Of a DNA stretch of 64,000 nucleotides, positions 1 to 64,000 are shown one piece after another. How positions within the stretch are numbered: position 1 is the first letter of the stretch; the number at the start of each line of letters is the position of its first letter. The position numbers were made by a program, and so were the translations under genes. The notes below the pieces were generated by a model. It was not told the origin of the DNA. It searched no databases and saw nothing but the letters and a program-made list of their open reading frames with translations. The DNA lies in the NCBI RefSeq assembly GCF_002973595.1, contig NZ_PVEO01000012.1:1-64000 (forward strand). Reading direction: 5' to 3'. The DNA is from Jejuia pallidilutea (GTDB lineage: Bacteria; Bacteroidota; Bacteroidia; Flavobacteriales; Flavobacteriaceae).

Positions 1-417
1 TGTAGTCCAATCGGTATCAATACAACAGATACAGACGGCGATGGACTTACGGATTGTGAAGAAACCACAGGAATCGATGACCCAAGCACACCGGACGATC
101 CCACAACCTTCCCAGTTGGACCAACAAGTGATCCAAACGATGCTTGTAGTCCAATCGGCATCAATACAACAGATTCAGATGGCGATGGACTTACGGATTG
201 TGAAGAAACCACAGGAATAGACGATCCAAGCACACCGGATGATCCCACAACCTTCCCAGGCGGACCAACGAGTGATCCAAACGATCCATGTGATCCAATC
301 GGCATCAATACAACAGATTCAGACGGCGATGGATTAACAGATTGTGAAGAGACCACAGGAATCGATGACCCAGGTACTCCAAGTATTCCTACTGGAACAT
401 CTGATTCGAGTGATCCA
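1..417 (+). repeat. Three tandem 144-base coding repeats
   Basis: Units lie at 1-144, 145-288 and 289-417. The first two are full length and by hand count differ at about a dozen bases, mostly silent. The third is shortened to 129 bases and its second half has diverged. Each unit encodes one Cys-x-P-IGINTT / DGDGLTDCEETTGIDDP module. More copies probably lie upstream of the window. Confidence 0.92.
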
Positions 418-1134
418 TGCGATCCAATAATAACCGGTTGTGAAGCATCAATAGTAGTTACTAAGGTGGCCGATGTGCGAGGCACTTCTTTGGGAGATCG
501 AATAGATTACACTATTGAGGTGGAGAATACAGGTGATTTTGATTTGACAGGAATTTCACTTGTAGATACGTTTACAGATGCTAATGGAAACATCATATCA
601 CTTACAGAAGGACCGTCCTTTGTGAGCTCAACTTTGGGTAGTGATGATGGAATTCTGCTTGTTGGAGAGATTGCAACGTATAGTGCTAGTTTCACTATAA
701 CTCAAGCAGCTATTAATGCCGGTGGAGTAAGTAACAGTGTTGTAGCTTCAGGTTCAAATCCACGTTCTGGAGCTGTATCTGATACTAGTGATGATGGTGA
801 CGATTTAGATGGTAATACCTCGGATGATCCAACATTTACAGAGCTTGGATGTTTGCTCATATTTAATGAGTTCTCACCTAATGGTGATGGTGTTAACGAT
901 ACTTTAATTATCAACTGTATTGAAAACTTCCCTAATAACAAGTTAGAAGTTTATAATAGATGGGGTAACTTGGTTTACGAGAAACGCAGTTATAATAATG
1001 ATTGGGATGGAACATCTAATGGACGCGTAACGGTTAATGCAAATGAAAAACTACCACCGGGTACATATTATTATGTCTTGGATTTTGGAGATGGTTCTAA
1101 ACCAAAAGTAGGATGGTTATACATAAATAGATAA
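1..1134 (+). CDS. Large T9SS-secreted adhesin, 3' part (5' end outside window)
   Basis: The reading frame is open from base 1, so the start lies outside the window; 377 residues are visible. Residues 1-139 are three tandem units of about 48 residues, each with a calcium-binding-type DTDGDGLTDCEE segment (thrombospondin type 3-like) and two cysteines. Residues about 150-275 resemble a DUF11-type immunoglobulin-like domain. Residues about 285-377 match the gliding-motility-associated (type B) C-terminal sorting domain, with FSPNGDGVND, VYNRWGNLVYE and GTYYYVLD. Known for the family: such proteins cross the outer membrane through the type IX system and often need a PorP/SprF partner, which is the next gene, 27 bases on. 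A GTG at 466 inside the frame is not the real start because coding continues upstream. Role inferred: cell-surface adhesin of SprB type; ligand unknown. Confidence 0.9.
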   Translation, partial: CSPIGINTTDTDGDGLTDCEETTGIDDPSTPDDPTTFPVGPTSDPNDACSPIGINTTDSDGDGLTDCEETTGIDDPSTPDDPTTFPGGPTSDPNDPCDPIGINTTDSDGDGLTDCEETTGIDDPGTPSIPTGTSDSSDPCDPIITGCEASIVVTKVADVRGTSLGDRIDYTIEVENTGDFDLTGISLVDTFTDANGNIISLTEGPSFVSSTLGSDDGILLVGEIATYSASFTITQAAINAGGVSNSVVASGSNPRSGAVSDTSDDGDDLDGNTSDDPTFTELGCLLIFNEFSPNGDGVNDTLIINCIENFPNNKLEVYNRWGNLVYEKRSYNNDWDGTSNGRVTVNANEKLPPGTYYYVLDFGDGSKPKVGWLYINR

Positions 1135-1161
1135 TAAGTAAACAGCTAAAGAATTAAAAAG

Positions 1162-2094
1162 ATGATACAGAAAACATCATTCATAAAAAGTTTAATTTTA
1201 GTAGTGTTTACTGCACTATTAAGTTTAGAAACTCAAGCACAACAAGATCCGCAGTATACGCAGTATATGTATAACACTATGAGTGTAAATGCTGCTTATG
1301 CTGGTCAGAGAGACGTTTTAAGTGCAACAGCATTGTATAGAACCCAATGGGTTGGTATAGATGGCGCACCCAAAACAGTAACTTTTGGTATTCATTCACC
1401 ATTAAAAAATGAGCGATTAGGTTTAGGGTTAAATATTGTTAGTGATCAACTAGGTCCAGCAGAAGAAACGAGTATAGATTTAAATTTCTCTTATACAATT
1501 CCTGTTGATGCTTCAGGTGATTTAGAACTATCTTTTGGTTTAAAGGGAGGATTACATATTCTTGATACCGATTGGAGTAAAGGTTTATTTCAAAACCCTG
1601 ATAGATTATTCAATGAGAATATCAATTTAATTTCACCCACTTTAGGAGCGGCAATGTATTTGCATTCCGATAGATGGTATTTAGGTCTGTCTGTTCCAAA
1701 TATATTTACAACAGAGCATTATGATGATTTTCAGGAATCGATAGCTACAGAGCGTTTGCATTATTTTTTAATTGGCGGTTATGTTTTTGATTTAAGCGAG
1801 CGCACCAAGTTAAAGCCAGCCTTTTTAGTTAAAGGCGTATCAGGTGCTCCATTAATTGCAGACCTATCTGTTAATGCGTTGTTTAATGATAAGTTTACTT
1901 TAGGTTTAGCTTATCGATGGGATGATTCTGTAAGTGGTCTGGTAGGTTTTCAAATTACCCCAGGTTTATTTGCAGGATATGCTTATGATGCGACAACCAC
2001 AGCGTTAAATAACTATAACAGTGGAACCCACGAAATTATGTTAAGGTTTGAGTTACAACAAATAGGTAAAATCTTATCACCAAGATTCTTCTAA
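1162..2094 (+). CDS. PorP/SprF family type IX secretion outer-membrane protein
   Basis: 310 residues. It has a signal peptide (about residues 1-26, ending TQAQQ), then the family's QDPQYTQYMYN segment and a series of amphipathic strands typical of an outer-membrane beta-barrel, ending in an aromatic residue. Members of this family (TIGR03519) are partners of the type IX secretion machinery; SprF of Flavobacterium johnsoniae is needed for export of SprB. Its place directly after a type B sorting-domain adhesin and before an OmpA-type protein is the usual arrangement, so it is probably the dedicated partner of that adhesin and not the core PorP. It is likely co-transcribed with both neighbours (gaps of 27 and 13 bases). 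Confidence 0.9.
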   Translation: MIQKTSFIKSLILVVFTALLSLETQAQQDPQYTQYMYNTMSVNAAYAGQRDVLSATALYRTQWVGIDGAPKTVTFGIHSPLKNERLGLGLNIVSDQLGPAEETSIDLNFSYTIPVDASGDLELSFGLKGGLHILDTDWSKGLFQNPDRLFNENINLISPTLGAAMYLHSDRWYLGLSVPNIFTTEHYDDFQESIATERLHYFLIGGYVFDLSERTKLKPAFLVKGVSGAPLIADLSVNALFNDKFTLGLAYRWDDSVSGLVGFQITPGLFAGYAYDATTTALNNYNSGTHEIMLRFELQQIGKILSPRFF

Positions 2095-2107
2095 AAAGAC
2101 AAGAGAC

Positions 2108-4009
2108 ATGAAAAAAAGAATATATATACTTACCATAATAATTGTTTTTACATCTGGAATTTCATTTGCTCAAAAGGGAAAAGTGTCAAGTGCAGTAAAA
2201 AAGTACGAAAAGCTATCTTATGTAGCGTCTAGAAATGATCTTTTGGAATTGGCAAATAAGGAAGATGCTTCTCCTGAAGTAATTGAAAAATTAGCGAATA
2301 CCTTCTATTATAATAGTGAAATGGATGATGCCGCAAAGTGGTATGAAAAATTAGTCAGTTTAAATCCACAAACCAACCCCGAAAACTATTTTAAATATGC
2401 ACAAGCGCTAAAAGCTACGAACAACTATAAAGAATCAGATGCGGCACTTAGAACTTTTGCAACTCTAAGACCTGACGATTCCAGAGGAGTTAAGTTTTTA
2501 AACAACCCAGATTATCTCGAAGCAATTGAAACTATGTCTCAAGATTATATGCTAGTAAACCTAGATGTAAATACTTCTTTTTCAGATTTTGGAGCTTCTT
2601 TATATAATAACAACCTTATTTTTGCGTCCTCTAGAGATGAAGATGAGAAAATTTATAGTTGGAATGCACAACCCTTTTTGGATTTATTTGAATTAGATAG
2701 TGAAGGTAATGTTCAAGAAGTAGCAGGAGATATTAATACGAAGTATCACGAGTCTTCAACTGCCTTTACAAAAGATGGAACAACGGTTTATTTCACTAGA
2801 AACAATTACTATAACGGTAGGTTTAAAAAGAACAGTGAAAACACCCACACACTCAAGGTTTACAAAGCTACTTTAGCAGATGGAGAATGGACAAACATAG
2901 AACCATTACCTTTTAATAATGATGAATATAATGTGGCACATCCTACTTTAAGTGTAGATGAGAAAAAGCTATATTTTGCTTCAGATATGCCAGGAACTAA
3001 GGGAATGTCTGATATTTTTGTAGTAGATATAAACGATGATGGTACTTATGGTACACCACTAAATTTAGGTTCTAAAATAAATACGGAAGGACGAGAAAAC
3101 TTTCCGTTTGTTAGCGATAAAGGTGTTCTATATTTTTCTTCTGATGGACATTTAGGTTTAGGCGGACTAGATGTATTTAAAATTAAGTTAGACGATATTG
3201 ATTCCAATATGCTTAAAAACGTTGGAAAACCAATTAATAGTCCTAAAGACGATTTCGCATTTATTATCAACGAATCTTTACGTACAGGCTATATTTCTTC
3301 AAATAGAAAAGGAGGAAAAGGAGACGATGATATTTATAGTTTTAAAATACCCGATTGCGATTTCAGTTTAAAAGGCACAGTAGTTAATAAACGTACCAAT
3401 GTTATTATTGCAAATGCTGAAGTAACTTTAAAAGATGAGAATAATAACGTACTAGAATCTGTTAAAAGTGATGATAGTGGTATGTTTCAGTTTAATACAA
3501 GTTGTAAAGCACAAACCTACATTATTGAGGCTAAGAAAGAAAAATATGAGGACGATTTCACCGACTTTACGGTTAATACTGCTAAAAAAGATTCTAACTT
3601 AAAATTAGCTTTAGAACCAAGTGCGGCAGGAATTGGTACCGATTTGGCCTTATTACTAAATCTAAATCCTATTTATTTTGATTATGACAAATCGTTTATA
3701 CGACCAGATGCAGAAATAGAGTTGGCTAAAATTATTAAATATATGAAGGAGTTTCCTAACGTAAAAATAGATGTGCGTTCCCATACAGATTCTAGAGGAA
3801 GAGATGCTTATAATTTAGCATTATCGGAACGAAGAAATACATCTACTAAAGCTTATATTATAAATAAAGGAGGTATTTCTCCCGATAGAATATCGGGCAA
3901 AGGTTATGGTGAAACACGATTAACAAATCATTGCTCAAATGGTGTTAAATGCTCCAAAGACGAACATCAGGCAAATAGAAGAAGCGAATTTATAGTAGTA
4001 GAAAATTAA
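2108..4009 (+). CDS. OmpA family protein with TPR, beta-propeller and carboxypeptidase-regulatory-like domains
   Basis: 633 residues. Domains in order: signal peptide (1-21), TPR-like helices (about 30-130), WD40-like PD40 repeats (about 150-415, with repeated YFASD/YFSSD strands), a carboxypeptidase-regulatory-like beta-sandwich (about 420-505) and an OmpA peptidoglycan-binding domain (about 520-630, with YFDYDKSFIRPDA and SHTDSRGRDAYN). This architecture matches PorE-like proteins, which link the type IX machinery to peptidoglycan, and the OmpA proteins found beside SprF. It is the last gene of the adhesin operon and is followed 25 bases later by a hairpin terminator. Anchoring of the secreted adhesin or its translocon is inferred. 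Confidence 0.88.
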   Translation: MKKRIYILTIIIVFTSGISFAQKGKVSSAVKKYEKLSYVASRNDLLELANKEDASPEVIEKLANTFYYNSEMDDAAKWYEKLVSLNPQTNPENYFKYAQALKATNNYKESDAALRTFATLRPDDSRGVKFLNNPDYLEAIETMSQDYMLVNLDVNTSFSDFGASLYNNNLIFASSRDEDEKIYSWNAQPFLDLFELDSEGNVQEVAGDINTKYHESSTAFTKDGTTVYFTRNNYYNGRFKKNSENTHTLKVYKATLADGEWTNIEPLPFNNDEYNVAHPTLSVDEKKLYFASDMPGTKGMSDIFVVDINDDGTYGTPLNLGSKINTEGRENFPFVSDKGVLYFSSDGHLGLGGLDVFKIKLDDIDSNMLKNVGKPINSPKDDFAFIINESLRTGYISSNRKGGKGDDDIYSFKIPDCDFSLKGTVVNKRTNVIIANAEVTLKDENNNVLESVKSDDSGMFQFNTSCKAQTYIIEAKKEKYEDDFTDFTVNTAKKDSNLKLALEPSAAGIGTDLALLLNLNPIYFDYDKSFIRPDAEIELAKIIKYMKEFPNVKIDVRSHTDSRGRDAYNLALSERRNTSTKAYIINKGGISPDRISGKGYGETRLTNHCSNGVKCSKDEHQANRRSEFIVVEN

Positions 4010-4033
4010 TAACATTAACCATCTATCTAATAA

Positions 4034-4062
4034 GGCATCTAAATTTATTTAGGTGCTTTTTT
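4034..4062 (+). terminator. Rho-independent terminator of the adhesin operon
   Basis: A ten-pair stem (4035-4044 with 4047-4056, one G-T pair) is followed by six T residues. It lies 25 bases after the OmpA-family stop codon and before the idi promoter. Confidence 0.8.
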
Positions 4063-4098
4063 ATTTAAAACAGGATGAAACAAGTAATATTTTGTTCG

Positions 4099-4106
4099 TA
4101 TTTTTG
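4099..4106 (+). promoter_or_regulatory. Bacteroidota -7 box (TATTTTTG) of idi
   Basis: Perfect match to TAnnTTTG. No TTG lies at the expected 19-base spacing upstream. The last G is only seven bases before the idi ATG, so the mRNA leader would be nearly absent. Confidence 0.55.
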
Positions 4107-4113
4107 CTAAACT

Positions 4114-4638
4114 ATGAAAGAAGAAAAAGTAATTCTTGTAAACGAACAAGATGAGCAAATAGGTGTAATGCCTAAAATGGAAGCTCATGAGAAAGCCCTT
4201 TTGCATCGTGCATTTTCAGTATTTATCTTTAACGATAATAACGATTTAATGCTACAACAACGCGCCCTAACCAAGTATCATTCACCAGGGTTATGGACCA
4301 ATACCTGTTGTAGCCATCAAAGAGAAGGTGAGACAAATATTGATGCTGGAAAGCGAAGATTAATGGAGGAGATGGGGTTTGTTACAGACTTAAAGGAGTC
4401 TATATCATTCATATATAAAGCTCCTTTTGATAACGGACTTACAGAGCATGAGTACGACCATGTTTTGTTGGGAAAATACAATGCTACTCCAAACATTAAT
4501 AAAGAAGAGGTCGAAGATTGGAAATGGATGCCACTAGAAGACGTAAGGGCAGACATAACTGCTCGCCCAGAGCTCTACACCGCTTGGTTTAAGGTAATTT
4601 TTGATAAATTCTACGAACACATAAATATAAACTCATGA
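4114..4638 (+). CDS. idi: Isopentenyl-diphosphate delta-isomerase, type I
   Basis: 174 residues, the usual length for type I Idi, a metal-dependent Nudix-fold enzyme that interconverts isopentenyl and dimethylallyl diphosphate for quinone, undecaprenyl and carotenoid synthesis. Seen in the sequence: the active-site cysteine segment TNTCCSHQ, the HSPGLW element just before it, a Nudix-like helix (AGKRRLMEEMG), and EHEYDHVL holding the catalytic glutamate. Cytoplasmic. The next gene starts inside its stop codon (ATGA overlap at 4635-4638), so idi and queD are translationally coupled, although the two pathways are unrelated. Confidence 0.95.
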   Translation: MKEEKVILVNEQDEQIGVMPKMEAHEKALLHRAFSVFIFNDNNDLMLQQRALTKYHSPGLWTNTCCSHQREGETNIDAGKRRLMEEMGFVTDLKESISFIYKAPFDNGLTEHEYDHVLLGKYNATPNINKEEVEDWKWMPLEDVRADITARPELYTAWFKVIFDKFYEHININS

Positions 4639-5045
4639 ATAAGGTAACAGTTAGTAGAAAAGCTCATTTTAACGCAGCTCACAGATTATATAGAAAAGAT
4701 TGGAGTTTTGAAAAGAACGACGCTGTTTTTGGTAAATGTAATAACCCAAACTTTCACGGCCATAATTATGAATTAATAGTGAGTGTTACCGGAGAGATTG
4801 ATAAGGAAACGGGTTATGTTATAGACATGAAGATTTTGAAGGATATAATAAAAAGTGAGGTAGAGGATGCTTTTGATCATAAAAATCTAAACATAGAAGT
4901 TCCAGAATTTGCAACACTAAATCCAACAGCCGAAAATATAGCAGTTGTAATTTATAACAAGATGAAAGCTAAGTTGACCAGTAACCTAGAACTTGAAATT
5001 ACATTATACGAAACCCCTAGAAATTTTGTAACCTACTCAGGTTAG
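4635..5045 (+). CDS. queD: 6-carboxytetrahydropterin synthase / 6-pyruvoyl-tetrahydropterin synthase family
   Basis: 136 residues, full length for the family. Zinc ligands are visible as AHFNAAHRL near the N-terminus and FHGHNY near residue 40; the catalytic cysteine is in GKCNNPN; the substrate-binding glutamate is in LYETPRN. Family members convert dihydroneopterin triphosphate either to 6-carboxytetrahydropterin (QueD, queuosine pathway) or to 6-pyruvoyltetrahydropterin. No queC, queE or queF is nearby, so the symbol rests on family membership only. It overlaps idi by four bases. Confidence 0.88.
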   Translation: MNKVTVSRKAHFNAAHRLYRKDWSFEKNDAVFGKCNNPNFHGHNYELIVSVTGEIDKETGYVIDMKILKDIIKSEVEDAFDHKNLNIEVPEFATLNPTAENIAVVIYNKMKAKLTSNLELEITLYETPRNFVTYSG

Positions 5046-5193
5046 TAGGCGTTAGTTAAATTATTTAAAGGTGTTTATGTAAAAGATATATACACTAATT
5101 TATGTGCATACAAAACGTTATAAAATTACACCTAAAAAGTTAAAGTTATTAGAAGTTTATGTTTAGTTTTACAATCAATTAAAAATAATAATT

Positions 5194-5463
5194 ATGGCAA
5201 GTGTAAGAGATCTTAAAAAAGATATAAATTACGTATTAGGAGATATTATTGAGGCAGTTTATGTTTGGGAATATCAAAATACAGATAAGGATACAAAAAA
5301 GAGTGAGGCTATTATAGATGAAGCTATTGAAACGTTTGATGAGCTAATAGCAAAAGTTAACGATAGAAGTATTGAAGACAAAAAAGCCCATTTTAAAGCT
5401 ATAAACGAAGAGTTGGAAAATAGAGGCAGAATCTTAATAGAAAAAATTAATAAATTAGGTTAA
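5194..5463 (+). CDS. Small helical protein of unknown function
   Basis: 89 residues, with no signal peptide or membrane segment. Charged and heptad-like throughout (helices about 1-30, 35-60 and 65-88), probably a small alpha-helical bundle in the cytoplasm. It looks like a conserved flavobacterial small protein, but I cannot attach a function. It stands alone between queD and the tRNA gene. Codon use and a clean ATG after an A-rich leader support a real gene. Confidence 0.75.
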   Translation: MASVRDLKKDINYVLGDIIEAVYVWEYQNTDKDTKKSEAIIDEAIETFDELIAKVNDRSIEDKKAHFKAINEELENRGRILIEKINKLG

Positions 5464-5481
5464 TTTTTTCAGGCCAATTTG

Positions 5482-5511
5482 TTGCAAATATTAATTTAGA
5501 AATTATATTTG
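5482..5511 (+). promoter_or_regulatory. Bacteroidota promoter of tRNA-Thr
   Basis: TTG at 5482-5484, then exactly 19 bases, then TATATTTG at 5504-5511. This is the textbook -33/-7 arrangement of the primary Bacteroidota sigma factor. The mature tRNA begins 11 bases after the box. Confidence 0.85.
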
Positions 5512-5521
5512 CATCCGCTAC

Positions 5522-5595
5522 GCCGATATAGCTCAGCTGGCTAGAGCAGCTGATTTGTAATCAGCAGGTCGTGGGTTCGAGTCCCTCTATCGGCT
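5522..5595 (+). tRNA. tRNA-Thr (anticodon TGT)
   Basis: A 74-base cloverleaf: acceptor arms GCCGATA (5522-5528) and TATCGGC (5588-5594), a D arm with AGCTCAGCTGG, anticodon stem GCTGA/TCAGC enclosing loop TTTGTAA (anticodon 5556-5558), and a T arm with GGTTCGAGTCC. No CCA is encoded. It reads ACA codons. Confidence 0.97.
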
Positions 5596-5597
5596 CA

Positions 5598-5634
5598 AAA
5601 AAAAGCCTCTAAACTTAGTTTAGAGGCTTTTTTT
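5598..5634. terminator. Bidirectional terminator between tRNA-Thr and the opposing lipoprotein gene
   Basis: A 14-pair perfect stem (5601-5614 with 5618-5631, loop TTA) is flanked by A and T runs, so it can stop transcription from both sides. It begins directly after the tRNA, and the other strand's stop codon lies in its T run. Confidence 0.9.
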
Positions 5635-6337
5635 AATTACTTTTTTCATCTAGCTTTCGTTCTTCTAAGAATTTTTGTAACTCTTTACCATATTTAGAAT
5701 TTTTAATTCTAGGTGTTAACGAAGCGTGTATGGTGTCCAATAAATTGGTATTCGCATTATAAATTTCAGAAAGTGCCAAATACGGAGCAACTTCACTATC
5801 ATTATGGTTAAGTGCAAAATTTACAGTTTGTAAATATCTGTTTTTAAAGAGGCTATTTTGTTTTTTCTCAATAGTATTTGCTGTAGCTGTATCCCCATTT
5901 CTTTCAGCTTCAAAACGTTCCTTAATAAAATCTAAATTCCTATTGTTTAAACGTGACATTAATTTTTGATAATCTTCCAAGATTTTTTGTTGCTCAGAGC
6001 CCTTTATCACAGCATCTGCTACAAAATGTTTTAAAGTTGTATTAATTTCCATAGTACCTTTATCTGCAAAAAAGCTAATTCTGTCTTCTTCTTTAGAGTT
6101 TTTGTCAAGATCTAAAATAAATAAATCCGGCTCATCTAATTCTGCATACAATTCAAATTCAGGATTACCATTTACAATAACAGAATCTACCGTTACCAAT
6201 ACCGTATCGATAACACGTTTAAGGTATACGGTTCCTTTTTTTAATCCTTTAATGTTGGTTTTTACTACTAAGTCTTGTGGCTTATTAGAGCATGCAAATG
6301 TTAGTATAATAAGAAGAAATGTGATTGTTTTTTTCAT
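5633..6337 (-). CDS. DUF4369-like lipoprotein
   Basis: 234 residues from the ATG at 6337. An upstream in-frame start at 6406 is rejected because only the 6337 start gives a lipoprotein signal (MKKTITFLLIILTFAC, lipobox cysteine at 16) and because the longer form would overlap the next gene. The N-terminal half (KGLKKGTVYLKRV, then ELDEPDLFIL and FFADKGTMEINT) resembles the DUF4369 beta-sandwich often fused to thioredoxin domains in Bacteroidota, but no thioredoxin CxxC domain follows. The rest is helical. Probably anchored in a membrane facing the periplasm; function unknown. Confidence 0.8.
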   Translation of the reverse strand: MKKTITFLLIILTFACSNKPQDLVVKTNIKGLKKGTVYLKRVIDTVLVTVDSVIVNGNPEFELYAELDEPDLFILDLDKNSKEEDRISFFADKGTMEINTTLKHFVADAVIKGSEQQKILEDYQKLMSRLNNRNLDFIKERFEAERNGDTATANTIEKKQNSLFKNRYLQTVNFALNHNDSEVAPYLALSEIYNANTNLLDTIHASLTPRIKNSKYGKELQKFLEERKLDEKSN

Positions 6338-6389
6338 TCTAAAAAGTATAATTTTGGAGCGCAAATATCTTATAATTATTAAATATATG

Positions 6390-7694
6390 CTAACCTCCAG
6401 CAGCAATTTTCATAAGTTCAGCACAAAGCATTGCGCCATATGTACCTACTACATAACCAAAAACTGCTAATAGTACCCCAACCGTTGCTAATGACGGGTG
6501 AAATGCGGCTGCAACTACCGGGGCTGAAGCAGCACCACCAATATTGGCCTTACTTCCTACAGCTAAAAAGAAGTAAGGGGCTTTAATGATTTTTGCAACT
6601 AAGAATAGCAGCGCTACATGAATGAACATCCAAACTAATCCTACAAAAATAAGTCCTGGATTTTCTACAATTTTGGTTAAGTCCATTTTCATTCCAATAC
6701 TAGCTACTAGAATATAAATAAAAACGCTACCAATTTTACTAGCACCAGCACCTTCATATGTTTTAAGTTTTGTAAACGATATTAAAATGCCAAGTAGTGT
6801 TGCTATGGTAATCATCCAAAAAAATTGAGAGCCGAATGATGACATTGCAGAAGTTTTATCTCTAACAGCTTCAAAATTATTAGTTAAAAACTCAGAAATA
6901 TTACTTGCTCCAAAATGTGCTATACCAACCACTGTAAAAGCTATACCGAGAATAACCATTAAATCGCTGAGTGAGGGGTTTCTAGAAATTTTATTGGCGT
7001 AAGATGATACACGCTCTTTTAAAACTTCAATAGCACTATTATCAGCTTTAAGCCATTTATCAATTTTTTCAGATTTACCAATACCCAACAGCAAAATGGC
7101 CATCCAAATATTGGCCACTACTATATCTACTATTACCATTCCAGCGTAGTTATCGGTATTAAATTTATAAATTTCTAGCATTGCTGCTTGATTTGCTCCT
7201 CCACCAATCCAACTACCTGCTAAAGTGGCTAAACCTCTCCATACAGCATCTGGTCCGGCGCCTCCAACAGTTTCGGGAGAAACCGTTGATATTAGCAATA
7301 TAGCTAATGGTCCACCAATTATAACGCCAACGGTACCTGTTAAAAACATAATTAATGCTTTTGGCCCTAAATTATAAATAGCCTTTAAGTCTATGCTTAG
7401 CGTCATTAATACTAGTGCAGCAGGTAGTAAATATCTGCTGGCAATGTAATATACTTGAGACTTATGTTCTACAGCTTCACCAGAAGCGTTAATAGATGTC
7501 CATTCTGGGGCAATTATTCCTAAGGTGGTTAAAACACCGGGCAGCATGTATGCCATAAGTAATGCAGGAATATATTTATAGAATTTTTTCCAAAAAGCAC
7601 TAGAGCTTGTTGAAGTGTAAAATACAAAACCCAGAGTTAACATTAATAGTCCAAAAACAATTGTGTCTTGGGTAAATATTGGTGCATTGTTCAT
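6390..7694 (-). CDS. DUF819 family integral membrane protein
   Basis: 434 residues with roughly 11 hydrophobic membrane segments. Glycine-rich family segments are visible: GSWIGGGANQAA in the middle, and SKANIGGAASAPV with FGYVVGTYGAM near the C-terminus. As I recall, DUF819 is grouped with the cation/proton antiporter and anion transporter fold. Substrate unknown; a transport role is inferred from fold only. It runs towards the lipoprotein gene with a 52-base gap and may be transcribed with it. Confidence 0.85.
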   Translation of the reverse strand: MNNAPIFTQDTIVFGLLMLTLGFVFYTSTSSSAFWKKFYKYIPALLMAYMLPGVLTTLGIIAPEWTSINASGEAVEHKSQVYYIASRYLLPAALVLMTLSIDLKAIYNLGPKALIMFLTGTVGVIIGGPLAILLISTVSPETVGGAGPDAVWRGLATLAGSWIGGGANQAAMLEIYKFNTDNYAGMVIVDIVVANIWMAILLLGIGKSEKIDKWLKADNSAIEVLKERVSSYANKISRNPSLSDLMVILGIAFTVVGIAHFGASNISEFLTNNFEAVRDKTSAMSSFGSQFFWMITIATLLGILISFTKLKTYEGAGASKIGSVFIYILVASIGMKMDLTKIVENPGLIFVGLVWMFIHVALLFLVAKIIKAPYFFLAVGSKANIGGAASAPVVAAAFHPSLATVGVLLAVFGYVVGTYGAMLCAELMKIAAGG

Positions 7695-7862
7695 ATTAAA
7701 ATGTGTATTGAGAGCCCAAGATAAAGAAAATATAAAAAGTAAAAATAAAAGTTTGGCACAGATATTGGTATATTAATAACAGTTACACTTCAATTAATAG
7801 TTTATTGAGTGGTTACTTTAAACTTTAGAATTGTAATTTCATATTTTGGTTGGTTAGTTAGT

Positions 7863-7893
7863 AAAAAAGCATCCTGTTAGGGATGCTTTTTTT
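7863..7893. terminator. Orphan terminator-like hairpin
   Basis: A 12-pair stem: six A and GCATCC (7863-7874), loop TGTTAG, then GGATGC and seven T (7881-7893). It is symmetrical, so it could act on either strand, but no annotated gene ends next to it. Confidence 0.6.
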
Positions 7894-8040
7894 GTGTTCT
7901 GTGCAATATAATATCTAAATTACCAATGATAAAACTTTGTGTTTGTTTTATTTAAACTTAGAGTAAGAAGTACATATGGGGACTTAAGGTAAAAAATCTC
8001 TTAAAAGGTATGGTGTGATATACTCTAGCTGTAAAATAAG

Positions 8041-8067
8041 AAACCAGAGCGTTTGATGCTCTGGTTT
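8041..8067 (-). terminator. Terminator of the NIF3/zinc-ribbon-like operon
   Basis: A perfect 10-pair stem (8041-8050 with 8058-8067, loop of seven) lies 45 bases after the stop of the gene ending at 8112. On the minus strand it is followed by CTTATTTT. Confidence 0.75.
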
Positions 8068-8111
8068 AAAATGTATTAACCTGTTTAGAGGTGTTTGTAT
8101 ATAAAATTGGT

Positions 8112-8891
8112 TTACAGTTTTGCAAACAATTTTTCCATTTTTGCTTTTTGTTCTTCTGCTAAAGCTGCGTCTACTAAAATTCTACCACTGTGCTCATCGG
8201 TAATTACTTTTTTTCGAGATGCAATTTCTACTTGAACTTGTGGAGGTATTGTAAAAAATGAACCACCCGAAGCACCTCTTTCTATTGGTACCACTGCTAA
8301 ACCATTTTTTACATTTTTACGAATTCTATCGTATGCAGCAACCAAGCGGTCTTCAATTTGTTTTTTGTAATCTTCAGACTTAGCAATTAGGGCTTGCTCT
8401 TCTTTTTCAGTTTCTGCTAAAATTGCATCTAGTTCACCTTTTTTGTGCTTTAAATGCGTTTCGCGCTCTTTTAACTGTTCTTTGGTAGCGGCAATAACCT
8501 CTTTCTTTTGTTCAATTTGTGCCTTAAATTCTTTAATGTGTTTTTCGGCTAATTGAATTTCTAATTCTTGAAATTCTACCTCTTTGGAAAGGGAGTTAAA
8601 TTCTCTGTTATTTCTAACATTTTTTTGTTGCTCACCATATTTCTTTATGAGTGCCTTAGACTCCTCAATTAAATTTTTTCTAGAAGAAATATCGTTATCT
8701 ATAGTTTGTAAATCATTAACTAATTTCTCTAGTCTAATGTTTAATCCAGCAACTTCGTCTTCTAAATCTCTTACTTCTAAAGGCAATTCTCCTCGAACAT
8801 TTCTTATTTCGTCAATGCGAGAATCTATAAGTTGTAAATCGTATAAAGCTCTTAAACGCTCTTCTACACTAACTTCTTTCTTTTTAGCCAT
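8112..8891 (-). CDS. Coiled-coil protein of the C4 zinc-ribbon (DUF164/CT398-like) family, zinc cysteines absent
   Basis: 259 residues. A long coiled coil (about 8-185, rich in E, K and Q heptads) is followed by a small C-terminal domain with the family signature IPPQ...E...K...GRIL. In typical members this domain is a zinc ribbon with two CxxC pairs. Here the first pair reads SGGS (within GASGGSFF) and the second reads DEHS (within TDEHSGRIL), so no cysteine remains and zinc binding is unlikely. It lies 3 bases downstream of the NIF3 gene and is clearly co-transcribed, an arrangement common in Bacteroidota. Function unknown. Confidence 0.85.
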   Translation of the reverse strand: MAKKKEVSVEERLRALYDLQLIDSRIDEIRNVRGELPLEVRDLEDEVAGLNIRLEKLVNDLQTIDNDISSRKNLIEESKALIKKYGEQQKNVRNNREFNSLSKEVEFQELEIQLAEKHIKEFKAQIEQKKEVIAATKEQLKERETHLKHKKGELDAILAETEKEEQALIAKSEDYKKQIEDRLVAAYDRIRKNVKNGLAVVPIERGASGGSFFTIPPQVQVEIASRKKVITDEHSGRILVDAALAEEQKAKMEKLFAKL

Positions 8892-8894
8892 ACT

Positions 8895-9989
8895 TTAAAA
8901 ATACTTAACAGGATTTGTATTTGTCTTTGATAAAATGATTGCAAAATTAGTAATTTTTTTTGTAAGATACTCTACTAAAAGGTTTTTTGTGAATTGTTCG
9001 CTTTCGTAGTGTCCTATATCAGTTAAAAAAATGGTGCTTTCGGCACCAAAAAAATCATGATATTTTAAATCTGCTGTTACAAATGCATCAGCACCAGCGG
9101 CTTTAGCAGCACTAATGGCAAAACTTCCTGAGCCTCCTAATACGGCTACTTTTTTAATAGGGTTGTTTAAAAATGATGAATGCCGAATACATTCTGTTTT
9201 CATTTTAGTTTTTAAATACTTTAAAAATTGGGTTTCGCTAAGCGGTGTGGCTAATTCGCCAACCATTCCCATACCTATATGTTGGTTTTTGTTTTCTATG
9301 GTTATTACTTCGTAAGCTACTTCTTCGTAAGAATGTGTGTTAAAAAGTGTTCTTAATATTTTAGCCTCTAAGTGTTTTGCAAAAGTTACGGTAATTTTGG
9401 TTTCAGCCTCGGTATGGGTTTCTCCTTTATTGCCAATTGTTGGAGACGATGCATCGTTACCCTTAAATGTGCCGTGGCCCTCAACATTAAAGCTGCAATT
9501 ATTGTAATTACCAATATGTCCTGCGCCTGCATTAAATAAAGCGGTTCTTAATGTATCGGCTTCATTTTTGGGTACGTATGTTGTTAATTTTTTTATGGTA
9601 CCGTTTTGCGGTATGAGTATTTGCTTGTTTTCTAGCTCAAGTGTATTGCAAATCATATTGTTTACCCCTTGGAAAGTATTATCTAAAGCGGTATGCATGC
9701 TGTAAATAGCAATATTGTGCTGTATAGCTTTTATTACCACACGCTCTACATAGGTTTTTCCTGTAAGCTTTTTTAAACCTTTAAAAATAATAGGGTGGAA
9801 GCTAACTATAAGATTACATTTTTTAGAAATAGCCTCGTCTATAACAGTCTCTAATGTATCTAATGTAACTAATACACCTGTTAATTTAGCGGTTTTATCT
9901 CCTACTAAAAGCCCTACGTTATCAAAATCTTCTGCGTATGATAATGGTGCGAGAGCCTCTAAATGATTTATGACGTCTTGTACAATCAT
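8895..9989 (-). CDS. NIF3-like dinuclear metal centre protein (DUF34)
   Basis: 364 residues, the long form with a PII-like insert of about 100 residues in the middle. Metal ligands are visible: SFHPIIF near residue 65, YSMHTALD near 97, and GHYESE near the C-terminus. The family forms toroidal hexamers with a two-metal site; some databases label it GTP cyclohydrolase 1 type 2, but its biological role is unsettled. It is the first gene of a two-gene operon with the coiled-coil gene. A candidate -7 box TATCTTTG lies on the minus strand at 10014-10007, 17 bases before the ATG. Confidence 0.9.
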   Translation of the reverse strand: MIVQDVINHLEALAPLSYAEDFDNVGLLVGDKTAKLTGVLVTLDTLETVIDEAISKKCNLIVSFHPIIFKGLKKLTGKTYVERVVIKAIQHNIAIYSMHTALDNTFQGVNNMICNTLELENKQILIPQNGTIKKLTTYVPKNEADTLRTALFNAGAGHIGNYNNCSFNVEGHGTFKGNDASSPTIGNKGETHTEAETKITVTFAKHLEAKILRTLFNTHSYEEVAYEVITIENKNQHIGMGMVGELATPLSETQFLKYLKTKMKTECIRHSSFLNNPIKKVAVLGGSGSFAISAAKAAGADAFVTADLKYHDFFGAESTIFLTDIGHYESEQFTKNLLVEYLTKKITNFAIILSKTNTNPVKYF

Positions 9990-10006
9990 TATTTATTTGT
10001 TTGCTT

Positions 10007-10014
10007 CAAAGATA
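10007..10014 (-). promoter_or_regulatory. -7 box (TATCTTTG) of the NIF3 operon
   Basis: Perfect TAnnTTTG on the minus strand, 17 bases before the NIF3 ATG. No clear TTG at the expected distance. Confidence 0.5.
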
Positions 10015-10022
10015 AAATATTA

Positions 10023-10030
10023 TACTTTCG
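10023..10030 (+). promoter_or_regulatory. -7-like box (TACTTTCG) of lpxK
   Basis: One mismatch to TAnnTTTG. It ends five bases before the lpxK ATG, which would make the transcript leaderless or nearly so. Confidence 0.4.
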
Positions 10031-10035
10031 CTTAA

Positions 10036-11043
10036 ATGAACCTGCTAAGAAAAATATTATTTCCAGTTGTACCAGTTTATTATCTTATAACTTGGTTAAG
10101 AAATAGGCTTTACGATTTGGGTATAAAAAAATCAACATCGTTTAGTATTCCAATAATTTGCGTAGGTAATTTAAGTGTAGGGGGTACTGGAAAAACACCT
10201 ATGATTGAATATTTAGTTAGGCTTTTAAAAGATGATGCTAAAATAGCAACACTAAGCCGAGGCTACAAACGAAAAACAGAGGGGTTTCAATTAGCGAAAT
10301 CCACATCAACATCAGAAGACTTGGGCGATGAACCATTTCAATTTTATAATAAGTTTGCTGCCAATGTAACAGTAGCTGTAGATAACAATAGAGTTAATGG
10401 TATTACAAAATTATTACAATTAAATAATGCTCCAGAAATTGTGCTGCTAGATGATGCATTTCAGCATAGAAAAGTAAAGGTGGGCTTAAATATTATGCTT
10501 ACAACTTACAGTAATCCGTTTTTTAACGATATGGTTTTGCCAACAGGAGATTTAAGAGAGCCTAAAAGTGGTTATAAGCGTGCTGATATTATTGTGGTTA
10601 CAAAATGTCCTAGCAATATAACCAATATTAAAAAAGAGGAGTTTTTAAAGCGCATAAAGCCTACAGAATACCAACATGTATTTTTTAGTACTATTGCTTA
10701 TGCAAATAAAGTGGTGTCTAAAACTGCTGAGCTAGAATTAAACAGTTTAACTAATTTTACCCTTGTAACGGGTATTGCTAATGCAACGCCTTTGGTAACA
10801 TTTTTGAAATCTAAAAATCTAAAATTTCAACATTTAAACTTTAAAGATCATTATGAGTTTTCTCCTGATGACATTTCTAAATTAGAATCTTGTGAGGTTA
10901 TATTAACCACCGAAAAAGATTTTATGCGTTTAAAACAGTATAAAGCATTAGAAAAAAGACTTTTTTATTTACCAATTACAGTAAATATTTTAGAGAATGT
11001 GCCATTTGATAATTTAGTAAAACGCTTTGTAAAACAGTTTTAG
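10036..11043 (+). CDS. lpxK: Tetraacyldisaccharide 4'-kinase
   Basis: 335 residues, normal for LpxK, the inner-membrane-associated kinase that phosphorylates the lipid A disaccharide 4' position to make lipid IVA. Seen: an N-terminal hydrophobic anchor (ILFPVVPVYYLITWL), the P-loop SVGGTGKTP near residue 52, the family motif LDDAFQHRKV, and TTEKDFMRL near the C-terminus. It is read divergently from the NIF3 operon (46-base gap) and convergently with the hybrid kinase, whose stop codon overlaps its own by four bases. Confidence 0.95.
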   Translation: MNLLRKILFPVVPVYYLITWLRNRLYDLGIKKSTSFSIPIICVGNLSVGGTGKTPMIEYLVRLLKDDAKIATLSRGYKRKTEGFQLAKSTSTSEDLGDEPFQFYNKFAANVTVAVDNNRVNGITKLLQLNNAPEIVLLDDAFQHRKVKVGLNIMLTTYSNPFFNDMVLPTGDLREPKSGYKRADIIVVTKCPSNITNIKKEEFLKRIKPTEYQHVFFSTIAYANKVVSKTAELELNSLTNFTLVTGIANATPLVTFLKSKNLKFQHLNFKDHYEFSPDDISKLESCEVILTTEKDFMRLKQYKALEKRLFYLPITVNILENVPFDNLVKRFVKQF

Positions 11044-13271
11044 GCAGTAGCCGATTTTTTGTTGGATAGTGAGTTGAAAAGCTTTTTTTCAAACTCTTCT
11101 TGTTTAAAAGGTTTTGGGATTATATCGGTAAATCCGGCTTCTTCAAACTCGTGCATTTTATCTTCTATAGTAACAGCGGTAAGGGCAAAAATGGTTAGCT
11201 CTTTATCAAACGTTCTAATAATTTTTGTGGCTTCAATACCACTAATCCCTGGCATGTGAATATCCATTAAAATTATATCGTACTTATTGTTTTTAATCAT
11301 ATCTACGGCAGCTTCACCGTTGTCTACAATTTCGCAAGCAAGTTCCATTTTAGTTAAAATCTTTTTAGTTATCATTTGGTTGATCTTATTATCTTCAACC
11401 ACTAAAATTTTAACGGAACTTAAATCAATATTAGGTTTAACATCAAGTTTCTTAACTTGTTTTTTTGCTGCTTTTTCTTTGGCTTCGTTGTATTCTAAAG
11501 GAATTTCAAAGAAAAAAGTTGTGCCTTTGCCTAATTCGCTCTGTAAGTAAATTTTTCCTTTTAATATTTCAATTAAACCTTTAACAATTGAAAGCCCAAG
11601 ACCGGTGCCGCCATATTTTCTATTAATTTGAATTGAGCCTTGTGAGAAACTTTCAAACATATTGTCTTGTTTCTCTTTGGTTATACCAATACCATTATCT
11701 TCTACTTCAAAACGAAGGTTATAAATATCGTTTTCTTGTCCTATTTTGTAAACCCTAATCCAAATATCCCCATCTTTGGTAAACTTAATAGAGTTTCCAA
11801 TTAGGTTAATTAATATTTGGGAAATCTTTAATTGGTCTGCTATAAAGTTTTCTGGTAAATCTTTGTCGTATTCAAAATGAATGGTAATATTATTATCTAA
11901 TGCAGAGTTGTTTAGCGCAAGAACGATATTGTTAATTTTCTTTTTAAGGTTAAATGGTTCTGATTCTACTTCAACCTTATTCGCTTCAATTTTATTAATT
12001 TGAAGAATATCGTTTATAAACGTAAGTAAGTAATCTCCAGAGAATTTCAGGGATTTTAAATGTTGTATTTGCTCTGGCTTAGGGTCTTCGTCTAATAGCA
12101 TATTGCTTAACCCTGTTACTGCGTAAAGTGGTGTTCTTAGCTCGTGTGTAACGGTGGATAAGAAATTAGCTTTTGTTTTAGAGGCTAGTTCTGCTTTTTC
12201 TTTTGCAACAATAAGCTCATTATTTTTTTTATGAAGCATATTGTTAGTTTTAAGTCTAATGTTATTGTTTTTGTATAATGAAAGCGTTAGTAGGGATAAA
12301 ATAGTAATAAGCGCTACACTAAGTATAGAAATTAGGGTGCTTAAATCGTTTTTGCTATTAGCTTCTTCTAATTCTGCCTGTTGTTTTTTATTGCTTTCAA
12401 TTTGATCGTTAATTAAAAATTGAATTCTTTTTTCAGGTGATAAATTGGCGCGTTTTACGGCTCTTAAAGAATCTGATAATTTAATATGAGCTTTTAAGTA
12501 GTTGGTAGCAAGCTTAAAATCGTTAGTACTTTCATAGATGTCGCTCAACACTAAAAAACCTTCGTTTTCTATAGTTTTAAAACTATTGGCTTTAGCAATC
12601 TCTAAACCTTCTTTTGTAAAATCTAAGGCTTTTTGATGATCGTTTAGAATGTTATAAATTTTACCATGGTTTACCAAAGCACTGCTTAAGGTATTAAGCA
12701 AGTTTTCTTTTCTGGAAATTGCTACAGCTTGTTCGGTAAGTTCTCGAGCTTTTCTGTAGTTTTTTAGTGCTATATATGCATTGCCTTCCGCTAGTAGAGT
12801 TTCGGCAAGATCAGCTTCTAGTTCTTCTTCTTCAAATTTAGATTTTGCAGCACGGTAAGAATCTAACGCTTGGTAAATGTTTTGTTTGGCCATGTAAACA
12901 TCGCCAAATGTTTTATAAGAGCGACCAAGGTTTTTATTATCGTTTATAATACGTTGCATCTCAATAGCAGAATTGAGTGCCTTTATTGCATCGTCTTCTT
13001 CTTCAATAATTAAATGAAGTTTGCCTTTTATGGATTGTATTAATCCTATACTTTTTTTATTATCAGAATTTTGAGCTAGCTCTAGAGCCTCATCTAGAGT
13101 TTTTTGTGCCTCGAAATAATTAAAGTTTTCAATATCTTTTTGAGACTGCTCTATGTAATAATCTATATTGTTTTGAATAATCTCAGGATCCTCTTCAATG
13201 GTGTTTTGAGAGAATAATGTTATTGATAATAACATCAAAACAATAAATGGGTATTGTTTTATTCGGGACAT
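11040..13271 (-). CDS. Hybrid sensor histidine kinase with TPR sensor region and receiver domain
   Basis: 743 residues. Signal peptide or first membrane segment (1-21), about six TPR-like helical pairs (30-275), a membrane helix (about 307-326), a short coiled coil, HisKA with the phospho-acceptor in THELRTP (about residue 375), a HATPase domain with N, G1 and G2 boxes (NLIGNSIKFT, DNGIGI, GGTGLGLSI), and a C-terminal receiver with the phospho-acceptor aspartate in LMDIHMPG (about 669). With a cleaved or anchoring signal the TPRs would face the periplasm. There is no DNA-binding output domain and no response regulator next door, so the partner is unknown. Upstream symmetrical DNA elements (13286-13336) may regulate it. 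Confidence 0.93.
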   Translation of the reverse strand: MSRIKQYPFIVLMLLSITLFSQNTIEEDPEIIQNNIDYYIEQSQKDIENFNYFEAQKTLDEALELAQNSDNKKSIGLIQSIKGKLHLIIEEEDDAIKALNSAIEMQRIINDNKNLGRSYKTFGDVYMAKQNIYQALDSYRAAKSKFEEEELEADLAETLLAEGNAYIALKNYRKARELTEQAVAISRKENLLNTLSSALVNHGKIYNILNDHQKALDFTKEGLEIAKANSFKTIENEGFLVLSDIYESTNDFKLATNYLKAHIKLSDSLRAVKRANLSPEKRIQFLINDQIESNKKQQAELEEANSKNDLSTLISILSVALITILSLLTLSLYKNNNIRLKTNNMLHKKNNELIVAKEKAELASKTKANFLSTVTHELRTPLYAVTGLSNMLLDEDPKPEQIQHLKSLKFSGDYLLTFINDILQINKIEANKVEVESEPFNLKKKINNIVLALNNSALDNNITIHFEYDKDLPENFIADQLKISQILINLIGNSIKFTKDGDIWIRVYKIGQENDIYNLRFEVEDNGIGITKEKQDNMFESFSQGSIQINRKYGGTGLGLSIVKGLIEILKGKIYLQSELGKGTTFFFEIPLEYNEAKEKAAKKQVKKLDVKPNIDLSSVKILVVEDNKINQMITKKILTKMELACEIVDNGEAAVDMIKNNKYDIILMDIHMPGISGIEATKIIRTFDKELTIFALTAVTIEDKMHEFEEAGFTDIIPKPFKQEEFEKKLFNSLSNKKSATA

Positions 13272-13285
13272 TTGTATTCAATTAG

Positions 13286-13336
13286 TCGACAAATATAAAT
13301 ATTTATTCGATAAAATACATATTTTTATCGACAAAT
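13286..13336. promoter_or_regulatory. Palindrome and direct repeats upstream of the hybrid kinase
   Basis: A perfect inverted repeat, TCGATAAAA (13307-13315) and TTTTATCGA (13323-13331) with a 7-base spacer, lies between two direct copies of TCGACAAAT (13286-13294 and 13328-13336). On the minus strand 13297-13290 reads TATATTTG, a perfect -7 box 18 bases before the kinase ATG, so the symmetry sits just upstream of or across the promoter. It could be an operator; a weak lipA terminator is a less likely reading because no T run follows. Confidence 0.5.
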
Positions 13337-13347
13337 TGCATATTTGA

Positions 13348-14226
13348 TTAGTTGATATGCTTTTGAGCCTTATATGATGAGCGTACCAAAGCACTACTTT
13401 CTACGTGTCTAAAACCCAAATCGAGACCTATTTCTTTAAACTCATTAAATTCGTCTGGATCAATAAAACGCTTAACAGGAAGATGCTTTTTGGTAGGCTG
13501 TAGGTATTGGCCAATAGTAACCACATCAACATCATTTTCTTTTAAATCGTGTAAGGTTTCTATAACTTCCTCCCTAGTTTCTCCTAAACCTAGCATAATA
13601 CCAGATTTTGTACGTCGCTGTCCTTGTTGTTTTAAGTATTTTAAAACGCCCATACTTCTATCATACTTAGCTTGTATGCGTACCTCACGGGTTAGTCTTC
13701 TTACCGTTTCAATATTGTGCGACACTACTTCTGGCGCTACATTTATAATCCTGTCAATATGCCTTTCTATACCTTGAAAATCTGGTATGAGTGTTTCTAG
13801 AGTAGTTTCCGGATTCATTCTGCGCACTGCATTTACAGTTTCTGCCCACATAATGCTTCCCATATCCTTTAAATCGTCTCTATCAACACTTGTTAAAACA
13901 GCATGCTTAATATTCATTATTTTAATGGAGCGGGCTACTTTTTCAGGCTCGTCCCAATCTACAGTTTCTGGTCTACCTGTTTTAACCCCACAAAACCCGC
14001 AGGAACGTGTGCAAATGTTTCCTAAAATCATAAATGTAGCTGTACCTTCGCCCCAACATTCTCCCATATTTGGGCAACTTCCAGAGGTGCATATGGTGTT
14101 AAGGTTGTACTTGTCTACTAAACCTCTTAATTCTGTGTATTTTTTTCCAGTAGGCAATTTAACGCGTAACCATTTAGGTTTTGCTTGTCGCTCTGGTAGT
14201 ATGTTCGAAATTATTTCTTTTTCCAT
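13348..14226 (-). CDS. lipA: Lipoyl synthase
   Basis: 292 residues, full length. This radical SAM enzyme inserts sulfur into octanoyl groups on the lipoyl domains of pyruvate and 2-oxoglutarate dehydrogenase and the glycine cleavage system. Seen: the auxiliary cluster motif [12 protein letters not shown] (CxxxxCxxxxxC), the radical SAM motif CTRSCGFC, and the C-terminal SSALVRSSY holding the serine that ligates the auxiliary cluster. Its ATG lies 49 bases after the upstream Nramp-like gene; a -7 box TATCTTTG at 14251-14244 on the minus strand gives it its own promoter. lipB is not in the window. Confidence 0.97.
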
Positions 14227-14243
14227 TGCTAAAAAATGAATTG

Positions 14244-14251
14244 CAAAGATA
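14244..14251 (-). promoter_or_regulatory. -7 box (TATCTTTG) of lipA
   Basis: Perfect TAnnTTTG on the minus strand, 17 bases before the lipA ATG, the same spacing as in front of the NIF3 operon. Confidence 0.5.
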
Positions 14252-14275
14252 CGAAGTATTCTATTAAATGGATAA

Positions 14276-15520
14276 TTAGAGTGTAGTAAGATACCACAAA
14301 CTAAAACCTAACAAAAAGAGAATTCCCAACCAGCTTAAAATATGTAAGTATTTATTGGGACGCCACGCTTTAGGAGTAAACCTGCCAGAGATAAGTATGT
14401 AATTTATAATGGCGTAGAACGGTGCTGTGATAAAAGATAAGATGGTAGCAATTTTAACGAGTAGCCCCATTTCTGAACCTAGGAACAGAAAAATATAAAT
14501 AGTGCCTAAGCACAATAAAATAATCCAAAACAAATACCCGAATTTAAAGGTTTTGTTTAAAAGCAATTCTGAAGTTCTATCCATAGATCTTGGTGATGCA
14601 TCAAGCGTTGTTAGTGTGGTACTAAACATGGTTGTAAAAGCGGCAACTCCAATAATTACATAGGCCCAATTGCCAAAATTAGAAGTGTACATTTCTATAA
14701 GTTGGGCAGCAAAAATAGTTGCTGAACTACTAAATGCTTCGTCGCTATTAAACATTACCAAAGCCCCTAAAAGTACAAAGCTAATGCCTAAAATAATAGT
14801 GCCTATGTAGCCCATATTAAAATCGAAAAGCGATCCTTTTGCTGAAAAATCCATCTGATTCTTCTTTTTTTCTAATGTCCATAACGAGTGCCATACAGAG
14901 ATGTCTAAAGGTGCAGGCATCCACCCCATAAATGCTATTAAAAATGTAATTTCTATAGTGTTTTGGGGTAATATTTGCCTTAACGATAGCGACTGTGTAT
15001 TGTTAAAAAGTGCCATAATAACTGCTGCTATTGTGCTAACGGATAGCGTTATAATGATAATTTTAATTAGCTTATCAAGCAATTTGTATTTACCTAAAAG
15101 TAAAATGGAAAGGCAGATGGCTAAAATTATGATAGACCAGATTTGTACACTGGAAATGGCCAAAGCTCCAATTGCTAAAGGTTTAAATTCGTAAAATAGA
15201 GAAGAGGCAATACCAGCGGTAACAATGGTAACGGCCATTTGTATTACAAACATGGTGCCCAGTGTAAGGAGGTAATAGGTAACTAAAGTGCCTTTGCCCA
15301 GTTTTTTGTAGCCATCTAATAGGCTCTCGCCAGTGGCTGCAGCATATCTTGGGCCGTATTGAAAAAAAGGATATTTAAATAGTGTTACTAAAATTAGCGC
15401 CCAAATTAAGCCTAAACCAAAATCGGCACCAGCTCTTGTAGATTGTACCAAGTGCGACACGCCAATGGCTGCACCAGCAAACAAAAGCCCTGGCCCTAGG
15501 TTTTTTAGCTGTTTAATCAT
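14276..15520 (-). CDS. NRAMP-like transporter lacking the DPGN motif
   Basis: 414 residues with about 11 membrane helices. The opening [12 protein letters not shown] and the following helix align with the start of the NRAMP fold, and the TM6-like segment [10 protein letters not shown] keeps the Met-Pro. However, the TM1 metal-binding DPGN reads GVSH and the TM6 MPHN reads MPAP, so the acidic and amide metal ligands are missing. Databases usually call this branch Nramp family divalent metal transporter, but its substrate cannot be inferred from canonical NRAMP. It overlaps the end of the sigma factor gene by eight bases and is probably translated in coupling with it. Confidence 0.8.
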
Positions 15521-16064
15521 TTTTGTTTGTAATTACTTCAGCAAGTAGTTTTTTTGCTCTAAGCAGCTTTACTTTTACATTATTTATGGGTTCTTCTAGT
15601 TCTTTTGAGATTTCTTTATAGCTCAATTCTTGAAAATACCTTAGGTTGATTATTTTTTGGTAATGCGGTTTCAGCTTTTTAATGTCGCGAAGTAAATTTG
15701 CTAGATTTTGTTCGGTAATTAATTTATCTTCAACTGTTGGCGACTCGTCTAAAATTTGTAAAACGCTATTATCGTCTTTTGAAATAACAGGTTTTATGGT
15801 GTTTTTTTCCTTTCTTACTAAATCTATATGGATGTTTTTAGAAATAGTGATTAACCATGTTTTAAAGGTATAATTTTCATTAAAGGTTTCAATTCTGTCA
15901 AAAGCTTTAGAAAAAGTTTGTATGGTTATATCTTCGGCATCGTTTTCATTTTGAACTCTTTTTAATTGAAAACCATACACATCATCCCAATACAAATCCA
16001 ATAAATAATTAAAGGCTTTTTGGTCATTCTTTTTTGCGCGAGAGATAGCTTCTTTTATTTCCAA
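15513..16064 (-). CDS. ECF-type RNA polymerase sigma factor (TTG start)
   Basis: 183 residues. Region 2 is visible as DVYGFQLKRVQNENDAEDITIQ and FKTWLITISKN; region 4 as YQKIINLRYFQELSYKEIS with a helix-turn-helix. The start is TTG at 16062-16064: there is no in-frame ATG upstream and no methionine in the next 80 residues, and the start sits inside the last codons of the glycosyltransferase gene (10-base overlap). No anti-sigma gene is adjacent; the following gene is the NRAMP-like carrier. Which promoters it serves is unknown. Confidence 0.88.
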   Translation of the reverse strand: MEIKEAISRAKKNDQKAFNYLLDLYWDDVYGFQLKRVQNENDAEDITIQTFSKAFDRIETFNENYTFKTWLITISKNIHIDLVRKEKNTIKPVISKDDNSVLQILDESPTVEDKLITEQNLANLLRDIKKLKPHYQKIINLRYFQELSYKEISKELEEPINNVKVKLLRAKKLLAEVITNKND

Positions 16065-17170
16065 TGGTTGGGTTTTGAAATGATATTTGATATAAAGATA
16101 GCCAATTGGGAAATAATTAAAAAGATTTCGAGAACGGGTAAAAGAAAAATTAGGTCTTTTTCATTGAGTTTTTTTGCAGAAAGCCCATAGATAAAAAAAA
16201 GCGCTATACATCTTATACAAATTAAAGCTACACCATATATAGGAAAATGCCAAAACACTAAAAGCAAAATAGATAAACACCAAAACATAAGGCTAGAAGT
16301 GTAAAATAAAGCAAGTATTATCTTGTGGTTTAACTTATAATATGTTGCAGTTGAAACATGTCTGCGTTTTTGCCTAAACCAAGTTTTAAACGAAGTTTTT
16401 GGTGTAGATGTGGTAAAACTTTTTTTAGAGATGCAAATGCTGGTATTGACATTTGTGGCGGCTTGGTTTACAAACAAATCGTCGTCTCCGGAGCGAACAC
16501 GCATATGCTTCATAAAGCCATTTACTTTAAAAAATTGAGTTTTGGTGTAGGCTAAATTTCTACCAACACCCATGTAAGGCATTCCCATTTTTGCAAATGA
16601 AAGATACGATATAGCCGTATGCAAAGTTTCAAACCGTATTAGTTTATTTAGGATAGAGTTTTTAATTTTTGAATACCCACCATACCCCAAAACTATAGAG
16701 GTTTTAGAATTGAAATTAGAAACCATCTCCTTAATCCAATATTTTGAAACAGGTTTACAATCTGCATCAGTAAATAATAATATATTATGTTTGGCTGCTT
16801 TTATGCCAAGGGTTAGGGGATATTTTTTATTGCCCCAAAAGGTTTCTACAGGTTCTACATTTACAATTTTAATGTTTTGGTTTGCTAAAGAAAAGCGCTC
16901 CATAACTTCTAATGTCTCATCATTAGAGCCATCGTTAATTAAAACAATTTCGAAGTTTTCATAGTCTTGCTGGACTACCGTAGGTAAAAAAGTTTTAAGA
17001 TTTTCTGCTTCATTTTTAGCACAAATAATTACAGAAACAGGCGTTTTTGGGTTAGTGTTTACCTGTTTTGAGTTGTGAAATGCAAACTTCCCAAAAACAT
17101 ATAAAAAAAAGAAAACTTGAATTAAGACTACTACAATAAGTGTGTAGAAGGCAATATCAAGAATAATCAT
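16055..17170 (-). CDS. Family 2 glycosyltransferase, membrane bound
   Basis: 371 residues from the ATG at 17170 (a TTG three bases earlier is a less likely start). One N-terminal membrane helix, then a GT-A domain with VSVIICAKNEAENL, INDGSNDET and the metal-binding LFTDADCKP, a catalytic-base region RSGDDDLFVN and the acceptor-loop motif RQKRRHVS (QxxRW-like), then two or three C-terminal membrane helices. This layout fits processive or polyprenyl-linked glycosyl transfer at the cytoplasmic membrane. The sugar and the product are unknown. Co-transcribed with the small Cys protein upstream (3-base gap) and the sigma factor downstream (overlap). Confidence 0.88.
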   Translation of the reverse strand: MIILDIAFYTLIVVVLIQVFFFLYVFGKFAFHNSKQVNTNPKTPVSVIICAKNEAENLKTFLPTVVQQDYENFEIVLINDGSNDETLEVMERFSLANQNIKIVNVEPVETFWGNKKYPLTLGIKAAKHNILLFTDADCKPVSKYWIKEMVSNFNSKTSIVLGYGGYSKIKNSILNKLIRFETLHTAISYLSFAKMGMPYMGVGRNLAYTKTQFFKVNGFMKHMRVRSGDDDLFVNQAATNVNTSICISKKSFTTSTPKTSFKTWFRQKRRHVSTATYYKLNHKIILALFYTSSLMFWCLSILLLVFWHFPIYGVALICIRCIALFFIYGLSAKKLNEKDLIFLLPVLEIFLIISQLAIFISNIISKPNHWK

Positions 17171-17173
17171 CAA

Positions 17174-17380
17174 TTATTTTGAATGTTGCGGTTCGTTACA
17201 GTCGCTAAATTGATCTGGAGTTTTTCCGCAAAACCCACATGCTTCACCTTCTTGATTTAGCATAGGGTTTTGGCTGGCACAGGTACCTGCAAACTTGCCG
17301 TCTTTTTTAGCCCATATTTTAATGGCTATTCCTGCGATGCCAAGACCTAATAACAGTAGAGTAATCAAAAGAAGTTTCAT
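17174..17380 (-). CDS. Small membrane-anchored protein with four cysteines
   Basis: 68 residues. An N-terminal hydrophobic segment (1-23) is followed by a soluble tail with four cysteines: one in GTCASQNP, two in ACGFCGKT (CxxC) and one in FSDCNE. The tail is almost certainly outside the cytoplasm and could bind a metal or form disulfides. Flavobacterial genomes carry it under the name membrane or secreted protein; function unknown. First gene of the run with the glycosyltransferase, sigma factor and NRAMP-like carrier. Confidence 0.8.
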   Translation of the reverse strand: MKLLLITLLLLGLGIAGIAIKIWAKKDGKFAGTCASQNPMLNQEGEACGFCGKTPDQFSDCNEPQHSK

Positions 17381-17549
17381 AAAAAAATTTTGTGCAAAGA
17401 TACATATTTTGTTAAAAAATATGAGTAAAACCTAACTTATAATTATGGTTTTGTGACTTAAAAGGATAGTAGGTGTCTTATTATAAGTAGATTATGTTTA
17501 AAAAGTGCAACACAGATATAAGCCCCAATAAGAGTTAATAATAGCAAGT

Positions 17550-17584
17550 AAAAAGCCTCTTTTCGTTTAGAAAAGAGGCTTTTT
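17550..17584 (-). terminator. Terminator of the sigma/anti-sigma operon
   Basis: A perfect 15-pair stem (17550-17564 with 17570-17584, loop GTTTA) with A and T runs at its ends, 22 bases after the anti-sigma stop codon. Confidence 0.92.
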
Positions 17585-17605
17585 CAATTTTAAAGCTATT
17601 GTATT

Positions 17606-18391
17606 TTATTGTAAGCTAATTTCTGCTACAGTATTTTCTAAAGATGCTACAGCATTTCCGCCCTTTGGCTCTATAGTAATATTTAAGCCCGTTGCGTTTT
17701 CTGTAAAAGGAATTCTTTTTAATTGCCTATCAGTTTCGCTTAAAATACCTAAACTTACCATTTTACCTTGCAAATCGGCCCAAATTTGGTAGCACTGTTC
17801 TTCTGGTAATTGCGGTAAGGATACCACATCTATCATCGAGGTTTTTTCCTTAGGATTAATATATGCTACAGTTTTTAAATCTTTAGCTCGCTCGTTACCT
17901 TTTATTATGTATTTGTAAGTTCCAGGATCGTTTAAACGCTTAAACTGTTCCATAATGGCGTCTAGCTTTTTGTTGTTCATTTCTATATCGCTTCTTAAAT
18001 CAAAAATCTCATCAACAACAACTTGGTTTTCTTCAGTTAATTTTTGATTTTGATTGTAGAATAGATACGATGTAGCAGCAAACGCAATAGCTGCAATACT
18101 AGCTGCAATACTTAGTTTGTACCATTTTTTATATCTGCGCTTTTGTAGCGTTACAACTGGAGCGTCATCCAATTCTTCTAAAACATTATTTAAAATGGCT
18201 TTGGGTGCCTCTACAGCATTACTTTTTGCAACAATTTCTAGATTGTGCTGAAGTGTGTTGTAAGCATTTTGTACTTCTGGATATTTTGCAATGTAAGTTT
18301 CAACCTCTTCTGTTTCGGCAACAGTTGTTGTACCCATTAGATATTTATCTAAAAGGCCTGAATTTAAAAAAGTAATTATTTTCTCATTCAT
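17606..18391 (-). CDS. Anti-sigma factor, RskA type
   Basis: 261 residues. A cytoplasmic zinc-free anti-sigma-like N-terminus (about 1-85, LLDKYLMGTTTVAETEEVE), one membrane helix (about 93-111), a short coiled coil (EENQVVVDEIFDLRSDIE), then the RskA periplasmic domain (about 150-261, with LPQLPEEQCYQIWADLQG). It should hold the neighbouring ECF sigma factor inactive at the inner membrane until a periplasmic signal leads to its cleavage. The gene starts 12 bases after the sigma stop codon, so the two are co-transcribed. Confidence 0.9.
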   Translation of the reverse strand: MNEKIITFLNSGLLDKYLMGTTTVAETEEVETYIAKYPEVQNAYNTLQHNLEIVAKSNAVEAPKAILNNVLEELDDAPVVTLQKRRYKKWYKLSIAASIAAIAFAATSYLFYNQNQKLTEENQVVVDEIFDLRSDIEMNNKKLDAIMEQFKRLNDPGTYKYIIKGNERAKDLKTVAYINPKEKTSMIDVVSLPQLPEEQCYQIWADLQGKMVSLGILSETDRQLKRIPFTENATGLNITIEPKGGNAVASLENTVAEISLQ

Positions 18392-18403
18392 GACTTGGTT
18401 TTA

Positions 18404-18934
18404 TTAAGGATTGTAAATCTTTTTTAATTCTCTCAATCCAATTTTTAATCTCGATTTTATAGTTCCCAACGGTATATCAAGCTCATCGCTAGCCTCCTGT
18501 TGTGTCATACCTTCAAAAAATAGCGCATTAATTACTATTTGATACTTTTCATCCAAGGAGCTTAAATGTTTTTTTATATCTAAAACATCTTGGTTTAAAG
18601 AGTTCGTTGTAATTTTATATACGCTAGAAGTATCAATTTGGACTTCTTTTTCGGTTTTATTTTTTAAAGATCTGGTTTTATCAATAGCAGTATTGTATGC
18701 AATTCTATATAACCACGTAAATAGCTTAGCTTTAGATGAGTCGTACTTTTTGGCATAGCGCCAAATTTTAACAAAAGTTTCTTGTAGTACGTCTTGTGCC
18801 GTTTCTTCATCGGTAATCACCTTTTGTATTACGCCGTAAAGTGCATCGGCATAATTTTCATAGAGTAAGGAAATAGCCCTTTTATCACTACTCTTTAATA
18901 AACTAACTATTTCTTTTTCTATGTTTGAAATCAA
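18404..18934 (-). CDS. ECF sigma factor of the SigK/RskA pair (TTG start)
   Basis: 176 residues. Region 2: YENYADALYGVIQKV, AQDVLQETFVKIWR and FTWLYRIAYNTAID. Region 4: INALFFEGMTQQEASDELDIP with a helix-turn-helix. The only usable start is TTG at 18932-18934: no in-frame ATG precedes it and the N-terminal region contains no methionine. A -7 box TAACTTTG lies at 18989-18982 on the minus strand. Paired with the downstream RskA-type anti-sigma factor. Confidence 0.9.
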   Translation of the reverse strand: MISNIEKEIVSLLKSSDKRAISLLYENYADALYGVIQKVITDEETAQDVLQETFVKIWRYAKKYDSSKAKLFTWLYRIAYNTAIDKTRSLKNKTEKEVQIDTSSVYKITTNSLNQDVLDIKKHLSSLDEKYQIVINALFFEGMTQQEASDELDIPLGTIKSRLKIGLRELKKIYNP

Positions 18935-18981
18935 TGTAAGTTGGTTTAATTAGTTGATACTTAATTGAATTTGATTAACGC

Positions 18982-18989
18982 CAAAGTTA
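18982..18989 (-). promoter_or_regulatory. -7 box (TAACTTTG) of the sigma/anti-sigma operon
   Basis: Perfect TAnnTTTG on the minus strand, in the gap after murB and 47 bases before the sigma start codon. The -33 region would fall inside the end of murB. Confidence 0.45.
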
Positions 18990-19003
18990 GAAATTTATTT
19001 AAA

Positions 19004-20017
19004 CTATAAGATATTTACTTCGGCTTCAATTGAAATATCGAAAAGTCTTAAAACAGTTTTTTGAATTAATTTCGATAATTTTAAAATATCAGAACCCTCT
19101 GCACCGCCATAATTTACAAGCACTAAAGCTTGGTTTTTGTGCACACCATATTTGCCAAAGCGCTTGCCTTTAAATCCTGCTTTTTCTATAAGCCAGCCTG
19201 CAGGGACTTTAACCTCGTTTTTTGATACAGGGTAACTAGGAATATCTTTAAAGTTATCTTGAAGGTTTTTAAATTTTGTTTTTGAAATTACTGGATTTTT
19301 AAAAAAACTGCCACTATTGCCAATAAGTTTTGGGTCTGGGAGTTTACTTTCCCTAATTGCAATTACTGCTTTTGAAACATCTTGAATTGTAGGGTTATTA
19401 ATGTTTTGCGCTTTTAATTGTGATGTTATGGCACCATAATCTATATGAAGTTTATGATGTTTTTTTGTTAGCTTAAAGAGTACCGAAGTAATAATGTATT
19501 TGCCTTTTTCTTCATTTTTAAAAATAGAATTTCTGTATCCAAAATTACATTCGTTTTTATTAAATGTGGATTCTTTAAGCGTTTTAATGTGTATGGCATT
19601 GCATGATACAAAAGTGTCTTTAAGTTCTACGCCGTATGCGCCAATGTTTTGAATGGGTGCGGTTCCTACATTTCCTGGAATAAGCGAAAGATTTTCTAAT
19701 CCGCCAAAGTCGTGTTTTAAACACCATAACACAAATTCATGCCAATTTTCGCCTGCATTTGCTCTAACTAACACAAAATCGTTATGTTCTTGTTCAATAG
19801 AAATACCTTTTATATTAATATGAATAACTAATTTGTTTTGGTCTTGCGTAAGTAGCATATTGCTGCCACCGCCTAACAAAAGTTTGTTTGGATACCCTTT
19901 TAAAGTCAAAACATCTCTCAACGCTTTAATAGACGAAACAGCAACAAAGTATTTTGCCTTAACTTTAATACCAAACGTATTATAGTTTTTTAGAGATATG
20001 TTTTGTAATAGTTGCAT
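19004..20017 (-). CDS. murB: UDP-N-acetylmuramate dehydrogenase
   Basis: 337 residues, the length of the E. coli-type (type I) enzyme. This FAD enzyme reduces UDP-GlcNAc-enolpyruvate to UDP-MurNAc in peptidoglycan synthesis. Seen: the FAD-binding segments LLGGGSNML and IPGNVGTAPIQNIGAYG, the serine acid/base in GNSGSFFKNPV, and a YGYRNS-like NFGYRNSIF insert. The ATG overlaps the stop of the upstream aminotransferase by one base (TAATG), a coupled operon pair without a clear metabolic link. Confidence 0.96.
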   Translation of the reverse strand: MQLLQNISLKNYNTFGIKVKAKYFVAVSSIKALRDVLTLKGYPNKLLLGGGSNMLLTQDQNKLVIHINIKGISIEQEHNDFVLVRANAGENWHEFVLWCLKHDFGGLENLSLIPGNVGTAPIQNIGAYGVELKDTFVSCNAIHIKTLKESTFNKNECNFGYRNSIFKNEEKGKYIITSVLFKLTKKHHKLHIDYGAITSQLKAQNINNPTIQDVSKAVIAIRESKLPDPKLIGNSGSFFKNPVISKTKFKNLQDNFKDIPSYPVSKNEVKVPAGWLIEKAGFKGKRFGKYGVHKNQALVLVNYGGAEGSDILKLSKLIQKTVLRLFDISIEAEVNIL

Positions 20018-21207
20018 TAATCTTTGTAGATTTTTAAGGCTTCTTTTATAATATTTACTGCTTTTATCAAGTGCTCTTTTTTAAGTACGTAGGCTATTCT
20101 AATTTGGTTTAAACCTATGCCCGGGGTGGAATAAAACCCACCAGCAGGTGCAACCATTACCGTTTCATTATCTACGCTAAACGATTCTAAAAGCCATTGC
20201 GCAAAATGGTCGGAGTTTTTAACAGGTAATTCTACAATACAATAAAAAGCGCCTTTTGGGGTAGCTACGGTAATGCCTTTAATTTTATTAAGTTCAGCAA
20301 TTAGTGTGTCTCTACGTGCTATGTATTCTTTCTTTACATCCTCAAAGTAACTTTGTGGTGTGCTCAATGCAGCTTCGCTCGCTATTTGGGCATAGGTTGG
20401 TGGGCTTAAACGCGCTTGGGCAAATTTTAAAACGGTATGCCTCACGGTTTCGTTTCTAGTTACCAAACAGCCTATTCTTGCACCACACATGCTGTAGCGT
20501 TTAGAAACAGAATCTATCATAATGGTATATTCGTCTAGCCCTTCTAATTCTAAAATAGAAAAATGTGAGTGTCCGTCATAAGTAAATTCTCTATAAACTT
20601 CATCTGAAATTAAAAATAAATCGTGGCGTTTCACAATGGCTGCCAGTTGCTCAATTTCTTCTTTAGAGTATAGGTATCCTGTAGGGTTCCCAGGGTTACA
20701 AATCATTATAGCCTTAGTGCGCGGGGATATTAATTTTTCAAATTCAGCTATGGCTGGTAATGCAAAATTATCTTCTATTCTAGAAACTATGGGTTTTACC
20801 TTAACACTTGCAGCGGTCGCAAAAGCTATATAATTGGCGTAAAAAGGTTCGCAAATAATTACTTCGTCGTCAGGATCCATTATACTACCAAAAATAAAAG
20901 CTATAGCTTCGCTTGCACCTGTTGTAACTATAATGTCGTTGTGCGATACGTTTATATTGTGGTAGGCATAGTAATTGGCAATTTTATTTCTGTAAGTATC
21001 AGACCCTTCAGACCGAGAATATGATAAAATGTCAATATCATTATCCTTAACCGCGTTTAAGGCTATTTCTGGTGTTTTAATATCAGGCTGACCAATATTA
21101 AGATAATAAATAAACTTACCTTCTGCTTCGGCTTGTTCAGCATAAGGCACTAATTTACGTATGGGTGATTGGGGCATGTTACGCCCTTTTTTTGATATAG
21201 AAGGCAT
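20017..21207 (-). CDS. Class I/II PLP-dependent aminotransferase (aspartate aminotransferase-like)
   Basis: 396 residues from the ATG at 21207. A TTG at 21228 extends the frame but homologues begin MPxIS, so the ATG is preferred. Seen: the substrate-phosphate loop TTGASEAI, the NPTGYLYS segment after CNPG, the PLP-binding aspartate and tyrosine in LISDEVYREF, the Schiff-base lysine in DSVSKRYSMCGARIG, and the carboxylate-binding arginine in QIRIAYV. The fold and motifs fit the aspartate aminotransferase-like subgroup; the amino acid substrate cannot be read from sequence. Translationally coupled to murB. Confidence 0.9.
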   Translation of the reverse strand: MPSISKKGRNMPQSPIRKLVPYAEQAEAEGKFIYYLNIGQPDIKTPEIALNAVKDNDIDILSYSRSEGSDTYRNKIANYYAYHNINVSHNDIIVTTGASEAIAFIFGSIMDPDDEVIICEPFYANYIAFATAASVKVKPIVSRIEDNFALPAIAEFEKLISPRTKAIMICNPGNPTGYLYSKEEIEQLAAIVKRHDLFLISDEVYREFTYDGHSHFSILELEGLDEYTIMIDSVSKRYSMCGARIGCLVTRNETVRHTVLKFAQARLSPPTYAQIASEAALSTPQSYFEDVKKEYIARRDTLIAELNKIKGITVATPKGAFYCIVELPVKNSDHFAQWLLESFSVDNETVMVAPAGGFYSTPGIGLNQIRIAYVLKKEHLIKAVNIIKEALKIYKD

Positions 21208-21330
21208 TAAATAACTATTAGCGAGCAAAGTTGCAAAAATTATCTTAAATTTTTTTTAAAATACGAAGCTAAATTAAAGGTGCATCACAAAGATTTGTAA
21301 CTTGATTTACCATAATATTCAGTTTTTATA

Positions 21331-22674
21331 ATGAAAAGATTTCTTTGTATTGTGTGTTTATGCTTTAGCTGCTGTAGTATCGTATTGGCACAAGATCAAT
21401 TTGTACTTCATAATAAAAGCGGAAAAGATAAAATAAGGTTTAAACTTATTAATAACTTGATTGTTTTTCCCGTAGAAGTTAATGGTGTAAAATTGTCCTT
21501 TTTATTTGATACTGGTGTAAGTAAGCCTATCATTTTTAATATTCTTAATGTTTCTGATAGTTTAAGTGTTAAGCCTACCGAAACCATTTTTCTAAGAGGT
21601 TTGGGGGCAGGTGCTTCTATTGCAGCTTTAAAGTTTAAGAACAACGTTTTAAAAATTGGTGATGCTATTAAAATAAACCAAGATTTATATGCCATTTACA
21701 ATACTATGCTAGATTTTACGCCAAAATTGGGTGTACCTATCCATGGTATTATAGGGTTCGATATACTAAAGGATTTTATTGTAGAAATAAATTATTCTAA
21801 GCAATTTTTAAAATTACATCATCCAGATAGTTTTAGCTATAAAGATTGTAGAACGTGCGAGGTATTTAATTTAGAATTTCATAATAATAAACCTTACATG
21901 TACGCTATGGTGCATAACGAGAATAAGAATCTTCCTGTAAAGTTACTTATAGATACTGGGGGTAGTGATGCACTTTGGCTTTTTGAAGATAAGGAAAAGG
22001 GTATAACATCTGGCGATTATTACTTTAACGATTTTTTGGGTCATGGGCTAAATGGGAGTGTTTTTGGAAAACGCTCTAAAGTTGATGCTTTTTCGCTAAA
22101 ACATTTTAGGTTAAAAAATGTAAATGTAGCTTACCCCGACCAAGCATCAATAAAATTTAATAATATGATGGAGGATAGAAACGGTAGTGTCTCTGGAAAC
22201 ATACTAAAACGCTTTAATATTATTATGGATTACGGTAAAGCAAAAATTACCTTAAAAAGAAACGGCAACTTTAACAAGCGTTTTGGTTACAATAAATCTG
22301 GAATAATTTTAGAATATAGGGGTTACCGTTTTGTGAAAACTAAGAATAAAGATTTTGAAATTAAAAACCGAGGGTATAATGCATCTGTAAGTCCAAATTA
22401 TGTTGCTTTAAACAATAACTTCGAAATAAGTCTTAAACCAGCATTTGCTGTTGTAGAATTAAGAGAAGGCTCACCAGCCGAAACCGCTGGTGTACAAAAA
22501 GGTGATGTTATTTTAAATATAAATGGTAAAGACACCCATAACTATTCGTTGCAACAAATTACAAAGTTTTTTCATGCTGAAGAGGGTAAAACCATAAAAC
22601 TTGTTGTAGATAGAAATGGTAACAAGCGAACCTTTAGTTTTAAGCTGTCTAATCCATTAAATAAAAAAACCTAA
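21331..22674 (+). CDS. Exported aspartic protease-like protein with two DTG motifs and a PDZ domain
   Basis: 447 residues. Signal peptide (about 1-20, ending VLAQ). Two retropepsin-like lobes in one chain, each with a catalytic-type motif: FLFDTGVSKP near residue 60 and LLIDTGGSDA near 208. A C-terminal PDZ domain (about 370-435, with LREGSPAETAGVQKGDVILNING). The family is known in Bacteroidota as aspartyl protease family protein. Both DTG motifs are intact, so an active pepsin-like enzyme from a single chain is plausible. Location periplasmic or surface; substrate unknown. Monocistronic; it ends in a hairpin shared with the opposing gene. Confidence 0.88.
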   Translation: MKRFLCIVCLCFSCCSIVLAQDQFVLHNKSGKDKIRFKLINNLIVFPVEVNGVKLSFLFDTGVSKPIIFNILNVSDSLSVKPTETIFLRGLGAGASIAALKFKNNVLKIGDAIKINQDLYAIYNTMLDFTPKLGVPIHGIIGFDILKDFIVEINYSKQFLKLHHPDSFSYKDCRTCEVFNLEFHNNKPYMYAMVHNENKNLPVKLLIDTGGSDALWLFEDKEKGITSGDYYFNDFLGHGLNGSVFGKRSKVDAFSLKHFRLKNVNVAYPDQASIKFNNMMEDRNGSVSGNILKRFNIIMDYGKAKITLKRNGNFNKRFGYNKSGIILEYRGYRFVKTKNKDFEIKNRGYNASVSPNYVALNNNFEISLKPAFAVVELREGSPAETAGVQKGDVILNINGKDTHNYSLQQITKFFHAEEGKTIKLVVDRNGNKRTFSFKLSNPLNKKT

Positions 22675-22690
22675 GCGTTAGGCTTAGGTT
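22662..22690. terminator. Terminator shared by the protease and DUF1573 genes
   Basis: A nine-pair stem (22668-22676 with 22682-22690, loop GTTAG). On the minus strand it is followed by a run of T, making it a good terminator for the DUF1573 gene; on the plus strand it overlaps the protease stop codon. Confidence 0.75.
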
Positions 22691-22715
22691 AGTTATGTTT
22701 TTAAAATATGGAGGC

Positions 22716-23141
22716 TTACTGCTCAACCACACTTTTACTCTTCTTTTCTAAAACATTGTTGTTAGATGGGTCTACCACCAAACCTTTAATTTTTAATGCT
22801 ACGGTAGGTGTTTCTGCGTTAGACATTACTGTAATAGTTTTTCTAATTGGGTTTACTCTGTTGGTATCGTAATTTACCTCAATATTCCCAGTTTCACCCG
22901 GCATAATAGGCGCATCTGGTTTTTTGGGTATAGTACAACCACAGCTAGAGCTTACTTTAGATATAATTAAAGGTGCATTCCCAGTGTTTGTAAATTCAAA
23001 TGTTCTTACACCGTCAGAGCCTTTTTCAATAGTACCATAATCTATGGTAGTTTCCTTAAACTCAATTTTAGCTACTTTATCTTGAGCGTTAAGAGAAAAA
23101 CTAATTAACCCTACAAATAAAAGTGTAAATAAATGTTTCAT
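22716..23141 (-). CDS. Exported DUF1573 domain protein
   Basis: 141 residues. Signal peptide (about 1-19, LISFSLNAQ) and one DUF1573 (HYDIN/ASH-like) immunoglobulin-type domain with the signature TFEFTNTGNAPL, VSSSCGCTIP and PGETGNIEV. Common in Bacteroidota, periplasmic or surface, function unknown. The CGC pair is part of the family signature. Single gene, divergent from valS. Confidence 0.9.
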   Translation of the reverse strand: MKHLFTLLFVGLISFSLNAQDKVAKIEFKETTIDYGTIEKGSDGVRTFEFTNTGNAPLIISKVSSSCGCTIPKKPDAPIMPGETGNIEVNYDTNRVNPIRKTITVMSNAETPTVALKIKGLVVDPSNNNVLEKKSKSVVEQ

Positions 23142-23277
23142 CTTTTTGTATTTAATGGTTATTATTTTGTTGTAAACATAGGTACTTTTTCCACAACCTG
23201 CAAAAATAATAGACGAATTACATTAATCTTAACATATAGTGCATCACTATCAACTTTCATAGGAAAAGAAATATAAG

Positions 23278-23285
23278 TACTTTTG
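23278..23285 (+). promoter_or_regulatory. -7 box (TACTTTTG) of valS
   Basis: Perfect TAnnTTTG, with TTTC at the 19-base position upstream. It overlaps a possible TTG start codon at 23283, so translation must begin downstream, at the ATG at 23316. Confidence 0.6.
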
Positions 23286-23315
23286 CCAACTAAAAGTCAA
23301 AAACTGTTCCAAAGT

Positions 23316-25955
23316 ATGCAAATTCCATCAAAATACGATGCAAGTAAGGTAGAAAGTAAGTGGTACGATTACTGGATGACACATAATTATTTTCATTCAG
23401 AGCCAGATGAAAGAGAGCCTTATACCATAGTAATACCTCCACCAAACGTAACTGGGGTATTGCATATGGGACATATGTTAAACAATACCATACAAGATGT
23501 TTTAATTCGTCGCGCACGTTTACAAGGTAAAAATGCCTGTTGGGTGCCAGGAACCGATCATGCGTCTATTGCAACCGAAGCGAAGGTAGTGGCAAAACTT
23601 AAAGAACAGGGCATTGATAAGAACGATTTAACACGAGAGGAGTTTTTACAACATGCCTGGGAATGGACACATGAGTACGGTGGTGTTATTTTAGAACAAT
23701 TAAAAAAGTTAGGGTGTTCTTGCGATTGGGAGCGAACTAAGTTTACTATGGATGACGATATGTCAGAAGCTGTGATAAAAGTTTTTGTGGATTTATATAA
23801 CAAAGGCTTGATTTATAGAGGTTATCGTATGGTAAATTGGGATCCAGAAGCTAAAACTACCTTGTCTGACGAGGAGGTAGAATATGTTGATAAGCAAGGA
23901 AAATTATATCATATAAATTATAAAATTGAAGGGACTGATGAGGTTTTAACTATAGCTACTACACGCCCAGAAACTATTTTAGGAGATTCTGCCATATGTA
24001 TTAACCCTTCAGATGAACGTCATTTTAATTTAAAAGGAAAAAAAGCCATTGTGCCAATTTGTAACAGGGTTATTCCAATAATTGAAGACGAATATGTAGA
24101 TGTTGAGTTTGGTACAGGTTGCTTAAAAGTAACACCTGCACATGATGAAAACGATAAAATTTTAGGCGATAAGCATAATCTTGAAGTAATCGATATTTTC
24201 AACGAAGATGCTACACTAAATAGCTATGGATTGCATTACGAAGGTCAGGATCGTTTTGAGGTTAGAACAGCTATTGTAAAGGAACTGGATGCATTAGGTT
24301 TAATTTCAAAAATTGAAGATTACAATAACCGAGTTGGTATTTCAGAACGTACTAAAGCCATTATAGAGCCAAGGTTAAGCGACCAATGGTTTTTGAAAAT
24401 GGAAGATTTAGTAAAACCAGCCATTAAAGCCGTTTTAGGTGAAAATAACGACATACAGCTTTTTCCAAAGAAATTTGAAAACACCTACCGACATTGGATG
24501 GAAAATATTCGCGATTGGAATATTTCCCGCCAGTTATTATGGGGTCAGCAAATTCCAGCGTATTACTATGGCGATGGAAAAGAAGACTTTGTTGTTGCTG
24601 AAACTCTAGAGGATGCTGTAAAAATAGCTCAAGAAAAAACAGGAAATGCAAAACTTGAAGTTTCAAACTTAAGGCAAGAGACCGATGCTTTAGATACATG
24701 GTTCTCATCGTGGTTATGGCCCATGAGTGTGTTTGATGGTATCCGCAACCCTGAAAACAAAGACATAAAATATTATTACCCAACAAACGATTTAGTTACC
24801 GGGCCAGATATATTATTTTTCTGGGTGGCACGTATGATAATTGCAGGGTATGAGTATAAGGGAGAAAAGCCCTTTAAAAATGTTTACTTAACAGGGTTGG
24901 TACGCGATAAGCAGCGACGAAAAATGAGTAAATCTTTAGGGAACTCGCCCGATGCGTTAAAATTAATTGAAGCATATGGTGCAGATGGCGTTCGGGTAGG
25001 ATTATTATTAAGTTCTGCTGCTGGTAACGATTTATTGTTTGATGAAGCCTTATGCCAGCAAGGTAAGGGGTTTGGTAATAAAATTTGGAATGCCTTCAGG
25101 TTGGTTCAAGGTTGGGAGATAGATGAAGATTTAATGCAACCTGAAACCGCCAAAGTAGGTTTAGAATGGTATAGTTCTAAATTTCAAAAGGCATTAACAG
25201 AAATTGAAGATCATTTTAGTAAATACAGATTAAGCGATGCTTTAATGACCATTTATAAGCTAATTATGGACGATTTTTCGTCTTGGTTGCTAGAAATCGT
25301 CAAGCCTGCCTACCAAAAGCCTATTGATAGAAAAACGTACAACGCGGTAATTGCCGCTTTTGAAGATAATTTAAAGGTGTTACATCCGTTTATGCCATTT
25401 TTAACCGAAGAAATTTGGCAATTTATAGCAGAACGTTCGCCAAAAGAAGCATTAATAGTTGCTAAATGGCCAGAAACGAAGGCTATTAACCAAAATTTAA
25501 TTTCAGAGTTCGATTTTGCTACCGAGGTGATATCAGGAATTAGAACCATTAGGAAGCAAAAAAATATAGCATTTAAAGACGCTATTCCGTTTTCAGTAAT
25601 TAACAATGAAAACACAAAAACTACGTTTGATGCAGTTATAGCAAAACTTGGAAATTTAGAATGCATAAATTACGTAAATGAAGCCGTAGAAGGCGCATTA
25701 ACGTATCGTGTAAAATCTAACGAGTACTTCATACCAATGTCTGGTGCAATTGATGTTGAAGCCGAAATAAAGAAATTAACAGAGGAGTTAAATTACACCG
25801 AAGGATTCTTAAAATCAGTTCAAAAGAAGCTGTCTAACGAGCGTTTTGTAAATAACGCACCAGAACAGGTGGTGGCAAGCGAAAAGAAGAAAGAAGCTGA
25901 TGCTTTGGCAAAAATTGAAACTATTAAGTCTAGTTTAGCAAGTTTAGAATCTTAA
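23316..25955 (+). CDS. valS: Valine--tRNA ligase
   Basis: 879 residues from the ATG at 23316, chosen over a TTG at 23283 because the promoter box covers that TTG and homologues begin at this methionine. Charges tRNA-Val. Seen: the class I signature VLHMGH (about residue 50) after PPPNVTG, an editing domain with [10 protein letters not shown], a [10 protein letters not shown] loop (about 535), the anticodon-binding domain, and a C-terminal coiled-coil arm (about 815-879, [16 protein letters not shown]) typical of ValRS. Cytoplasmic, single-gene unit. Confidence 0.97.
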
Positions 25956-26010
25956 TTCGGATTTAATACTGATTAATAATTGAGTTTTAAATTATAAACT
26001 AAAGAAAGGG

Positions 26011-26038
26011 TAGTCTATAGTTTTTTTCTTGTAGACTA
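26011..26038. terminator. Possible bidirectional terminator between valS and the ACBP gene
   Basis: TAGTCTA (26011-26017) pairs with TAGACTA (26032-26038) across a 14-base T-rich loop, followed by TTTTC. Its right arm overlaps the ACBP stop codon. The stem is short, so this is tentative. Confidence 0.35.
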
Positions 26039-26302
26039 TTTTCTGTATAAAAAGTATTTGTTAACCAAGTCAATATATGCTTGTTTAGCTTCATCTTCTG
26101 AAATGTCTTTCACCTGAAAAAGCGCATTGGTTTTAAATGCATTAATAATTTGCTTTTTGCTTCGAGGTTTACCATAGTCGTTTGTAGCTTTTTTGTAGTA
26201 AGCATACAGTTTTAGTAGCGTATCAGCAGGAAAGGGGTCTTTATGCGCATTTACTCGTGCTACTGCCTCTTCAAATACTTTATTTAAAGTTTCGTTACTC
26301 AT
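26036..26302 (-). CDS. Acyl-CoA-binding protein (ACBP)
   Basis: 88 residues, a complete four-helix ACBP. Family residues are visible: DTLLKLYAYYKKAT (the K-L-Y-A-Y-Y-K acyl-CoA-binding segment), PRSKKQIINAFKTNA, and EAKQAYIDLV near the C-terminus; the usual KWDAW segment reads INAFKTNAL. ACBPs bind long-chain acyl-CoA and buffer it in the cytoplasm; they are universal in eukaryotes and patchy in bacteria. The start overlaps the psd stop codon by eight bases, placing it in a phospholipid operon. Confidence 0.88.
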   Translation of the reverse strand: MSNETLNKVFEEAVARVNAHKDPFPADTLLKLYAYYKKATNDYGKPRSKKQIINAFKTNALFQVKDISEDEAKQAYIDLVNKYFLYRK

Positions 26303-26951
26303 TAATTTCTGCTATAATGCTTTCGCCGCCTCGTACTTTTTGGTGAAGCTTTACTTTAATATTGGTATCTAATGGTAAAAACAAATCTACTCTCGATCCA
26401 AACTTAATAAATCCTGAGTCTGTGCCCTGTTTTGCGTCGTCCTTTACTGTTGCATAATTTACAATACGTTTTGCCAATGCTCCTGCAATTTGCCTGTAAA
26501 GTACTTTACCGTATATAGGATTTTCTACAACAACGGTAGTGCGTTCGTTTTCCTCGCTTGCTTTTGGGTGCCACGCCACTAAATATTTCCCGGGGTGGTA
26601 TTTGCTAAATACTACTTTACCGCTAATGGGATATCGAGTTACATGCACGTTTAAAGGCGACATAAAAACACTTACTTGTATACGTTTATCGTTAAAATAT
26701 TCCTTTTCAAATACTTCCTCTATTACTACAACTTTCCCATCAACTGGAGACACTACGGTATTGTCGTTTAACTGTGTGAGCCTCTTAGGGTTCCTAAAAA
26801 ACTGTAATATTAGAATTAAAAACACCAATAACGCAACAAGAATTATTGTTCTTAACCAAAATATAGCAATAAAATTGTCTACCAATAAAAAACAGGCTAC
26901 TACAATAATTAGAGTAAAGAGTATTATTTTATGACCTTCTTTATGAAACAT
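26295..26951 (-). CDS. psd: Phosphatidylserine decarboxylase family protein
   Basis: 218 residues, the short (type II, archaeal/Bacteroidota) form. Two N-terminal membrane helices, then the catalytic domain with VSPVDGKVV, NVHVTRYPISG and the self-cleavage site GS in FIKFGSRVDLFLP, where the serine becomes the pyruvoyl group. It makes phosphatidylethanolamine from phosphatidylserine at the inner membrane. It overlaps cdsA upstream by 11 bases and ACBP downstream by 8. Confidence 0.93.
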   Translation of the reverse strand: MFHKEGHKIILFTLIIVVACFLLVDNFIAIFWLRTIILVALLVFLILILQFFRNPKRLTQLNDNTVVSPVDGKVVVIEEVFEKEYFNDKRIQVSVFMSPLNVHVTRYPISGKVVFSKYHPGKYLVAWHPKASEENERTTVVVENPIYGKVLYRQIAGALAKRIVNYATVKDDAKQGTDSGFIKFGSRVDLFLPLDTNIKVKLHQKVRGGESIIAEINE

Positions 26952-27759
26952 AGTGTAAAATTCTTAAAAATAAGTAAATAAAAGGGGACGCAAAAATAAT
27001 GCTATCTAAACGATCTAACAATCCACCATGACCAGGCATAATAGTACCGCTATCCTTTACGCTAGCTTGTCGTTTAAATTTTGATTCAATCAGGTCTCCT
27101 AGTGTGCCAAAAACAGTAATAAAGATACTGAGAATGAGCCAATTTGTAAAATTTAAAGTTTCTGTATAATTAGAAATAAAATAACTAGCAATACAAGAAA
27201 AGAATAGGCCCCCAAGAAAACCTTCAACTGTTTTTTTGGGAGAAATTTTTTCAAATAGTTTTTGTTTTCCAAAGTTTTTTCCGACTAAATACGCAAACGA
27301 ATCGTTTACCCAAACTAAAATAAAACATCCCAATAATATTTTAGGACTAAAAACACTTGCAATAAGTACTAAGAATACAAATCCGCTTGAAAGATAAAAT
27401 GTAGTGATAATAAAGCGTTTTGTGCTAAATAGCGGAATTGTTTTACGAGAAAACAAATCTTTAATTAAAAATAAATCTACAAATATAGTAAGTACAGTTA
27501 ATATTTGGGTTGCTTCATCTAAACCAGCGTTAGAACTTAAAACCATGCGCCAGTACCCAAATATTAGGTAAAGCACTACAAATATAAAATAGGGTATAAC
27601 ACTTTTTAGCTGAATGAGTTTATTAAACTCGAATAACGATAGCATGCCTAAAATAAAAAATAGGATATTAAACGGGTGTGGTGTATTTAAACTTAAAACA
27701 ACAATTAATAAGATTACATATAGCAAACCAGATAGTGAGCGTAGTAAAATGTCTTTCAT
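26941..27759 (-). CDS. cdsA: Phosphatidate cytidylyltransferase
   Basis: 272 residues with seven or eight membrane helices. The C-terminal family signature is complete: KRQASVKDSGTIMPGHGG followed by LLDRLDS. It makes CDP-diacylglycerol, the precursor of phosphatidylserine and other phospholipids. It is translated just before psd (overlap), so precursor and product steps sit together; the intervening phosphatidylserine synthase gene is not in the window. Confidence 0.95.
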   Translation of the reverse strand: MKDILLRSLSGLLYVILLIVVLSLNTPHPFNILFFILGMLSLFEFNKLIQLKSVIPYFIFVVLYLIFGYWRMVLSSNAGLDEATQILTVLTIFVDLFLIKDLFSRKTIPLFSTKRFIITTFYLSSGFVFLVLIASVFSPKILLGCFILVWVNDSFAYLVGKNFGKQKLFEKISPKKTVEGFLGGLFFSCIASYFISNYTETLNFTNWLILSIFITVFGTLGDLIESKFKRQASVKDSGTIMPGHGGLLDRLDSIIFASPFIYLFLRILHYVS

Positions 27760-27777
27760 TTCTTAAAGCTGCTTAAA

Positions 27778-28386
27778 TTACAAATCCTCTAATAGCAGCA
27801 AATATAAGTTTTTTGCACTACTACCGTAGCTTAAAAAGTCTTTTTCGTCACCAGATTTAAAATGCTTAATTGTAGTAATATTTGTAGGAATGTGTTGCCT
27901 GTTCTTAGATTTAATACCTCTTAGCCCTTCACCAATATTGTCAACTATTTGGCTAGTGGTAGCAAATACAATAAGGTTAAAAGGTAATTCGGGTAGTTTT
28001 TTAGTAACAATTTGATTAGAACTTATAAGTAATGAGCCATCGGTTGCAATAAGATTTTCGCAAGTAGTTAGGAAATATGTTGCAATACTTGAATTTTTGG
28101 TAGTATTAATATTGCAGGTTTTAAATTTTTCTGCAAGGTTATCATCTATAATAAGTGCTGGCTTGTCTTCCCAAGAATTTTCTTCAATAATATTTGAGAA
28201 GTTTGAAAACACTTCATCTAAATCATCGCAATACAAGAATTTACCACCATTAGCTTTAAAGTTTATTGTAAACTTTTCGTCTATAGGCAGTTTAAGTTCT
28301 GGCATATATTTACCACGGTCATCAGACTTTATTTCCTTTTCAGATGGTTTTGATTTTGATCCGAAAATTTTTTTAAAAAGATTCAT
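27778..28386 (-). CDS. LUD domain protein (LutC-like)
   Basis: 202 residues. The C-terminal half carries LUD features: SLLISSNQIV, LPFNLIVFATTSQIVDNIGEGL and SKNRQHIPTNITTI. The N-terminal half is charged and less conserved. LutC is a component of lactate utilisation, but no lutA or lutB is nearby; in Bacteroidota a stand-alone LUD protein beside ftsH and cdsA is common and its role is unknown. It lies 18 bases upstream of cdsA and probably heads that operon, after the ftsH terminator. Confidence 0.82.
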   Translation of the reverse strand: MNLFKKIFGSKSKPSEKEIKSDDRGKYMPELKLPIDEKFTINFKANGGKFLYCDDLDEVFSNFSNIIEENSWEDKPALIIDDNLAEKFKTCNINTTKNSSIATYFLTTCENLIATDGSLLISSNQIVTKKLPELPFNLIVFATTSQIVDNIGEGLRGIKSKNRQHIPTNITTIKHFKSGDEKDFLSYGSSAKNLYLLLLEDL

Positions 28387-28434
28387 TCAGGTGTTCGCTA
28401 TTAATCTTTTTTTAATGAGAGTTTTTCAAATATA

Positions 28435-28474
28435 AAAAATCTTAAACTAATCCTGAGACTAATTTAAGATTTTT
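28435..28474 (-). terminator. Terminator of the rsfS-ftsH operon
   Basis: A 12-pair stem at the base (28435-28446 with 28463-28474), extended by a few interrupted pairs, with A and T runs at its ends. It lies just after the ftsH stop codon and before the LUD gene. Confidence 0.75.
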
Positions 28475-28496
28475 ACCAAAAGCTTAACGCAATTGA

Positions 28497-30434
28497 TTAT
28501 TTGTCGAGAGTTTCACGTTCCTCTTTTTCAAAAGGGCGCTTACCGAAAATTTTCTCTAAGTTATCCTTAAAAATAACTTCTTTTTCTAGCAGTACTTCTG
28601 CTAATTCTGTTAATTTGTCTTTGTTTTCTTCTAATATCTTAATGGCACGTTGGTATTGTTCCTCTATGATATCAGAGATTTCATTATCAATTAATTCTGC
28701 TGTTTTTTCGCTGTAGGGCTTTGTAAACCCATATTCGCTTTGAGAAGAATCGTAATAGGTTAAATTTCCAACTTTATCGCTAAGTCCGTAAATTGTAACC
28801 ATAGCACGTGCTTGTTTGGTTACTTTTTCCAAATCACTTAATGCACCAGTAGATATTTTATTAAATATTACCTTTTCTGCGGCACGACCACCAAGAGCTG
28901 CACACATTTCGTCTAGCATTTGCTCTGGGCGAACAATTAATCGTTCTTCTGGCAGATACCAAGCAGCCCCTAAAGAACGGCCACGGGGCACAATGGTGAC
29001 TTTTACAAGGGGTGCAGCATGCTCTAGCATCCAGCTTATTGTGGCGTGTCCAGCTTCATGATAAGCAACGGCTTGTTTTTCGCTTGGTGTAATAATTTTA
29101 TTTTTCTTTTCTAAACCACCTATTATTCTATCTACAGCGTCTAAAAAATCTTGTTTGTCTACTGCTTTTTTACCATTTCTGGCAGCAATAAGAGCAGCTT
29201 CGTTACATACATTGGCAATATCTGCTCCTGAGAAACCAGGAGTTTGCTTAGAAAGAAAATCGGTGTCTAAACCCTGTTCCTTTTTTAGTGGTCTTAAGTG
29301 GACTTCAAATATTTCCTTGCGTTCGCGAACATCAGGTAAATCCACAAATATTTGTCTATCAAAACGTCCGGCACGCATTAAGGCCTTGTCTAAAATATCA
29401 GCTCTATTGGTTGCGGCCATAACAATTACGTTAGTGTTTGTGCCAAAACCATCCATTTCTGTTAATAGCTGGTTTAGTGTATTTTCTCGTTCATCGTTAC
29501 TGCCAGACATGGCATTCTTGCCACGGGCACGACCAATGGCATCAATTTCATCAATAAAAATTATTGAAGGCGATTTTTCTTTGGCTTGTTTAAACAAATC
29601 TCGCACGCGAGATGCACCTACACCAACAAACATCTCAACAAAATCTGAACCTGATAATGAAAAGAAAGGAACTTTGGCTTCGCCAGCAACCGCTTTTGCT
29701 AACAATGTTTTACCTGTTCCAGGAGGGCCTACAAGCAATGCACCTTTTGGTATTTTACCACCAAGGGTAGTATATTTTTCTGGAAATTTTAAGAAATCTA
29801 CAATTTCCTGTACTTCTTCTTTAGCACCTTCTAAACCTGCAACATCTTTAAATGTAGTTTTAACTTCTGTATTTTGATCAAATAGTTTTGCCTTGGATTT
29901 TCCGATGTTGAAAATTTGGCCACCAGCACCACCGCCAGCGCCACCAGACATTCGTCTCATAATAAAAATCCAAACACCAATTAAAAGTACAAATGGTAAG
30001 ATACCAATTAAAAAGTCTGCTAAATGGTTTTCTTCAGTGATGTAAACGGGCTCTAGATCTAGATTTTCTTGATCAATAATCTCGTTTAACTTATTTTGAA
30101 AAATTTCTAACTCCCCAAATTCAAACCTATAATTAGGCATTTGTGCAGCCGATAGGCTAAAACTTGTGGGTTTAGATTTTTTATGTATTTCTTTTTGTGC
30201 AGCTTCTTTAGTTAAATAAACCTTTGCAAGCCTTCTGTTTACAATTTCAACCCTAGAAACATCACCATCTCTAACAAATTTAAAAAATTGGGTAGGGTTA
30301 GTGGAGTTTCCACTATCCATAGTGTTATTGTTGAAAAGTGTAAATACCAAAAATAAGGATAGTATAATTCCGTAAATCCAATACGGACTAAATTTTGGTT
30401 TCTTTTCTTTTGGATTTTTATTATCGTTTGCCAT
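28497..30434 (-). CDS. ftsH: ATP-dependent zinc metalloprotease FtsH
   Basis: 645 residues, full length. Two N-terminal membrane helices flank a periplasmic domain (about 38-140). AAA domain with Walker A GPPGTGKT (about residue 238), Walker B IIFIDEIDAIG and the second region of homology (RADILDKALMRAGRFD). Metalloprotease site HEAGH (about 458) with the third ligand aspartate in ALSDLEK. It degrades misfolded membrane proteins and short-lived regulators at the inner membrane. A glycine-rich linker (MSGGAGGGAGG) follows the second helix. Its start is 9 bases from the rsfS stop, so the two form an operon. Confidence 0.98.
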   Translation of the reverse strand: MANDNKNPKEKKPKFSPYWIYGIILSLFLVFTLFNNNTMDSGNSTNPTQFFKFVRDGDVSRVEIVNRRLAKVYLTKEAAQKEIHKKSKPTSFSLSAAQMPNYRFEFGELEIFQNKLNEIIDQENLDLEPVYITEENHLADFLIGILPFVLLIGVWIFIMRRMSGGAGGGAGGQIFNIGKSKAKLFDQNTEVKTTFKDVAGLEGAKEEVQEIVDFLKFPEKYTTLGGKIPKGALLVGPPGTGKTLLAKAVAGEAKVPFFSLSGSDFVEMFVGVGASRVRDLFKQAKEKSPSIIFIDEIDAIGRARGKNAMSGSNDERENTLNQLLTEMDGFGTNTNVIVMAATNRADILDKALMRAGRFDRQIFVDLPDVRERKEIFEVHLRPLKKEQGLDTDFLSKQTPGFSGADIANVCNEAALIAARNGKKAVDKQDFLDAVDRIIGGLEKKNKIITPSEKQAVAYHEAGHATISWMLEHAAPLVKVTIVPRGRSLGAAWYLPEERLIVRPEQMLDEMCAALGGRAAEKVIFNKISTGALSDLEKVTKQARAMVTIYGLSDKVGNLTYYDSSQSEYGFTKPYSEKTAELIDNEISDIIEEQYQRAIKILEENKDKLTELAEVLLEKEVIFKDNLEKIFGKRPFEKEERETLDK

Positions 30435-30443
30435 TTTTTGTTT

Positions 30444-30815
30444 TTAGTAACTTGTTTCTATTACTGTTGTTTTTGCATCGCCCCAAAGGCTTTCAATATC
30501 GTAATACTCCCTTATATGTTTTTGAAACACATGAACAGCAATATTTACATAATCTAACAAAACCCACTCTGCATTATCGGCACCTTCAACGTGCCATGGG
30601 TGGTCTTTAAGTTCTTTGCTTACTTTTTTCTGTACGGAATTTACTATGGCGTTAACTTGAGTATTTGAAGTACCTTCACAAATTATAAAATAATCGCAAA
30701 CAGTATTTTCAATTTCCCTTAGGTCTAAAATACTTATTTCCTTACCTTTTACATCCTCAATTCCACTAATTATAACTGATATTAACTGATCTGCGCTTAT
30801 TTTTTCTTTCGCCAT
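30444..30815 (-). CDS. rsfS: Ribosome silencing factor
   Basis: 123 residues. Contains the RsfS/YbeB/Iojap features: DLREIENTVCDYFIICEG, NAIVNSVQKKV, WHVEGADNAEWVLLDY and VHVFQKHIREYYDIE. It binds ribosomal protein L14 and blocks joining of the subunits when nutrients are short. It precedes ftsH as in many Bacteroidota. A -7 box TAACTTTG lies at 30842-30835, 19 bases before the ATG. Confidence 0.95.
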   Translation of the reverse strand: MAKEKISADQLISVIISGIEDVKGKEISILDLREIENTVCDYFIICEGTSNTQVNAIVNSVQKKVSKELKDHPWHVEGADNAEWVLLDYVNIAVHVFQKHIREYYDIESLWGDAKTTVIETSY

Positions 30816-30834
30816 TAATTTTATTTAATTTGTG

Positions 30835-30842
30835 CAAAGTTA
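30835..30842 (-). promoter_or_regulatory. -7 box (TAACTTTG) of rsfS-ftsH
   Basis: Perfect TAnnTTTG on the minus strand, in the gap shared with the divergent birA gene. No TTG at the expected -33 distance. Confidence 0.45.
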
Positions 30843-30909
30843 TTATTTTTTTTAGTTCTTTACCCCTTAAAATTTTCACAAGATTTTAAACGATAAAAAT
30901 AACTTATAA

Positions 30910-31641
30910 ATGCCTATAATCAAACTTAATGCCATTGACTCTACTAATACTTTTATAAAAGAAATGATTAGTGCTAAAACTATAAAACATTTTACTGTGG
31001 TTACAACTAATCATCAAACCAGTGGAAAAGGGCAAATGGGAACAGTTTGGTTATCTGAACCTTCAAAGAACTTGATGTTTAGTATGTTTGTTGATGTTTC
31101 TACGTATAAGTTAGAGTTTCCATTTTACATAAGTATGGTTGTTGCCTTAGCCTTAAAACAGAGTTTAAATACATTTTTAATTCCCAAATTATATATAAAG
31201 TGGCCTAACGACATTTTGTCACAAAACAAAAAAATTTGTGGAATTTTAATAGAAAATGTCATGAAACAAGGTGCTATTAACGCTTCTATAATAGGAGTTG
31301 GACTAAATGTTAATCAAACAAATTTTACGGCATTGCCCAATGCTTCTTCCTTAAAAAATATTACAGGACGTGTTTTTGATTTAGATGAACTTCTAGATAG
31401 TATTATTTTTAATATGAAGCTATATTTTTCTAAGTTAGAAGAAGGGAATTTTATGGAACTGAAAGCAGTTTATGAATCTTTTTTATTTAGAAAAAACAAA
31501 CCCTCAACATTTAAGGATGCTAAGGGTAATTTATTTGTAGGTTACATAAAATCTGTTGAAGATTCTGGACATTTACAGGTAATGCTAGAAGATAACATTA
31601 CCAAATCCTTTGCCTTAAAGGATATTACCTTAATGTACTAA
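30910..31641 (+). CDS. birA: Biotin--[acetyl-CoA-carboxylase] ligase
   Basis: 243 residues, the short form without an N-terminal DNA-binding domain, so an enzyme only and not a biotin repressor. Seen: the STN segment at the N-terminus (LNAIDSTNTF), the biotinyl-AMP motif TSGKGQMGTVW (family GRGRxGxxW), KWPNDIL, and the C-terminal SH3-like domain (about 195-243). It attaches biotin to acyl-CoA carboxylase. Convergent with the next gene, with a four-base overlap of the stop codons. Confidence 0.94.
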   Translation: MPIIKLNAIDSTNTFIKEMISAKTIKHFTVVTTNHQTSGKGQMGTVWLSEPSKNLMFSMFVDVSTYKLEFPFYISMVVALALKQSLNTFLIPKLYIKWPNDILSQNKKICGILIENVMKQGAINASIIGVGLNVNQTNFTALPNASSLKNITGRVFDLDELLDSIIFNMKLYFSKLEEGNFMELKAVYESFLFRKNKPSTFKDAKGNLFVGYIKSVEDSGHLQVMLEDNITKSFALKDITLMY

Positions 31642-32033
31642 ATCGCTTTAGGTAAATTAGTAACCAATGTTTCAATAAATTTTGAAATAGGTCCTTTAAT
31701 CATCATCGCCATCATTGGGTTAAAATCGCCATTAAACTCTAGCTTTACATTACTACCGCTAGTTTCTCCTTCTAAAATAACAGCGGTTAAAGCAAAATCT
31801 ATTTTACCACCAGCGGCACCAAATATAATTTTATTTGGGGGGATTTCTTCTTTCTTTTTTAAAACAATCTCGGGCATGCCTTTTAATGCAAATAAAAACT
31901 TGTTATCATCAAGTACCTCAAATTTGCTAATGTTTTCTGGCATTAAGGTTTTAAAGTTTTTTATATCTGAAATAAAGTTAAAAGTGTCTTGAGGTGTTTT
32001 AGGCACGCTTACTGTAGGTGATTCTAAATTCAT
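31638..32033 (-). CDS. SRPBCC family (START-like) protein
   Basis: 131 residues, no signal peptide. The N-terminal SPTVSVPKTPQDTFNFISDI and the C-terminal helix (PISKFIETLVTNL) fit the SRPBCC/polyketide cyclase-like helix-grip fold that binds hydrophobic ligands. Ligand unknown. It lies 98 bases downstream of pyrE on the same strand; that gap contains a 15-base tandem repeat. Confidence 0.8.
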   Translation of the reverse strand: MNLESPTVSVPKTPQDTFNFISDIKNFKTLMPENISKFEVLDDNKFLFALKGMPEIVLKKKEEIPPNKIIFGAAGGKIDFALTAVILEGETSGSNVKLEFNGDFNPMMAMMIKGPISKFIETLVTNLPKAI

Positions 32034-32035
32034 AA

Positions 32036-32065
32036 TTATATGTTGTTAAGTTATATGTTGTTTAG
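32036..32065. repeat. Two 15-base tandem repeats
   Basis: TTATATGTTGTTAAG is followed directly by TTATATGTTGTTTAG, one base different. It lies just upstream of the SRPBCC gene. Confidence 0.7.
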
Positions 32066-32131
32066 TTGTAAAAGTGGGTTAATTTAGTTCTGCTTTAAGC
32101 CTAAACAACGTCTTGTCTATACAGTAGTATA

Positions 32132-32776
32132 TCAAATAGCGTTCCACTCGCTAGGGTTAGAATTCCACTCTGTTAATAGTTCTAACTCCTGTTTGGTAAT
32201 ATATTTGGTTTGTAAAGCTTGCTCCAAAAGGCTCTCGTAGTTGCCAAGTGTGTGCAGTGTAACATTTTCTTTTTCAAAATTTTCTTTTGAAATTTCAAAC
32301 CCATAGGTAAAAATAGCTACCATACCTTTTACAGTAATTCCACCTTCACGTAAAGCTTTTACAGCATTTAAACTACTTTTTCCGGTGCTTATTAAATCTT
32401 CTACAACTACAACGGTTTGTCCTTTTTCTATAAAACCTTCAATTTGGTTTTTTCGGCCATGGCCTTTAGCATCGGGTCTCACATAAATAAACGGTAAATT
32501 TAAATACTCTGCTACCAGCATACCAATGCCAATAGCGCCAGTGGCGACACCTGCTATAGCATCTGGTTTTCCATATTGCCGCTCTATATGTTTAGCCATA
32601 GTTTCACGAACATAGTTTCTAATAGGCGGAAACGATAAAATAATACGGTTATCACAATAAATAGGTGATTTCCAACCAGAGGCCCAGGTAAAAGGCGCTT
32701 TGGGGCTTAGTTTTATAGCATTTACCTGCAATAAAACTTCGGCTGTTTTTTTGGCAATGTCTTTATTAAAAATCAT
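32132..32776 (-). CDS. pyrE: Orotate phosphoribosyltransferase
   Basis: 214 residues. Makes orotidine 5'-phosphate from orotate and PRPP in pyrimidine synthesis. Seen: the PRPP-binding motif VVVVEDLISTGKSS, the catalytic flexible loop with RPDAKGHGRKNQIEG, and the N-terminal KAPFTWASGWKSP (orotate-binding region). A perfect -7 box (TAATTTTG, 32788-32781 on the minus strand) ends four bases before the ATG, suggesting little or no leader. Confidence 0.96.
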   Translation of the reverse strand: MIFNKDIAKKTAEVLLQVNAIKLSPKAPFTWASGWKSPIYCDNRIILSFPPIRNYVRETMAKHIERQYGKPDAIAGVATGAIGIGMLVAEYLNLPFIYVRPDAKGHGRKNQIEGFIEKGQTVVVVEDLISTGKSSLNAVKALREGGITVKGMVAIFTYGFEISKENFEKENVTLHTLGNYESLLEQALQTKYITKQELELLTEWNSNPSEWNAI

Positions 32777-32780
32777 AACA

Positions 32781-32788
32781 CAAAATTA
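32781..32788 (-). promoter_or_regulatory. -7 box (TAATTTTG) of pyrE
   Basis: Perfect TAnnTTTG on the minus strand, with only four bases between its last G and the pyrE ATG. No TTG at the 19-base distance. Confidence 0.5.
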
Positions 32789-32907
32789 AACATATATTTA
32801 GGATAACATAATTCCTTTTTAATCGAATAAAATATTTTTTTCAACAACTGTATGTTTGTGTATAAAAATGATATTTTTACCAACCAGAAATAGTTAATAA
32901 TCTCTTT

Positions 32908-33492
32908 ATGTACAAAATATTTGTTGGTGATAAACCTATAATCTTATCTACAGAGCCTAAGGAAAAGAAAGGGGTTAAAAACTATAAATTAAATAAGGTT
33001 ATTCTTAGAAATGTAATAAGGAAGCTAAACAATACGCCACTTAAAAAGGTGTATTTGGTTCATAAAAATGAAGAAAAATTACTGAAGAAATTCCTTAAAA
33101 AAGCACCAAATGTAGTTGCTGGGGGCGGTAAGGTATATAACGATAAAGGTAAAGTACTTTTTATTTTTAGAAATGGTAAATGGGATTTGCCTAAAGGTAA
33201 AATTGAAAAAAAAGAAAGTATTGAAGAAACCGCCATTAGGGAAGTTGAAGAGGAAACAGGCGTAAAAGGCTTAGAAATTGTAAAACCATTAGAAACTACA
33301 TACCATATTTTTAAACGTCGCGGACGCTATAGAATTAAAATTACCTATTGGTTTGAAATGAAAACCTCTTTTGATGGAAAACTTTATCCTCAAGAAAAAG
33401 AAGGCATAACAAAGGTGAAATGGCTAGGAAAAAAGAAAATTAAAAAGGCCATGAACAACTCTTACGCCAATATTAAAATTCTAATTGATTAA
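32908..33492 (+). CDS. Nudix hydrolase with N-terminal extension
   Basis: 194 residues. The Nudix box is complete: GKIEKKESIEETAIREVEEE followed by TGV (G-x5-E-x7-RE-x2-EE-x-G), at about residues 94-116. An N-terminal domain of about 65 residues (MYKIFVGDKPI) precedes it. Nudix enzymes cleave nucleoside diphosphates linked to other groups; the substrate is unknown. Lysine-rich throughout. It is divergent from pyrE (131-base gap), a pairing I believe is common in flavobacteria. Confidence 0.9.
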   Translation: MYKIFVGDKPIILSTEPKEKKGVKNYKLNKVILRNVIRKLNNTPLKKVYLVHKNEEKLLKKFLKKAPNVVAGGGKVYNDKGKVLFIFRNGKWDLPKGKIEKKESIEETAIREVEEETGVKGLEIVKPLETTYHIFKRRGRYRIKITYWFEMKTSFDGKLYPQEKEGITKVKWLGKKKIKKAMNNSYANIKILID

Positions 33493-33602
33493 ACAAATTT
33501 ATAATTTTAGTGTTTGAAATGGTTCTCTATGCTATCGTTTTAAAAAGAATACTAGAATAGATACGTTTAGTTTTTTTAGTTTAAAGCAGCAAATAAATTT
33601 TT

Positions 33603-35336
33603 TTAGTTAACTCTGTATATAGGATATTGTAAGTGTGCCGTTTCGTAATGTTCGCTTTGTTTGTGTAACCAATCTAGTTGAGCAAACCAGTTGTTTTTAA
33701 AACCAGTTATATCTTTTTTACGATGTTCAAACTCTTGTTTTAGTTTAGGGTTGTTTTCAAGTAGTTTTAAGGCTTTGTCTTCCCAAACATATGGGGAAAA
33801 TCCTTCTTTTTGCTGTAAAATAGTATCAAAGAAATTCCAGTTAAAAAACGAATCTGGAGCTTGGGGTTCTAAAGTTGCCATTAGATAACGAAAGTTGTTT
33901 TGCTGTGTGCTAATAAAATAATCACCTTCACTAAATGTCATATTATTTTCAGATTTAGAAATAGTAACACCATAATGCTGATAATGCCCTTCGTAGGGTG
34001 TTTTTCGTGTATTATAATCCAAAATACGATAAAATTCAACAGTTAAAGTGGTGTCTTTTTCAAAAGGCTTCATCTCTATGTCATTTAGTTTTAACAGTTC
34101 AATCACATCATGCCAACCTTTGGGTATAATGTAAGCACTGGGTATTTCAACTTTTAATTTTGGTTTGAAAAAATTCTGATAGTCTACCTCTTTGGTAAAA
34201 GGTGCTGTTCTGTTATATTTTAACCTATCAAAACCAGTAACCTCACTTTTAGCTATATCAGCTTCATAGCCTTTAAAATTTAAGGGTGAATTTTTAGTGG
34301 TATCTATTTCCCAATCTAGCGTGTAATATTTGTTTTTACGCATCAGCAAGGGCATTTCTTGTCGTAATACTTTAATTTTTTCACTATCAGAGTCCGCGAT
34401 TTCAATCATGCTTTTTAGTAGTTGGTAAGTGCCTTCCACACGTTGCTTGTAAGGTTTTAACATGTGTGTTTCTACCATTAAACCCAACGTGTTAAAAAGT
34501 GAGGTATACCCAGTAGAATATCTTGGATAATCCATAAATTGGGAAAACCCTTTTTCTGGGGCTGTATTAAAAACATTTACATATGGTGTAATATCCCAGT
34601 TTTTTTTCGCTAGTTTTTGTTCCAAATTTGGCATCATTTCAGTATGTAAATAATTACCTAGTTTATCGCCTAATTTATTATGCTGTGTGAACAAATGTGT
34701 GAGCGTGTATTGATAGTCTGCACCGTTGCTTACATGTGTATCAATAAAAATATCGGGTTTTACTAAATGAAAAATCTGCGCAAAAGTTCTGGCGTTTTTG
34801 GTATCACACTTAATAAAATCTCTATTTAAATCGTAGTTGCGGGCATTTCCTCTAAAACCATAGGTTTTCGGACCATTTTGATTGGTTCGCGATGTGGCAT
34901 TCCTGTTTAAGCAGCCACCAATATTGTAAATAGGAATGGTAGCAATAGCTACATGTTTTGGCGGTTTAATTTTATCTTTAACTAAATCTCTAAAAAGCAT
35001 CATGGTAGCATCTATACCATCGGGCTCTCCAGGGTGTATACCATTATTAATTAGCAGAATACGTTTGTTGGATCTTATATTTTTAAAGTTGAATTCAGCT
35101 TCAGTATTAAAGGTAACCAGGTGTAAAGGTTCACCAGAATCGGTTTCTCCAACAGCCTGAATATTTATATCGGGATATGCTTCAGCTAGTTCTGTGTAAA
35201 ATTCAATCACCTCTTTGTAAGTTGCTGTCTCCAATCCGTTTGATGTTTCAAATCGGGTTTCAAAAACATAATCAGATGAATTTTTAGAAGATTCACAAGC
35301 AAAAAGTATAAGAAATACCAATGTAATTTTTTTCAT
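33603..35336 (-). CDS. M14 family metallocarboxypeptidase-like lipoprotein
   Basis: 577 residues. Lipoprotein signal (MKKITLVFLILFAC, cysteine at 14). The zinc-peptidase domain lies at about 35-330: the first zinc ligands HxxE in NNGIHPGEPDG, the third histidine in DTHVSNGADYQY, and the catalytic glutamate in GLMVETHML. The remainder (about 340-577) is a beta-rich C-terminal domain. A zinc carboxypeptidase anchored in a membrane and acting outside the cytoplasm is well supported; the substrate is not known. Stands alone. Confidence 0.9.
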   Translation of the reverse strand: MKKITLVFLILFACESSKNSSDYVFETRFETSNGLETATYKEVIEFYTELAEAYPDINIQAVGETDSGEPLHLVTFNTEAEFNFKNIRSNKRILLINNGIHPGEPDGIDATMMLFRDLVKDKIKPPKHVAIATIPIYNIGGCLNRNATSRTNQNGPKTYGFRGNARNYDLNRDFIKCDTKNARTFAQIFHLVKPDIFIDTHVSNGADYQYTLTHLFTQHNKLGDKLGNYLHTEMMPNLEQKLAKKNWDITPYVNVFNTAPEKGFSQFMDYPRYSTGYTSLFNTLGLMVETHMLKPYKQRVEGTYQLLKSMIEIADSDSEKIKVLRQEMPLLMRKNKYYTLDWEIDTTKNSPLNFKGYEADIAKSEVTGFDRLKYNRTAPFTKEVDYQNFFKPKLKVEIPSAYIIPKGWHDVIELLKLNDIEMKPFEKDTTLTVEFYRILDYNTRKTPYEGHYQHYGVTISKSENNMTFSEGDYFISTQQNNFRYLMATLEPQAPDSFFNWNFFDTILQQKEGFSPYVWEDKALKLLENNPKLKQEFEHRKKDITGFKNNWFAQLDWLHKQSEHYETAHLQYPIYRVN

Positions 35337-35465
35337 ATTACTGTTTTAAAGCATAAAATTACAATAATTTAGAATGAACACTTTATAAGGAAACCCATTA
35401 AAAGCTAGTAATTTTGTAACTCATAGAGTTTTAATTCTTTAATATGTAAATTGTAACAGCAATAC

Positions 35466-35495
35466 TTGTGCATCCTGTTTTAAACTGTAAATTTG
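35466..35495 (+). promoter_or_regulatory. Promoter of the SulP gene
   Basis: TTG (35466-35468), exactly 19 bases, then TAAATTTG (35488-35495). The -7 box covers the TTG at 35493, which rules that codon out as a start. Confidence 0.85.
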
Positions 35496-35516
35496 CACCT
35501 TCAAAAAAAACAAACC

Positions 35517-37130
35517 ATGACTGCATTTTTTAGAAAACGCGCTAAAAACGCGAAAAACGATATCTTAAGTGGGTTAACCGTTGCTTTAGCATTGGTGCCA
35601 GAGGCAGTTGCATTTGCTTTTGTTGCCGGTGTAGATCCACTGGTAGGACTCTACGCTGCATTTATGGTTGGTTTAATAACCTCGGTTTTTGGAGGGCGCC
35701 CGGGTATGATTAGTGGCGCTACAGGAGCCCTTGCTGTAGTAATGGTAAGTTTGGTTGCAGAAGGTAATGCTATGGGTGAAGTTGGTGAAAATTTAGGACT
35801 ATACTACTTATTTGCCACCGTTATTTTAATGGGAATAATACAGGTTTTAGCAGGCGTATTAAAGTTGGGGAAATTTGTGAGGTTAATTCCGCACCCTGTA
35901 ATGATGGGGTTTGTAAACGGGTTGGCAATTGTAATTTTCTTATCTCAGTTAAATTTATTTAAAGATGCTAGTGGCAACTGGTTTACGGGTTTACAAATGT
36001 GGGTTATGCTAGCTTTGGTAGCATTAACTATGGCTATTATGTATTTTTTGCCTAAACTCACAAAAAAATTACCCGAAGCCTTAATCGCTATATTAGTAGT
36101 GTCTGCCATTGTTATTTTTGGAAAGCTTGATGTAGCTACCGTTGGCAGTTTTATTCGCGATGGTGGAGGTGAGGGTTTAAAGGGCGGTTTGCCTCAATTC
36201 CAAACAGATATATTTAGTAAAGTACCTTTTAATTGGCAAACTATAAAATTTATAGGGCCTTATGCAGTTATTTTAGCGGCAATTGGACTTATAGAGTCTT
36301 TAATGACCCTTAATTTGGTAGACGAAATTACCGAAACTAGGGGGAATACGAATAGAGAATGTATGGCACAAGGTGGTGCTAATATTGTTACTGGCTTTTT
36401 TGGTGGTATGGGTGGTTGTGCTATGATTGGGCAGTCACTAATAAACATAAAAGGCGGTGGACGTGGTAGACTTTCTGGAATTGTAGCGGCTGTAGCCTTA
36501 TTGTTTTTTATACTATTTGCATCTAGTTTAATAGAGCAGGTTCCAATTGCAGCATTAGTAGGCGTAATGTTTATGGTAGTTATTGGTACGTTTGCATGGA
36601 GTAGTTTTAGAATTTTACGAAAAATACCGCTTACCGATGCTATTGTTTTAATAGCCGTTTCATTAATCACCGTATGGAAAGATTTAGCAATTGCAGTAAT
36701 TGCAGGAGTTATTATAAGTGCTTTGGTGTTTTCGTGGGAAAACGCAAAACGCATTAGGGCTAGAAAGCGTATGAAAGACGATGGTACTAAAATTTATGAA
36801 ATTTGGGGGCCTCTATTCTTTGGCTCTATAAAGGCGTTTAACGATAAATTTGATGTAAAAAACGATCCAGATAATGTAGAAATAGATTTTGTAGAATCTC
36901 GTGTAAGCGACCATTCTGCTTTAGAAGCTATTTTTAATTTAGTTGAAAAATACGAAGCTGCTGGAAAAACCATTAAACTAAAGCATTTAAGCGAAGATTG
37001 TAAAGTGCTTTTATATAAGGCCAATCCTAAATTTAGAGAAGTAATAATTGAAGATATAGACGACCCTCGTTATCATTTAGCCGAAAACCCCGAGGCATTT
37101 CCAAAATCGCTTTCGGAATATAAACTTTAA
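35517..37130 (+). CDS. SulP family inorganic anion transporter
   Basis: 537 residues from the ATG at 35517; an in-frame TTG at 35493 lies inside the promoter. The SLC26/SulP membrane domain (about 10-420) opens with ILSGLTVALALVPEAVAFAF and has GLYAAFMVGLI, GGRPGMISGATGA and, later, FFGGMGGCAMIGQS. A C-terminal STAS domain follows (about 440-530). Family members carry sulfate, bicarbonate or other anions with sodium or protons; with no carbonic anhydrase or sulfate-assimilation gene adjacent, the anion is undecided. Single gene with a strong promoter. Confidence 0.92.
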   Translation: MTAFFRKRAKNAKNDILSGLTVALALVPEAVAFAFVAGVDPLVGLYAAFMVGLITSVFGGRPGMISGATGALAVVMVSLVAEGNAMGEVGENLGLYYLFATVILMGIIQVLAGVLKLGKFVRLIPHPVMMGFVNGLAIVIFLSQLNLFKDASGNWFTGLQMWVMLALVALTMAIMYFLPKLTKKLPEALIAILVVSAIVIFGKLDVATVGSFIRDGGGEGLKGGLPQFQTDIFSKVPFNWQTIKFIGPYAVILAAIGLIESLMTLNLVDEITETRGNTNRECMAQGGANIVTGFFGGMGGCAMIGQSLINIKGGGRGRLSGIVAAVALLFFILFASSLIEQVPIAALVGVMFMVVIGTFAWSSFRILRKIPLTDAIVLIAVSLITVWKDLAIAVIAGVIISALVFSWENAKRIRARKRMKDDGTKIYEIWGPLFFGSIKAFNDKFDVKNDPDNVEIDFVESRVSDHSALEAIFNLVEKYEAAGKTIKLKHLSEDCKVLLYKANPKFREVIIEDIDDPRYHLAENPEAFPKSLSEYKL

Positions 37131-37355
37131 GTGTTTACAATTATGTGTTTGGGCTTTCACTACTTTCCAGATTATCATCGGGATCAAACATGCCGTTAAA
37201 CCTCTAACGTAAATGTCTGCCAACGTTATTTTTAACAGAAAGTGATTTGTTTTTTTGGGAGATTCTTGTAAAATTGTTACGAATATGTGTCGTTTTTAAT
37301 GACTTATATTCGACGCTAAACGAAGTCGGTGGAATTTTTTTTACAAAACCAAGAG
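37131..37355. other. 225-base gap between convergent genes
   Basis: The SulP and coaD genes point towards each other across this gap. I see no clear hairpin terminator, promoter box or reading frame in it. Confidence 0.5.
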
Positions 37356-37811
37356 TTACTTAACCCTCACACTCTCAGGAACCAATTTCGTGTAATCTCC
37401 ATTGTTCTTAATTACATCCCGTACAATTGAAGATGCAATGTATGAGGTTTGGGCAGAGGTAAGTAGAAATATGGTTTCTATAGGAGCTAAATCTCTATTG
37501 GTATGTGCAATGGCTTTTTCAAATTCAAAATCGGCAGGATTTCTTAGGCCTCTTAAAATAAACTCAACATTGTTCCTTAAACAAAAATCCACGGTTAAAC
37601 CCTCGTAGGTTACTACTTTTACCTTTGGTTCGTCTTTAAAGGCATCTACAATAAACTGTTTGCGTTCTTCAAGAGAAAACATGTACTTTTTGGATGAGTT
37701 TACGCCTATAGCAACGATAATTTCATCAAAAAGTGTAACACCTCGTTTAATAATGTCGTAATGGCCTAAAGTTAATGGATCAAAAGACCCTGGGAAAATT
37801 GCGCGTTTCAT
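37356..37811 (-). CDS. coaD: Pantetheine-phosphate adenylyltransferase
   Basis: 151 residues. Nucleotidyltransferase of coenzyme A synthesis, making dephospho-CoA from phosphopantetheine and ATP. Seen: FPGSFDPLTLGHYDII with the TxGH motif, VKVVTYEGLTVDF, ILRGLRNPADFEFE, and the C-terminal SSIVRDVIKNNGD (ISSTxVR-like motif). Downstream of ddl on the same strand with a 75-base gap that contains a small hairpin. Confidence 0.96.
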   Translation of the reverse strand: MKRAIFPGSFDPLTLGHYDIIKRGVTLFDEIIVAIGVNSSKKYMFSLEERKQFIVDAFKDEPKVKVVTYEGLTVDFCLRNNVEFILRGLRNPADFEFEKAIAHTNRDLAPIETIFLLTSAQTSYIASSIVRDVIKNNGDYTKLVPESVRVK

Positions 37812-37827
37812 AAAAAGTCTCTCTTAA

Positions 37828-37843
37828 TCTCCCAAAAGGGAGA
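37828..37843. repeat. Small REP-like hairpin
   Basis: TCTCCC-AAAA-GGGAGA, a six-pair perfect stem between coaD and ddl. It lacks a T run on either side, so it is not a convincing terminator; short elements of this shape are common in flavobacterial intergenic DNA. Confidence 0.45.
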
Positions 37844-37886
37844 AGCTGTTGTGTGTAAATATACGAATCTTTGTTTAGGATTTGGG

Positions 37887-38894
37887 TTACTCTACTTTAT
37901 GGGAGCTAAGGGAGGCTTTTAGGCTTTCCTGTATGGCATTATCAAATAAATCGGCGAGTGAAATACCAGCTACTGCTGCTTGTTGGGGCAAAATACTTTC
38001 TTTGGTTAGTCCTGGTACTGTGTTTATTTCTAACAAATAAGGGTCACCATCTTTAAAAATAAACTCACTTCTAGAAAACCCTGTCATTCTTAAAACTTCA
38101 TATACCTTTTTTGCTAAAATATTTACGTTTTCTTCTTGTTCTGGGGTTAATCTTGCTGGAGTAATTTCTTGAGATTTTCCTAAATATTTAGCCTCATAAT
38201 CAAAAAAATCGTTTTCAGAAACTATTTCGGTTATAGGTAATACAGTAGTGTTGCCTTTATAAGTAATAACACCAACTGAAACTTCGGTGCCATTTAAAAA
38301 CGATTCTATTATAATTTCATCATCTTCTTTAAAGGCTACAGCTATCGCCGCTTGTAAATCTTCTTTTTTGTGTACTTTAGTAACGCCAAAACTACTACCG
38401 GCTTTATTGGCTTTAACAAAACAAGGCAAGCCTACTTTGGTTACAATAGCGTTTTCGTCTACAATATCGCCTAAATTCAAATAATAAGATGTTGCGGTTT
38501 TAATACCATAAGGTTTTAAAATACTTAAGCAATCACGTTTATTAAAGGTCACTGCAGCTTGGTACATGCCGCAACTTGTGTGTGGTATTTTAAGTAACTC
38601 AAAATACCCTTGCATGTACCCATCTTCTCCAGGAGAACCATGAATGGCATTAAACACACAATCGAAAGTAATTTTATAACCATCAATGTTTATAGAGAAA
38701 TCGTTTTTATCAATTGGTAACTCTAAATCGTCATCATCAACATAAACCCATTTGTCTTTAAAAATGTGAATACGGTATGGGTTATATTTTTTTCGGTCTA
38801 AAGTTTCATAAACCACATTGCCGCTGGTTAACGAAATTTTGTATTCGCTTGAATAGCCTCCCATAATTATGGCTATGTTCTTTTTTTCTATCAT
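37887..38894 (-). CDS. ddl: D-alanine--D-alanine ligase
   Basis: 335 residues. ATP-grasp ligase making the D-Ala-D-Ala end of the peptidoglycan stem peptide. Seen: the N-terminal IAIIMGGYSSEYKISLTSG, HGSPGEDGYMQG, the ATP-binding VKANKAGSSFGV and SFLNGTEVSVGV, and the C-terminal metal site EINTVPGLTKES. The PASTA protein and RluA-family genes are divergent from it, as in many flavobacteria. Confidence 0.97.
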   Translation of the reverse strand: MIEKKNIAIIMGGYSSEYKISLTSGNVVYETLDRKKYNPYRIHIFKDKWVYVDDDDLELPIDKNDFSINIDGYKITFDCVFNAIHGSPGEDGYMQGYFELLKIPHTSCGMYQAAVTFNKRDCLSILKPYGIKTATSYYLNLGDIVDENAIVTKVGLPCFVKANKAGSSFGVTKVHKKEDLQAAIAVAFKEDDEIIIESFLNGTEVSVGVITYKGNTTVLPITEIVSENDFFDYEAKYLGKSQEITPARLTPEQEENVNILAKKVYEVLRMTGFSRSEFIFKDGDPYLLEINTVPGLTKESILPQQAAVAGISLADLFDNAIQESLKASLSSHKVE

Positions 38895-38996
38895 AAAACT
38901 ATTTGATGTTCATCTAAATACGGCAATAAATCGTATTTAATATAGTTAAGCTAAAATATCATATAAATCGCAAAACAAAAAACAGTTCTGTTTTTA

Positions 38997-39004
38997 TATA
39001 TTTG
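38997..39004 (+). promoter_or_regulatory. -7 box (TATATTTG) of the PASTA-RluA operon
   Basis: Perfect TAnnTTTG, 20 bases before the PASTA gene ATG. No TTG at 19 bases upstream. Confidence 0.55.
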
Positions 39005-39024
39005 CCTAATCGAAAAATCTGCAA

Positions 39025-39579
39025 ATGAGTGTCTTTAAGTTTTTAATAAGTAAAACATTTTTAAAACAACTGGTATTGGCCATAGTAGCCATTCTGGTTT
39101 TGTGTTTTTTAATGTTAACATGGTTAAAATCTACTACCAATCATGGTGAGTTTGAAACGGTTCCGGAATTAAAAGGCAAATCTATAAGTGTTGCAGAAAT
39201 GGAGTTAAATGAAAATAATTTGGTAATGCAAATACAGGATTCGGCAAATTTTAATCCAGATTACCCTAAGTTTTCCGTAATAGAACAAGAACCAGCAGCA
39301 GGAACAAAAGTAAAAGAAGACCGTAAAATATATTTAACGTTAAACCCATCGGGCTATAGAAAAGTTGAGGTTCCAGATTTAAGGGAACGTACTTTTAGGC
39401 AAGCCGAACCAAATTTAGAGGCTCTAGGTTTTAAGGTAGGAAATATTACCTACGTAGACAATCTTGGGAAAGATATTGTGCTACAATTAAAATATAAAGG
39501 AAAAACCATAAACCCTGGAGAAAAACTGCCAAAAACATCTAAAATAGATTTGGTTTTAGGTAACGGAAACCGCCCATAG
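39025..39579 (+). CDS. PASTA domain protein, membrane anchored
   Basis: 184 residues. One membrane helix (about 15-33) followed by two PASTA repeats: FETVPELKGKSISVAE (about 47-112) and VEVPDLRERTFRQAE (about 115-180). PASTA domains bind peptidoglycan or muropeptides; here they are not attached to a kinase or a penicillin-binding protein. Probably a periplasmic wall-binding protein fixed in the inner membrane. It lies 25 bases before the pseudouridine synthase gene, a conserved pairing in the class, and opposite ddl. Confidence 0.9.
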   Translation: MSVFKFLISKTFLKQLVLAIVAILVLCFLMLTWLKSTTNHGEFETVPELKGKSISVAEMELNENNLVMQIQDSANFNPDYPKFSVIEQEPAAGTKVKEDRKIYLTLNPSGYRKVEVPDLRERTFRQAEPNLEALGFKVGNITYVDNLGKDIVLQLKYKGKTINPGEKLPKTSKIDLVLGNGNRP

Positions 39580-39604
39580 CATTAGCCTAAACTAATGCCA
39601 AATT

Positions 39605-40639
39605 ATGCAAGACAACGCGCCACAATTACCCGAAGAAGATAACCTGCACGAACATTATACGTTTACCGTAGATAAGGGGCAAGCACCTTTACGTATCGAT
39701 AAATATTTAATGAACTATATTGAAAGTATTACGCGCAGTAAAATTCAAAATGCAGCAAAGAGCGAAGGTATTTTGGTAAATAATACTCCTGTAAAATCTA
39801 ACTATAAAGTAAGGCCCAACGACCATATAAGGGTAATGTTTGCACACCCAACCTACGAAGCGCTTTTAGTAGGTGAAGATATGCCTTTAGATATTGTTTA
39901 TGAGGATAAAGAGCTGTTGGTAGTAAATAAACCGGCAGGTTTGGTAGTACATCCAGGACATGGTAATTATTCAGGAACGTTAATTAATGGTCTTATTCAT
40001 CGCTTTGATAATCTGCCAAATAATTCTAGCGAACGCCCAGGTTTGGTTCATCGTATAGATAAGGATACTAGTGGTTTGTTGGTTGTAGCAAAAACAGAGC
40101 AGGCCATGTCTCACCTTTCGTTACAATTTGCCGAAAAAACCAGCGAACGCGAATATGTTGCTATTGTTTGGGGAAATGTAGAAGACGATGAGGGCACTAT
40201 TGAGGGGAATATTGGGCGTCATCCCAAAAACCGACTTCAAAACACCGTATACCTCGATGATGAAGCCAATAAGGGCAAACCAGCCGTAACGCACTATAAG
40301 GTTATAGAACGTTTAGGATACGTAACCTTGGTATCGTGTAAGTTAGAAACAGGGCGTACACACCAAATACGTGTACATATGAAACACATTGGGCATACTT
40401 TGTTTAACGATGCTCGCTATGGAGGTGATGCTATTTTAAAAGGCACCACTTTTACAAAATATAAGCAGTTTGTAGAGAATTGTTTTAAAGTATTGCCAAG
40501 GCAAGCCTTACATGCTAAAACTTTAGGCTTTACCCACCCTAAAACTAACGAGTTTATGCGTTTTGAAACTCCAATACCTGACGATATGGTAAAGTGTATT
40601 GAAAAATGGAGAAACTACACGAAACATCAAGATTTATAA
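39605..40639 (+). CDS. RluA family pseudouridine synthase (RluD-like)
   Basis: 344 residues. An N-terminal S4 RNA-binding domain (about 20-85, APLRIDKYLMN, RSKIQNAAKSEGILVN) is followed by the RluA catalytic domain with the aspartate motif LVHRIDKDTSGLLVVAK, KPAGLVVHPGHGN and TGRTHQIRVHMKHIGH. The architecture fits RluD, which modifies helix 69 of 23S rRNA, but the exact target site is not provable from sequence. Second gene of the PASTA operon. Confidence 0.93.
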   Translation: MQDNAPQLPEEDNLHEHYTFTVDKGQAPLRIDKYLMNYIESITRSKIQNAAKSEGILVNNTPVKSNYKVRPNDHIRVMFAHPTYEALLVGEDMPLDIVYEDKELLVVNKPAGLVVHPGHGNYSGTLINGLIHRFDNLPNNSSERPGLVHRIDKDTSGLLVVAKTEQAMSHLSLQFAEKTSEREYVAIVWGNVEDDEGTIEGNIGRHPKNRLQNTVYLDDEANKGKPAVTHYKVIERLGYVTLVSCKLETGRTHQIRVHMKHIGHTLFNDARYGGDAILKGTTFTKYKQFVENCFKVLPRQALHAKTLGFTHPKTNEFMRFETPIPDDMVKCIEKWRNYTKHQDL

Positions 40640-40734
40640 AGTTTAATTTAGTTAGCTTTAATAGAAAAACTTTAAAATTATAATGTGTTTAACTTTTAAT
40701 GCCATGTATACGTAGCATCCAAATTAATATCCAA

Positions 40735-41298
40735 ATGAAAAAGTATTTATTGTTCTTATGCTTTTGTGGGTTATCCTTAATTGGTAAGTCGCAAAATGAG
40801 AGTGTAGAAAAGTCCACTTATGGCGCCCAAGCAGGTGTGCTAGGTATATGGGCGCATAGAGAGATAAAGTTATCTAATAAAATAGCATTACGGACTGAAA
40901 TTGGAATGGATGCAGGATTCTGGGGAGGAAGCTTTTATCCAAAAAATGGATATTTAATAACGCCAGTAATTACATTAGAACCAAGATGGTATTATAATTT
41001 AGACAAACGTATAGCTAAATCAAAAAATATTTCTGGGAATAGCGGAAACTTTTTGACATTGCAAACAAGTTACCACCCCAATTGGTTCGTTATTTCTAAT
41101 TATGATAATGTAGAAGTGGCTGATCAAATTTCAATAATTCCAACATGGGGAATAAAAAGAAATATTGGGAGTCATTTTACCTATGAAACAGGAATTGGTT
41201 TAGGTTTTAGATACATTTTCGCAAAAAGTGTTGGGTATTTGTCTAACGAGGGAGAAGCTGCTATGAATTTACACTTACGTATTGGTTACAGGTTTTAA
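40735..41298 (+). CDS. Exported beta-barrel-like protein of unknown function
   Basis: 187 residues from the ATG at 40735, chosen over an ATG at 40699 because it gives a proper signal peptide (MKKYLLFLCFCGLSLIGKSQ). The mature part alternates polar and aromatic residues (LTLQTSYHPNWFVISN, FTYETGIGLGFRYIF) and ends LRIGYRF, the pattern of a small outer-membrane beta-barrel with a C-terminal phenylalanine. I cannot name the family. Monocistronic, 95 bases after the RluA-family gene. Confidence 0.75.
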   Translation: MKKYLLFLCFCGLSLIGKSQNESVEKSTYGAQAGVLGIWAHREIKLSNKIALRTEIGMDAGFWGGSFYPKNGYLITPVITLEPRWYYNLDKRIAKSKNISGNSGNFLTLQTSYHPNWFVISNYDNVEVADQISIIPTWGIKRNIGSHFTYETGIGLGFRYIFAKSVGYLSNEGEAAMNLHLRIGYRF

Positions 41299-41463
41299 CC
41301 ATAATTTTTTTCAAAAAAAGCGTTTTAAGTATTAGCCCAGAAATTATTAATGCATTTTTGCTATTAGAGTCTTCAAGAATTTTTTAAGTGGTGAATATTA
41401 TGTTTTTAGTTCTAGTAATTCCTTCAAATAAAAATAGGATTTACTAACTTTTAAACTTTATAC

Positions 41464-41494
41464 TTTGAACTTTAAATATAGAAGTAGATATTTG
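41464..41494 (+). promoter_or_regulatory. Promoter of mpl
   Basis: TTTG at 41464-41467, exactly 19 bases, then GATATTTG at 41487-41494 (one mismatch to TAnnTTTG). The mpl ATG follows after only four bases. Confidence 0.7.
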
Positions 41495-41498
41495 CTAC

Positions 41499-42854
41499 AT
41501 GAATGTACATTTTATAGCTATAGGTGGTGCCGCAATGCACAATTTAGCACTCGCACTGCATAACAAAGGATACATAGTTACAGGAAGCGACGATACCATT
41601 TTCGAACCTTCAAAATCAAGATTAGCAGCTCAAGGATTGTTGCCCGAAGCTTTTGGGTGGTATCCAGAAAAAATCTCAAAAAATCTAGATGCTATTGTTT
41701 TGGGCATGCATGCTAAAGCCGACAATCCAGAGCTACTGAAGGCTCAGGAACTAGGACTTAAAATTTACAGCTATCCAGAGTTTTTGTACGAACAATCTAA
41801 ACACAAAACCAGAGTGGTAATTGGTGGTAGCCATGGAAAAACAACCATAACATCTATGATTTTGCATGTAATGCATTATCACGACAAGGATGTAGATTAT
41901 ATGGTTGGCGCTCAATTAGAGGGGTTTGATGTTATGGTAAAACTTACCAAAGACAACGATTTTATAGTATTAGAAGGCGATGAGTATTTAAGTTCGCCTA
42001 TAGATCGCCGTCCAAAATTTCACCTCTATAAACCTAATATTGCATTGTTAAGCGGTATTGCTTGGGACCATATTAACGTGTTTCCAACCTATGAGAATTA
42101 TGTAGAGCAGTTTAGCATTTTTGTAGATTCTATAGTAAACGGTGGAAGCATTAACTACAATGAAGAAGATTTAGAAGTGAAACGTGTTGTTGAAGCATCC
42201 GAAAATACCATTAGAAAAATACCTTATCAAACACCAGTATATACTGTTGAAAACGGACAAACTTTTTTAGAAACTCCCGAAGGCGATCTGCCAATTGAAG
42301 TTTTTGGAAAACACAACCTAAATAACTTAGCAGGGGCAAAATGGATTTGTCAGCACATGGGCATTGACGAAGATGATTTTTATGAGGCCATTGCTACTTT
42401 TAAAGGGGCTAGTAAACGCCTAGAGAAAATTGCAGAAAGTAAAATAAGTGTTGCCTATAAAGACTTTGCCCATTCACCAAGTAAAGTAGAAGCCACCACT
42501 AATGCCGTAAAGGAGCAATACCAAGATAGAACCTTAATAGCTTGTTTAGAGTTGCACACTTATAGTAGTTTAAATGCCAAATTTTTAAAGGAGTACAAAG
42601 GCGCTTTAGATGCAGCCGATGTTGCTGTGGTATTTTATTCGCCCCATGCTGTTGAAATTAAGAAACTAGAAGAAGTTACCCACGAGCAAATTGCTGAAGC
42701 TTTTCAACGCGACGATTTAATTATTTACACCAATTCAGACGATTTTAAAAACTTTCTCTTTTCGCAAAACTTTAATGGAAAAACATTACTATTAATGAGC
42801 TCTGGTAACTATGGTGGTTTAGATTTTGATGACGTAAAGGGCTTGATAACTTAA
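41499..42854 (+). CDS. mpl: Mur ligase family peptidoglycan synthetase (Mpl-type)
   Basis: 451 residues. Three-domain Mur ligase: an N-terminal Rossmann domain (FIAIGGAAMHNLALAL), the ATP-binding P-loop GGSHGKTTITSM (about residue 110), LEGDEYLSSPIDRRPKF, and the C-terminal domain with KDFAHSPSKVEAT. It matches Mpl, which joins UDP-MurNAc to the recycled tripeptide L-Ala-gamma-D-Glu-meso-DAP. MurC is the nearest relative, but the MurC-type ending is absent. Its promoter ends four bases before the ATG. Confidence 0.9.
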   Translation: MNVHFIAIGGAAMHNLALALHNKGYIVTGSDDTIFEPSKSRLAAQGLLPEAFGWYPEKISKNLDAIVLGMHAKADNPELLKAQELGLKIYSYPEFLYEQSKHKTRVVIGGSHGKTTITSMILHVMHYHDKDVDYMVGAQLEGFDVMVKLTKDNDFIVLEGDEYLSSPIDRRPKFHLYKPNIALLSGIAWDHINVFPTYENYVEQFSIFVDSIVNGGSINYNEEDLEVKRVVEASENTIRKIPYQTPVYTVENGQTFLETPEGDLPIEVFGKHNLNNLAGAKWICQHMGIDEDDFYEAIATFKGASKRLEKIAESKISVAYKDFAHSPSKVEATTNAVKEQYQDRTLIACLELHTYSSLNAKFLKEYKGALDAADVAVVFYSPHAVEIKKLEEVTHEQIAEAFQRDDLIIYTNSDDFKNFLFSQNFNGKTLLLMSSGNYGGLDFDDVKGLIT

Positions 42855-42860
42855 TATTTT

Positions 42861-43685
42861 TTAATAACTAAGGTGTAGCTCAAAATGCTTTTTATCTAAA
42901 GTTTCGTTTTTATCTATTACTACCAAACCTTGTTCGTATAAATCTATAGAGAAATTAACGTCGTTGTCATTAATAATAATCTGCCACGCTTCTTTCATCT
43001 CATTGCTCCAGTAAATATCATCAAAAACAAATAATGCTGGAGAACTAATTTTAGATTTTAATGTATTAAAATACTCAAGTGTTGGTGTTTTTTTATGGTT
43101 ACCATCTATAAATAATAGATTAAAGGCAGTATTCTTATTCATAACCTTTGGAAACGTATCATCGTATAAGCCCTCTACAACCTCAAAATTAGAATCATGG
43201 CTTATAGTTCCAAATTTTTGGGAGGCTATTTCGCAAAGTTTAGGCAAGCCTTCTATAGTTACAAAATATCCATCTTTAGCGTTTATAGCTTCTAAAATAT
43301 AAGCCCCGGAAACCCCAAGATTTGTACCTATTTCTAAAACTTTTGGGTTATTAATGTGTTTTGCAATCATATACAAAAATTCACACCATTTAGCTTTAGA
43401 AGCTGCTTTTTTGCATATATCGCTTACAAGCGCAGTTTGGTTTAATGAGAAAATTTCATAAGTAACCACTCTAGAGTCTTTTAAAAGATTGTTTCTATAG
43501 TTTTCGCATCTTGAAAAAGCATTTAGATCTTCTTTTGTGTAAGATTTATTTTTTACAGCTTTAAAAGCTGAAACTATGTGTTTTAGGGTTTGGTTATCTA
43601 TTGCTGAAATGCTTTTTAAAGTACTATTTTGATATAACCTTCTCTCTAAAATTAATCTATGTTTGGCGATTTTTTTTGAAATCAT
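42861..43685 (-). CDS. SAM-dependent O-methyltransferase-like protein
   Basis: 274 residues. An N-terminal helical region (1-85) precedes a class I methyltransferase domain: motif I VLEIGTNLGVSGAY, the acidic loop VTIEGLP, and NLLFIDGNHKK as in catechol O-methyltransferase-like proteins. The substrate is unknown. Convergent with mpl (6-base gap), and separated from the acyl-CoA synthetase by 147 bases of AT-rich DNA in which I see no feature. Confidence 0.82.
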   Translation of the reverse strand: MISKKIAKHRLILERRLYQNSTLKSISAIDNQTLKHIVSAFKAVKNKSYTKEDLNAFSRCENYRNNLLKDSRVVTYEIFSLNQTALVSDICKKAASKAKWCEFLYMIAKHINNPKVLEIGTNLGVSGAYILEAINAKDGYFVTIEGLPKLCEIASQKFGTISHDSNFEVVEGLYDDTFPKVMNKNTAFNLLFIDGNHKKTPTLEYFNTLKSKISSPALFVFDDIYWSNEMKEAWQIIINDNDVNFSIDLYEQGLVVIDKNETLDKKHFELHLSY

Positions 43686-43832
43686 AAATTTAAGTTACCA
43701 CAAACATTATGGGGTGTTATCCTCACAAAAGTAGTTAGAAATAACGATAAGATTTTAGGATTGTTTAAATAAGATTAGGGTTAACCCCAACTTAAAGCAT
43801 TTATTGACACGCATATTACTACAGTTTTCCAT

Positions 43833-45650
43833 CTAAAAAACAAAAGTACCTGTATTTATTTCCTTCAGCAGGTTTTTGTCTATTTGTACATATGTACTGT
43901 TTTTTGGAAGTAACACGTATACGGTATCATCGCAATTAAAGCCTTCTTTTTTTAATTCAAACTTTTTTATTTTATGTGTATGTGTAAAATCTATTGCATC
44001 CTTAATTCTTATAAAAATGGGGACCGCATATTTTGGGAGTGTTTTAAAGAGATGAGCAGCAATGGTATCTATATCAAAATGAGCATCTGTTCGCCTTACT
44101 AAGGTTACCATACCTGCTCTACCATCGTTATTTGGGATTTGCACACCATAAGCGGCGCAAATTTCAACACATTTTAAATTACCAACAATACTTTCAATTT
44201 CAGCGGTAGCTACATTTTCACCTTTCCATCTAAAGGTATCGCCAATTCTATCTATAAACCGTGCATGCTTATAGCCAATATCCTGAAGTAAATCGCCACT
44301 GTTAAACCAAATGTCGCCAGTTTTAAACACATGGCGTAGTATTTTGTCTTCGTTCTTTTTATTGTTTACGTACCCGTCAAATACCGATTTGTCGCTTATT
44401 TCAGAAATTAATAAACCCGTTTCGCCTTTTTTTACAGGAATTAAAAACCCATTAGCATCCTTAATTGGCATATCGTTTTCTACGTCGTACTTTATAATTT
44501 TAAAATTTTGGGGAGACCATCCAATGGTACAATCAAAATTAAACGTGTTGGTAAATCCAACATTACCATCGGCAGCACCATAAAATTCAAAAATGTTTTT
44601 AATGTTAAAACGTTCTTTAAATTGGTGCCAAATATCTGGCCGCAGGCCATTGCCCATAATTTTTTTAATACTGTGGTTTTTGTCTAAAGATGTTTCTGGG
44701 GCATTTAGCAAATAGCGGCACAATTCCCCAATATAAATAAATGCCGTAACATGGTATTTTTTAACATCTTCCCAGAAATGGGTAACAGAAAATTTTCTTC
44801 GCATTACCATAGTGCAAGGTGCGGCAAGAGCTGTAGGCCAGCCAACAATTAGTGCATTGGTATGGTAAAAAGGTAGCGGTACGTACATTACGTCCTTACT
44901 GCCAAGATTCATATTTACCTTACCGAACCAATAATATGTAGACAGCCACTTTCGGTGTGTTTGTCGCGATGCTTTGGGGAGTCCTGTGGTGCCCGATGTA
45001 AAAACGTAGGCATAAACTTGGTGCGATTTTATGTTTTGGGTCGTTATTGGGTTTTCTGTAGTTATATGCTCCAAATCGGTTTTAAGTGCGGTATAGTTTT
45101 GTGGGCAATCTGTTTTTTGTTGATCGCTAACCCAATAATATTTGTGCGACAAACTTCCAGAAAGCGAGTGTTTAACCTCTTCAAAAAAAGACACCAATTC
45201 TTCACCTATAAAAAAGTGATTGGATTTGGCAAGTTCCATAGAATGGATTAAAACCTTTCCTTTCTGATTAGGGTTTATAAGCGAAATAACAGCGCCAATT
45301 TTAGCACATGCAGTAATTAAAAACAAGAGTTCTGGTCTGTTTTCAATGTAAGCAATAACCGTTTCTCCATTTTTAATACCCTTTTGAAGTAAATAATTTG
45401 CGTACTTGTTTACGGTTTGATTAAATTCTGAATAGGTATAACTTTCATCTTCAAATTTTAAAGCAGTGGTAGTTCCGTAGTGTTGGGCATTGTGTTCTAT
45501 AATCTTACCGATGGACTGGTAACTATCTGGAGCAATGTCCTTTGCCAGTTTTATGTTTTTTAACATTCTAGGAAATTGGGGCGTTAGCCTAAGCACCTTT
45601 ACTACCAAACTAAGGGGATTCAAATTTTTATGTTGAAGATTATCAGACAT
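43833..45650 (-). CDS. Long-chain acyl-CoA synthetase (FadD6/very-long-chain type)
   Basis: 605 residues. AMP-forming ligase: the P-loop YVFTSGTTGLPKASRQTH, EFYGAADGN (adenine-binding), FNSGDLLQDIG and RFIDRIGDTFRWKGENV with the family hinge. The pattern LPFYHTNALIVGW fits the fatty-acid transport protein/very-long-chain branch. It activates fatty acids to acyl-CoA, possibly during uptake. Substrate chain length is inferred from subfamily only. No partner genes adjacent. Confidence 0.9.
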   Translation of the reverse strand: MSDNLQHKNLNPLSLVVKVLRLTPQFPRMLKNIKLAKDIAPDSYQSIGKIIEHNAQHYGTTTALKFEDESYTYSEFNQTVNKYANYLLQKGIKNGETVIAYIENRPELLFLITACAKIGAVISLINPNQKGKVLIHSMELAKSNHFFIGEELVSFFEEVKHSLSGSLSHKYYWVSDQQKTDCPQNYTALKTDLEHITTENPITTQNIKSHQVYAYVFTSGTTGLPKASRQTHRKWLSTYYWFGKVNMNLGSKDVMYVPLPFYHTNALIVGWPTALAAPCTMVMRRKFSVTHFWEDVKKYHVTAFIYIGELCRYLLNAPETSLDKNHSIKKIMGNGLRPDIWHQFKERFNIKNIFEFYGAADGNVGFTNTFNFDCTIGWSPQNFKIIKYDVENDMPIKDANGFLIPVKKGETGLLISEISDKSVFDGYVNNKKNEDKILRHVFKTGDIWFNSGDLLQDIGYKHARFIDRIGDTFRWKGENVATAEIESIVGNLKCVEICAAYGVQIPNNDGRAGMVTLVRRTDAHFDIDTIAAHLFKTLPKYAVPIFIRIKDAIDFTHTHKIKKFELKKEGFNCDDTVYVLLPKNSTYVQIDKNLLKEINTGTFVF

Positions 45651-45757
45651 TTATTTTGGAGTTTTATTGTAGATTTTTTGATCAAATTTTGAGATATGCC
45701 ATCATTTAAGAGTGATAAATCTTTAGACTTAAAAGAAAGTAGTTAAAAAAATTTAAA

Positions 45758-46393
45758 CTAAATGATAAACCCTTTTAGTTTATCCCGTTTTTGCTGAGGT
45801 AAAACCTCTAAATCTACTGCTATTTTCAATAAGTCTTGATTTTTGATTTTTGCAAATATCAAATTGTATAATTGCGCCACACTTAAACTTTTTTTTGGGC
45901 GTTCCACAAGTTTTACATTATCGTTGTTACTCACCAAACCTTTTTCTAAAACCTTAACGTAGGTTCCTGGATATCCATAGTCTACAAACTGTTTTATAAT
46001 CTTTTGGGATTCAAATTTCACACCAAATTTAAAACACGGTTCTCTTGGTTGTGTAACTTGTACCAAAGCTTCGCCAATTTTGTAAATATCTCCTACCATA
46101 ATTTGGGTGTCGTTCATATCTTTTATGGTAAGGTTTTCTCCAAACATACCCCAACTCCATTTTAAATGAGGGTACATTTTTTTCCAGTACGGGTAATGAT
46201 CTGCTGAAAACATATAACACGCCTTATAAGTGCCGCCATGTACTTTTTTATCAGCAACATAATCATTTATAATACCATTTTTACCCAAGAAAATAGCTTT
46301 TGCTACAGGCGTTTTAAATATACCAGTGCTTACTTGGGTATTGTGCCATAAAATAGTTTTTGGTTTAGAAATATTGGTAGATTGTACTAGCAT
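45758..46393 (-). CDS. MOSC domain protein (YiiM-like)
   Basis: 211 residues. The MOSC beta-barrel (about 15-150) has the conserved cysteine in QPREPCFKFG and the WGMFGENLT motif; a C-terminal 3-alpha domain (about 160-205, SVAQLYNLIFAK) completes the YiiM architecture. MOSC proteins use molybdenum cofactor; E. coli YiiM detoxifies N-hydroxylated purines. The same activity here is inferred from domain order. Single gene. Confidence 0.88.
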   Translation of the reverse strand: MLVQSTNISKPKTILWHNTQVSTGIFKTPVAKAIFLGKNGIINDYVADKKVHGGTYKACYMFSADHYPYWKKMYPHLKWSWGMFGENLTIKDMNDTQIMVGDIYKIGEALVQVTQPREPCFKFGVKFESQKIIKQFVDYGYPGTYVKVLEKGLVSNNDNVKLVERPKKSLSVAQLYNLIFAKIKNQDLLKIAVDLEVLPQQKRDKLKGFII

Positions 46394-46550
46394 TAGGTAT
46401 GAGGAATTAAGTTTACTAAAAGCAGCATAGTTTTATGGAATTTAAATATAGCCATACATATTCATCTGTATAAATCTATTTTTAAAGCCTTATTTTTTGT
46501 GCAAAAGCAATGTAAATTATTCTTATTATTGAGAGCTTTCCGGTAGTGTG

Positions 46551-47438
46551 TTACTTTAATTTATCATTAAAAAAATCAATAGTACGTTTCCAGGATAAGG
46601 TAGCGGCTTTTTCATCATATCTAGGTGTTGTGTTATTGTGAAAACCATGGTTAACGCCTTCATAGAAATAGGCTGTATATGCTACATTGTTTGCTTTTAA
46701 ACTTGCTTCATAAGCTGGCCAACCTGCATTAACACGTTTATCAAGTTCTGCAAACTGTAATAGCAAAGGTGCTTTAATTTTGGCTGTTTCTTCAGCAGAT
46801 GGTTGTCCGCCGTAAAACGGTACAGCAGCTTTTAAGGTTGGAATTTTTACAGCCATCATATTAGAAATCCATCCGCCAAAACAAAACCCAACAACACCAA
46901 TGTGGCCATTACAATTTTTATGGTTTTTTAAATACTCAAATGCAGCAATAAAATCTTCAAGCATGTCTTGTTTATCTCGTTTACGTTGTAGAGCGCGCCC
47001 TTCGTCATCATTTCCAGGATAGCCGCCAAGTGGTGTTAACGCATCGGGAGCTAATGATATAAACCCTTCAAGGGCAGTGCGTCTGCCTACATCCTCTATA
47101 TACGGGTTTAAGCCTCGGTTTTCGTGCACAACTATTACACCTGGCAATTTGCCTTTGGCATCTTTAGGTTTAGATAATAATCCTTTTATAGTACCTCCGC
47201 CTTTGGGCGAATTATAGGTAATGTATTTTGAGTCTAACCGCTTATCGTTTACTGCTACAACAAGGTTGTCTTTATAATTTGGTGTGATAAAACTGAGGAG
47301 TGAAGATACTGTAATGCCACCAATGGCATAAAGGGATAATTTTTCAACAAATTTGCGTCGATCAATTTTATTATGGGCGTAATCGTCATACAAATCAAAA
47401 ACATCTTGATTTATATCCTCTTTTTTTAAAGGCTTCAT
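46551..47438 (-). CDS. Dienelactone hydrolase family protein with Tat-like signal
   Basis: 295 residues. A twin-arginine motif (DRRKFVEKL, residues about 26-34) with a following hydrophobic stretch (YAIGGITVSSLLSFI) suggests Tat export, with a longer than usual N-region. The alpha/beta hydrolase has the nucleophile cysteine in VVGFCFGGW, the aspartate in AELDKRVNAGW and the histidine in VNHGFHNNT, which is the dienelactone hydrolase catalytic triad. The substrate outside the cytoplasm is unknown. Divergent from radC with a 49-base gap. Confidence 0.88.
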   Translation of the reverse strand: MKPLKKEDINQDVFDLYDDYAHNKIDRRKFVEKLSLYAIGGITVSSLLSFITPNYKDNLVVAVNDKRLDSKYITYNSPKGGGTIKGLLSKPKDAKGKLPGVIVVHENRGLNPYIEDVGRRTALEGFISLAPDALTPLGGYPGNDDEGRALQRKRDKQDMLEDFIAAFEYLKNHKNCNGHIGVVGFCFGGWISNMMAVKIPTLKAAVPFYGGQPSAEETAKIKAPLLLQFAELDKRVNAGWPAYEASLKANNVAYTAYFYEGVNHGFHNNTTPRYDEKAATLSWKRTIDFFNDKLK

Positions 47439-47487
47439 ATACTAGGTTTTTATTGTTTCTCTAAATTACAATATTTATCTTTAGTGC

Positions 47488-48186
47488 GTGACAGAAAAAA
47501 AGACTTCATTTTCAATAAAAAATTGGAATCAAGACGACCAACCTCGTGAAAAGTTATTGTACAAAGGCAAATCTGCGTTAAGCGACGCAGAATTGGTTGC
47601 TATTTTAATAGGTTCGGGCAATAGGGAAGAAAGTGCCGTGGCTTTATGCAAACGTATTTTAGCAAGTGTAGATAATAATTTAAGCGAACTAGGAAAACTT
47701 AGCATTAAACAACTTATGGCGTTTAAAGGTATTGGGGAAGCTAAGGCAATAACCATTGCAGCTGCTCTAGAATTAGGAAGGCGTCGTAGAGGAGAAGAGG
47801 CCTTAGAAAAGAAAAGAATAACCTCTAGTGCATCGGTATTCGAATTAATGCAACCAGTTATTGGAGAGTTGGAGCATGAAGAATTTTGGATTGTTTATTT
47901 GAATAATTCCAATAAAGTCATTCAAAAAAATCAATTAAGTAAAGGTGGTATTACAGGAACTTTGGTTGATGTGCGTTTGGTGTTAAAAACTGCTTTAGAA
48001 ACTGGGGCTACAGCATTAATTTTAGCACATAATCACCCATCGGGAACTTTAAAACCAAGTGAGGCTGATAAACAAATAACCCAAAAATTAAAAAGTGCCG
48101 CATTAAGTTTAGATATTAAAGTTTTAGATCATTTAATAATTACAGAAAAAGCCTATTTTAGTTTTGCTGATGAAGCATTATTATAA
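47488..48186 (+). CDS. radC: RadC family JAB domain protein (GTG start)
   Basis: 232 residues. An N-terminal helix-hairpin-helix (MAFKGIGEAKAITI) and a C-terminal JAB/MPN domain with the zinc motif LAHNHPSGTLKPSEAD (HxH-x10-D). The GTG at 47488 is the start: no in-frame ATG precedes the conserved WNQDDQPREK segment. A box TATCTTTA at 47476-47483 with TTG 20 bases upstream could be its promoter, ending four bases before the GTG. RadC is no longer thought to be a simple repair protein; its role is unsettled. Confidence 0.92.
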   Translation: MTEKKTSFSIKNWNQDDQPREKLLYKGKSALSDAELVAILIGSGNREESAVALCKRILASVDNNLSELGKLSIKQLMAFKGIGEAKAITIAAALELGRRRRGEEALEKKRITSSASVFELMQPVIGELEHEEFWIVYLNNSNKVIQKNQLSKGGITGTLVDVRLVLKTALETGATALILAHNHPSGTLKPSEADKQITQKLKSAALSLDIKVLDHLIITEKAYFSFADEALL

Positions 48187-48216
48187 CAGAAGATTATTTT
48201 TTTGAAAACAGAAAAA

Positions 48217-49521
48217 ATGTTACTAGTATATACCCACAAAATATCACCAAGATTAAAATATGTATTTAAGCACATATGTACGCGTGTTTTGGGTATTAAG
48301 GTAGAGTTTACAACTAAAATTGAAGAGTTTATAGCGCACGATAGCTTAAAAATGTCGTACACTAAGCAGCATTTAGGAAATGAGTTTTTTATAAAAAGTA
48401 ACGATATATTGTTTGAGCAGGGACTGTCGGATATTGAAATAAACGTACAAAAATGGGAAAATACTAAATGCTTTTTTTTTAATGGTGATAAAAGCGCCAT
48501 ACCATTTGATATTTTTGCAGCTTCCTTTTATATGTTATCACGTTATGAGGAGTATTTACCTCAACGAAAAGACGAATATGGTAGGTTTTTAGCCACCGAA
48601 AGTTTAGCTTACAACCACGGCTTTTTACAACAACCTGTTGTAGATATTTGGGCATATAAATTTAAAGTAGCAATACAAAAACAGTTTCCAGATTTTAAAT
48701 TTCCAAAGCGCGAATACCGTATAAAACCAATAATAGATGTACCAAGCCCCTATAATTATAAATTAAAAGGGGTAATGCGTTCTCTAGGAGGGACGCTTAA
48801 GGATTTTTTTAGATTTAGGTTTAAGAGTTTATACAATAGGTATGCTGTACTTTTTGGTTTTAAACACGACCCTTTCGATACTTTTAAGTATATTATTAAC
48901 AAACAGAAGCAAAGTAAATTTAAGTTTTTGGTATTCTTTTTTGTAGGTTCGTATTCTACCTTCGACAAAGGTATAAATATTAACAAACGAAAATATGTAT
49001 CGCTTATAAAGCATGTGGCAGATTATTGCGAGGTAGGTTTAAAAGCATCATATTTCTCGGTAAAAGATGTGGTGCTCTTAAAAAAAGAAAAGCGCCAAAT
49101 GGAAGATGTTATAAATACATCCTTAAAAGCGTCAAGATTTTCGTTTTCAAAATTAAGCTTACCAGAATCGTATCGCAATTTAGTACAGTTAGAAATAAAT
49201 GAAGATTATACCATGGGTTACATTGATTATATAGGATTTAGAGCTGGTTCCTGCACCCCTTTTTTGTTTTATGATTTAGATTATGAAGTGCAAACACCAC
49301 TAAAAGTTTGTCCGTTTCATTTAATGGATTCCGTATTATTAAAAACAACATCCATGTTAGATAAAAAGAAAGTACTTAATACTATTATAGAAGAAATAAA
49401 GCGTGTAAATGGAGAATTTGTACCAATATTTCATAATTATACATTTAGTAATACTGCCAGATGGAATGGGTTTAAAGAATTGTTTAACAATATTTTAGCC
49501 TCAACAAATGAAGAAGCTTAA
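48217..49521 (+). CDS. Polysaccharide deacetylase family protein (DUF7033-type N-terminus)
   Basis: 434 residues from the ATG at 48217; a TTG at 48202 extends the frame by five residues and is less likely. The N-terminal part (about 1-150: MLLVYTHKISPRLKYV, IEEFIAHDSLKMSYTK) matches the domain found before NodB-like folds in flavobacteria; the rest has NodB-like elements but I do not see a clear D-D / H-x3-H metal site, so catalytic activity is uncertain. The last 14 bases overlap the YjjG gene. Confidence 0.78.
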   Translation: MLLVYTHKISPRLKYVFKHICTRVLGIKVEFTTKIEEFIAHDSLKMSYTKQHLGNEFFIKSNDILFEQGLSDIEINVQKWENTKCFFFNGDKSAIPFDIFAASFYMLSRYEEYLPQRKDEYGRFLATESLAYNHGFLQQPVVDIWAYKFKVAIQKQFPDFKFPKREYRIKPIIDVPSPYNYKLKGVMRSLGGTLKDFFRFRFKSLYNRYAVLFGFKHDPFDTFKYIINKQKQSKFKFLVFFFVGSYSTFDKGININKRKYVSLIKHVADYCEVGLKASYFSVKDVVLLKKEKRQMEDVINTSLKASRFSFSKLSLPESYRNLVQLEINEDYTMGYIDYIGFRAGSCTPFLFYDLDYEVQTPLKVCPFHLMDSVLLKTTSMLDKKKVLNTIIEEIKRVNGEFVPIFHNYTFSNTARWNGFKELFNNILASTNEEA

Positions 49522-50200
49522 CGGGATTACAGATGTTTTTTTTGATTTAGACCATACGCTATGGGATTTCGAAAAAAATTCTGCACTAACTTTTGATAGA
49601 ATATTTAAACTAAACGGGATACCCGTAGAATTAAATGAATTTTTAAAGCATTATACTCCTATTAATTTCCTGTATTGGAAACTATACAGAGAAGAACGAA
49701 TAAAAAAAGAAGCATTGCGCTTTTCTAGGTTAAATGATACGTTTAAAGCCTTAAAACTATCAGTTGAAGAGCGTGTAATTCATCAGCTCTCAGAAGATTA
49801 CATTAAACACTTATCTGCTTTTAATTTCTTAATGGAAGATGCCACAAGTATATTAAAATATCTTCAGTCTCATTACAAATTACATATAATTACCAATGGT
49901 TTTAATGAGGTTCAGTATAGAAAAATGGATACATCTAATATCATTCATTTTTTTGAAACCATTACTAACTCTGAGATAGCAGGCGTAAAGAAACCAAATC
50001 CTAAAATATTTAATTTTGCATTGAATTTGGCCAAAGCTAAACCAGAGCAAAGTATAATGATAGGCGATAGTATGGAGGCCGATGTAGAAGGTGCCCTAAA
50101 TATAGGGATGGATGCTATTTTCTTCAACCCTAATAACGCAAGTTTTAACGGTGGTATAAAAGGAGTTTCTAAATTAATTGAACTAAAAATGTACTTGTAA
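49508..50200 (+). CDS. yjjG: YjjG-type noncanonical pyrimidine nucleotidase (HAD family)
   Basis: 230 residues. HAD motifs are complete: I DLDHTLWDF (DxDxT), II ITNGF, III GVKKPNPKIF and IV GDSMEADVEGA, with a helical C1 cap between I and II. The family dephosphorylates pyrimidine nucleotides and protects against mutagenic bases. Overlaps the deacetylase-like gene by 14 bases and is followed 33 bases later by the three-gene envelope cassette. Confidence 0.92.
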   Translation: MKKLNGITDVFFDLDHTLWDFEKNSALTFDRIFKLNGIPVELNEFLKHYTPINFLYWKLYREERIKKEALRFSRLNDTFKALKLSVEERVIHQLSEDYIKHLSAFNFLMEDATSILKYLQSHYKLHIITNGFNEVQYRKMDTSNIIHFFETITNSEIAGVKKPNPKIFNFALNLAKAKPEQSIMIGDSMEADVEGALNIGMDAIFFNPNNASFNGGIKGVSKLIELKMYL

Positions 50201-50236
50201 AACAATACCATTGCTAAACCAAACGTTTTCAATTTG

Positions 50237-50791
50237 ATGATAAAAAATAAAATTGTTATAACTACTTTTTTAGGGGTGCTCTTGCTAAATTATTTTAGTT
50301 GTACTAAGCCCGTAGATTTTAATCAGGCCAATACTTTAGTTTTAGAACCTGTTGTAGAATCTAGTTTAATTTTTTATGAAGCATCAGCTAAAGATTTTTT
50401 TCTTGGTGGCTCCGAAGAGAGTGTAGCTGAGGATTTTATAGAGATAGATTTTTTTAACAATAGTTTTGTACAAGATAACCTTGTAAAAGCAGAGTTTGTT
50501 TTTAATATTGAAAACTCCATTAACCGTGGCTACCAACTTCACATAAGCTTTTTAGATAATGCTAACCAATTGTTAGAACGTTTTACAGTAAATACAAGTG
50601 CCTCGGCAAATAATAACATTATAAAAACTACCCATACCGAAGTTTTCGAGGGCGAAACGCTTCAGCGTATAAAACGTTCAAGAATACTTGTTTTTACGCT
50701 CGTAATGCTTCCTGGTGAAGCTATTAATGCAGACACTCCAGGAGAAATAAGTGTGCAATCCAAAGGTATCTTTTCTTTAAACATTAATTAA
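50237..50791 (+). CDS. Lipoprotein of unknown function
   Basis: 184 residues from the ATG at 50237 (a TTG at 50234 sits directly before it). Lipoprotein signal with lipobox NYFSC (cysteine about residue 22). The mature part is a beta-rich single domain (FVFNIENSINRGYQLHISFL) with a hydrophobic C-terminus. It lies 6 bases upstream of the DUF5723 gene and belongs to its transcript. Family not recognised. Confidence 0.8.
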   Translation: MIKNKIVITTFLGVLLLNYFSCTKPVDFNQANTLVLEPVVESSLIFYEASAKDFFLGGSEESVAEDFIEIDFFNNSFVQDNLVKAEFVFNIENSINRGYQLHISFLDNANQLLERFTVNTSASANNNIIKTTHTEVFEGETLQRIKRSRILVFTLVMLPGEAINADTPGEISVQSKGIFSLNIN

Positions 50792-50796
50792 CGATT

Positions 50797-52209
50797 TTGA
50801 AGAAACTTCCCTTTATTTTAATACTAACACTAAGCTTTTGTTTCTCACAAAACAAACAATTGCTTTATGGGTTTTCTGAAATACCACAAGCTTTGCTATT
50901 AAATCCTGGGGGAAAGGTTGAAAATAAAGGCTATTTTGGCATTCCCTTTCTGTCACAGATTCATTTAAATGGAGGGTCTTCAGAAATTTCTATTTATGAT
51001 ATTTTTGCTGAGGATGGTAGAGATTTTAATGTAAAATTACGAGATGCAGTACAACAATTGCAACCAAATGATTTTTTAACAGCTACACAACAATTAGAAC
51101 TGTTTTCTGGTGGTTTTGCATTCGGGCCTTCTTATAATAAAAATAAGTATTTAAGTTTTGGGCTTTACCAAGAGTTTGATTTTGTTGGTTATTTTCCCAA
51201 AGATTATGCTGTTTTGGCCTTAGAAGGTAATCAATCTAATATCGGAAAGCCTTTTAAATTAGACCATCTAAATTTAAACGCCGACATACTCTCTGTACTG
51301 CATGTAGGTTATAATGAAAAAGTGAATGGTAAATTTACCTATGGTGTACGCGGAAAAATATATTCAAGTATTTTTAATGTAAATTCAACTAAAAATAAAG
51401 GTACATTTACTACCGTTAACGGTGACAATAATATATATGAACATATTTTTAATTTAGATTTAGCAGTAAGAACTTCTGGTATATCAAGTCTCATAAACGA
51501 TGATAATGATGATTTTAGTGAAGATATTAAAACACTACAAAAGCGTGTATTATTTGGCCAAAACTTAGGTTTAGGTTTCGATATAGGTTTTACCTATCAA
51601 ATAAATAAACAATGGTATGTAGACGGTAGTTTGTTGGATATTGGTTTTATACATCACTCTAAAGATATTGAAAACTATGAGCTAAAAGACGATTTTACTT
51701 TTGAAGGGATAGATCCACTTTTTCCAGAATCGAACGAAGGGCAGTCTGCTAATGATTATTGGAGTGAACTAGAAGAAGATTTTGAAGACCTTTTTGAAAT
51801 AGACACAACGCAAACACAATATACCGTTTGGAGACCTGTAAAATTAAATGCCTCTTTAAATTATGCGTTCGGTAAAAAAAAGTTAAAAGATTGCGACTGT
51901 TTGGCAGAAGATGGTGGTTTTTTAAACAGGGTAGGTGCACAACTATACGCGGTAAAAAGACCAAAAGGCCTACAGGCTGCTTTAACGGCGTATTATTACA
52001 GACGTATTCTTAAAGGTTTAAGCGCCAAGGCAACCTACACCATAGATCCGTACTCTTTTAGTAATATTGGATTAGGCGTATCTGCAAATATTTTGGGCTT
52101 AAATATATACCTTATGGCCGATAATTTTTTGTCTTATCAAAACATATATGATGCACAAAATGTATCTTTACAATTAGGACTTAATTATATTTTTAAAAAT
52201 GAAAACTAA
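50797..52209 (+). CDS. DUF5723 family outer-membrane beta-barrel protein (TTG start)
   Basis: 470 residues. The start is TTG at 50797: no nearby ATG gives a signal peptide, while the TTG gives MKKLPFILILTLSFCFSQ. The mature protein has many amphipathic strands with aromatic turns and ends LGLNYIFKNEN; the opening LLYGFSEIPQALLLNPG is typical of DUF5723, which I place with the outer-membrane barrels. Function unknown. An acidic loop (residues about 310-340, DYWSELEEDFEDLFEID) stands out. Overlaps the next gene by 11 bases. Confidence 0.85.
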   Translation: MKKLPFILILTLSFCFSQNKQLLYGFSEIPQALLLNPGGKVENKGYFGIPFLSQIHLNGGSSEISIYDIFAEDGRDFNVKLRDAVQQLQPNDFLTATQQLELFSGGFAFGPSYNKNKYLSFGLYQEFDFVGYFPKDYAVLALEGNQSNIGKPFKLDHLNLNADILSVLHVGYNEKVNGKFTYGVRGKIYSSIFNVNSTKNKGTFTTVNGDNNIYEHIFNLDLAVRTSGISSLINDDNDDFSEDIKTLQKRVLFGQNLGLGFDIGFTYQINKQWYVDGSLLDIGFIHHSKDIENYELKDDFTFEGIDPLFPESNEGQSANDYWSELEEDFEDLFEIDTTQTQYTVWRPVKLNASLNYAFGKKKLKDCDCLAEDGGFLNRVGAQLYAVKRPKGLQAALTAYYYRRILKGLSAKATYTIDPYSFSNIGLGVSANILGLNIYLMADNFLSYQNIYDAQNVSLQLGLNYIFKNEN

Positions 52210-53062
52210 AGTATTTATCTCTATTATCGCTTTTTTTATAATTTCAAGCGTATTTGCGCAAACCAATCTTAATAATTACAAATACGTAATTGTACCAAAT
52301 AAATTCGATTTTCTAAATGAAGAAAACCAATATCGCTTAAACGAGCTAACTCAGTTCTTGTTTAATAAATATGGGTTTACCGCTTTAATGGAAGGCAGCG
52401 AATATCCAGAGGATTTAATAAAAGATAGGTGCTTAGCTTTACGTACACACGTTATGAAAGATTCTGGTATGTTTAAAACAAAGTTAAAAGTTGTATTAAA
52501 AGATTGTAACGATAGAGTAGTATTTACCTCTAAGGAAGGAGAAAGTAGAGAAAAAGAATTTGACGTGGCATACAACAGGTCGTTAAGAGATGCCTTTACT
52601 TCTTTTGAAGCTTTAAATTATAATTACACGCCAAAACCTTCAAAACTGGCAGTAACCAAAAGTTTGTCAGATAATAAAACAGATGCAAAGGTTTTGGAAG
52701 AAGTAAAAAAACTTAAAGAAGAGCTACAAACGCTTAAAGAACAAAAAGCAATTACAGCAGCTAACGAAGAAACCAAAATGGCAAAAGCTATAGTAACCGA
52801 AGCAGAACAAAAGGTTGTTTCTACAAAAAGTACTGCAATAAAAGTGGTTAACGGTATTTTGTATGCTCAGGAAATTACTAATGGTTATCAATTGGTAGAT
52901 AGCACTCCAAAAGTAGTATTCAGAATTAAAAAAACCGGACTTAAAAATGTGTTTTTAGTGGAAGGGGAGAGCGCCATTATCTACAAACAAGATAATGTTT
53001 GGATACTAGAAGAATATGTAAATGATGAGTTGAGTAAAAAAGAACTAAATCTAAAATTTTAA
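52199..53062 (+). CDS. Exported coiled-coil protein of unknown function
   Basis: 287 residues. Signal peptide (about 1-21). An N-terminal globular domain (about 24-145, YKYVIVPNKFDFLNEENQYR) resembles the first part of many flavobacterial exported proteins; a short coiled coil follows (about 165-195, EEVKKLKEELQTLKEQK), then a C-terminal beta domain (about 215-287, VVNGILYAQEITNGYQLVDS). It is translated from inside the end of the DUF5723 gene, so the two are coupled. No family assigned. Confidence 0.82.
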   Translation: MKTKVFISIIAFFIISSVFAQTNLNNYKYVIVPNKFDFLNEENQYRLNELTQFLFNKYGFTALMEGSEYPEDLIKDRCLALRTHVMKDSGMFKTKLKVVLKDCNDRVVFTSKEGESREKEFDVAYNRSLRDAFTSFEALNYNYTPKPSKLAVTKSLSDNKTDAKVLEEVKKLKEELQTLKEQKAITAANEETKMAKAIVTEAEQKVVSTKSTAIKVVNGILYAQEITNGYQLVDSTPKVVFRIKKTGLKNVFLVEGESAIIYKQDNVWILEEYVNDELSKKELNLKF

Positions 53063-53075
53063 TATGAAACACTGC

Positions 53076-54359
53076 CTAATAGCCATATTTATCTTTCCAA
53101 CGTTTTTTTAAAAAATCCCGTTGGGCATTTTCCCTAGCATTATTACCCGGTTCATACAGTTTTGTGTTTTTTACATCTTCTGGTAAAAACTCTTGGTTTG
53201 CAAAGTTGTTATCGTAGTTATGCGCATATTTGTAATTCTCCCCATACCCCAATTCTTTCATTAGTTTTGTTGGTGCATTTCTAATTTCTAGAGGAACCGA
53301 TAAATCGCCTGTTTCCTTAACCAATTGCTGTGCGGCGCCTATAGCTTTATAGGCAGCATTACTTTTAGGAGAACACGCTAAATAGGTAGCACATTGGCTT
53401 AAAATGATTCTAGATTCTGGAAAACCTATAGTAGATACTGCCTGAAATGTATTATTTGCAATTACCAAAGCCGTAGGATTAGCATTTCCAATATCTTCAC
53501 TAGCAGAAATTAAAAGCCTGCGTGCAATAAACTTAACATCCTCACCACCTTCAATCATACGTGCCAGCCAATATACGGCTGCATTTGGGTCGCTACCACG
53601 TATAGATTTTATAAAGGCAGAAATAATATCATAATGTTGCTCTCCAGTTTTATCATATCTAACCGTATTGTTCTGTACCTTATCTAACACATAGCTATTG
53701 GTAATAATAATTTTATCAGCATCACTAGAATTTACAATTAATTCAAAAATATTAAGCAATTTTCTAGCATCTCCACCAGAAAGCCTTAATAAGGCGTCCG
53801 TTTCCTCAAGTTTAATATGTTTTTGGGAGATAATCTCATCATTTTCAATGGCGCGATGTAAGAGTGTCTCTAAATCTTGTTTAGAAAAAGCATTTAAAAT
53901 ATATACCTGACATCGAGACAATAATGCAGGAATCACCTCAAAACTCGGATTTTCAGTAGTAGCACCAATTAAAGTAATCCAACCTTTTTCTACAGCCTGA
54001 AGTAAAGAATCTTGTTGCGATTTACTAAACCTATGTATTTCATCAATAAATAAAATAGGATTCTTAGTAGTAAACAAACCCCCACTTTGTTTTGCTTTTT
54101 CAATAACGTCCCTTATGTCTTTTACACCAGAATTTATAGCACTTAAAGTGTAAAAGGGTCTTTTGGAATCTGTGGCAATTATATTTGCCAGGGTTGTTTT
54201 GCCAGTTCCTGGTGGCCCCCAAAAAATCATAGACGCAATCAGTCCATGCTTTAGTTGTTGTGTTAAAGCACCGTTTTTGCCAACCAAGTGTGTTTGGCTC
54301 ACATAATCTGTCAAATTTTTAGGGCGTAATCGTTCCGCTAAAGGCGTATTCACATTCAT
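53076..54359 (-). CDS. rarA: Replication-associated recombination protein A
   Basis: 427 residues. AAA+ clamp-loader-like ATPase: Walker A FWGPPGTGKTTLA (about residue 50), Walker B LFIDEIHRFSKSQQD, sensor 1 GATTENPSFE and sensor 2 GGDARKLLN, then the C-terminal RarA/WRNIP1 oligomerisation region (AVYWLARMIEGGED). It acts at stalled replication forks. Convergent with the coiled-coil gene, and the REP-like element lies just upstream of its start. Confidence 0.96.
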   Translation of the reverse strand: MNVNTPLAERLRPKNLTDYVSQTHLVGKNGALTQQLKHGLIASMIFWGPPGTGKTTLANIIATDSKRPFYTLSAINSGVKDIRDVIEKAKQSGGLFTTKNPILFIDEIHRFSKSQQDSLLQAVEKGWITLIGATTENPSFEVIPALLSRCQVYILNAFSKQDLETLLHRAIENDEIISQKHIKLEETDALLRLSGGDARKLLNIFELIVNSSDADKIIITNSYVLDKVQNNTVRYDKTGEQHYDIISAFIKSIRGSDPNAAVYWLARMIEGGEDVKFIARRLLISASEDIGNANPTALVIANNTFQAVSTIGFPESRIILSQCATYLACSPKSNAAYKAIGAAQQLVKETGDLSVPLEIRNAPTKLMKELGYGENYKYAHNYDNNFANQEFLPEDVKNTKLYEPGNNARENAQRDFLKKRWKDKYGY

Positions 54360-54394
54360 AACTGTAAAATTAAGCGAATTTATTTAAGTTTTGG

Positions 54395-54486
54395 GCGTGC
54401 CCCCGATAAAAATCGGGGTCGGGCTTTCGGCAGTCGCTTCCCGCAAAAAGCGGGAGAGCTTCAACAAATACCTCAATCCCTCACGC
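54395..54486. repeat. REP-like element with two hairpins
   Basis: GC-rich against the AT-rich surroundings, bounded by short inverted ends (GCGTG at 54395-54399, CACGC at 54482-54486). Inside are two perfect hairpins: CCCCGAT-AAAA-ATCGGGG (54401-54418) and TCCCGC-AAAAA-GCGGGA (54439-54455), separated by GGGCTTTCGGCAGTCGC. This matches the general form of repeats scattered in flavobacterial genomes (GGGCGT...GGGCTTTCGGC...CAATCCC). No transposase is nearby. Confidence 0.7.
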
Positions 54487-54515
54487 AGCTATCTGCCATT
54501 TTAGCATTACTATCA

Positions 54516-55271
54516 ATGTGGTTAATTATTTGCTATATTCACTATGTGAAACAAAGGCAACATTTTCAATATTCTACAGGAGTTATAGTGTATCCGGTAT
54601 TATTTATTTTAATACTTTGGATTGTATTCTGGTTTGAAGTACGTTTTGGATTTAAATTCTCAAAATTTGGAATATATCCACAAACATTATCGGGACTAAA
54701 AGGCGTTGTTTTAAGTCCGTTCATACATGGCGATATTCAGCATTTATATCATAATACAATACCACTTTTTGTGCTCTCCATGGCACTGTTTTACTTCTAC
54801 AGGCCAATAGCTTGGAAGGTATTAATTTGGGGTGTTTTATTTTCAGGATTTTTAACCTGGTGTATCGGTAGACCTTCTTATCATATAGGTGCCAGCGGAT
54901 TAATTTATGTTTTGGTAAGCTTTACCTTTTTTAAAGGCGTTTTTGCAAAACATTACAGGCTTATTGCTCTCTCTTTACTTGTTGTATTTCTTTATGGAAG
55001 TATGATTTGGTATACCTTACCAATAGAAGAAGGCATTTCATGGGAAGGCCATTTATCAGGCTTAATAACAGGTTTACTTTTTGCCCTGTTTTTTAGAAAG
55101 CAAATCGCAAAACCAAAAAAATATAGTTGGGAACAAGACGATTATAACGAGGAGGACGATCCTTTTTTAAAGCACTTTGATGAGGACGGAAATTTTATTG
55201 AGCACATAGAACCAGAACCCCATCAAGAAGATTTTAAAATAAATTACACCTACAAAAAACGTGAAGAATAG
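54516..55271 (+). CDS. Rhomboid family intramembrane serine protease
   Basis: 251 residues, six or so membrane helices. Catalytic serine in HIGASGLIY; catalytic histidine in GHLSGLITG; a conserved HLYHNTIPL earlier helix fits the rhomboid fold. The first ten residues (MWLIICYIHY) are weakly supported, so a GTG at 54546 is an alternative start. It cleaves membrane proteins in the inner membrane; substrates unknown. Convergent with rlmB (4-base gap). Confidence 0.9.
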   Translation: MWLIICYIHYVKQRQHFQYSTGVIVYPVLFILILWIVFWFEVRFGFKFSKFGIYPQTLSGLKGVVLSPFIHGDIQHLYHNTIPLFVLSMALFYFYRPIAWKVLIWGVLFSGFLTWCIGRPSYHIGASGLIYVLVSFTFFKGVFAKHYRLIALSLLVVFLYGSMIWYTLPIEEGISWEGHLSGLITGLLFALFFRKQIAKPKKYSWEQDDYNEEDDPFLKHFDEDGNFIEHIEPEPHQEDFKINYTYKKREE

Positions 55272-55275
55272 GGGT

Positions 55276-56013
55276 TTAAGAGCGTTGTCGTACAACTTCA
55301 TACAAAAATGCGCCACAAGCTACAGAAACATTTAAGGATTCTATATCACCCAATAAAGGCAGTTTAGCCTTTTCATCAACTACTTTTAAAGTAGAAGGGT
55401 TGATGCCTTTGCCTTCAGATCCCATAATAATAGCACATGGCTCTTTGAAGGAAATATTATAAAGTGTATTTTCTGTTTTTTCAGTTGCAGCAATAACTTT
55501 TATTCCTGAAGCCTGCATATAAAACACGGCATCTTTAATATGGTCAACCTTACAAATAGGAACTTTAAAAACGGCTCCAGCACTTGTTTTAATGGTATCA
55601 CCATTTACAGGTGCGCCACCTTTCTTCTGAATAATTATACCGTCTACACCAGTACATTCTGCGGTTCTAATAATAGCTCCAAAATTGCGGACATCGCTAA
55701 GTTGATCTAAAAGTAAAAAAAGAGGCGTTTTGCCCGATTCAATAACATTCATCACTAAATCTTCCAAATCATAAAAGGCAATAGGAGAAATTTGTGCTAC
55801 AGCACCTTGATGATTTTTCTTAGTTAATCTATTTAGCTTTTCAACAGGAACATAAGAAGAGTTTATTGAGTTTTTTCTTAGCAGAGTCTCTAATTCTGAA
55901 AACAGTTCACCGTGAAGTCCTTTTTGTAAAAAGACTTTATCAATGGTCTCTCCAGAGTTTATAGCTTCAATAATAGCTCTTATACCGAATATTTGGGTTT
56001 GGTTTTGCATCAT
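55276..56013 (-). CDS. rlmB: 23S rRNA 2'-O-methyltransferase, RlmB-like
   Basis: 245 residues from the ATG at 56013 (or the next at 56010). A farther upstream start is rejected because its extra residues are encoded by the terminator hairpin at 56016-56049. N-terminal substrate-binding domain (IFGIRAIIEAINSGETIDK), then a knotted SPOUT domain with RNFGAIIRTAECTGVDGI (motif 1), IMGSEGKGI (motif 2) and LNVSVACGAFLYE (motif 3). Family members methylate G2251 of 23S rRNA; a tRNA target (TrmH) is less likely from the domain layout. Confidence 0.92.
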   Translation of the reverse strand: MMQNQTQIFGIRAIIEAINSGETIDKVFLQKGLHGELFSELETLLRKNSINSSYVPVEKLNRLTKKNHQGAVAQISPIAFYDLEDLVMNVIESGKTPLFLLLDQLSDVRNFGAIIRTAECTGVDGIIIQKKGGAPVNGDTIKTSAGAVFKVPICKVDHIKDAVFYMQASGIKVIAATEKTENTLYNISFKEPCAIIMGSEGKGINPSTLKVVDEKAKLPLLGDIESLNVSVACGAFLYEVVRQRS

Positions 56014-56049
56014 AAAAAAATAGATTGCCAATTTAGGCAATCTATTTTT
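56014..56049 (-). terminator. Terminator of the susC-susD-lipoprotein operon
   Basis: A perfect 14-pair stem (56016-56029 with 56036-56049, six-base loop) ending in A and T runs, 29 bases after the lipoprotein stop codon and directly before rlmB. Confidence 0.9.
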
Positions 56050-56077
56050 AATTTATTTAAAAAAGTTATTATGCTTT

Positions 56078-56800
56078 TTAATTAGTGTTGAATTCGGTAG
56101 ATTCACTTGAACCAAAATCTCCACCACCACTAGCTTTAACACTACCTCCAATGGTTAAAGTATATGTACCATTATTAGGAAAACTTAGCCCATCTCCATA
56201 AGCGTCGGTAATAGTAAATGTATAGTCTCTACCTCCACAAAGTGTAATTGTCTCAGAAGCGCTTACTTGTCCGTCAGCATAGTTGCCACCTGAAGCAACC
56301 ACACCATCTAAGGCATCTGTAATTTCCCATCCAGTTTCACTTCCATAGCCGTCAAATACAATATCAAGAGTAGCTGTTACTTCCTCACAATTTTGAATAT
56401 AACCTAAAGTAGTAGATTCTCCTGTAAAGTACCCTTCGCTATTAGCAAAATTAATTACTAAGTTATTTACACCAATACCTAAATTAGTATCGGTTAAAGC
56501 AATTGTTAGCATAGCTTCATTAGCACCAGCAGGAATAGTTACTGAACTTGGTACAGTATAAGAACCCGCGGCAGCATTAGAGCTTTCGTCTACAGTTATA
56601 TTATAAGTTCTATCAGAAGAACTCAAATTCGTAGTGTAAACCGGAATGTCAAAACTAGTACTACCTCCAACATCTACTCCAGTAGAATATTGAGAAGCTC
56701 CAAAAGTTACATATTCAACTTCCTCAACAATGGATTCATCACAGCTTTGAAAGCATGCAACTAAGGTTAATATTAAAATATTATAAACTATTTTTTTCAT
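56078..56800 (-). CDS. SusCD-associated surface lipoprotein
   Basis: 240 residues. Lipoprotein signal with lipobox FQSC (cysteine about residue 20). Two beta-rich domains: the first (about 30-130) resembles a Calx-beta-like fold (VTIPAGANEAMLTIALTD), the second (about 138-232) has paired cysteines and TGWEITDALDGVV, YTFTITDAYGDGL, a pattern seen in several Bacteroidota secreted proteins. It takes the place of SusE/SusF after susD, so it probably helps capture the substrate at the cell surface. Substrate unknown. Confidence 0.85.
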   Translation of the reverse strand: MKKIVYNILILTLVACFQSCDESIVEEVEYVTFGASQYSTGVDVGGSTSFDIPVYTTNLSSSDRTYNITVDESSNAAAGSYTVPSSVTIPAGANEAMLTIALTDTNLGIGVNNLVINFANSEGYFTGESTTLGYIQNCEEVTATLDIVFDGYGSETGWEITDALDGVVASGGNYADGQVSASETITLCGGRDYTFTITDAYGDGLSFPNNGTYTLTIGGSVKASGGGDFGSSESTEFNTN

Positions 56801-56842
56801 AAATATTAATTTTATTTGGTTGTTATTAATACCAACAACATA

Positions 56843-58354
56843 TTAGTCGTTTTGCGTAGAGATAAATGGATTGTTTTGTATCTCAAGTTGAGGTATTTCA
56901 AATTGCATTCTTTCATCGTTATATGGAATCGGAACTCCAACGAATGATAAATGATTATCTCCTCTAACTGTTGTTGCCTTGTTACGTTTCATAGCTAAGT
57001 AACTTTTACCTTCACCCCACAGTTCAATACGTGTTTGTAGATAAATTTCATTTTGTAATTGGGTACCGCTTAAGCCATCTACATATGCAGTACTAGGTAA
57101 TCTGTTTGCTAGTAACGCTTTTAAGCTAGTTCTAGCGGCAGCGTCGTTACCAATTCTTGCGTTTGCCTCAGCATTTAATAAGTAAGCTTCTTCTACACGC
57201 ATGTATACATAGTCTGCAGTAACTGTTTGCGATGAACCTCCAATTTGGTTTGATGCAAAGAACTTAAACAAAGGCTGTAAGTTTCTACCACTTGCAGGGT
57301 TATCTAAGAATTGTGCTTTTCTTGCATCGTCAGATGGAATAGCATCGAATAAAGACTTATCGATAGCTTTGTAATCTCCAGCCCAAGCATAGCTGTAAGA
57401 AAAAGCATCTACTTGTCCCCACCAAGATACTAAGTCTAAGCCATTGTTTGCGGTAATGTCTATACCCCACATCCAACTTGGGTCGTTTACATCACTGAAA
57501 CCAGTTGTTGTAACATCACTCATTGGCATTATTGAATAGTTTCCAGAGTTAATAACTTCTTGAGTTAACGAAGCTACCTCAACATCATTGCCGCCTTTTG
57601 CACCTAATACATAGGCTAAGAGCATTTTAGCAATATCTTGGTTAATTTCGTTTTTAGCACTTCTGTTAAAACCGTTTAATAAATTAATTGCGTCACGTAA
57701 ATCGCTTTCCATTAGGTCGTAAATTTCACTAGCAGGAGATTTTGGTACGTTTGTATTGATAGGTGTATCATATAAAGGTAAAATCTCTTCTGATGGTTTA
57801 TATTCCTTTTGGAAATACTGCGTTAAATAAAAATATGAATGTGCACGCATTGCTTTGGCTTGCCCCATAGCATATTGACTGTCTGCATTATCAGGAACTG
57901 CATCGTTACCGCCCAAACTTTGAATTACAGTGTTGGCTGATCTTAATATTCTAAAATAGTATCTCCATACCATTCTGTTTCGTCCTCTAGCAAAATCTAA
58001 AGGTGCTTGAAATTCAGTAATATCAGATCGGTACCAGCCATAAGTACTAACGCTTAAAGCCATGTCTCCACAAAGCATATCGCCATAAATATCATAACCT
58101 TTTTGTCCAAAGTCATCATGATTCAAGTTTGTTCCACCAGTACCAGTTTGAATCATTTGTGAGTAAATACCACCAACGAAAGCTGCTGGTATTTCTAGGT
58201 TAGTTTTAGAACCTTCCGTTAATTGCTCAGCTGTAATAAATTGCGTAGGTTGACTAGTTCCAGACACACCACTGTTGTCTAGTAAATCATCCGCACAACT
58301 GCTGACACTAAGTGCCACAACAGTTGCAAATGTAATTTTCAATAAATTTTTCAT
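56843..58354 (-). CDS. susD: SusD/RagB family outer-membrane lipoprotein
   Basis: 503 residues from the ATG at 58354 (another ATG lies two codons upstream). Lipobox VSSC gives an N-terminal lipid anchor. SusD features: RSANTVIQSLGG and MRAHSYFYLTQYF in the TPR-like helices, MRVEEAYLLNAEANARIG, and TRIELWGEGKSYLAMKR near the C-terminus. It forms the lid of the SusC barrel and binds the nutrient. Gene starts 16 bases after the susC stop. No glycoside hydrolase or peptidase is in the window, so the nutrient class is unknown. Confidence 0.95.
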   Translation of the reverse strand: MKNLLKITFATVVALSVSSCADDLLDNSGVSGTSQPTQFITAEQLTEGSKTNLEIPAAFVGGIYSQMIQTGTGGTNLNHDDFGQKGYDIYGDMLCGDMALSVSTYGWYRSDITEFQAPLDFARGRNRMVWRYYFRILRSANTVIQSLGGNDAVPDNADSQYAMGQAKAMRAHSYFYLTQYFQKEYKPSEEILPLYDTPINTNVPKSPASEIYDLMESDLRDAINLLNGFNRSAKNEINQDIAKMLLAYVLGAKGGNDVEVASLTQEVINSGNYSIMPMSDVTTTGFSDVNDPSWMWGIDITANNGLDLVSWWGQVDAFSYSYAWAGDYKAIDKSLFDAIPSDDARKAQFLDNPASGRNLQPLFKFFASNQIGGSSQTVTADYVYMRVEEAYLLNAEANARIGNDAAARTSLKALLANRLPSTAYVDGLSGTQLQNEIYLQTRIELWGEGKSYLAMKRNKATTVRGDNHLSFVGVPIPYNDERMQFEIPQLEIQNNPFISTQND

Positions 58355-58370
58355 AATCATTTTTTTTTAA

Positions 58371-61300
58371 TTAAAATTTCACTCTAGCTCCAAGAGTTAT
58401 TGTTGTTGCTGGCGCGTAAATTTGACGGGCAGAGTTACCAACTTCTCTAATAGATGGATTAAATCCGTCTCTAGCAGTTTGTATAAATAAGTTGTCTCCT
58501 GATATCCATAAATTCACAGTATCTAGACCTGCTTTAGCAACGAAATCACTTGAGAGCGTATATCCTATTCTTGCATTATTTAGTGCTATATAATCAGTGC
58601 TAATTATAAATCTAGTAGATGTAGATGTTGCATTAATAATTGCATTGTCTGATAATAGTGGGACATCAGTAATGTCTCCAGGGTTTTGCCATCTTCTTAA
58701 AATATCTGAGTGGTAGTTATTTCCTGCTGCACCAAAACGATCACTCATTAGTTCAGCATATTGTGCATCATATGCCCATCCACCTAAACTGTAGGTAAAT
58801 TGTGTAGAGAAGTCAAAGCTTTTAATTCTTCCTGTAATTCTAAATGCACCTCTAACGTCTGGGATAAAAGACTTATCAACAAACACTTGTGTAGCATCTC
58901 CCCAAGTTTTGGTAATGGTTTTCTTGATGTTAGCATCAGAACTCAGCTGTCTGTATTCATAAAGTGTTCCTGATGAGTTAGCGTCACCACCATTTCCATC
59001 ATCTACAGAGAAGTCGTTTTCTCCTGCATCAAAAACGCCATTGTTATTCGCATCATCATAATATTGATACCACATTGGAGCACCATCAGCTGGATCTACA
59101 CCTGCGTATTCTCTCATCCAAAAATCGAACATAGAACGTCCTACCGCAAAACCATAATTACCATCTTCACTAGAACCGGTATCTATAATTCTATCTAAAC
59201 CAGTTGAAGGGTTTACAGGCAGCTTACGGAATTCATTATGCAAAAGTTCTCCGTTCACAGATACATCTAACTTAACATCTTTTGTATTTATTACATGCCC
59301 TGTTACGTCAAATTCTAAACCAGCATTAAGTATTTCACCGTCATTAACTCTAATGAATGCTAAACCGGCAGAAGACCCTCTTCTTTGATCGAAGAATAAA
59401 TTGTCTGTGTATTTGCGATAATAATCAACATTAACATCTAAGTAATTACCCATACTTAGTTCTACACCTGCTTGTAACATTCTAGAAGTTTCCCATGTTA
59501 AATCTGGATTACCAAAAGTATCTGGGTCAATAGCCAATGCACCACCTACTAGGTTTGTGTTAAATCTATCAAAGGCAAGTGTTGTAGAAACTCCTTGTTG
59601 ATCCCCAGTGATACCATAAGATGCTTTAACCTTTAAATATGATAAAAAGCTGTCGCTCATAAAGTCTTCAGCACTTACTACCCAAGCAGCACCTAAAGAT
59701 CCAAACGTACCCCACTTGTCGTTAATAAAGCGAGAAGAACCATCTGTTCTAAGAGAACCTGTTAAGAAATATTTATCTGCAAAGTTATAGTTTACTTGCC
59801 CGAAATAAGACTCTAAACCAGATGCATTTTCGTAGCCGTCAGAAGGCGATACAACTTCAAGATAGTTACTTAGGTTGTATACTCCAGGCAAAATAACATT
59901 TTGCTTAAATTGTCTTGATTGTGTAAAGCTCGCTTCAAATGTTTCATGAGCAGCTAAAACCTCTAAATTATGCAATCCAAAAGTTTTTTGATAACGCAAC
60001 AACTGAAGGAAAGTTTGAGACCATCTAACTTGATCTGTTACTGTAATATTACCTTTAGTGTTAGCTCCTGTACCATAAACATGGTTACTAGCATTGTTCC
60101 TTCTAAAGAAAGAGTACTGTCCACCATAAGTAGTTTCAAAGTCTAAATCTTCAGTTATTTTGAAAGTCATATTAATGTTACCATTGAAGGCATGAGTATC
60201 TCTACCATCAAAATCCAATATTGCAGAACCAACAGGGTTTAATAAGTTCGCATTAGGGCGGTTTCTAACAAAAGCTCTCGAAGGATCAGGAGTAGTTGTT
60301 CCAGTAGGCGAACCATAATCATATTGAAAGCCACCATATATTGGGTCTGGTATTAATTCACCACTGTTAGGGTATCTTGCAAAAACAGGATAGATAGGTG
60401 CCATCTTATCAGCAAATTCAAAAATATTTTCAGACCCATCTATTTGTCCATTATTTGTAGTTATAGAATTGGCATAATTTAAATTACCTCCAATTTTTAG
60501 CCATTCTTTTACATCAGTATTTAAATTTATTCTAGCTGAATATCTTTTAAAATCAGAATTTATGGAATATCCTTCATCATCTAAGTATCCAATAGCGGCA
60601 AAATATCTAGTTTTATCTGAACCACCGGAAAATCTTATGTTGGCCTCTTTTCTAAAACCAGTACCAAACGCTTCGTCTGCGTAACGTTCTGGCGTGAACA
60701 ATCTATTAACACCATTTCTTACAGTTCTTGTACTAGGGTCTATTAAATCTGCACCAGTGGCAGCATCCCACATGTTGTAACCTGCACCAATACCATTATC
60801 ACCCAATAAAGTATTGTTTGCAAAAGCTACAGGATCGGCATTTCCAGTAACAACACCTCTGTTATAAAGACCTTCCCATACTAAGCCAATGTATTGCTCT
60901 GGAGAACCTATAACATCGTAACGAGGTATTATTTGTTTGTTAATACCAGTTTTAACATCAATTTCTATTGAACCTTTTTCTGAAGCTGATCCATTTTTAG
61001 TTGTTATTAAGATAACACCATTAGCACCTCTTGATCCATAAATGGCTGTTGCTGTCGCATCTTTTAAAACTGTAGTGCTTTTAATGTCTGCTGGGTTAAT
61101 GGAGTTTAGCTCAAAAGTTCCTGAAAAAGGAACTCCGTCTACAACATAAAGCGGAGCTCTGTTCCCCAGTGGAGAGCCATAACCTCTTACACGAACTGTA
61201 GCAATTGTACCTGGTTGTCCTGATGTGTTAATTACTGTAACACCAGCTACCTCACCAGCAAGAGCCTGTGTAACGTTAGTGAAGTTTTTAGCTTCAATAT

Positions 61301-61685
61301 TTTCTGTGCTTATTGATGCTGCTGTACCAGCAAAAGATTGTTTTGTTGCGGTACCATACCCAACAATTAATACCTCCTCGAGAGATTCAGCATCTTCTGC
61401 CATAGTAACATTAATTGTGTTAGATCCTCCAACCTTCGCTTCTTTGGTAACATAACCAACAAAGCTAAATACAAGAGTTGCCCCTTGGTTTGCTTTAATT
61501 GAGTATTTACCATCGAAATCGGTAGAAGTACCACTGGTTGTACCTTTAACTAAGACAGTTGTTCCTGGTAATGGTAGCCCATTTTGATCGGTAACAACAC
61601 CAGATACTGTCTTTTCTTGTGCAAAAGAAATATGCACGACAAACGCTAGTAGTAGCGTTAGAATTCCACTAAACTTTGTTTTCAT
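58371..61685 (-). CDS. susC: SusC/RagA family TonB-linked outer-membrane transporter
   Basis: 1104 residues from the ATG at 61685, where the signal peptide begins (MKTKFSGILTLLLAFVVHIS); an in-frame start ten codons upstream is not used. An N-terminal carboxypeptidase-regulatory-like domain (about 25-100, VSGVVTDQNGLPLPGTTV, FVGYVTKEA), the SusC motif EEVLIVGYGT, a plug domain with PLYVVDGVPFSG and ATAIYGSRGANGVI, then a long beta-barrel. It imports bound nutrients across the outer membrane with TonB energy. First gene of a three-gene operon. Confidence 0.96.
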   Translation of the reverse strand: MKTKFSGILTLLLAFVVHISFAQEKTVSGVVTDQNGLPLPGTTVLVKGTTSGTSTDFDGKYSIKANQGATLVFSFVGYVTKEAKVGGSNTINVTMAEDAESLEEVLIVGYGTATKQSFAGTAASISTENIEAKNFTNVTQALAGEVAGVTVINTSGQPGTIATVRVRGYGSPLGNRAPLYVVDGVPFSGTFELNSINPADIKSTTVLKDATATAIYGSRGANGVILITTKNGSASEKGSIEIDVKTGINKQIIPRYDVIGSPEQYIGLVWEGLYNRGVVTGNADPVAFANNTLLGDNGIGAGYNMWDAATGADLIDPSTRTVRNGVNRLFTPERYADEAFGTGFRKEANIRFSGGSDKTRYFAAIGYLDDEGYSINSDFKRYSARINLNTDVKEWLKIGGNLNYANSITTNNGQIDGSENIFEFADKMAPIYPVFARYPNSGELIPDPIYGGFQYDYGSPTGTTTPDPSRAFVRNRPNANLLNPVGSAILDFDGRDTHAFNGNINMTFKITEDLDFETTYGGQYSFFRRNNASNHVYGTGANTKGNITVTDQVRWSQTFLQLLRYQKTFGLHNLEVLAAHETFEASFTQSRQFKQNVILPGVYNLSNYLEVVSPSDGYENASGLESYFGQVNYNFADKYFLTGSLRTDGSSRFINDKWGTFGSLGAAWVVSAEDFMSDSFLSYLKVKASYGITGDQQGVSTTLAFDRFNTNLVGGALAIDPDTFGNPDLTWETSRMLQAGVELSMGNYLDVNVDYYRKYTDNLFFDQRRGSSAGLAFIRVNDGEILNAGLEFDVTGHVINTKDVKLDVSVNGELLHNEFRKLPVNPSTGLDRIIDTGSSEDGNYGFAVGRSMFDFWMREYAGVDPADGAPMWYQYYDDANNNGVFDAGENDFSVDDGNGGDANSSGTLYEYRQLSSDANIKKTITKTWGDATQVFVDKSFIPDVRGAFRITGRIKSFDFSTQFTYSLGGWAYDAQYAELMSDRFGAAGNNYHSDILRRWQNPGDITDVPLLSDNAIINATSTSTRFIISTDYIALNNARIGYTLSSDFVAKAGLDTVNLWISGDNLFIQTARDGFNPSIREVGNSARQIYAPATTITLGARVKF

Positions 61686-61931
61686 GTTATAATTATTTGA
61701 ATTAGTCAATGCCAAAAATCATAAATAAAAGTTAACAAAGCAACAAAATTGCGTTAAATTTGATGTATTCTCTAAAAATTAGTTGCAAAAAGCGCTTTTT
61801 TCGTGTCTGTTTTGTTTAAGAAAAGCCAAATTTGCTTATAAATTCTTTTAATTAATGCTCTGAAATATTCTTAAAAGAAAAAGAGACTACTGTTCAGTAG
61901 TCTCTTTTAAGTTTAATAACTTACAAATGCT
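61686..61931. other. Intergenic region upstream of the first susC
   Basis: 246 bases without a gene. It holds the terminator of the second SusCD pair (61879-61908) and a perfect 14-base palindrome AAAAAGCGCTTTTT (61787-61800), about 100 bases before the susC start. No perfect -7 box is visible. Confidence 0.5.
61879..61908 (-). terminator. Terminator of the second SusCD pair
   Basis: A perfect 14-pair stem (61879-61892 with 61895-61908) with A and T ends, 24 bases after the second susD stop codon. It separates the two SusCD transcripts. Confidence 0.88.
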
Positions 61932-63575
61932 TTATGGATTTTGGTCAGATGGACTTAAGTTTGGATTGGCATCAATTTCTGCTTGAGGGATTTTAAATAT
62001 CCAATCGTCGTTAACGGAAGGTTTGTCTTGTTGATAACCATCCTGATATAGAACTGCTGATGCTCCAGAACCTCCATCGGCTGCATGGTCGATACCTTCG
62101 TCCCAACGAATTTTATCAGTATAACCAAAACCTTCTCCCCATAGTTCTAAACGTCTCTGAAACTTTATTTGTTCCATCATAGATTCTTTTGTGTTAAAAA
62201 CAGTAACATCAAAAGCGCTATCACGTTCATTACCAAGTGGGGCTAATGCAGCTTGTGCACCTGGAATATCATCCATCATAGCCATTGCTTCTGCCTCTAT
62301 AAGGTACATTTCTGATGATCTCATATAAATAATGTCGTCTGGTAGTATACCTCCTGGCGTTTTTTGTCTCATTTTTACATGCATATATGGATGTGTATTA
62401 TGGGCAGAAGTCCAACCCCATTCGTTAGCTAATCTGTCAATTTCTGCTTCAAACTCTTCCTCTGTAGTGTATAAGGGGTTTGTATTGTTGTCCCATCCAC
62501 CCATGTTATTTGCGGCTGAGTTATTAGAGTTAGGAGCGTCAATTAGAAACATATCTTTTCTGTAGTCGGTGTCAGGTGCAGCATCAATTAATCTTCTGTC
62601 CGCAATTTTTGGATTGTTCCTAACTTGACTACCATTAAATGTATTGGACATTAAATAGAAATAAGAGCGGAAGAAAGTGGTTTCGGTGTCTAGTACAACA
62701 CTCCCCCATATAACTTCAGGTAAATCTACAGTATTAAATCCAGATTTCCAGTCGGCTTCATCCATAATGGGGTAGCCTTCTCTAGCCAAAACAGCTTCTC
62801 TTGCTGCGGTTTCCCATTTACCCGTGTTTAGCGCAGCTCTTGCTTTAAGCCCGTGTGCAGTATTAACATTTAGTTGAGATTTATCGTCTCCTCTATCTGT
62901 AGCACCATCAAAAGCAGCTATTGCATCATCTAAATCAAGAAAGATTTGGTTATAAATATCTTGAACTGTTGATCGTGGTGCACTGGTGTAAGGAGCGGAT
63001 GTGGAAAACAATAAAGGTACTCCAGGGTCTGTACTTGGATTTCCAATTAAATACCCTTTAGCAAAATGTTGAACTAAAGAAAGATAAGCATAAGCTCTGT
63101 AAGTATAAGCTTGTCCTAAAATTTCTTTTAACCTAGCGTCTAGTGTTAATGACCCTCCTTCAATTGTATTGATAATTGAATTGGCATTTGCTATGATGTT
63201 ATAACGGTGATACCATAAAACAGTAACAGTTATATCTGTTTCTAGAGTATGATTTTGCCATTGCATTTCATCTCTCCATCCTAGGTTATTGGCATTGGCG
63301 CTATGTATAATGCCTCCTGAAATATTATCGCCCATAGGAACCCAGTAATGTTCCCCGGATCTAGCACTATCACCGGTATCTCCTGGGAGAATAGTTTGAG
63401 ACTGGGCAAATAGAGTTCTGTGCATTCCATTGAGAATCAATGCCATGTTTTCAGCTGTTGCCAGCGCATCTGCTGCAGATATGGCATCTGTTGGTTTTGT
63501 TTCAAGAAAGTCTTCTGAACAAGATGTTACTGTAATAGCTAATAATACGAGTAACAATTTTTTTATGTTTAACAT
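61932..63575 (-). CDS. susD: SusD/RagB family outer-membrane lipoprotein (second locus)
   Basis: 547 residues from the ATG at 63575; starts at 63584 (ATG) and 63605 (GTG) are also possible, but 63575 gives the best lipoprotein signal (MLNIKKLLLVLLAITVTSC). SusD features: the EDFLETKPTDAIS opening after the lipidated cysteine, YTYRAYAYLSLVQHFAKG, YMRSSEMYLIEAEAMAMMD and QRRLELWGEGFGYTDKIRWDE at the C-terminus. Not close in sequence to the first SusD, so likely a different nutrient and not a recent duplicate. Follows its susC directly. Confidence 0.93.
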   Translation of the reverse strand: MLNIKKLLLVLLAITVTSCSEDFLETKPTDAISAADALATAENMALILNGMHRTLFAQSQTILPGDTGDSARSGEHYWVPMGDNISGGIIHSANANNLGWRDEMQWQNHTLETDITVTVLWYHRYNIIANANSIINTIEGGSLTLDARLKEILGQAYTYRAYAYLSLVQHFAKGYLIGNPSTDPGVPLLFSTSAPYTSAPRSTVQDIYNQIFLDLDDAIAAFDGATDRGDDKSQLNVNTAHGLKARAALNTGKWETAAREAVLAREGYPIMDEADWKSGFNTVDLPEVIWGSVVLDTETTFFRSYFYLMSNTFNGSQVRNNPKIADRRLIDAAPDTDYRKDMFLIDAPNSNNSAANNMGGWDNNTNPLYTTEEEFEAEIDRLANEWGWTSAHNTHPYMHVKMRQKTPGGILPDDIIYMRSSEMYLIEAEAMAMMDDIPGAQAALAPLGNERDSAFDVTVFNTKESMMEQIKFQRRLELWGEGFGYTDKIRWDEGIDHAADGGSGASAVLYQDGYQQDKPSVNDDWIFKIPQAEIDANPNLSPSDQNP

Positions 63576-63604
63576 ATTTAACATGTTTTTAAAATTATTT
63601 TTCA

Positions 63605-64000
63605 CTAAAAAGAAGCATTTACACCCACAGAGATTATTCTCGATGGATTAAATGAGTTACCTGCCGATGTTCCCGCTAAACTAAATTGAGGGTTAAGACC
63701 AGATCTTTCAGTATTAATAAACAAGTTCTCTCCGGTTAAAGAAATTCTTAAGTTGTTAACACCAATTTGTTCTGATACACTTCTACTTAAGGTATAGCCT
63801 AAGCTAACGTTTCTAAGGCTAAAAAAGGAAGCGTCTGTTAAAAATCTAGTTGATTGTGTAAGTACTTGGTCGTTACTGCCTTGCTCTAACCTAGGTACAT
63901 TTGTAATATCTCCAGGTTGGCGCCATGCGTTTAAAATATCTGGATGGTAAGAACGACCAAAAACGCCCGTATGCATCATCGCTGAATATGCATTATCTAA
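63605..64000 (-). CDS. susC: SusC/RagA family transporter, C-terminal part (5' end outside window)
   Basis: The frame is open to base 64000, giving 131 residues of the C-terminal barrel. SusC family features: YHPDILNAWRQPGDITNVPR, SLRNVSLGYTLS, LRISLTGENLFI and the last strand ISVGVNASF ending in phenylalanine, needed for barrel insertion. Partner of the second SusD. Confidence 0.93.
   Translation of the reverse strand, partial: LDNAYSAMMHTGVFGRSYHPDILNAWRQPGDITNVPRLEQGSNDQVLTQSTRFLTDASFFSLRNVSLGYTLSRSVSEQIGVNNLRISLTGENLFINTERSGLNPQFSLAGTSAGNSFNPSRIISVGVNASF

Follow-up and report, generated by a model that had tools for sequence, protein, structure and literature searches.

A DUF5723 outer-membrane barrel and the lipoprotein encoded upstream of it: a conserved gene pair in Flavobacteriaceae and distant relatives

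Three closely packed genes on the forward strand of a 64,000-bp stretch of Jejuia pallidilutea DNA (the window) encode a lipoprotein, a DUF5723 outer-membrane beta-barrel and an exported coiled-coil protein. The original prediction, going by layout only, took all three for candidate parts of one envelope-spanning complex. Which of these genes belong together, and what might their products do?

Three adjacent genes and the unit within them

The lipoprotein gene (50237..50791, +) encodes 184 aa from an ATG, with a TTG one codon upstream; the barrel gene (50797..52209, +) encodes 470 aa from a TTG, and the coiled-coil gene (52199..53062, +) encodes 287 aa. All three lie at the positions first given for them, and the 11-base overlap between the second and third is confirmed; the gap between the first and second is 5 bases rather than the 6 reported earlier. 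Reading of the sequences bears out the export signals claimed for all three: the lipoprotein has a signal sequence followed by a lipobox-like ..NYFS-C22, while the leaders of the barrel and the coiled-coil protein are hydrophobic and end in S-Q and A-Q, respectively. A scan for promoters and terminators returned sites no more often than in shuffled sequence.

Two genes precede the three on the same strand, as had been noted: a yjjG-family pyrimidine nucleotidase (49508..50200, +; TIGR02254, 187.2 bits against a cut-off of 159.9) and a DUF7033 relative of VimE (48256..49521, +) that belongs to the conserved block around the locus. A convergent mgsA-type AAA ATPase (53076..54359, −; PF12002, 1.2e-69) forms the downstream border. 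The DUF7033 protein scores 151.7 bits against the VimE model, whose cut-off is 440, and by that model is thus not VimE. A link to VimE and LPS through this neighbour (from the available text of PMC7468200) was set aside; the DUF7033 gene remains in the block where the lipoprotein and barrel genes are missing.

Of 60 Flavobacteriaceae genomes, one per genus, 30 carry an orthologous DUF5723 barrel and 29 the lipoprotein, whose gene lies directly upstream of that barrel in every case (29/29). The one other barrel-bearing genome of the 30 (G025) retains the barrel with no detectable lipoprotein, and one genome (G045) has a second, weak lipoprotein match (1.4e-4) elsewhere. With start codons chosen by a simple script, 60 of 62 loci have the two genes spaced by −40 to +5 bases, 36 of the 62 showing a 4-base overlap; the remaining two loci have gaps of 79 and 85 bases. 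The pair stays together at four places: between yjjG and the coiled-coil gene, beside guaB, and at two others (the names given to neighbours, namely guaB, HMG-CoA-lyase-like, prfA and LptF/G, are our own reading of the sequences). The order yjjG–lipoprotein–DUF5723–coiled coil is found in 27 of the 30 barrel-bearing genomes, a layout that is beyond chance.

The coiled-coil gene behaves differently. It is present in 50 of the 60 genomes, in 28 of 30 with the pair versus 22 of 30 without it (Fisher p 0.08), and in 17 of those 22 pair-less genomes it directly follows yjjG; the pair therefore fills a slot between yjjG and the coiled-coil gene, with yjjG as its upstream border. Two pair-bearing genomes (G016 and G033) have no coiled-coil match, and the pair has no coiled-coil gene next to it in Flavobacterium pectinovorum or in 13 loci of a genus (g61) that we take to be Flavobacterium from the neighbours common to it and F. 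pectinovorum (L073). A metagenome-assembled genome labelled Flavobacterium sp. (L070) has the pair at its customary place after yjjG, and the coiled-coil gene with it.

That all three genes specify one envelope complex is, on these data, very improbable. The order kept in 27 genomes speaks for it, as does the gap between barrel and coiled-coil genes, which measures between −11 and 160 bases in the 43 loci examined; against it stand the frequent presence of the coiled-coil gene in pair-less genomes, the lack of a match in two pair-bearing ones and the pairs of F. pectinovorum and g61 that do not have it as a neighbour. Given its occurrence without the pair, we rejected the three-gene cassette as a unit, and beyond the layout nothing was found for an envelope-spanning complex of three parts. 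Separate occurrence is thus largely true of the third gene and not of the first two. The shared unit of the original prediction survives as the lipoprotein and barrel, adjacent in 29 of 29 genomes and paired again in distant ones; a two-part outer-membrane complex of these two proteins is plausible, and the coiled-coil gene is probably a mere neighbour. Its product, which returned no family over the cut-off in Pfam or NCBIfam, consists of a conserved N-terminal part, a variable coiled-coil linker and a C-terminal part. The two conserved ends and variable linker led us to consider BamP, but a profile of 10 sequences matched no chain of 9n2d at E up to 10.

Distances corrected with mgsA correlate at 0.63 for lipoprotein and barrel and at 0.37 for lipoprotein and coiled coil (39 loci). 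All six gene pairs correlate, however (none of 500 permutations gave so high a value), and barrel and yjjG do so at 0.65, as high as lipoprotein and barrel, so the correlation is not specific to the pair. Genomes with the pair average 3.87 Mb versus 2.84 Mb for those without (p 2e-5). On a tree of yjjG and mgsA, for which 44 of 53 loci were kept, presence of the pair changes 10 times (shuffled mean 14.1; 8 of 500 shuffles as low); because few branches of this tree are well supported, loss and transfer are indistinguishable on it.

The pair in distant relatives

Larger lipoproteins (488–903 aa), some of them detectably related, adjoin DUF5723 in distant genomes. A profile built from 65 lipoproteins of Flavobacteriaceae, three of them from genomes that entered the count twice, was run against the 410 genes of 36 loci and matched nine at E < 0.01. 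All nine adjoin DUF5723; five are new, and the other four had helped to train the profile. Of 14 larger lipoproteins that neighbour distant barrels, this flavobacterial profile missed nine. Another lipoprotein profile search gave 19 matches, 12 of them from its training set, and missed the lipoprotein of L155; the seven new ones (L080, L081, L082, L083, L105, L108 and L154) adjoin DUF5723. The lipoprotein C-terminal domain matches one distant set (probability 87.7, E 3.4e-6), and direct profile comparison of flavobacterial lipoproteins with a second distant set gave no match.

DUF5723 barrels without an adjoining lipoprotein also exist. On a tree of 52 barrels the labels 'paired' and 'unpaired' change five times, versus 17.6 times when shuffled; these labels are our own, L155 counting as paired without a profile match and L103 as unpaired despite a lipoprotein-like gene that comes after it. 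Together, DUF5723 and its lipoprotein are an old and tightly linked pair, found also in distant relatives. It is close to an even call whether they make up a further lineage of FadL-type barrels with lipoproteins, distinct from both BAM and the type IX system, present in Flavobacteriaceae as well as in further classes of the wider phylum, and with a lipoprotein of ∼180 to ∼900 residues that the family databases searched leave unnamed.

Predicted structures of the barrel and the lipoprotein

A Pfam scan of the barrel returned only PF18990 (DUF5723, 4.5e-109) and a weak match to DUF3575. We found no mention of DUF5723 or PF18990 in the open-access literature, a search that leaves most subscription papers outside its range. 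An AlphaFold2 model of middling confidence (pLDDT 71.1, pTM 0.72) has a FadL fold and superposes on FadL, TodX, TbuX and CymD (288–330 residues aligned, Z 19.9–24.2, rmsd 4.5–6.7), although it does not settle the number of strands. Individual matches include CymD (Z 24.2, rmsd 4.5, 294 aligned) and an E. coli FadL mutant (Z 23.6, rmsd 5.0, 301 aligned); Foldseek TM-scores are low (0.38). By its predicted fold, and by that only, the barrel belongs to the FadL superfamily.

Like FadL, TodX and CymD (Z about 20–24), the barrel has an NPA-type motif behind an N-terminal tail; unlike them, it has no Toluene_X Pfam match at E up to 1, it has a lipoprotein partner, and in the flavobacterial proteins the tail is about half as long. 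Assuming cleavage before Q18, the mature tail and motif run from Q18 to G38 (QNKQLLYGFSEIPQALLLNPG; 50848..50910, +), and the motif, NPG in the window's protein, comes after only 18 residues. The same 18 residues precede it in 58 of 63 paired Flavobacteriaceae barrels (three differ and two are not measurable). In FadL transporters NPA closes a plug of ∼33 residues, as measured on this genome's own FadL (33); at about half that length, the tail of the DUF5723 barrel suggests that FadL-type gating may not apply. For distant paired barrels, 11 of 16 were taken for tail measurement: six have 28–32 residues before NPA, a FadL-like length, three have 17–18, one has two NP motifs and reads 14 if the first is used, and one is not measurable. 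The barrel also carries a CxC motif (Cys366-Asp-Cys368; 51892..51900, +), both cysteines of which are invariant in 14 aligned barrels.

The lipoprotein, too, returned no family over the cut-off in Pfam or NCBIfam. Its most conserved stretch is CTKPVDFNQ (codons 22–30; 50300..50326, +), the presumed acylated cysteine and the tail that follows, with 3.03 bits per column over 62 sequences versus 2.25 for residues 31–40 and 1.83 for residues 41–184; the best 9-residue stretch beginning past residue 30 reaches 2.53. AlphaFold2 predicts a single jelly-roll domain (pLDDT 83.8). The closest fold match is 4h3w, an uncharacterised Parabacteroides protein (Z 12.8, rmsd 3.0, 131 aligned), and the others are mostly jelly rolls of viral capsid, cellulose-synthase-subunit and lectin-like kind; the matches gave no hint of function. 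For surface lipoproteins of Bacteroidota, PMC12578637 uses the criterion of two or more acidic residues within the six positions that follow the acylated cysteine. By that rule the window's lipoprotein, with one (TKPVDF), falls short, while 50 of 61 relatives pass, a count that leaves out the lipoprotein of L053.

Candidate roles for the pair

Within the accessible parts of the sources, FadL-family barrels are reported to hold surface proteins in BamG–BamH (PMC12611786; PMC12578637) and in PorV and PorP-like proteins (PMC9143113), and by analogy the pair looks like one more barrel that keeps a lipoprotein on the surface. Could it be an assembly module of the BAM type, the barrel seated on an Omp85 protein (BamA or a different one) and the lipoprotein contributing to an extracellular canopy for special clients? 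Both BamG–BamH and BamG2–BamH2 resemble the pair in combining a FadL-fold barrel with a lipoprotein whose N-terminus is highly conserved (as reported for BamH in the available text), the barrel superposes on three BamG structures (Z 17.8–19.4), and elsewhere in this genome a DUF4270–BamG2-like operon shows the same order, a BamH2-like lipoprotein and then a barrel (the label BamH2-like was given without PDB comparison of that gene). The pair also spreads past one family, as do BamG and BamH, which are reported from six of seven other FCB phyla in the portions available of PMC12611786 and PMC12578637. The families differ, however: DUF5723 and an unnamed one rather than Toluene_X and DUF4270. 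The barrel gave no sequence match to BamG (Toluene_X; 9n2d_B), the lipoprotein no DUF4270-type BamH sequence, and profile comparison no relation to either, a weak negative given opposing profiles of only two rows. BamG's tail, by which it is reported, in the text at hand, to contact BamA, is about 10 residues longer than that of FadL (42 in this genome's BamG and 43 in its BamG2-like protein), and the DUF5723 barrel has 18. The pair is not among the F. johnsoniae BAM subunits listed in the available text, though F. johnsoniae may not carry it, and its barrel occurs in 30 of 60 genera versus 59 of 60 for DUF4270. Nor do SusD counts (median 7 with the pair versus 4 without, p 0.03; at least the number given in six genomes, where the best 32 candidates were scored) exceed what genome size accounts for: the partial correlation is −0.08 (p 0.57), and with it a link to SusCD load is gone. 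On balance a BAM-like module is unlikely, though it deserves to be kept in mind. The pair itself is neither BamG/BamH nor BamG2/BamH2, since the genome's own such genes lie elsewhere (BamG is L141, 3e-105 to 9n2d_B; BamH matches PF14092 and 9n2d_C). A link to the BamH2-like DUF4270 gene was likewise rejected (5/30 versus 2/30, p 0.42). Fjoh_4940/4941 of F. johnsoniae, a lipoprotein beside a FadL homologue, both altered on TamL depletion (available text of PMC12045153), were considered as an equivalent and not adopted.

A PorV- or PorP-like dock for type IX cargo, with the lipoprotein as accessory, is improbable. PorV and PorP/SprF, barrels of the FadL family that come from the same phylum, are reported in the available text to bind surface proteins. 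The DUF5723 barrel's best structural matches include chain F in two structures of the type 9 translocon, 6h3i (Z 21.5, rmsd 4.5, 260 aligned) and 8gl6 (Z 21.6, rmsd 8.6, 277 aligned); both chains we take to be PorV. Yet the genome's own PorV is a different gene (C7:17660, 8.8e-138), and the barrel has no PorV Pfam match (PF19572). SusC–SusD likewise pairs an adjacently encoded barrel and lipoprotein, but neither a TonB-dependent receptor nor a SusD Pfam match was found in the pair at E up to 1. Slam-like export of the lipoprotein to the surface by the barrel would suit a lipoprotein that adjoins the barrel, is less conserved than it and is much larger in distant groups; it is quite improbable given the barrel's FadL fold, a Pfam scan confined to DUF5723 and weak DUF3575, and the DUF5723 barrels that lack a lipoprotein neighbour. 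Slam barrels are presumably of another family.

The explanation we favour, tentatively and at rather less than even likelihood, is a two-component outer-membrane complex in which a FadL-fold DUF5723 barrel carries its own docked lipoprotein, FadL-type passage being the most likely job. Its direct basis is genetic linkage, joint presence and absence, the deep ancestry of the pairing, the predicted folds and the conserved tail. The steps in which we infer acylation, physical contact, surface side, transport and ligand would run as follows. The lipoprotein encoded directly upstream would be the cognate partner of the barrel and would dock on it by its conserved acylated N-terminal tail, probably exposing the jelly-roll domain on the outside of the cell. 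There it may act as a cap or capture domain for a barrel through which a hydrophobic or other small ligand would pass in FadL fashion.

In this phylum, barrels of the FadL family turn up repeatedly in the role of holding proteins at the surface, as do BamG, PorV and PorP/SprF in the available parts of the literature cited above. A conserved pair outside these, with a lipoprotein unnamed in Pfam and NCBIfam, would extend that pattern, and it offers Flavobacterium genetics a clean two-gene target that is probably non-essential.

The lipoprotein and barrel genes in their slot

Three forward-strand genes had been read as an envelope cassette: a lipoprotein (50237-50791), a barrel (50797-52209) and an exported coiled-coil protein (52199-53062). 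All three exist and lie where the original prediction placed them; the first two are indeed closely packed, with an actual gap of 5 bases rather than 6. The barrel is a DUF5723 protein (PF18990, 4.5e-109), its closest named match (13 loci found) coming from Hyunsoonleella pacifica (77%), and the other two genes reach no family cut-off in Pfam or NCBIfam. The genome itself is a 4.1 Mb assembly of Flavobacteriaceae type.

Sixty genomes of the family were sampled, one per genus, with barrel orthologs defined by an E of at most 1e-50. Thirty carry the barrel, and two more give only weak matches near 1e-6. The lipoprotein profile matches 29 genomes, the barrel lying directly downstream in every one; in one further genome (G025), with yjjG, barrel and coiled coil present, the profile search detected no lipoprotein. 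The coiled-coil profile matches 28 of the 30 barrel-bearing genomes and 22 of the 30 others, 50 in all (Fisher p 0.08). Lipoprotein and barrel thus co-occur side by side as proposed, but the coiled coil, being present in 22 barrel-less genomes, is probably just a neighbour: the two-gene outer-membrane module is real, and the original prediction stretched it to three.

Examination of the coiled-coil region in all 22 of these pair-less genomes found yjjG directly upstream of the coiled-coil gene in 17, and the complete order radC, VimE relative, yjjG, coiled coil and convergent mgsA in 15. Most of these genomes keep the surrounding gene order, so the pair is a unit, occupying a conserved slot in some genomes and missing from it in others. 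L070, a MAG whose label reads Flavobacterium sp., carries it in the usual place. An HMG-CoA-lyase-like gene and guaB (named by sequence reading) flank it instead in F. pectinovorum (L073) and at two loci of one genus (g61), with no coiled-coil gene alongside; 11 more g61 loci likewise have the pair but none of yjjG, mgsA and coiled coil within the roughly 3-4 kb examined. A yjjG and mgsA tree, weakly supported, requires 10 presence changes over 44 loci.

In 60 of 62 loci the gap between lipoprotein and barrel falls within -40 to +5 bases (a 4-base overlap in 36), and that between barrel and coiled coil is -11 to 160 across 43 loci. Over 39 loci, mgsA-corrected distance correlations are 0.63 for lipoprotein and barrel, 0.37 for lipoprotein and coiled coil and 0.44 for barrel and coiled coil. 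Such correlation is not specific to the pair, since barrel and yjjG reach 0.65 and all gene pairs tested exceed 500 of 500 permutations.

Two neighbours deserve mention. The DUF7033/VimE relative (48256-49521), beside radC and yjjG, is kept in pair-less genomes too and scores under the VimE cut-off. The coiled-coil protein is conserved in its N-terminal part and ends in LN(I/L)KF in 7 of 10 aligned members.

DUF5723 across the phylum

Of 296 genomes sampled phylum-wide, 166 carry PF18990, counting paired and unpaired barrels together. Among 44 further loci a larger lipoprotein-like neighbour (488-903 aa) adjoins the barrel in 16 and a flavobacterial-type lipoprotein in 4; no matching lipoprotein was seen in 24. 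Searched against 410 genes with E below 0.01 required, the flavobacterial-only profile found nine, each adjoining DUF5723 and five of them new, and missed 9 of the 14 larger lipoproteins of the same gene set. In profile comparisons the flavobacterial domain matches one distant set in its C-terminal domain (87.7%, E 3.4e-6), and this first distant set matches a second (99.4%, 5.5e-22), to which the flavobacterial lipoproteins show no direct profile match. On a tree of 52 barrels, paired and unpaired labels need 5 changes versus 17.6 when shuffled, and 19 of 24 unpaired barrels form a single clade (SH-aLRT 100). For the remainder of the family, outside that clade, we infer pairing to be the ancestral state.

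Among the individual loci, five in the separate clade of DUF5723 barrels that lack an adjacent lipoprotein (L074, L076, L077, L102, L150) have ORFs of 655-856 aa. By sequence reading, L093, L095, L100 and L102 have a prfA-like neighbour, and in L086, L087 and L088 the distant pair adjoins two oppositely oriented LptF/LptG-permease-like genes.

Predicted structures and known barrel-lipoprotein systems

The barrel model, built on a 14-sequence alignment (pLDDT 71.1), scores Z 19.9-24.2 against CymD, FadL, TodX and TbuX, Z 21.5-21.6 against chain F of the type 9 translocon, which we take to be PorV, and Z 17.8-19.4 against BamG. Foldseek ranks TbuX (E 1e-5) and TodX (2e-5) highest, at low TM-scores (0.38). 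Of 63 paired flavobacterial barrels, 58 have an N-terminal tail of 18 residues ahead of the NP motif, compared with 33 in FadL, 42 in BamG and 43 in the BamG2-like barrel of the window's genome; of 11 distant paired barrels measured, six have 28-32 and three 17-18. The lipoprotein is modelled as a jelly roll (pLDDT 83.8; best match 4h3w, Z 12.8). Its conservation peaks over the cysteine and the eight residues behind it (3.03 bits per column versus 1.83 for residues 41-184). After this cysteine, 50 of 61 relatives have at least two acidic residues, and the window protein has one. A CxC motif in the barrel (51892-51900), invariant in 14 sequences, falls in a predicted inter-strand turn.

According to two 2025 papers (PMC12611786, PMC12578637), the BAM complex of Bacteroidota includes the FadL-family barrel BamG and a surface lipoprotein, BamH, which BamG binds at its N-terminus; BamG2-BamH2 of B. 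thetaiotaomicron is presented there as a putative operon with no known role. Type IX cargo is reportedly bound by PorV and PorP-like barrels (PMC9143113). The window's genome has its own PorV, BamG (3e-105 to 9n2d_B) and BamH (9.5e-49 to 9n2d_C). On its contig 4 (L144, about 134105-136700) a DUF4270 lipoprotein gene precedes a BamG2-like barrel (4.4e-45 to 9hjm_F), the same gene order as in the pair. DUF4270 occurs in 59 of 60 genomes and the window-type pair in half. By our reading, a BamH2-like DUF4270 gene is present in 7 of 60. Neither member of the pair matches the genome's own BamG, BamH, DUF4270, BamG2-like or PorV proteins in sequence, nor the BamG and BamH profiles, which have two rows each and so give weak negatives. 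The pair therefore resembles BamG-BamH in build and stands outside those families. The open-access literature searched gave no description of it, and the scanned lipoproteins reach no Pfam or NCBIfam cut-off.

A possible role at the outer membrane

We tentatively favor a barrel-lipoprotein complex, a reading that may well prove wrong, in which the lipoprotein would dock on the barrel via its acylated tail and cap or feed a FadL-type channel; contact, topology and cargo are all putative. The chief rival, an accessory role in assembling outer-membrane proteins, appears unlikely. The short barrel tail speaks against a copied BamG-BamA contact and equally against copied FadL gating. Larger genomes have the pair more often, and with genome size considered its presence is not tied to the number of SusD genes. 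This bias and the missing SusD tie fit a putative accessory, non-essential function.
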